The position numbers were made by a program, and so were the translations under genes. From Ilumatobacteraceae bacterium (GTDB lineage: Bacteria > Actinomycetota > Acidimicrobiia > Acidimicrobiales > Ilumatobacteraceae), in the NCBI GenBank assembly GCA_016650435.1, contig JAENVT010000414.1, positions 1-7,439 on the forward strand: DNA of 7,439 bases. Reading direction: 5' to 3'. A model generated the notes under the pieces. The model was not told the DNA's origin. It worked only from the letters and a program-made list of their open reading frames with translations, and searched no databases. This document shows, piece by piece, positions 1-7,439 of this stretch (position 1 is its first letter; the number at the start of each line of letters is the position of its first letter).

Positions 1-210
1 CGCGACGCCGAGATCGGACACGAGGCAACCGTCAGCAAGATCGCCGACGAGCAGCTGTTCTACCTCATGAGTCGCGGCCTGTCGCAAGAGCAGGCAATGA
101 GCATGGTGGTCAACGGTTTCATCGAGCCGATCACCCGCACGCTGCCGATGGAGTACGCGGTCGAGTGGAGCCGCCTCATCGAACTACAAATGGAAGGCAG
201 CGTCGGCTAA
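1..210 (+). CDS. sufB: SufB, Fe-S cluster assembly scaffold subunit (3' end only)
   Basis: These are the last 69 codons of SufB, open at the left edge and ending in TAA. SufB is the main scaffold of the cytosolic SUF machinery, where a nascent Fe-S cluster is built on the SufB-SufC2-SufD complex. The visible part is the conserved C-terminus: a GHEATVSKI segment near residue 6, followed by [13 protein letters not shown], a VVNGF segment and the terminal [11 protein letters not shown]. From memory this lines up with the E. coli SufB C-terminus (EHEATTSKI ... LEHSVG). The His-Glu pair studied in E. coli as cluster-assembly residues is present; the Glu before it is Gly here, which I believe is normal in actinobacteria. 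The next genes of the pathway (sufD, sufC) lie about 1.1 kb further on, with an opposite-strand gene in between, so sufB is probably not in one tight transcript with sufD. Confidence 0.95.
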
Positions 211-212
211 CT

Positions 213-222
213 CTGGCGCCAG
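213..222. repeat. 10-bp perfect palindrome just after sufB
   Basis: CTGGCGCCAG reads the same on both strands and begins 2 bp after the sufB stop codon. It is too short and too self-complementary to make a good hairpin loop. It may add to the structured sufB 3' end together with the larger palindrome downstream, or it may be chance in GC-rich DNA. Confidence 0.35.
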
Positions 223-264
223 CCGGAAGTTTGCGGCCCGGCGCCGTTCAGTGTCAGTTGAAAT

Positions 265-284
265 GTCTGTGCGCGCGCACAGAC
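265..284. terminator. 20-bp perfect palindrome between convergent genes, possible bidirectional terminator
   Basis: GTCTGTGCGC is followed directly by its exact reverse complement. As RNA this folds to an 8-bp stem (GUCUGUGC/GCACAGAC) with a GCGC loop on either strand. It lies between the convergent ends of sufB and the SHOCT gene, where a two-way terminator would be expected. A U-run is absent on the + strand; on the - strand the stem is followed by ATTTCAA, which is only modestly U-rich. Termination is therefore inferred from position and symmetry, and a protein-binding site is an alternative. Confidence 0.45.
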
Positions 285-337
285 GCTCCGCGCTTCTAAT
301 CGCTCACGCTCATCAAAGAACCTGGCAACGCAGGACG

Positions 338-363
338 CGAAATGGGCCGCCGGCGCCATTTCG
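338..363 (-). terminator. 8-bp inverted repeat downstream of the SHOCT gene
   Basis: CGAAATGG (338-345) and CCATTTCG (356-363) are exact reverse complements around a 10-nt GC-rich loop. The element sits about 48 nt past the stop codon of the opposite-strand SHOCT gene, so it could end that transcript or protect its 3' end. No U-tract follows on the - strand, so this is a weak call. Confidence 0.3.
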
Positions 364-411
364 GTGCCAGCGCAGCCCCACAGCACGCGAGCGACGCGGG
401 ATTCAGAACGC

Positions 412-780
412 CTAGCCGACGGGCGGGGGCGGGGGACTTTCACGCAACACTGTGATCGCGGCGCGGTAGTCGTCGGGGGTGATCTCGCCGCGGGCCAGAC
501 GGTCGGCCAAGATTGCCTGGGCGTTGAGAGTGGGCGAGGCGGGTGGCGGCCCGGCAACGGTAGATGCAACCGTGTGCCGCCCGCGCCACAGCACCACCAG
601 CAAGGCGGCGACGGCGATCAGCATCAGCAGCGGGAAGAAGAACATCATCCCGTCGCCGCGACCGCCCCGGCCGAATCCTCCGCCGAAACCGCGACCATCG
701 GCGAACGCGATGTTGGCGGTCAATATGGCTGCAACGGCGCCGCCAACGGCGCTGAATGCAATCGCTCTGGTTCGTGACAT
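412..780 (-). CDS. SHOCT-domain protein with signal peptide and one transmembrane segment
   Basis: This encodes 122 aa. Residues 1-27 look like a signal peptide or N-terminal anchor (MSRTR, then a hydrophobic stretch ending AFA before DG). Residues 28-43 are Gly/Arg-rich and flexible. A hydrophobic helix follows at about 46-65 (MMFFFPLLMLIAVAALLVVL), then a Pro-rich linker (77-84). Residues 88-113 (AQAILADRLARGEITPDDY and following) match the SHOCT short C-terminal domain, a roughly 30-residue helical module known from many otherwise unrelated bacterial proteins and thought to mediate oligomerisation. The tail is a run of prolines. I chose the ATG at 780 rather than an in-frame ATG 45 nt upstream because AAGGAG lies 9 nt before it and the signal peptide then starts correctly. 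It is convergent with sufB and divergent from the four-cysteine gene, so it probably has its own promoter. The SHOCT assignment is good; the cellular role is unknown. Confidence 0.85.
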   Translation of the reverse strand: MSRTRAIAFSAVGGAVAAILTANIAFADGRGFGGGFGRGGRGDGMMFFFPLLMLIAVAALLVVLWRGRHTVASTVAGPPPASPTLNAQAILADRLARGEITPDDYRAAITVLRESPPPPPVG

Positions 781-789
781 GTCAGGAAT

Positions 790-795
790 CTCCTT
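790..795 (-). promoter_or_regulatory. Shine-Dalgarno site that sets the SHOCT gene start
   Basis: AAGGAG read on the - strand lies 9 nt upstream of the ATG at 780. It sits inside the longer open reading frame and so argues against the upstream ATG at 825. Confidence 0.75.
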
Positions 796-808
796 CGTGG
801 TGATTTTG

Positions 809-814
809 ATCGTA
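809..814 (-). promoter_or_regulatory. Candidate -10 box for the SHOCT gene
   Basis: TACGAT on the - strand would give a transcript starting near 802 and a leader of about 22 nt that includes the AAGGAG site. I see no matching -35 element. It resembles the TACGCT and TACGTT boxes proposed for two other genes in this window. Confidence 0.25.
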
Positions 815-889
815 GGCCGCACCATCGGCCGCGGCGACGGGAGATCGGTGAGAACTTGGTATGAAGGTTGCGCGTGGCTCTAGCGGTTC

Positions 890-895
890 TACGCT
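890..895 (+). promoter_or_regulatory. -10 box of a leaderless promoter for the four-cysteine gene
   Basis: TACGCT occupies positions -12 to -7 relative to the ATG at 902, so transcription would start at the A of the start codon. There is no purine-rich ribosome binding site upstream of that ATG. A weak TTGCGC at 868-873 with a 16-bp spacer could be a -35 element. Confidence 0.45.
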
Positions 896-901
896 TCGCT
901 T

Positions 902-1252
902 ATGCCAATGCGTCAGGAGTGCAAGAATTTCGAGAGTCGCACTTATGCGAACGGCGAAACGGTGCGCAAATGCAATCTCGATCTGGCGCCTGACGCGCCA
1001 TGGCGCTGCCCGGAGCATTGCAGCGCGTTCGAGCCGCGAATGGACGCGGGCTGGACATACGGGTCGATGGTGTCGCCACCGACGCCCCCCGAGCCGCCGG
1101 GTATCGACGACGGTAGCGCTGCTGCGATCCTCGACGAAGCCGAAGACTTCCTCAACTCGATCGGGCCACAGGTCATGTCGGAAGCCGGCATCAGCCGGCA
1201 GCCCCGCAAGAAGCGTTTTCGCAAGATCATGCGCCGCTTCCGCGACGAGTAG
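902..1252 (+). CDS. Small four-cysteine protein of unknown function in the suf cluster
   Basis: This encodes 116 aa that I cannot assign to a named family. The N-terminal 45 residues hold four cysteines at 7, 24, 36 and 40 (C-x16-C-x11-C-x3-C, the last two in RCPEHC). That spacing could bind zinc or an Fe-S cluster, or form disulfides. There is no signal peptide or membrane segment, so a cytosolic metal site is the likeliest reading. Residues 58-66 are Pro-rich, 70-90 form an acidic helix-like stretch (AAAILDEAEDFLNSI), and the last 20 residues are very basic (RKKRFRKIMRRF), suggesting contact with nucleic acid or an acidic partner. It ends 52 bp before sufD on the same strand and follows sufB after the opposite-strand gene. 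A role in Fe-S assembly or delivery is inferred from position and cysteines only. The start is the ATG at 902, which fits a leaderless promoter; ATG at 908 is an alternative. Confidence 0.8.
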   Translation: MPMRQECKNFESRTYANGETVRKCNLDLAPDAPWRCPEHCSAFEPRMDAGWTYGSMVSPPTPPEPPGIDDGSAAAILDEAEDFLNSIGPQVMSEAGISRQPRKKRFRKIMRRFRDE

Positions 1253-1278
1253 CAGCGCATCAGATCGTAGGGATTAGC

Positions 1279-1292
1279 ACTACGCGGGTAGT
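1279..1292. promoter_or_regulatory. Inverted repeat abutting the sufD -10 box, candidate operator
   Basis: ACTAC (1279-1283) and GTAGT (1288-1292) are perfect inverted repeats separated by GCGG. The right arm overlaps the first base of the proposed sufD -10 box. A regulator bound here would occlude RNA polymerase. I do not recognise it as the site of a particular regulator, and the arms are short. Confidence 0.35.
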
Positions 1293-1297
1293 AGAAT
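1292..1297 (+). promoter_or_regulatory. -10 box of a leaderless promoter for sufD-ferredoxin-sufC
   Basis: TAGAAT (5 of 6 matches to TATAAT) ends 7 nt before the GTG at 1305, the spacing expected for a transcript that begins at or one base before the start codon. No Shine-Dalgarno sequence precedes the GTG. No convincing -35 is visible. Confidence 0.5.
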
Positions 1298-1304
1298 TTC
1301 CGCC

Positions 1305-2423
1305 GTGCTTGCGTTCTCGCCCGACCTCGCTGACCCCTCTGACCAGCATCGCAAGTCCGCAGCAGAGCGGGCCCAGGCAATGGACCTGCCCAGTGCCGAG
1401 CAAGAGGTATGGCGCTACAGCCGGATCGGCGAACTGCAGCTCGACCGCTTCCACCCAACCGCTCCCACCACCACCGTTCACGGCGCCAACGGGTACATCG
1501 CCGATCATCACGACGTCGACACCACGGCCGTGCACGACGTCTTCGACGAACTCAGCCAGTCGTTCTATGGCGAAACGATTCTGTCGATCCCCCGGGGTAC
1601 ACACGTTGCCAAACCGATCATGGTCACCCACACCGTGCACGGCAACGACGAGGCGACGTTCCCGCGACTGGTGATCGACGCCAGCGAGAACAGCGAAGTC
1701 ACCATTGTCGAGCGCTTCGTTTCCGACGGCGCCGGCGCTGCGCTGATCGTGCCGCGGCTATACGTCCGTGCCCAGCAGGCTGCACGCGTCACCTACGTGG
1801 CTATCAACGAACTCAGCACCTCGGTGTGGCAACTCGGTCACCAGCAAGCTATCGGCGAGCGTGATTCGACGACCCTGTTGGCCACGGTCGCCCTCGGCGG
1901 CGAGTACGCAAGAGTGCGTACCGACGTCAAGGTGGTCGGTCAGGGTGCCAGCACTCGGCAGGTCGCCCTCTACTACGCCGACGGAACGCAGATGCACGAC
2001 TTCCGCACACTGCAAGACCACGTCGCCCCGCGCACCACCAGCGATCTGTTGTTCAAGGGTGCGGTGCAAGACACGGCACGCAGCGTCTACACCGGCCTGA
2101 TCCGCATCGGCCACGAAGCCAAGGGGTCGGTCGCCTACCAGACCAACCGCAACCTCACCCTTAGCGCCGGGGCCTGGGCCGAGAGTGTGCCCAACCTCGA
2201 AATCGAGACCAACGACGTGAAGTGCAGCCACGCCAGCACCATCGGCCCGATCGACGAGGATCAACGGTTCTATCTCGAGAGCCGGGGCATCCCGCCCGAC
2301 ACTGCGGAGCGATTGGTCGTGCTGGGTTTCTTCGACGAGGTGCTTGCCCAATTACCCGTCGGCCCCCTGGCCAGCGAGCTACGTGCCCAAGTTGCCGCCA
2401 AACTTGACAGGCGAACACGATGA
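1305..2423 (+). CDS. sufD: SufD, Fe-S cluster assembly scaffold subunit
   Basis: This encodes 372 aa, somewhat under the roughly 420 aa of E. coli SufD and in the usual actinobacterial range. SufD partners SufB and SufC in the SUF scaffold and is linked in E. coli to iron acquisition during cluster assembly. The N-terminal part has the EVWRYSRIGELQLDRF segment typical of SufB/SufD proteins. The middle is the beta-helix core. The C-terminus carries TNRNLTLSAGAW, LEIETNDVKCSHAST (Cys307 and His309, matching the conserved Cys/His pair of SufD) and DQRFYLESRGIPPDTA. The GTG start gives the helical N-terminus (RKSAAERAQAMDLPS) seen before the WRY motif in relatives; an in-frame ATG at 1380 would remove it. 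The stop overlaps the ferredoxin start by 4 bp (ATGA), so the two are translationally coupled. Confidence 0.95.
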   Translation: MLAFSPDLADPSDQHRKSAAERAQAMDLPSAEQEVWRYSRIGELQLDRFHPTAPTTTVHGANGYIADHHDVDTTAVHDVFDELSQSFYGETILSIPRGTHVAKPIMVTHTVHGNDEATFPRLVIDASENSEVTIVERFVSDGAGAALIVPRLYVRAQQAARVTYVAINELSTSVWQLGHQQAIGERDSTTLLATVALGGEYARVRTDVKVVGQGASTRQVALYYADGTQMHDFRTLQDHVAPRTTSDLLFKGAVQDTARSVYTGLIRIGHEAKGSVAYQTNRNLTLSAGAWAESVPNLEIETNDVKCSHASTIGPIDEDQRFYLESRGIPPDTAERLVVLGFFDEVLAQLPVGPLASELRAQVAAKLDRRTR

Positions 2424-2737
2424 GCACCGTGGTCTGCCAACTCGATGATCTTGCTCCCAACAGTGCAAAGCGTTTCGATGTCGGGGGCCGGGCTGTTGCG
2501 ATCGTGCGTATCGGCGACGATGTCTATGCAATCGGGGATACGTGCACTCATGCCGACGTTTCATTGAGCGAGGGCGAGTTGTTCTGCGACACCAAGGAAA
2601 TTGAGTGTTGGAAACACGGCAGCACCTTCAGCCTCGAGACCGGCGAGCCGCAAACGTTGCCGGCAACCCAACCCGTGCCGGTGTACGTCGCCCGTGTTGT
2701 CGATGGCAAGGTCGAGATCGATTTGGAGGATCAGTGA
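2420..2737 (+). CDS. Rieske [2Fe-2S] ferredoxin of the SUF cluster
   Basis: This encodes 105 aa, a complete small Rieske ferredoxin of the non-heme dioxygenase ferredoxin-subunit type. The cluster ligands are visible as Cys42-Thr-His44 and Cys63-Trp-Lys-His66 (C-x-H-x18-C-x2-H), giving two Cys and two His ligands. There is no signal peptide or membrane helix, so it is a soluble cytosolic electron carrier. Automated annotation often calls such proteins phenylpropionate or biphenyl dioxygenase ferredoxins, but no oxygenase is nearby. From memory a Rieske ferredoxin also sits between sufD and sufC in Streptomyces. It overlaps sufD and sufC by 4 bp each, so it is made together with them. A role as electron donor for, or recipient of, newly assembled clusters is inferred. 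Confidence 0.92.
   Translation: MSTVVCQLDDLAPNSAKRFDVGGRAVAIVRIGDDVYAIGDTCTHADVSLSEGELFCDTKEIECWKHGSTFSLETGEPQTLPATQPVPVYVARVVDGKVEIDLEDQ
2725..2730 (+). promoter_or_regulatory. Shine-Dalgarno site that sets the sufC start
   Basis: GGAGGA lies 3 nt before the GTG at 2734, inside the end of the ferredoxin gene. The spacing is short but the match is strong, and it rules out the longer reading frame that opens at 2605. Confidence 0.65.
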
Positions 2738-3507
2738 GCACGCTCGAAATACGCGACCTGGTTGCGTCGGTTGCCGGCAAGACAATTCTCAACGGCATCA
2801 CCTTGACGGTGCGCTCTGGCGAGGTTCATGCCGTCATGGGCCCGAACGGTGCAGGCAAGAGCACCTTGTCGGCCGTCGTCATGGGCAAGCCGGGCTACGA
2901 GGTGATCTCCGGTTCGGTGCTGCTGGATGGCGTCGACATGCTGTCGCTGCCGAGTTGGCAACGTGCGCAGGCCGGGTTGCATCTGGTGATGCAGTATCCC
3001 ACCGAGGTACCCGGAGTTCAGCTGGTCGACGTCATGCATCACGCTTTTGCCGCGAGGGGCATGGGCACGGCGGGGCTCGACGAGCGCCTGCAAGCCGAGG
3101 CGCTGCGTATCGGGTTCGATGCGGCATTGTTCGAGCGGGCACTCAACGTCGACCTCTCCGGTGGTGAGAAGAAGCGCAACGAAACCCTGCAGGTGGCAAT
3201 GCTGGAGCCAAAGATCGTCATCCTCGACGAACTCGACTCCGGTCTCGACATCGACGCGTTGCGGGATTGCGCTCAGCGCATCGAGGCGCTGACCAACGAG
3301 CAGAATCTCGGCGTGCTGGCCATAACCCACTACAACCGGCTGCTTGAGGTGTTGCATCCGGACCACGTACACATTCTCGTGAAGGGCCGCATCGTGTCGT
3401 CAGGCGGAGCAGAGCTTGCCGACCAGCTCGAGGTCGATGGCTACGCGGCGTTCGTCAGCAGCGACGAAGAGCCCAGCGGTGGCGCTCTCGCCGATTTGTT
3501 CGGGTAG
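2734..3507 (+). CDS. sufC: SufC, ABC-type ATPase of the SUF system
   Basis: This encodes 257 aa, the usual SufC length. SufC is the soluble ATPase that drives conformational change in the SufB-SufC2-SufD scaffold. Motifs in order: Walker A GPNGAGKST (36-44), Q-loop Gln87 in MQYPTEVPG, ABC signature LSGGEKKRNE (141-150), Walker B IVILDELDSGLD (161-172) and H-loop His199 in ITHYNRLL. The signature KKRNE and the ELDSGLD form (instead of EPTSGLD) are SufC hallmarks. No transmembrane domain is present, as expected. I chose the GTG at 2734, which overlaps the ferredoxin stop (GTGA), has GGAGGA just upstream, and starts the protein at the family's usual STLEIRDL. It is the last suf gene seen here; the expected sufS and sufU do not follow. 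Confidence 0.95.
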   Translation: MSTLEIRDLVASVAGKTILNGITLTVRSGEVHAVMGPNGAGKSTLSAVVMGKPGYEVISGSVLLDGVDMLSLPSWQRAQAGLHLVMQYPTEVPGVQLVDVMHHAFAARGMGTAGLDERLQAEALRIGFDAALFERALNVDLSGGEKKRNETLQVAMLEPKIVILDELDSGLDIDALRDCAQRIEALTNEQNLGVLAITHYNRLLEVLHPDHVHILVKGRIVSSGGAELADQLEVDGYAAFVSSDEEPSGGALADLFG

Positions 3508-3522
3508 GCCAAACGACTCAAA

Positions 3523-3536
3523 CCGCGTTTCCGCGG
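3523..3536 (+). terminator. Weak hairpin after sufC
   Basis: CCGCG (3523-3527) and CGCGG (3532-3536) pair around a TTTC loop, 15 bp past the sufC stop. The stem is only 5 bp and no U-run follows, so it may be a weak terminator or nothing. Confidence 0.3.
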
Positions 3537-3645
3537 GGATTGGTCGCCTGACCCTTCGTGGGCACGCGTCACTGGACGCGGTTGTCCATCTGCGGTGTCC
3601 GTGCTGTCGGGGCGGTACGTCCCGCTCAGATGTTGCAGGTAGACC

Positions 3646-3672
3646 GATTTTCTTGATGATGTCCTGAAAATC
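3646..3672. repeat. GATTTTC/GAAAATC inverted repeat upstream of the peptide operon
   Basis: GATTTTC (3646-3652) is matched by its exact inverse GAAAATC (3666-3672) over a 13-nt spacer. A third copy, GATTTTC, lies at 3701-3707, directly before the proposed -10 box, within the ATGA-TTT-TCAT palindrome (3699-3709). The shared heptamer and its position suggest an operator for the downstream operon; no regulator is recognised. Confidence 0.35.
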
Positions 3673-3712
3673 ACTTAAGGATCAGCGTCTAGGTCCCGAT
3701 GATTTTCATGCG

Positions 3713-3718
3713 TATAAC
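3713..3718 (+). promoter_or_regulatory. -10 box of the peptide/GGDEF-EAL operon promoter
   Basis: TATAAC matches TATAAT at five of six positions and stands out in GC-rich DNA. Transcription would start near 3725, giving a leader of about 67 nt before the first peptide gene. The hexamer 17 bp upstream (TAGGTC, 3690-3695) is a poor -35 match, so an activator or another sigma factor may be needed. Confidence 0.45.
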
Positions 3719-3724
3719 AACGGG

Positions 3725-3758
3725 GCACGGTGGAGGTGAACGGCGGACGCCGCCGTGC
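3725..3758 (+). promoter_or_regulatory. Leader hairpin in the 5' UTR of the peptide operon
   Basis: GCACGGTGG (3725-3733) pairs with CCGCCGTGC (3750-3758): nine base pairs including one G-U, with a 16-nt loop that itself contains GGCGGACG. It begins where the transcript is predicted to start and ends 19 nt before the ribosome binding site. It could stabilise the mRNA 5' end or act as a regulatory leader. I cannot match it to a known riboswitch class. Confidence 0.4.
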
Positions 3759-3777
3759 GATGGACGGACTGCCGAGC

Positions 3778-3783
3778 AGGAGG
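3778..3783 (+). promoter_or_regulatory. Strong Shine-Dalgarno site for peptide gene 1
   Basis: AGGAGG lies 8 nt before the ATG at 3792. It is the best ribosome binding site in the window. It fixes the start of the 31-aa peptide and excludes the in-frame ATG at 3699, which has none and lies upstream of the proposed promoter. Confidence 0.75.
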
Positions 3784-3791
3784 GACGCAAT

Positions 3792-3887
3792 ATGCGTCAG
3801 CAAGCGAAAACAACCATCTACAGGCTGGCGCCGGTTGTGATGCTCGCCATCACACTCGCAGCGCCATCTAAATGGAGCGTCAGATGA
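3792..3887 (+). CDS. Small hydrophobic peptide 1 (31 aa), first of a tandem pair
   Basis: This 31-aa mini-protein begins MRQQAK, has a basic N-terminus (Arg2, Lys6, Arg11), a hydrophobic segment at about 12-25 (LAPVVMLAITLAAP) and the tail PSKWSVR. It has the n- and h-regions of an export signal or a very short membrane peptide. A cleavage after LAA would release a heptapeptide, but Pro at +1 disfavours this. Its tail resembles that of the next peptide (AP, then S or W, then KWS). Strong translation signals (AGGAGG, 8-nt spacing) and an exact 4-bp overlap with the next mini-gene support real expression. It heads a same-strand run leading to a membrane GGDEF-EAL protein. I know no named family. 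Possible roles are a secreted signal, a regulator of the membrane protein, or a leader peptide controlling downstream expression. Confidence 0.6.
   Translation: MRQQAKTTIYRLAPVVMLAITLAAPSKWSVR
3874..3877 (+). promoter_or_regulatory. Shine-Dalgarno site for peptide gene 2
   Basis: GGAG lies 6 nt before the ATG at 3884, inside the end of peptide gene 1. With the ATGA overlap it points to coupled translation of the two mini-genes. Confidence 0.55.
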
Positions 3888-3982
3888 GAAGCTTTAAGCA
3901 CACATCGGTACGCGCCGCCGGGGCAATCGCAACATTCGTTGCGTTGATCTCGTCGGTCGGTGCGCCTTGGAAATGGTCCTGA
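3884..3982 (+). CDS. Small hydrophobic peptide 2 (32 aa), second of a tandem pair
   Basis: This 32-aa mini-protein begins MRSFKHTSVR, has a hydrophobic segment at about 11-27 (AAGAIATFVALISSVGA) and ends PWKWS. The layout is that of peptide 1: MR start, basic N-terminus, one hydrophobic stretch, and a short tail with AP and KWS. The two look like diverged copies, although they are too short for a firm homology claim. The start overlaps the peptide 1 stop by 4 bp and has GGAG 6 nt upstream. If processed as a signal peptide after VGA, the released tail would be a pentapeptide rich in Trp, but Pro at +1 again disfavours this. Two Trp codons lie just before the stop, and a GC-rich hairpin follows 9 nt later, so a leader-peptide role is an alternative. 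The GGDEF-EAL start is 79 nt downstream. Confidence 0.6.
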   Translation: MRSFKHTSVRAAGAIATFVALISSVGAPWKWS

Positions 3983-3991
3983 GCTGAGTTT

Positions 3992-4021
3992 GCGGCGCGG
4001 TGCGTCCCAGCCCCGCGCCGC
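3992..4021 (+). promoter_or_regulatory. GC-rich hairpin between peptide gene 2 and the GGDEF-EAL gene, possible attenuator
   Basis: GCGGCGCGG (3992-4000) and CCGCGCCGC (4013-4021) form a perfect 9-bp stem with a 12-nt loop. It lies 9 nt after the peptide 2 stop and 40 nt before the GGDEF-EAL start. No U-run follows, so it is not a classical intrinsic terminator. The left arm could also pair with CGCGCCGC at 3911-3918 inside peptide gene 2, making two mutually exclusive folds. Confidence 0.5.
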
Positions 4022-4048
4022 CACGCTCATCCGACTCGTAGTAGATCA

Positions 4049-4052
4049 AGGA
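4049..4052 (+). promoter_or_regulatory. Shine-Dalgarno site that sets the GGDEF-EAL start
   Basis: AGGA, within AAGGAAG (4048-4054), lies 9 nt upstream of the GTG at 4062. It supports this start over the GTG at 3960, which lies inside peptide gene 2 and has no such site. Confidence 0.6.
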
Positions 4053-4061
4053 AGTCCGCTG

Positions 4062-6089
4062 GTGCCCGACAACTCGACCAATCAGGATTCGAGGCACAGG
4101 CTGGTCGATATCTATGTCGCCTCGGTGGCTGTCGCCGCTGTCCTCCTGACGTTTCTGGTCTTTGCGTTGAGCAAGCACAGCATCATTCCGCCGTCGAAGG
4201 GCGTGTACATCGGAATCTTCTGCGGGCTGTTGTTCATCGGCGAGACGAGAACCAGGTGGTTCCGTTTCGGCGACGGTGGCCAAGTCACGCCTGGCTGGGC
4301 ATTCGCCTTCAGCATCGTGTTGCTGGGTTCGCCGCTTGTTGCAATTGCGGCCATGGCCGCGTGCACGCTCTTCGTGGATGTTCGCGACCACAAGTCGGTG
4401 TCCAAGATCGTCTTCAACGCCGCGCAGATCACGGCATCGCTTGCTGCGGGCGCAATCGTTTTGCAACTGCTCGGTCTCGACTCACCGATCACCGATGCCG
4501 GTCGGCTGTCGTATCGCTGGGGTATCGGGATCGTAGTGTCCGGCGGCCTGGTGTTCATCGCCAACGGTCTGTTGACGTGCATCGTGCTTGCGTTGCACTA
4601 CAAGACCAGCTTGCGTTCGATGATGGGTCGCAGCTTCTTCGTCAGCATCTCAGCCGATGGTGCACTGTTGGCACTGTCACCGATCTTCGTCGTCGCAATC
4701 CACTTCAGCCTGATGATGTTGCCACTCCTCGGCGTGACCGCGTTGTTGATCTACCAAAGCACGCAGCAGGCATTGCGACGTGCCCACGAGGCCAACCACG
4801 ACGGCCTGACTCACCTTCTCAATCGACGCACGTTCGACAATCATCTGTCCGGATTTCTGGCGTCGAACCCAGACGAGGTTCGTGGCGCCATTCTGCTGTT
4901 GGACCTTGACGGCTTCAAGGAGATCAACGATCGCCTCGGTCACCAGACGGGTGACATGGTGTTGCTCGGCATCGCCGATCAACTCACACGGTCTGCGCCT
5001 GAGGCAGCCGTCGTCGCCCGCCTCGGCGGTGACGAATTCGCCGTGCTGATTCCCGACGTCGGGTCCGACGCGTCGACCATGGCGATCGTCGAACAACTCC
5101 GCATCGAACTCACCCGGCCCATCGTCGTCGACGGCTTCCCGCTGTCGGTCGGTGTCAGCATCGGTTTGGCATTTGCCCCAACGCACGGTCGCACTCCGGA
5201 GGATCTGTTGAGCGCCGCCGACGTCGCCATGTACCGCGCCAAGCGGTACCGCACCGGCGTAGAGACCTACAAGGCGCTGGGCTCGCGGCCCGAGCGCGGC
5301 CGTCTTGGCTTGCTGGGGGAGTTGTCGAATGCCATCGGTGCCGATCAGCTCAAGGTCCACTATCAGCCGCTGACACGTTTCCGCGATGGTGCCCCGGATT
5401 CCATGGAGGCGTTGTTGCGTTGGCAGCACCCGACCCTCGGTCAGGTGCCGCCGGGCGACTTCATCACGCTCGCCGAGCACACCGATCTCATCGGTCCGCT
5501 CACGCAATTCGTCCTGACGCAGTCGACCCAGGATGCGCGTGCTGTCGACCGCTTCGACATGCGACTCTCGATCAACGTCTCCGCTCGTAACCTTCAGGAC
5601 CGTCGCTTCCCGTCGAGCGTGCTGAAGGCATTGGACGAAGCAGCGCTCAACCCTGCGCGGCTCGAGCTGGAGATCACCGAGAGCGCCATCGCCAGCGAGC
5701 CCGAGCGCAGCCTGTTCGCGATCAGCGCGCTGCGTGAAGCCGGCGTGCGAGTTGCAATCGATGACTTCGGTACCGGATATTCGTCGTTCAGCATGCTGCG
5801 CGACTTCACGGTCGATCGATTGAAGATCGACGCCAGCTTCGTCGAAGGAATCGCCCACAGTCAGCGTCAGCAACACCTCGTCAAAGCGATCGTTGCTCTG
5901 GCAAAGGGACTTGGAATCGAAACCGTCGCCGAGGGAGTCGAGACCGAGGAAGCGTGGATCACGCTCGCGAACCTCGGCTGCGACGTCGCTCAGGGTTACC
6001 TGATCTGCCGTCCGGTGCCATTGTTCGAGCTGGTCGAATGGCTCGACATCCGCCAATCGATGTCGGCATTGGAGCACGTGTCGTCATGA
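4062..6089 (+). CDS. Multi-pass membrane GGDEF-EAL protein (c-di-GMP cyclase/phosphodiesterase)
   Basis: This encodes 675 aa from the GTG at 4062. The N-terminal ~235 residues are a membrane domain with about six or seven hydrophobic helices (near 15-36, 47-60, 78-103, 113-137, 155-176 and two at 192-232). It contains a KIVFNAAQ segment; I do not match it to a named MASE or MHYT sensor. A GGDEF domain follows, with intact GGDEF at 322-326, so cyclase activity is plausible. The RxxD inhibitory site expected at 313-316 is PEAA, so product inhibition at that site should be absent. The C-terminal EAL domain has EALLRW (449-454), Asn505, the LEITES glutamates (537, 540), DDFGTGYSS (from 567), Lys588, Glu624 and Gln644, all consistent with active c-di-GMP hydrolysis. 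The protein probably senses a signal in or outside the membrane and sets c-di-GMP levels. Net direction cannot be told from sequence. It follows two peptide genes and overlaps the next gene by 4 bp. Confidence 0.93.
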   Translation: MPDNSTNQDSRHRLVDIYVASVAVAAVLLTFLVFALSKHSIIPPSKGVYIGIFCGLLFIGETRTRWFRFGDGGQVTPGWAFAFSIVLLGSPLVAIAAMAACTLFVDVRDHKSVSKIVFNAAQITASLAAGAIVLQLLGLDSPITDAGRLSYRWGIGIVVSGGLVFIANGLLTCIVLALHYKTSLRSMMGRSFFVSISADGALLALSPIFVVAIHFSLMMLPLLGVTALLIYQSTQQALRRAHEANHDGLTHLLNRRTFDNHLSGFLASNPDEVRGAILLLDLDGFKEINDRLGHQTGDMVLLGIADQLTRSAPEAAVVARLGGDEFAVLIPDVGSDASTMAIVEQLRIELTRPIVVDGFPLSVGVSIGLAFAPTHGRTPEDLLSAADVAMYRAKRYRTGVETYKALGSRPERGRLGLLGELSNAIGADQLKVHYQPLTRFRDGAPDSMEALLRWQHPTLGQVPPGDFITLAEHTDLIGPLTQFVLTQSTQDARAVDRFDMRLSINVSARNLQDRRFPSSVLKALDEAALNPARLELEITESAIASEPERSLFAISALREAGVRVAIDDFGTGYSSFSMLRDFTVDRLKIDASFVEGIAHSQRQQHLVKAIVALAKGLGIETVAEGVETEEAWITLANLGCDVAQGYLICRPVPLFELVEWLDIRQSMSALEHVSS

Positions 6090-6658
6090 TCATTGTCGTC
6101 GCCTCGATCGCCGCGATCCTGACGGTCCCATTGACCGGTCGCTCCTTGACTCCGCTGGCCAAACTGGACTTGCGGCGAGTATGGCTGGTTTGGCTGAGCA
6201 TCGGCCTGCAGGTGCTGATCACCTCGGTGCCGAGAATTCCGAACTGGCTCGGTCAACCGGTACACCTCTTCACGTTCGCGCTTTCTGCAGCGTTCTTGTG
6301 GGGCAATCGTCACCTTCCCGGCACCTACATCGTGGCGGCCGGCGCGGCCCTCAACCTTGCCGCGATTGCCGCGAACAACGGGACGATGCCGGCGACACCG
6401 TGGGCATGGCACATGGCTGGATATCCGGTGCTGGTCGATCAGTTCGAGAACTCGAACGTCGTGCACGGTGCACGGCTGTGGTGGCTCGGCGACGTGTTCG
6501 CAATCCCGAAGGGCTGGCCGCTGGCGAACGTGTTCAGCGTCGGCGACGTGATCATCGTGATTGCGGTTGCGTACCTCGCCCACGCCTGGTGCCGTCGCTC
6601 GGCACCCTCAGTTGAGGCCGAATCGATCACGGCTCCGATGCTCGTCACGGCCGACTGA
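6086..6658 (+). CDS. DUF5317 family membrane protein
   Basis: This encodes 190 aa with about five hydrophobic helices (near 2-16, 33-48, 60-72, 80-97 and 150-167). The family pattern I recall for DUF5317 is visible: ANNGTMPA (96-103, the N-x-G-x-MP motif), WWLGDVFAIP (132-141) and NVFSVGDVIIV (148-158). The function of the family is unknown. The ATG overlaps the GGDEF-EAL stop by 4 bp (ATGA) and GGAG lies 11 nt upstream, so the two proteins are co-translated and may work together in the membrane. The reading frame stays open upstream to 5954, but that part is shadow sequence of the EAL domain. The last ~20 residues are a polar cytoplasmic or external tail. Confidence 0.82.
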   Translation: MIIVVASIAAILTVPLTGRSLTPLAKLDLRRVWLVWLSIGLQVLITSVPRIPNWLGQPVHLFTFALSAAFLWGNRHLPGTYIVAAGAALNLAAIAANNGTMPATPWAWHMAGYPVLVDQFENSNVVHGARLWWLGDVFAIPKGWPLANVFSVGDVIIVIAVAYLAHAWCRRSAPSVEAESITAPMLVTAD

Positions 6659-6665
6659 CCTCTCC

Positions 6666-6714
6666 GAACTTTGTCGCTCCGAAGACGTCCAGCGACCTCC
6701 GAGCGACAAACTTC
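6666..6714. repeat. 14-bp arm palindrome with internal repeats, likely terminator or dispersed palindrome
   Basis: GAACTTTGTCGCTC (6666-6679) faces GAGCGACAAACTTC (6701-6714): 13 of 14 positions pair (one C-C mismatch) around a 21-nt loop. Within it CTCCGA occurs three times (6662, 6677, 6697) and AGCGAC three times (inverted at 6673-6678, direct at 6691-6696 and 6702-6707), so alternative stems are possible. It starts 7 bp after the DUF5317 stop, where an operon terminator is expected, but lacks a U-run. It also lies just upstream of the next promoter. It could instead be a dispersed intergenic palindrome or an operator cluster. Confidence 0.6.
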
Positions 6715-6737
6715 CATCGAGCTAGGGCGATCGTGGC

Positions 6738-6743
6738 TACGTT
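6738..6743 (+). promoter_or_regulatory. -10 box of a leaderless promoter for the carbinolamine dehydratase gene
   Basis: TACGTT sits at -12 to -7 relative to the ATG at 6750, the same spacing as TACGCT before the four-cysteine gene. No ribosome binding site precedes the ATG, which fits a leaderless transcript. Confidence 0.45.
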
Positions 6744-6749
6744 TGCTAC

Positions 6750-6989
6750 ATGACCTGGAACGAATCAGACGGCGCGCTGCACGCCGAATTGACCTTTGCC
6801 GATTTCGCCGAAGCCTTTGCGTTCATGACGCGGGTCGGGCTGACGGCGCAGGAGCAGGGACATCATCCCGACATGTCGATCTCGTGGAACGTGGTCACCC
6901 TCACCATCACGACCCACGACGCCGGCAACAAGGTGACCGACAAAGATCGCAAACTGGCCGCGGCGATCGACGCCATGGGCGCGGCGTGA
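6750..6989 (+). CDS. Pterin-4a-carbinolamine dehydratase family protein (short form)
   Basis: This encodes 79 aa of the PCD/DCoH fold, which dehydrates 4a-hydroxytetrahydropterin and so recycles the pterin cofactor of aromatic amino acid hydroxylases. Family features in order: a Trp near the N-terminus (Trp3), F-x-DF-x-EAFAFMTRV (16-29), the active-site segment QGHHPDMS with His38, His39 and Pro40, the strand WNVVTLTITTHD with His56, and VTDKD followed by LAAAID. The usual ~20 residues before the Trp are missing, giving 79 rather than about 95-105 aa; no better upstream start exists, since the leaderless promoter and palindrome lie there. No hydroxylase is nearby, so the true substrate is open; such proteins also serve molybdopterin-related or unknown roles. 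The stop overlaps the next start (GTGA). Confidence 0.85.
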   Translation: MTWNESDGALHAELTFADFAEAFAFMTRVGLTAQEQGHHPDMSISWNVVTLTITTHDAGNKVTDKDRKLAAAIDAMGAA

Positions 6990-7439
6990 ACAAAACGCAC
7001 CCAAACGTCGCTCGCGTTGCCGATGCCGCGGCTGAATTCGGATTGACGATCGAGCCGCGGACGTTTCCTGATGGCACCAAGACCGCCGCCGATGCTGCGG
7101 CAGCAATCGGGGTTCAGGTCGGCCAGATTGTGAAGAGCCTGATCTTCGCAGTCGATGGCGAGGTCGTGTTGGCCTATGTCAGTGGCGCCAATCAACTCGA
7201 CGAGAAGAAACTGGCCGATGCCGCAGGCGGTTCGAACTGCGCCCGCGTCAATGCCGACACTGTGTACGAGACGACGGGCTTTCCAATCGGTGGTGTGCCG
7301 CCATTCGGCCACGCCACGAGTCTGCGGGTGTTCATCGATCCCGATCTTCTTCAGTACGACGAGGTGTGGGCGGCAGCCGGAACCTGGCACGACGTGTTTG
7401 CATTGTCGCCAACTGATCTGGAACGAGTCAGCGGTGGAA
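6986..7439 (+). CDS. YbaK/EbsC-type aminoacyl-tRNA deacylase (5' part, runs off the window)
   Basis: The first 151 codons are present, open at the right edge. The family is a small single-domain editing enzyme that removes wrongly attached amino acids (for example from Cys- or Ala-tRNAPro) in the cytosol. Seen here: an N-terminal helix (NVARVADAAAEFGL), the strand FPDGTKTAADAAAAIG, then QIVKSLIF with the conserved Lys50, LAYVSGANQLDEKKLA, and the substrate-loop segment GFPIGGVPPFGH (98-109), which corresponds to the family GGxxPxG motif. Close relatives are 150-170 aa, so little is missing. The start is the GTG at 6986, overlapping the dehydratase stop by 4 bp without its own ribosome binding site, so translation is coupled. 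The specific tRNA substrate cannot be told. Confidence 0.9.
   Translation, partial: MNKTHPNVARVADAAAEFGLTIEPRTFPDGTKTAADAAAAIGVQVGQIVKSLIFAVDGEVVLAYVSGANQLDEKKLADAAGGSNCARVNADTVYETTGFPIGGVPPFGHATSLRVFIDPDLLQYDEVWAAAGTWHDVFALSPTDLERVSGG

Follow-up and report, generated by a model that had tools for sequence, protein, structure and literature searches.

Closest described systems

Linear pheromones of several bacterial groups are made as tiny Sec pre-peptides, as in the Phr/RRNPP systems, the enterococcal sex pheromones and streptococcal SHP/ComS. In the AgrD/AgrB systems a tiny peptide is encoded beside a multi-pass membrane protein and sensing occurs at the membrane. A Thermotoga maritima peptide, TM0504, has reportedly been proposed to act upstream of c-di-GMP, in relation to c-di-GMP-dependent exopolysaccharide. 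To our knowledge, no ligand or stimulus has been described for MASE9 or DUF5317, and the open literature yielded nothing on DUF5317 and nothing relevant for MASE9. A 2022 review (PMC8846402) counts MASE1 as one of the sensory domains for which no physiological purpose can be discerned.

The window (the whole stretch of DNA analysed, 7,439 nucleotides from an Ilumatobacteraceae bacterium) encodes two signal-peptide-like mini-proteins, followed by a membrane GGDEF-EAL enzyme and a DUF5317 membrane protein. It shares with Phr/RRNPP, SHP/ComS and the sex pheromones a signal-peptide-like precursor and a short, putatively active C-terminus encoded beside a candidate sensing gene. However, the described pheromones of these kinds act on cytoplasmic receptors after import, whereas here the adjacent genes encode DUF5317 and a c-di-GMP enzyme of the membrane. 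Neither a cytoplasmic TPR receptor of the RRNPP/Phr kind nor an AgrB family member was identified among ten window ORFs scanned with Pfam. As in AgrD/AgrB, a tiny peptide adjoins a multi-pass membrane protein, but DUF5317 is another Pfam family and the peptides contain no conserved cysteine. KdpF (30 aa), DinQ and TimP are likewise small single-segment membrane peptides; however, the descriptions consulted place KdpF with a potassium transporter and call DinQ and TimP toxic peptides, and they link none of the three to c-di-GMP or DUF5317. The MASE sensor domains of GGDEF, EAL and HD-GYP proteins, here MASE9 (PF20972), also offer a comparison: relatives of the enzyme and an HD-GYP protein of Natranaerobius pass its cut-off, whereas the window domain does not. 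TM0504, likened here by description only, is also a peptide placed ahead of c-di-GMP, and the T. maritima genome matches both DUF5317 and MASE9 (the two were matched in the same two of 14 control genomes).

Mini-genes, enzyme and DUF5317 in the window

All features lie on the plus strand. Peptide 1 (31 aa, MRQQAKTTIYRLAPVVMLAITLAAPSKWSVR) is encoded at 3792-3887, with a Shine-Dalgarno sequence AGGAGG at 3778-3783, 8 nt ahead of its ATG, and has the C-terminus AP-S-KW-SVR. The gene for peptide 2 (32 aa, MRSFKHTSVRAAGAIATFVALISSVGAPWKWS; C-terminus GAP-W-KWS) occupies 3884-3982, shares 4 bp (ATGA) with that of peptide 1, and is preceded by a Shine-Dalgarno-like GGAG at 3874-3877, inside the peptide 1 gene and 6 nt ahead of the ATG. 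After a gap of 79 nt comes the enzyme gene (4062-6089, GTG start, 675 aa; Pfam GGDEF E 2.1e-40, EAL E 3.4e-72), which overlaps by 4 bp the gene for a 190-aa DUF5317 protein (6086-6658; PF17248, E 1.2e-26). The coordinates confirm the layout given in a preliminary description (two overlapping mini-genes, then overlapping GGDEF-EAL and DUF5317 genes), and the ribosome binding sites that it called good are those named above. The four genes likely form one operon. A TATAAC at 3713-3718 could be a -10 element for the mini-genes; this call is weak, because a consensus promoter scan of 3450-4150 returned zero sites. The gap contains a GC-rich stem-loop (3992-4021) with no T run that may be an attenuator, a terminator or a spacer. 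The predicted fold of 3980-4065 (z -1.37; 19 of 200 shuffles equally stable) is ordinary for the composition, and no Rfam family was found in the window at E <= 1. GC3 is lower in the peptide genes (0.62-0.64, from 32-33 codons each) than in their neighbours (0.78-0.80).

Short ORFs alone carry little weight here, because 49 ORFs of at least 25 aa overlap 3300-7439; it is conservation, not the presence of ORFs, that makes the case for the mini-genes being real. Searches identified 33 distinct homologous proteins. For peptide 1, all 23 candidates scored E <= 10 (weakest 3.3e-5), and 14 of them are predicted stand-alone proteins of 29-31 aa. A combined profile of peptide 2 and its Euzebya counterpart matched 13 of 20 candidates at E <= 10 (weakest 3.5e-10), 12 with a sequence of the peptide 2 type and one of the Euzebya type. 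Identity falls to 69-77% in homologues from several sources, with length, start and end retained. The preliminary description had named as refuting a lack of conserved peptide frames, or broken frames, in close relatives that keep the GGDEF-EAL gene. The mini-genes passed this check, since their frames are conserved in relatives and six of the 33 homologues are linked to a GGDEF-EAL relative by the assembly fingerprint described below. On the other side, four of the 33 proteins (P0016, P0017, P0023, P0027) have a frame change within peptide 1 or at its end, and the W is absent from P0020. Peptides 1 and 2 are fused in frame in P0006, P0010 and P0017, the last of which lacks the peptide 1 KW. 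Among relatives of the window, conservation of the signal-like part of peptide 1 is about as strong as that of the enzyme.

AP-x-KW stands near the C-terminus in 34 of 36 short signal-peptide-like sequences and defines the family here. All 36 of the motifs in those 34 sequences have T, S or A at -3 and A or G at -1. No Pfam or NCBIfam model matched the peptides, in keeping with the earlier suggestion that the family may be undescribed. Small residues at -3 and -1, found at 36 of 36 motifs, are also a feature of predicted Sec signal peptides with a signal peptidase I site.

The earlier proposal of a link between the peptides and GGDEF-EAL proteins gained support from an assembly fingerprint. 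Six of the 33 peptides match a GGDEF-EAL homologue in both source and exact longest-contig size, compared to a chance expectation for size matches of 0.20 on average and 4 at most (10,000 jittered trials, source not required). The homologue set comprised the 117 entries with a contig size among the best 120 of 147 found.

Membership of the enzyme in its families is clear: across an alignment of 42 proteins, the residues of the GGDEF motif and of the EAL motif do not vary. DUF5317 scored 94 bits at 6086-6655 (Pfam cut-off 25 bits). The N-terminal membrane domain of the enzyme (residues 1-243) gave no MASE9 match at E <= 10 (cut-off 24.3 bits), and four of its relatives (P0058, P0059, P0115 and P0127) reach the cut-off. 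Judged by these relatives, the domain is of the MASE9 kind; it may work like or descend from MASE9, and is not a scored member. The full enzyme model (pLDDT 83.3) has GGDEF-EAL or EAL-type proteins as its best 50 PDB matches, judging by titles, and these structure matches gave nothing on the membrane domain. A PDB sequence search found no match for DUF5317 and three for the membrane domain (E 0.7-0.9). A DUF5317 model made without an alignment (pLDDT 46.6) was set aside.

DUF5317 loci in two phyla

The sample consists of five DUF5317 loci including the window, two of them reached via weak matches. The four others (Euzebya, Nonomuraea, Natranaerobius and Subdoligranulum) all have an ORF of 25-34 aa of shared build: a basic start, a short hydrophobic core, a small-residue site of the signal-peptidase type, and then 6-9 residues. 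DUF5317 loci with mini-ORFs are thus present in both Actinomycetota and Bacillota. Gene order in Euzebya pacifica is that of the window: a 29-aa peptide ending GAPQKWG, 13 nt, a GGDEF-EAL gene and, with a 4-bp overlap, DUF5317. The Euzebya DUF5317 shares one protein with an EAL domain and with a GGDEF domain that scores below threshold (a DUF5317-EAL fusion). In Nonomuraea, DUF5317 comes before a 34-aa peptide ending VGAPWDSH, with an ATGA overlap, and we recognised no c-di-GMP gene beside DUF5317 by reading this stretch. A 28-aa peptide of Natranaerobius and a 25-aa peptide of Subdoligranulum are encoded 44 and 206 nt, respectively, ahead of an HD-GYP gene whose product has a hydrophobic N-terminal part, and DUF5317 follows. 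Thus, four of the five loci encode a c-di-GMP membrane enzyme, either GGDEF-EAL or HD-GYP. The genetic module of mini-genes, c-di-GMP enzyme and DUF5317 first noted in the window is real and extends more widely, with HD-GYP also in the enzyme slot.

Peptides of different phyla have little sequence in common. AP-x-KW was found only in Euzebya and the relatives of the window. The Nonomuraea peptide has GAPW in common with them, those of the Clostridia no more than GA-x-F, and L019 no more than a W close to its end. Neither the Nonomuraea peptide nor the Clostridia peptides belong to the AP-x-KW family, and all six DUF5317-linked peptides have the small-residue site. Among the loci, only the Natranaerobius HD-GYP protein reaches the MASE9 cut-off; the window, Euzebya and Subdoligranulum proteins fall below it. 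The link of the Natranaerobius protein to the window enzyme rests on this match; the profile comparison of that protein with the enzyme alignment was weak.

A mini-ORF filter, devised after the candidates had been seen, passes eight ORFs in 146,751 bases (14 stretches): six at the five DUF5317 loci, one upstream of a Nonomuraea HD-GYP gene and one on a viral contig. Ten mononucleotide shuffles gave 0.3 passes per set, and four 50-kb stretches from elsewhere in the genomes of the four other DUF5317 loci gave no pass. None of four GGDEF-EAL loci without an adjacent DUF5317 passes (L009 from Nonomuraea, L010 from Nocardia, L011 and L012 from Deinococcus). Viral contigs yielded no relative with peptide or DUF5317 queries and five loci with the GGDEF-EAL query (L005 and L006 have the same sequence, and 3 bases separate L007 from L008). 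The ORF in L005, the sole pass in L004, L005 and L007, was rejected: it has no small-residue site, and two short ORFs separate it from the GGDEF gene. DUF5317 was absent from phages at E <= 1 and from all 398 genomes searched in the phylum of genome G001. A DUF5317 match in Accumulibacter (L001) was judged to be chance, because a profile search of its genome gave no DUF5317.

Possible roles of the peptides

The mini-genes are probably functional partners of the DUF5317/c-di-GMP locus. The occurrence of tiny export-like peptides by DUF5317, usually with a c-di-GMP enzyme, in two distant phyla suggests an undescribed peptide signalling system. Both mini-genes may encode pre-peptides of a minimal exported signal. 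Each product would be a signal peptide, with a basic start, about 11-15 hydrophobic residues and small residues at -3 and -1, that carries a tail of just 6-8 residues. After Sec export, cleavage by signal peptidase I would free APSKWSVR and APWKWS outside the membrane. DUF5317, the MASE9-type domain of the GGDEF-EAL enzyme, or both would recognise them there, and recognition would alter cellular c-di-GMP. Like the earlier suggestion of exported peptides sensed by the membrane domain, this course of events, from export and cleavage to binding and a change in c-di-GMP, is inferred. Counting against it are the lower GC3 of the peptide genes, the frame changes in peptide 1, the narrow spread of AP-x-KW, and the Nonomuraea stretch, in which no c-di-GMP gene was recognised beside DUF5317. 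That the peptides are cleaved, exported signals rather than uncleaved membrane subunits has, on this basis, slightly less than an even chance. Tentatively, and well short of an even chance, Actinomycetota and Bacillota would share Sec pre-peptides of 25-34 aa giving linear peptides of 6-9 residues, read at the membrane by DUF5317 and MASE9-type GGDEF-EAL or HD-GYP proteins. Equally tentative is its corollary that c-di-GMP would be set directly by a peptide outside the cell, with no kinase or import step.

If this exported-signal reading is right, it adds a direct route from peptide to c-di-GMP, encoded by a class of genes whose shortness makes them easy for annotation to overlook. It would also open a way into the signalling of Ilumatobacteraceae, after which several of the enzyme relatives are named. 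For MASE9 and DUF5317, whose stimuli were not found in the open literature, a conserved partner gene supplies a concrete candidate, and peptides of six to eight residues can be purchased in synthetic form and tested.

The mini-proteins could instead remain in the membrane without being cleaved and, like small membrane proteins of the KdpF type, bind the transmembrane part of DUF5317 or of the c-di-GMP enzyme as a small subunit or regulator, which we regard as possible and on the doubtful side. Conservation of the entire peptide 1, and not just its end, at near the pace of the enzyme speaks for such a subunit, as an ordinary signal peptide should drift faster; the 4-bp overlaps suggest a fixed dosage, and the in-frame fusions of peptides 1 and 2 point the same way. 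However, the R11-K27 stretch of peptide 1 leaves 15 residues, which is short for a membrane span, and with the start inside, the K/R end would lie outside, against the positive-inside rule. Signal-peptidase-type sites in all six DUF5317-linked peptides also count against retention. Chance ORFs or gene-calling noise, for which the many short ORFs of a GC-rich window might argue, are hardly credible given homologues down to 69-77% identity, the shuffles and the control stretches.

A toxin or leader role is disfavoured. It is improbable that translation of the mini-genes controls the downstream enzyme gene by attenuation, stalling or coupling. A position ahead of the enzyme gene, seen at four of the five DUF5317 loci, would fit such leaders, as would the GC stem after peptide 2 and the conserved W near the stop, but the Nonomuraea peptide comes after DUF5317, the 13-nt gap in Euzebya is too short to hold a stem of this kind, and the window stem is ordinary for its composition and matches no Rfam family. 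A 31-aa chain would, moreover, sit largely inside the ribosome tunnel. Type I toxins have a similar size, basic start and hydrophobic core. It is nevertheless very unlikely that the peptides are toxin-like, with silencing of their own, and chance neighbours of the enzyme: six of 33 share an assembly fingerprint with the enzyme family (0.2 by chance), no other ORF of this build occurs in 200 kb of control sequence, and mini-ORFs are present at all five DUF5317 loci, in two phyla.

The mini-genes and their neighbors

The ORFs of the window bear out the arrangement reported in the preliminary description, in which tandem mini-genes overlapping by 4 bp are followed by a GGDEF-EAL gene and a DUF5317 gene that overlaps it by 4 bp. 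On the + strand, the peptide 1 gene (3792-3887, identified from the sequence) and the peptide 2 gene (3884-3982) share an ATGA overlap; the membrane GGDEF-EAL enzyme follows (4062-6089, 675 aa, assigned by Pfam), and a second ATGA overlap links it to the gene for the DUF5317 protein (6086-6658, 190 aa). On one side of the group lie suf genes, on the other a gene for a pterin dehydratase. Near the suf genes, a small protein (412-825, - strand) matches SHOCT with a score that falls short of the Pfam cut-off. The two peptides align loosely (38% identity over aligned columns), and the alignment confirms the layout that they were said to share, with an MR start and AP-x-KWS near the end. An AP-x-KW motif in the last nine residues occurs in about 1 to 2 per 10,000 composition-keeping shuffles of each peptide.

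An inverted repeat (TGAAAATCA ... TGATTTTCA, 3665-3708) upstream of the mini-genes is paired in the centroid fold and is a candidate operator or terminator. The region ahead of peptide 1 (3699-3791) is conserved in the relatives P0001, P0003 and P0008. Because P0008 keeps it partly in another frame, conservation is probably at the level of DNA rather than protein, and the region may be a conserved 5' leader. The fold of 3640-3800 is unremarkable (z -0.84), and the window has no Rfam match at E <= 1.

Conservation of the peptides and linkage to the enzyme

The peptide frames are conserved among relatives, as the proposal of genuine genes had implied. All 23 candidates found with a 40-aa stretch containing peptide 1 are homologous (77-96% identity over 68-100% of the query), and 14 of them stand alone as 29-31 aa proteins. 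With a profile built from peptide 2 and the Euzebya pacifica peptide, 13 of 20 candidates were recovered (E <= 3.5e-10), 10 of them new. The AP-x-KW motif is present in 34 of 36 sequences (the 33 found, two from the window and one from Euzebya). Peptides 1 and 2 are fused in frame in P0006 and P0010, with both motifs retained. Counting against the frames are P0016 and P0023, in which the sequence continues in another frame, P0017, where a frame change removes the KW of peptide 1, P0027, with peptide 1 in another frame and peptide 2 retained, and P0020, which has G where W is expected; of these five proteins, four form clusters of one member.

A search with the enzyme's membrane domain gave 147 relatives at E <= 0.001 within the top 7,996 candidates; several bear the name Ilumatobacteraceae, suggesting an origin of the window in or near this family of Acidimicrobiia. 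The database gives no gene context; linkage was assessed by the exact size and source of the longest contig printed for each protein, using the 117 enzyme entries that carry a length among 120 listed. At least 6 of the 33 peptide proteins match an enzyme relative in both (76,958, 1,098,374, 6,702, 5,125, 12,277 and 3,619 bases), a lower bound, since each cluster is represented by its longest contig alone and 27 relatives are not listed. With jittered lengths, and source ignored, 10,000 trials gave a mean of 0.20 matches and a maximum of 4. P0014 and P0028, which represent the two peptide types, share a 913-base contig size and one source. Compared with the window, peptides of the six pairs are 69-90% identical and enzymes 74-91% identical, so that peptide and enzyme evolve at roughly similar rates. 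Both GGDEF and EAL motifs are retained in the window enzyme, so the effect on c-di-GMP may go in either direction.

Mini-ORFs at other DUF5317 loci

Four more loci were reached via DUF5317 (PF17248) in plasmid records, and Pfam confirmed the domain at each; for Nonomuraea and Subdoligranulum, with weak initial hits at E 4 and 0.5, the assignments rest on Pfam scores of 64.5 and 81.2 bits (cut-off 25). In Euzebya pacifica, MSPRTRKALMNLAALVAVILATGAPQKWG is followed after 13 nt by a GGDEF-EAL gene and, with a 4-bp overlap, by a gene in which DUF5317 is fused to an EAL domain and to a GGDEF domain that scores below threshold. A second, divergent GGDEF-EAL gene adjoins this locus (L002:2400-4541). 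In Natranaerobius thermophilus, MNKVVLILVTLLGVVLAGGASFTWGGGG lies 44 nt ahead of a MASE9-HD-GYP gene and DUF5317, each split by a frame change (L013:3523-5321); the many short CDS of this record suggest decay or assembly error. Subdoligranulum variabile has MKKILFALASLCSLVLASGAFFCVR 206 nt ahead of an HD-GYP gene whose N-terminal part is hydrophobic, and DUF5317 comes next. Upstream of the peptide, both Clostridia loci encode a 216-221 aa protein that matches no Pfam family (L013:2535-3200, L017:2339-2989; 32% identity over 204 aligned columns). In Nonomuraea gerenzanensis, DUF5317 precedes MKRVKNSPRIAQAVCALFALATLLYTVGAPWDSH with an ATGA overlap, and no c-di-GMP gene was recognized on reading the ORFs of the stretch. 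A mini-ORF is thus present at 5/5 DUF5317 loci, window included, and a c-di-GMP enzyme with a membrane part at 4/5. The Nonomuraea and Subdoligranulum records are almost unannotated; the Euzebya and Natranaerobius gene tables, incomplete by nature, have no gene entered at the mini-ORFs.

We estimated a base rate with a filter, defined after the candidates had been seen, for ORFs with ATG, a Shine-Dalgarno-like word, 22-38 aa, a net positive start, an uncharged hydrophobic core of 11 and a tail of 4-14. Across 14 stretches (146,751 bases, excluding repeats L003, L006, L008 and L014-L016), eight ORFs pass: six that belong to DUF5317 loci and all have a small-residue site preceding an A, and two without such a site, one in a viral contig and one in another Nonomuraea stretch. 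The latter (L019:3659-3763, 34 aa, ending PPGVSWT) lies 18 nt ahead of an HD-GYP gene whose product has a hydrophobic N-terminal part and a sub-threshold MASE9 match; on reading, an apparent second such gene follows. No Pfam or NCBIfam model matched this ORF or the six DUF5317-linked peptides. Ten mononucleotide shuffles gave 0.3 ORFs per set, none with the small-residue site; four 50-kb stretches (Euzebya, Nonomuraea, Subdoligranulum, Natranaerobius) gave one, the Natranaerobius peptide itself, and no ORF passed in four GGDEF-EAL stretches that lack DUF5317 next to the gene. A search of 398 genomes from the phylum, presumably Pseudomonadota, of an Accumulibacter genome with a match judged to be chance detected DUF5317 in none. 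The association of mini-gene, DUF5317 and c-di-GMP enzyme spans two phyla, and so goes beyond the preliminary description, with the limits of five loci, a post-hoc filter and little sequence shared across phyla.

Possible action of the peptides

Of the peptide/c-di-GMP signaling module proposed earlier, the association of mini-genes and enzyme holds in relatives; its mechanism we infer from sequence. The six DUF5317-linked peptides align with a basic start, a short core and T/S/A-x-(A/G), then A, and letters recognizable between families are mainly those around this site. Signal peptides with a signal peptidase I site show this pattern. Cleavage would leave APSKWSVR, APWKWS, APQKWG, APWDSH, ASFTWGGGG and AFFCVR. 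The fusion of DUF5317 to EAL in Euzebya indicates that DUF5317 belongs to the same c-di-GMP pathway in that species. Given this build and this fusion, we favor a secreted or surface peptide that would be read by DUF5317 and the enzyme membrane domain, setting c-di-GMP. What speaks most strongly against it is the near invariance of the signal-like part of peptide 1 among relatives, a better fit to mini-proteins that stay uncleaved as small membrane subunits, an alternative that we regard as plausible but somewhat improbable.

Judged from four relatives, the membrane domain of the window enzyme is of the MASE9 kind; the window, Euzebya and Subdoligranulum enzymes themselves have no MASE9 hit (PF20972, cut-off 24.3 bits). 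Between the window and Euzebya membrane domains, identity is 28% across 73% of the query. Precursors of linear peptide pheromones (Phr, sex pheromones, SHP) have the same shape as the window peptides, but the neighbors in the window are not receptors of that kind. The Thermotoga maritima peptide TM0504 has reportedly been proposed to lie ahead of c-di-GMP. We found no paper on TM0504 or DUF5317 and nothing relevant on MASE9 in the open-access literature, which, being the only literature covered, makes these weak negatives. In a review on how c-di-GMP signaling senses its inputs (PMC8846402), peptides are named as possible ligands of a different domain clan. DUF5317 and MASE9 are both detected in the same 2 of 14 control genomes, those of Thermus composti and Thermotoga maritima, the latter being the species of TM0504.
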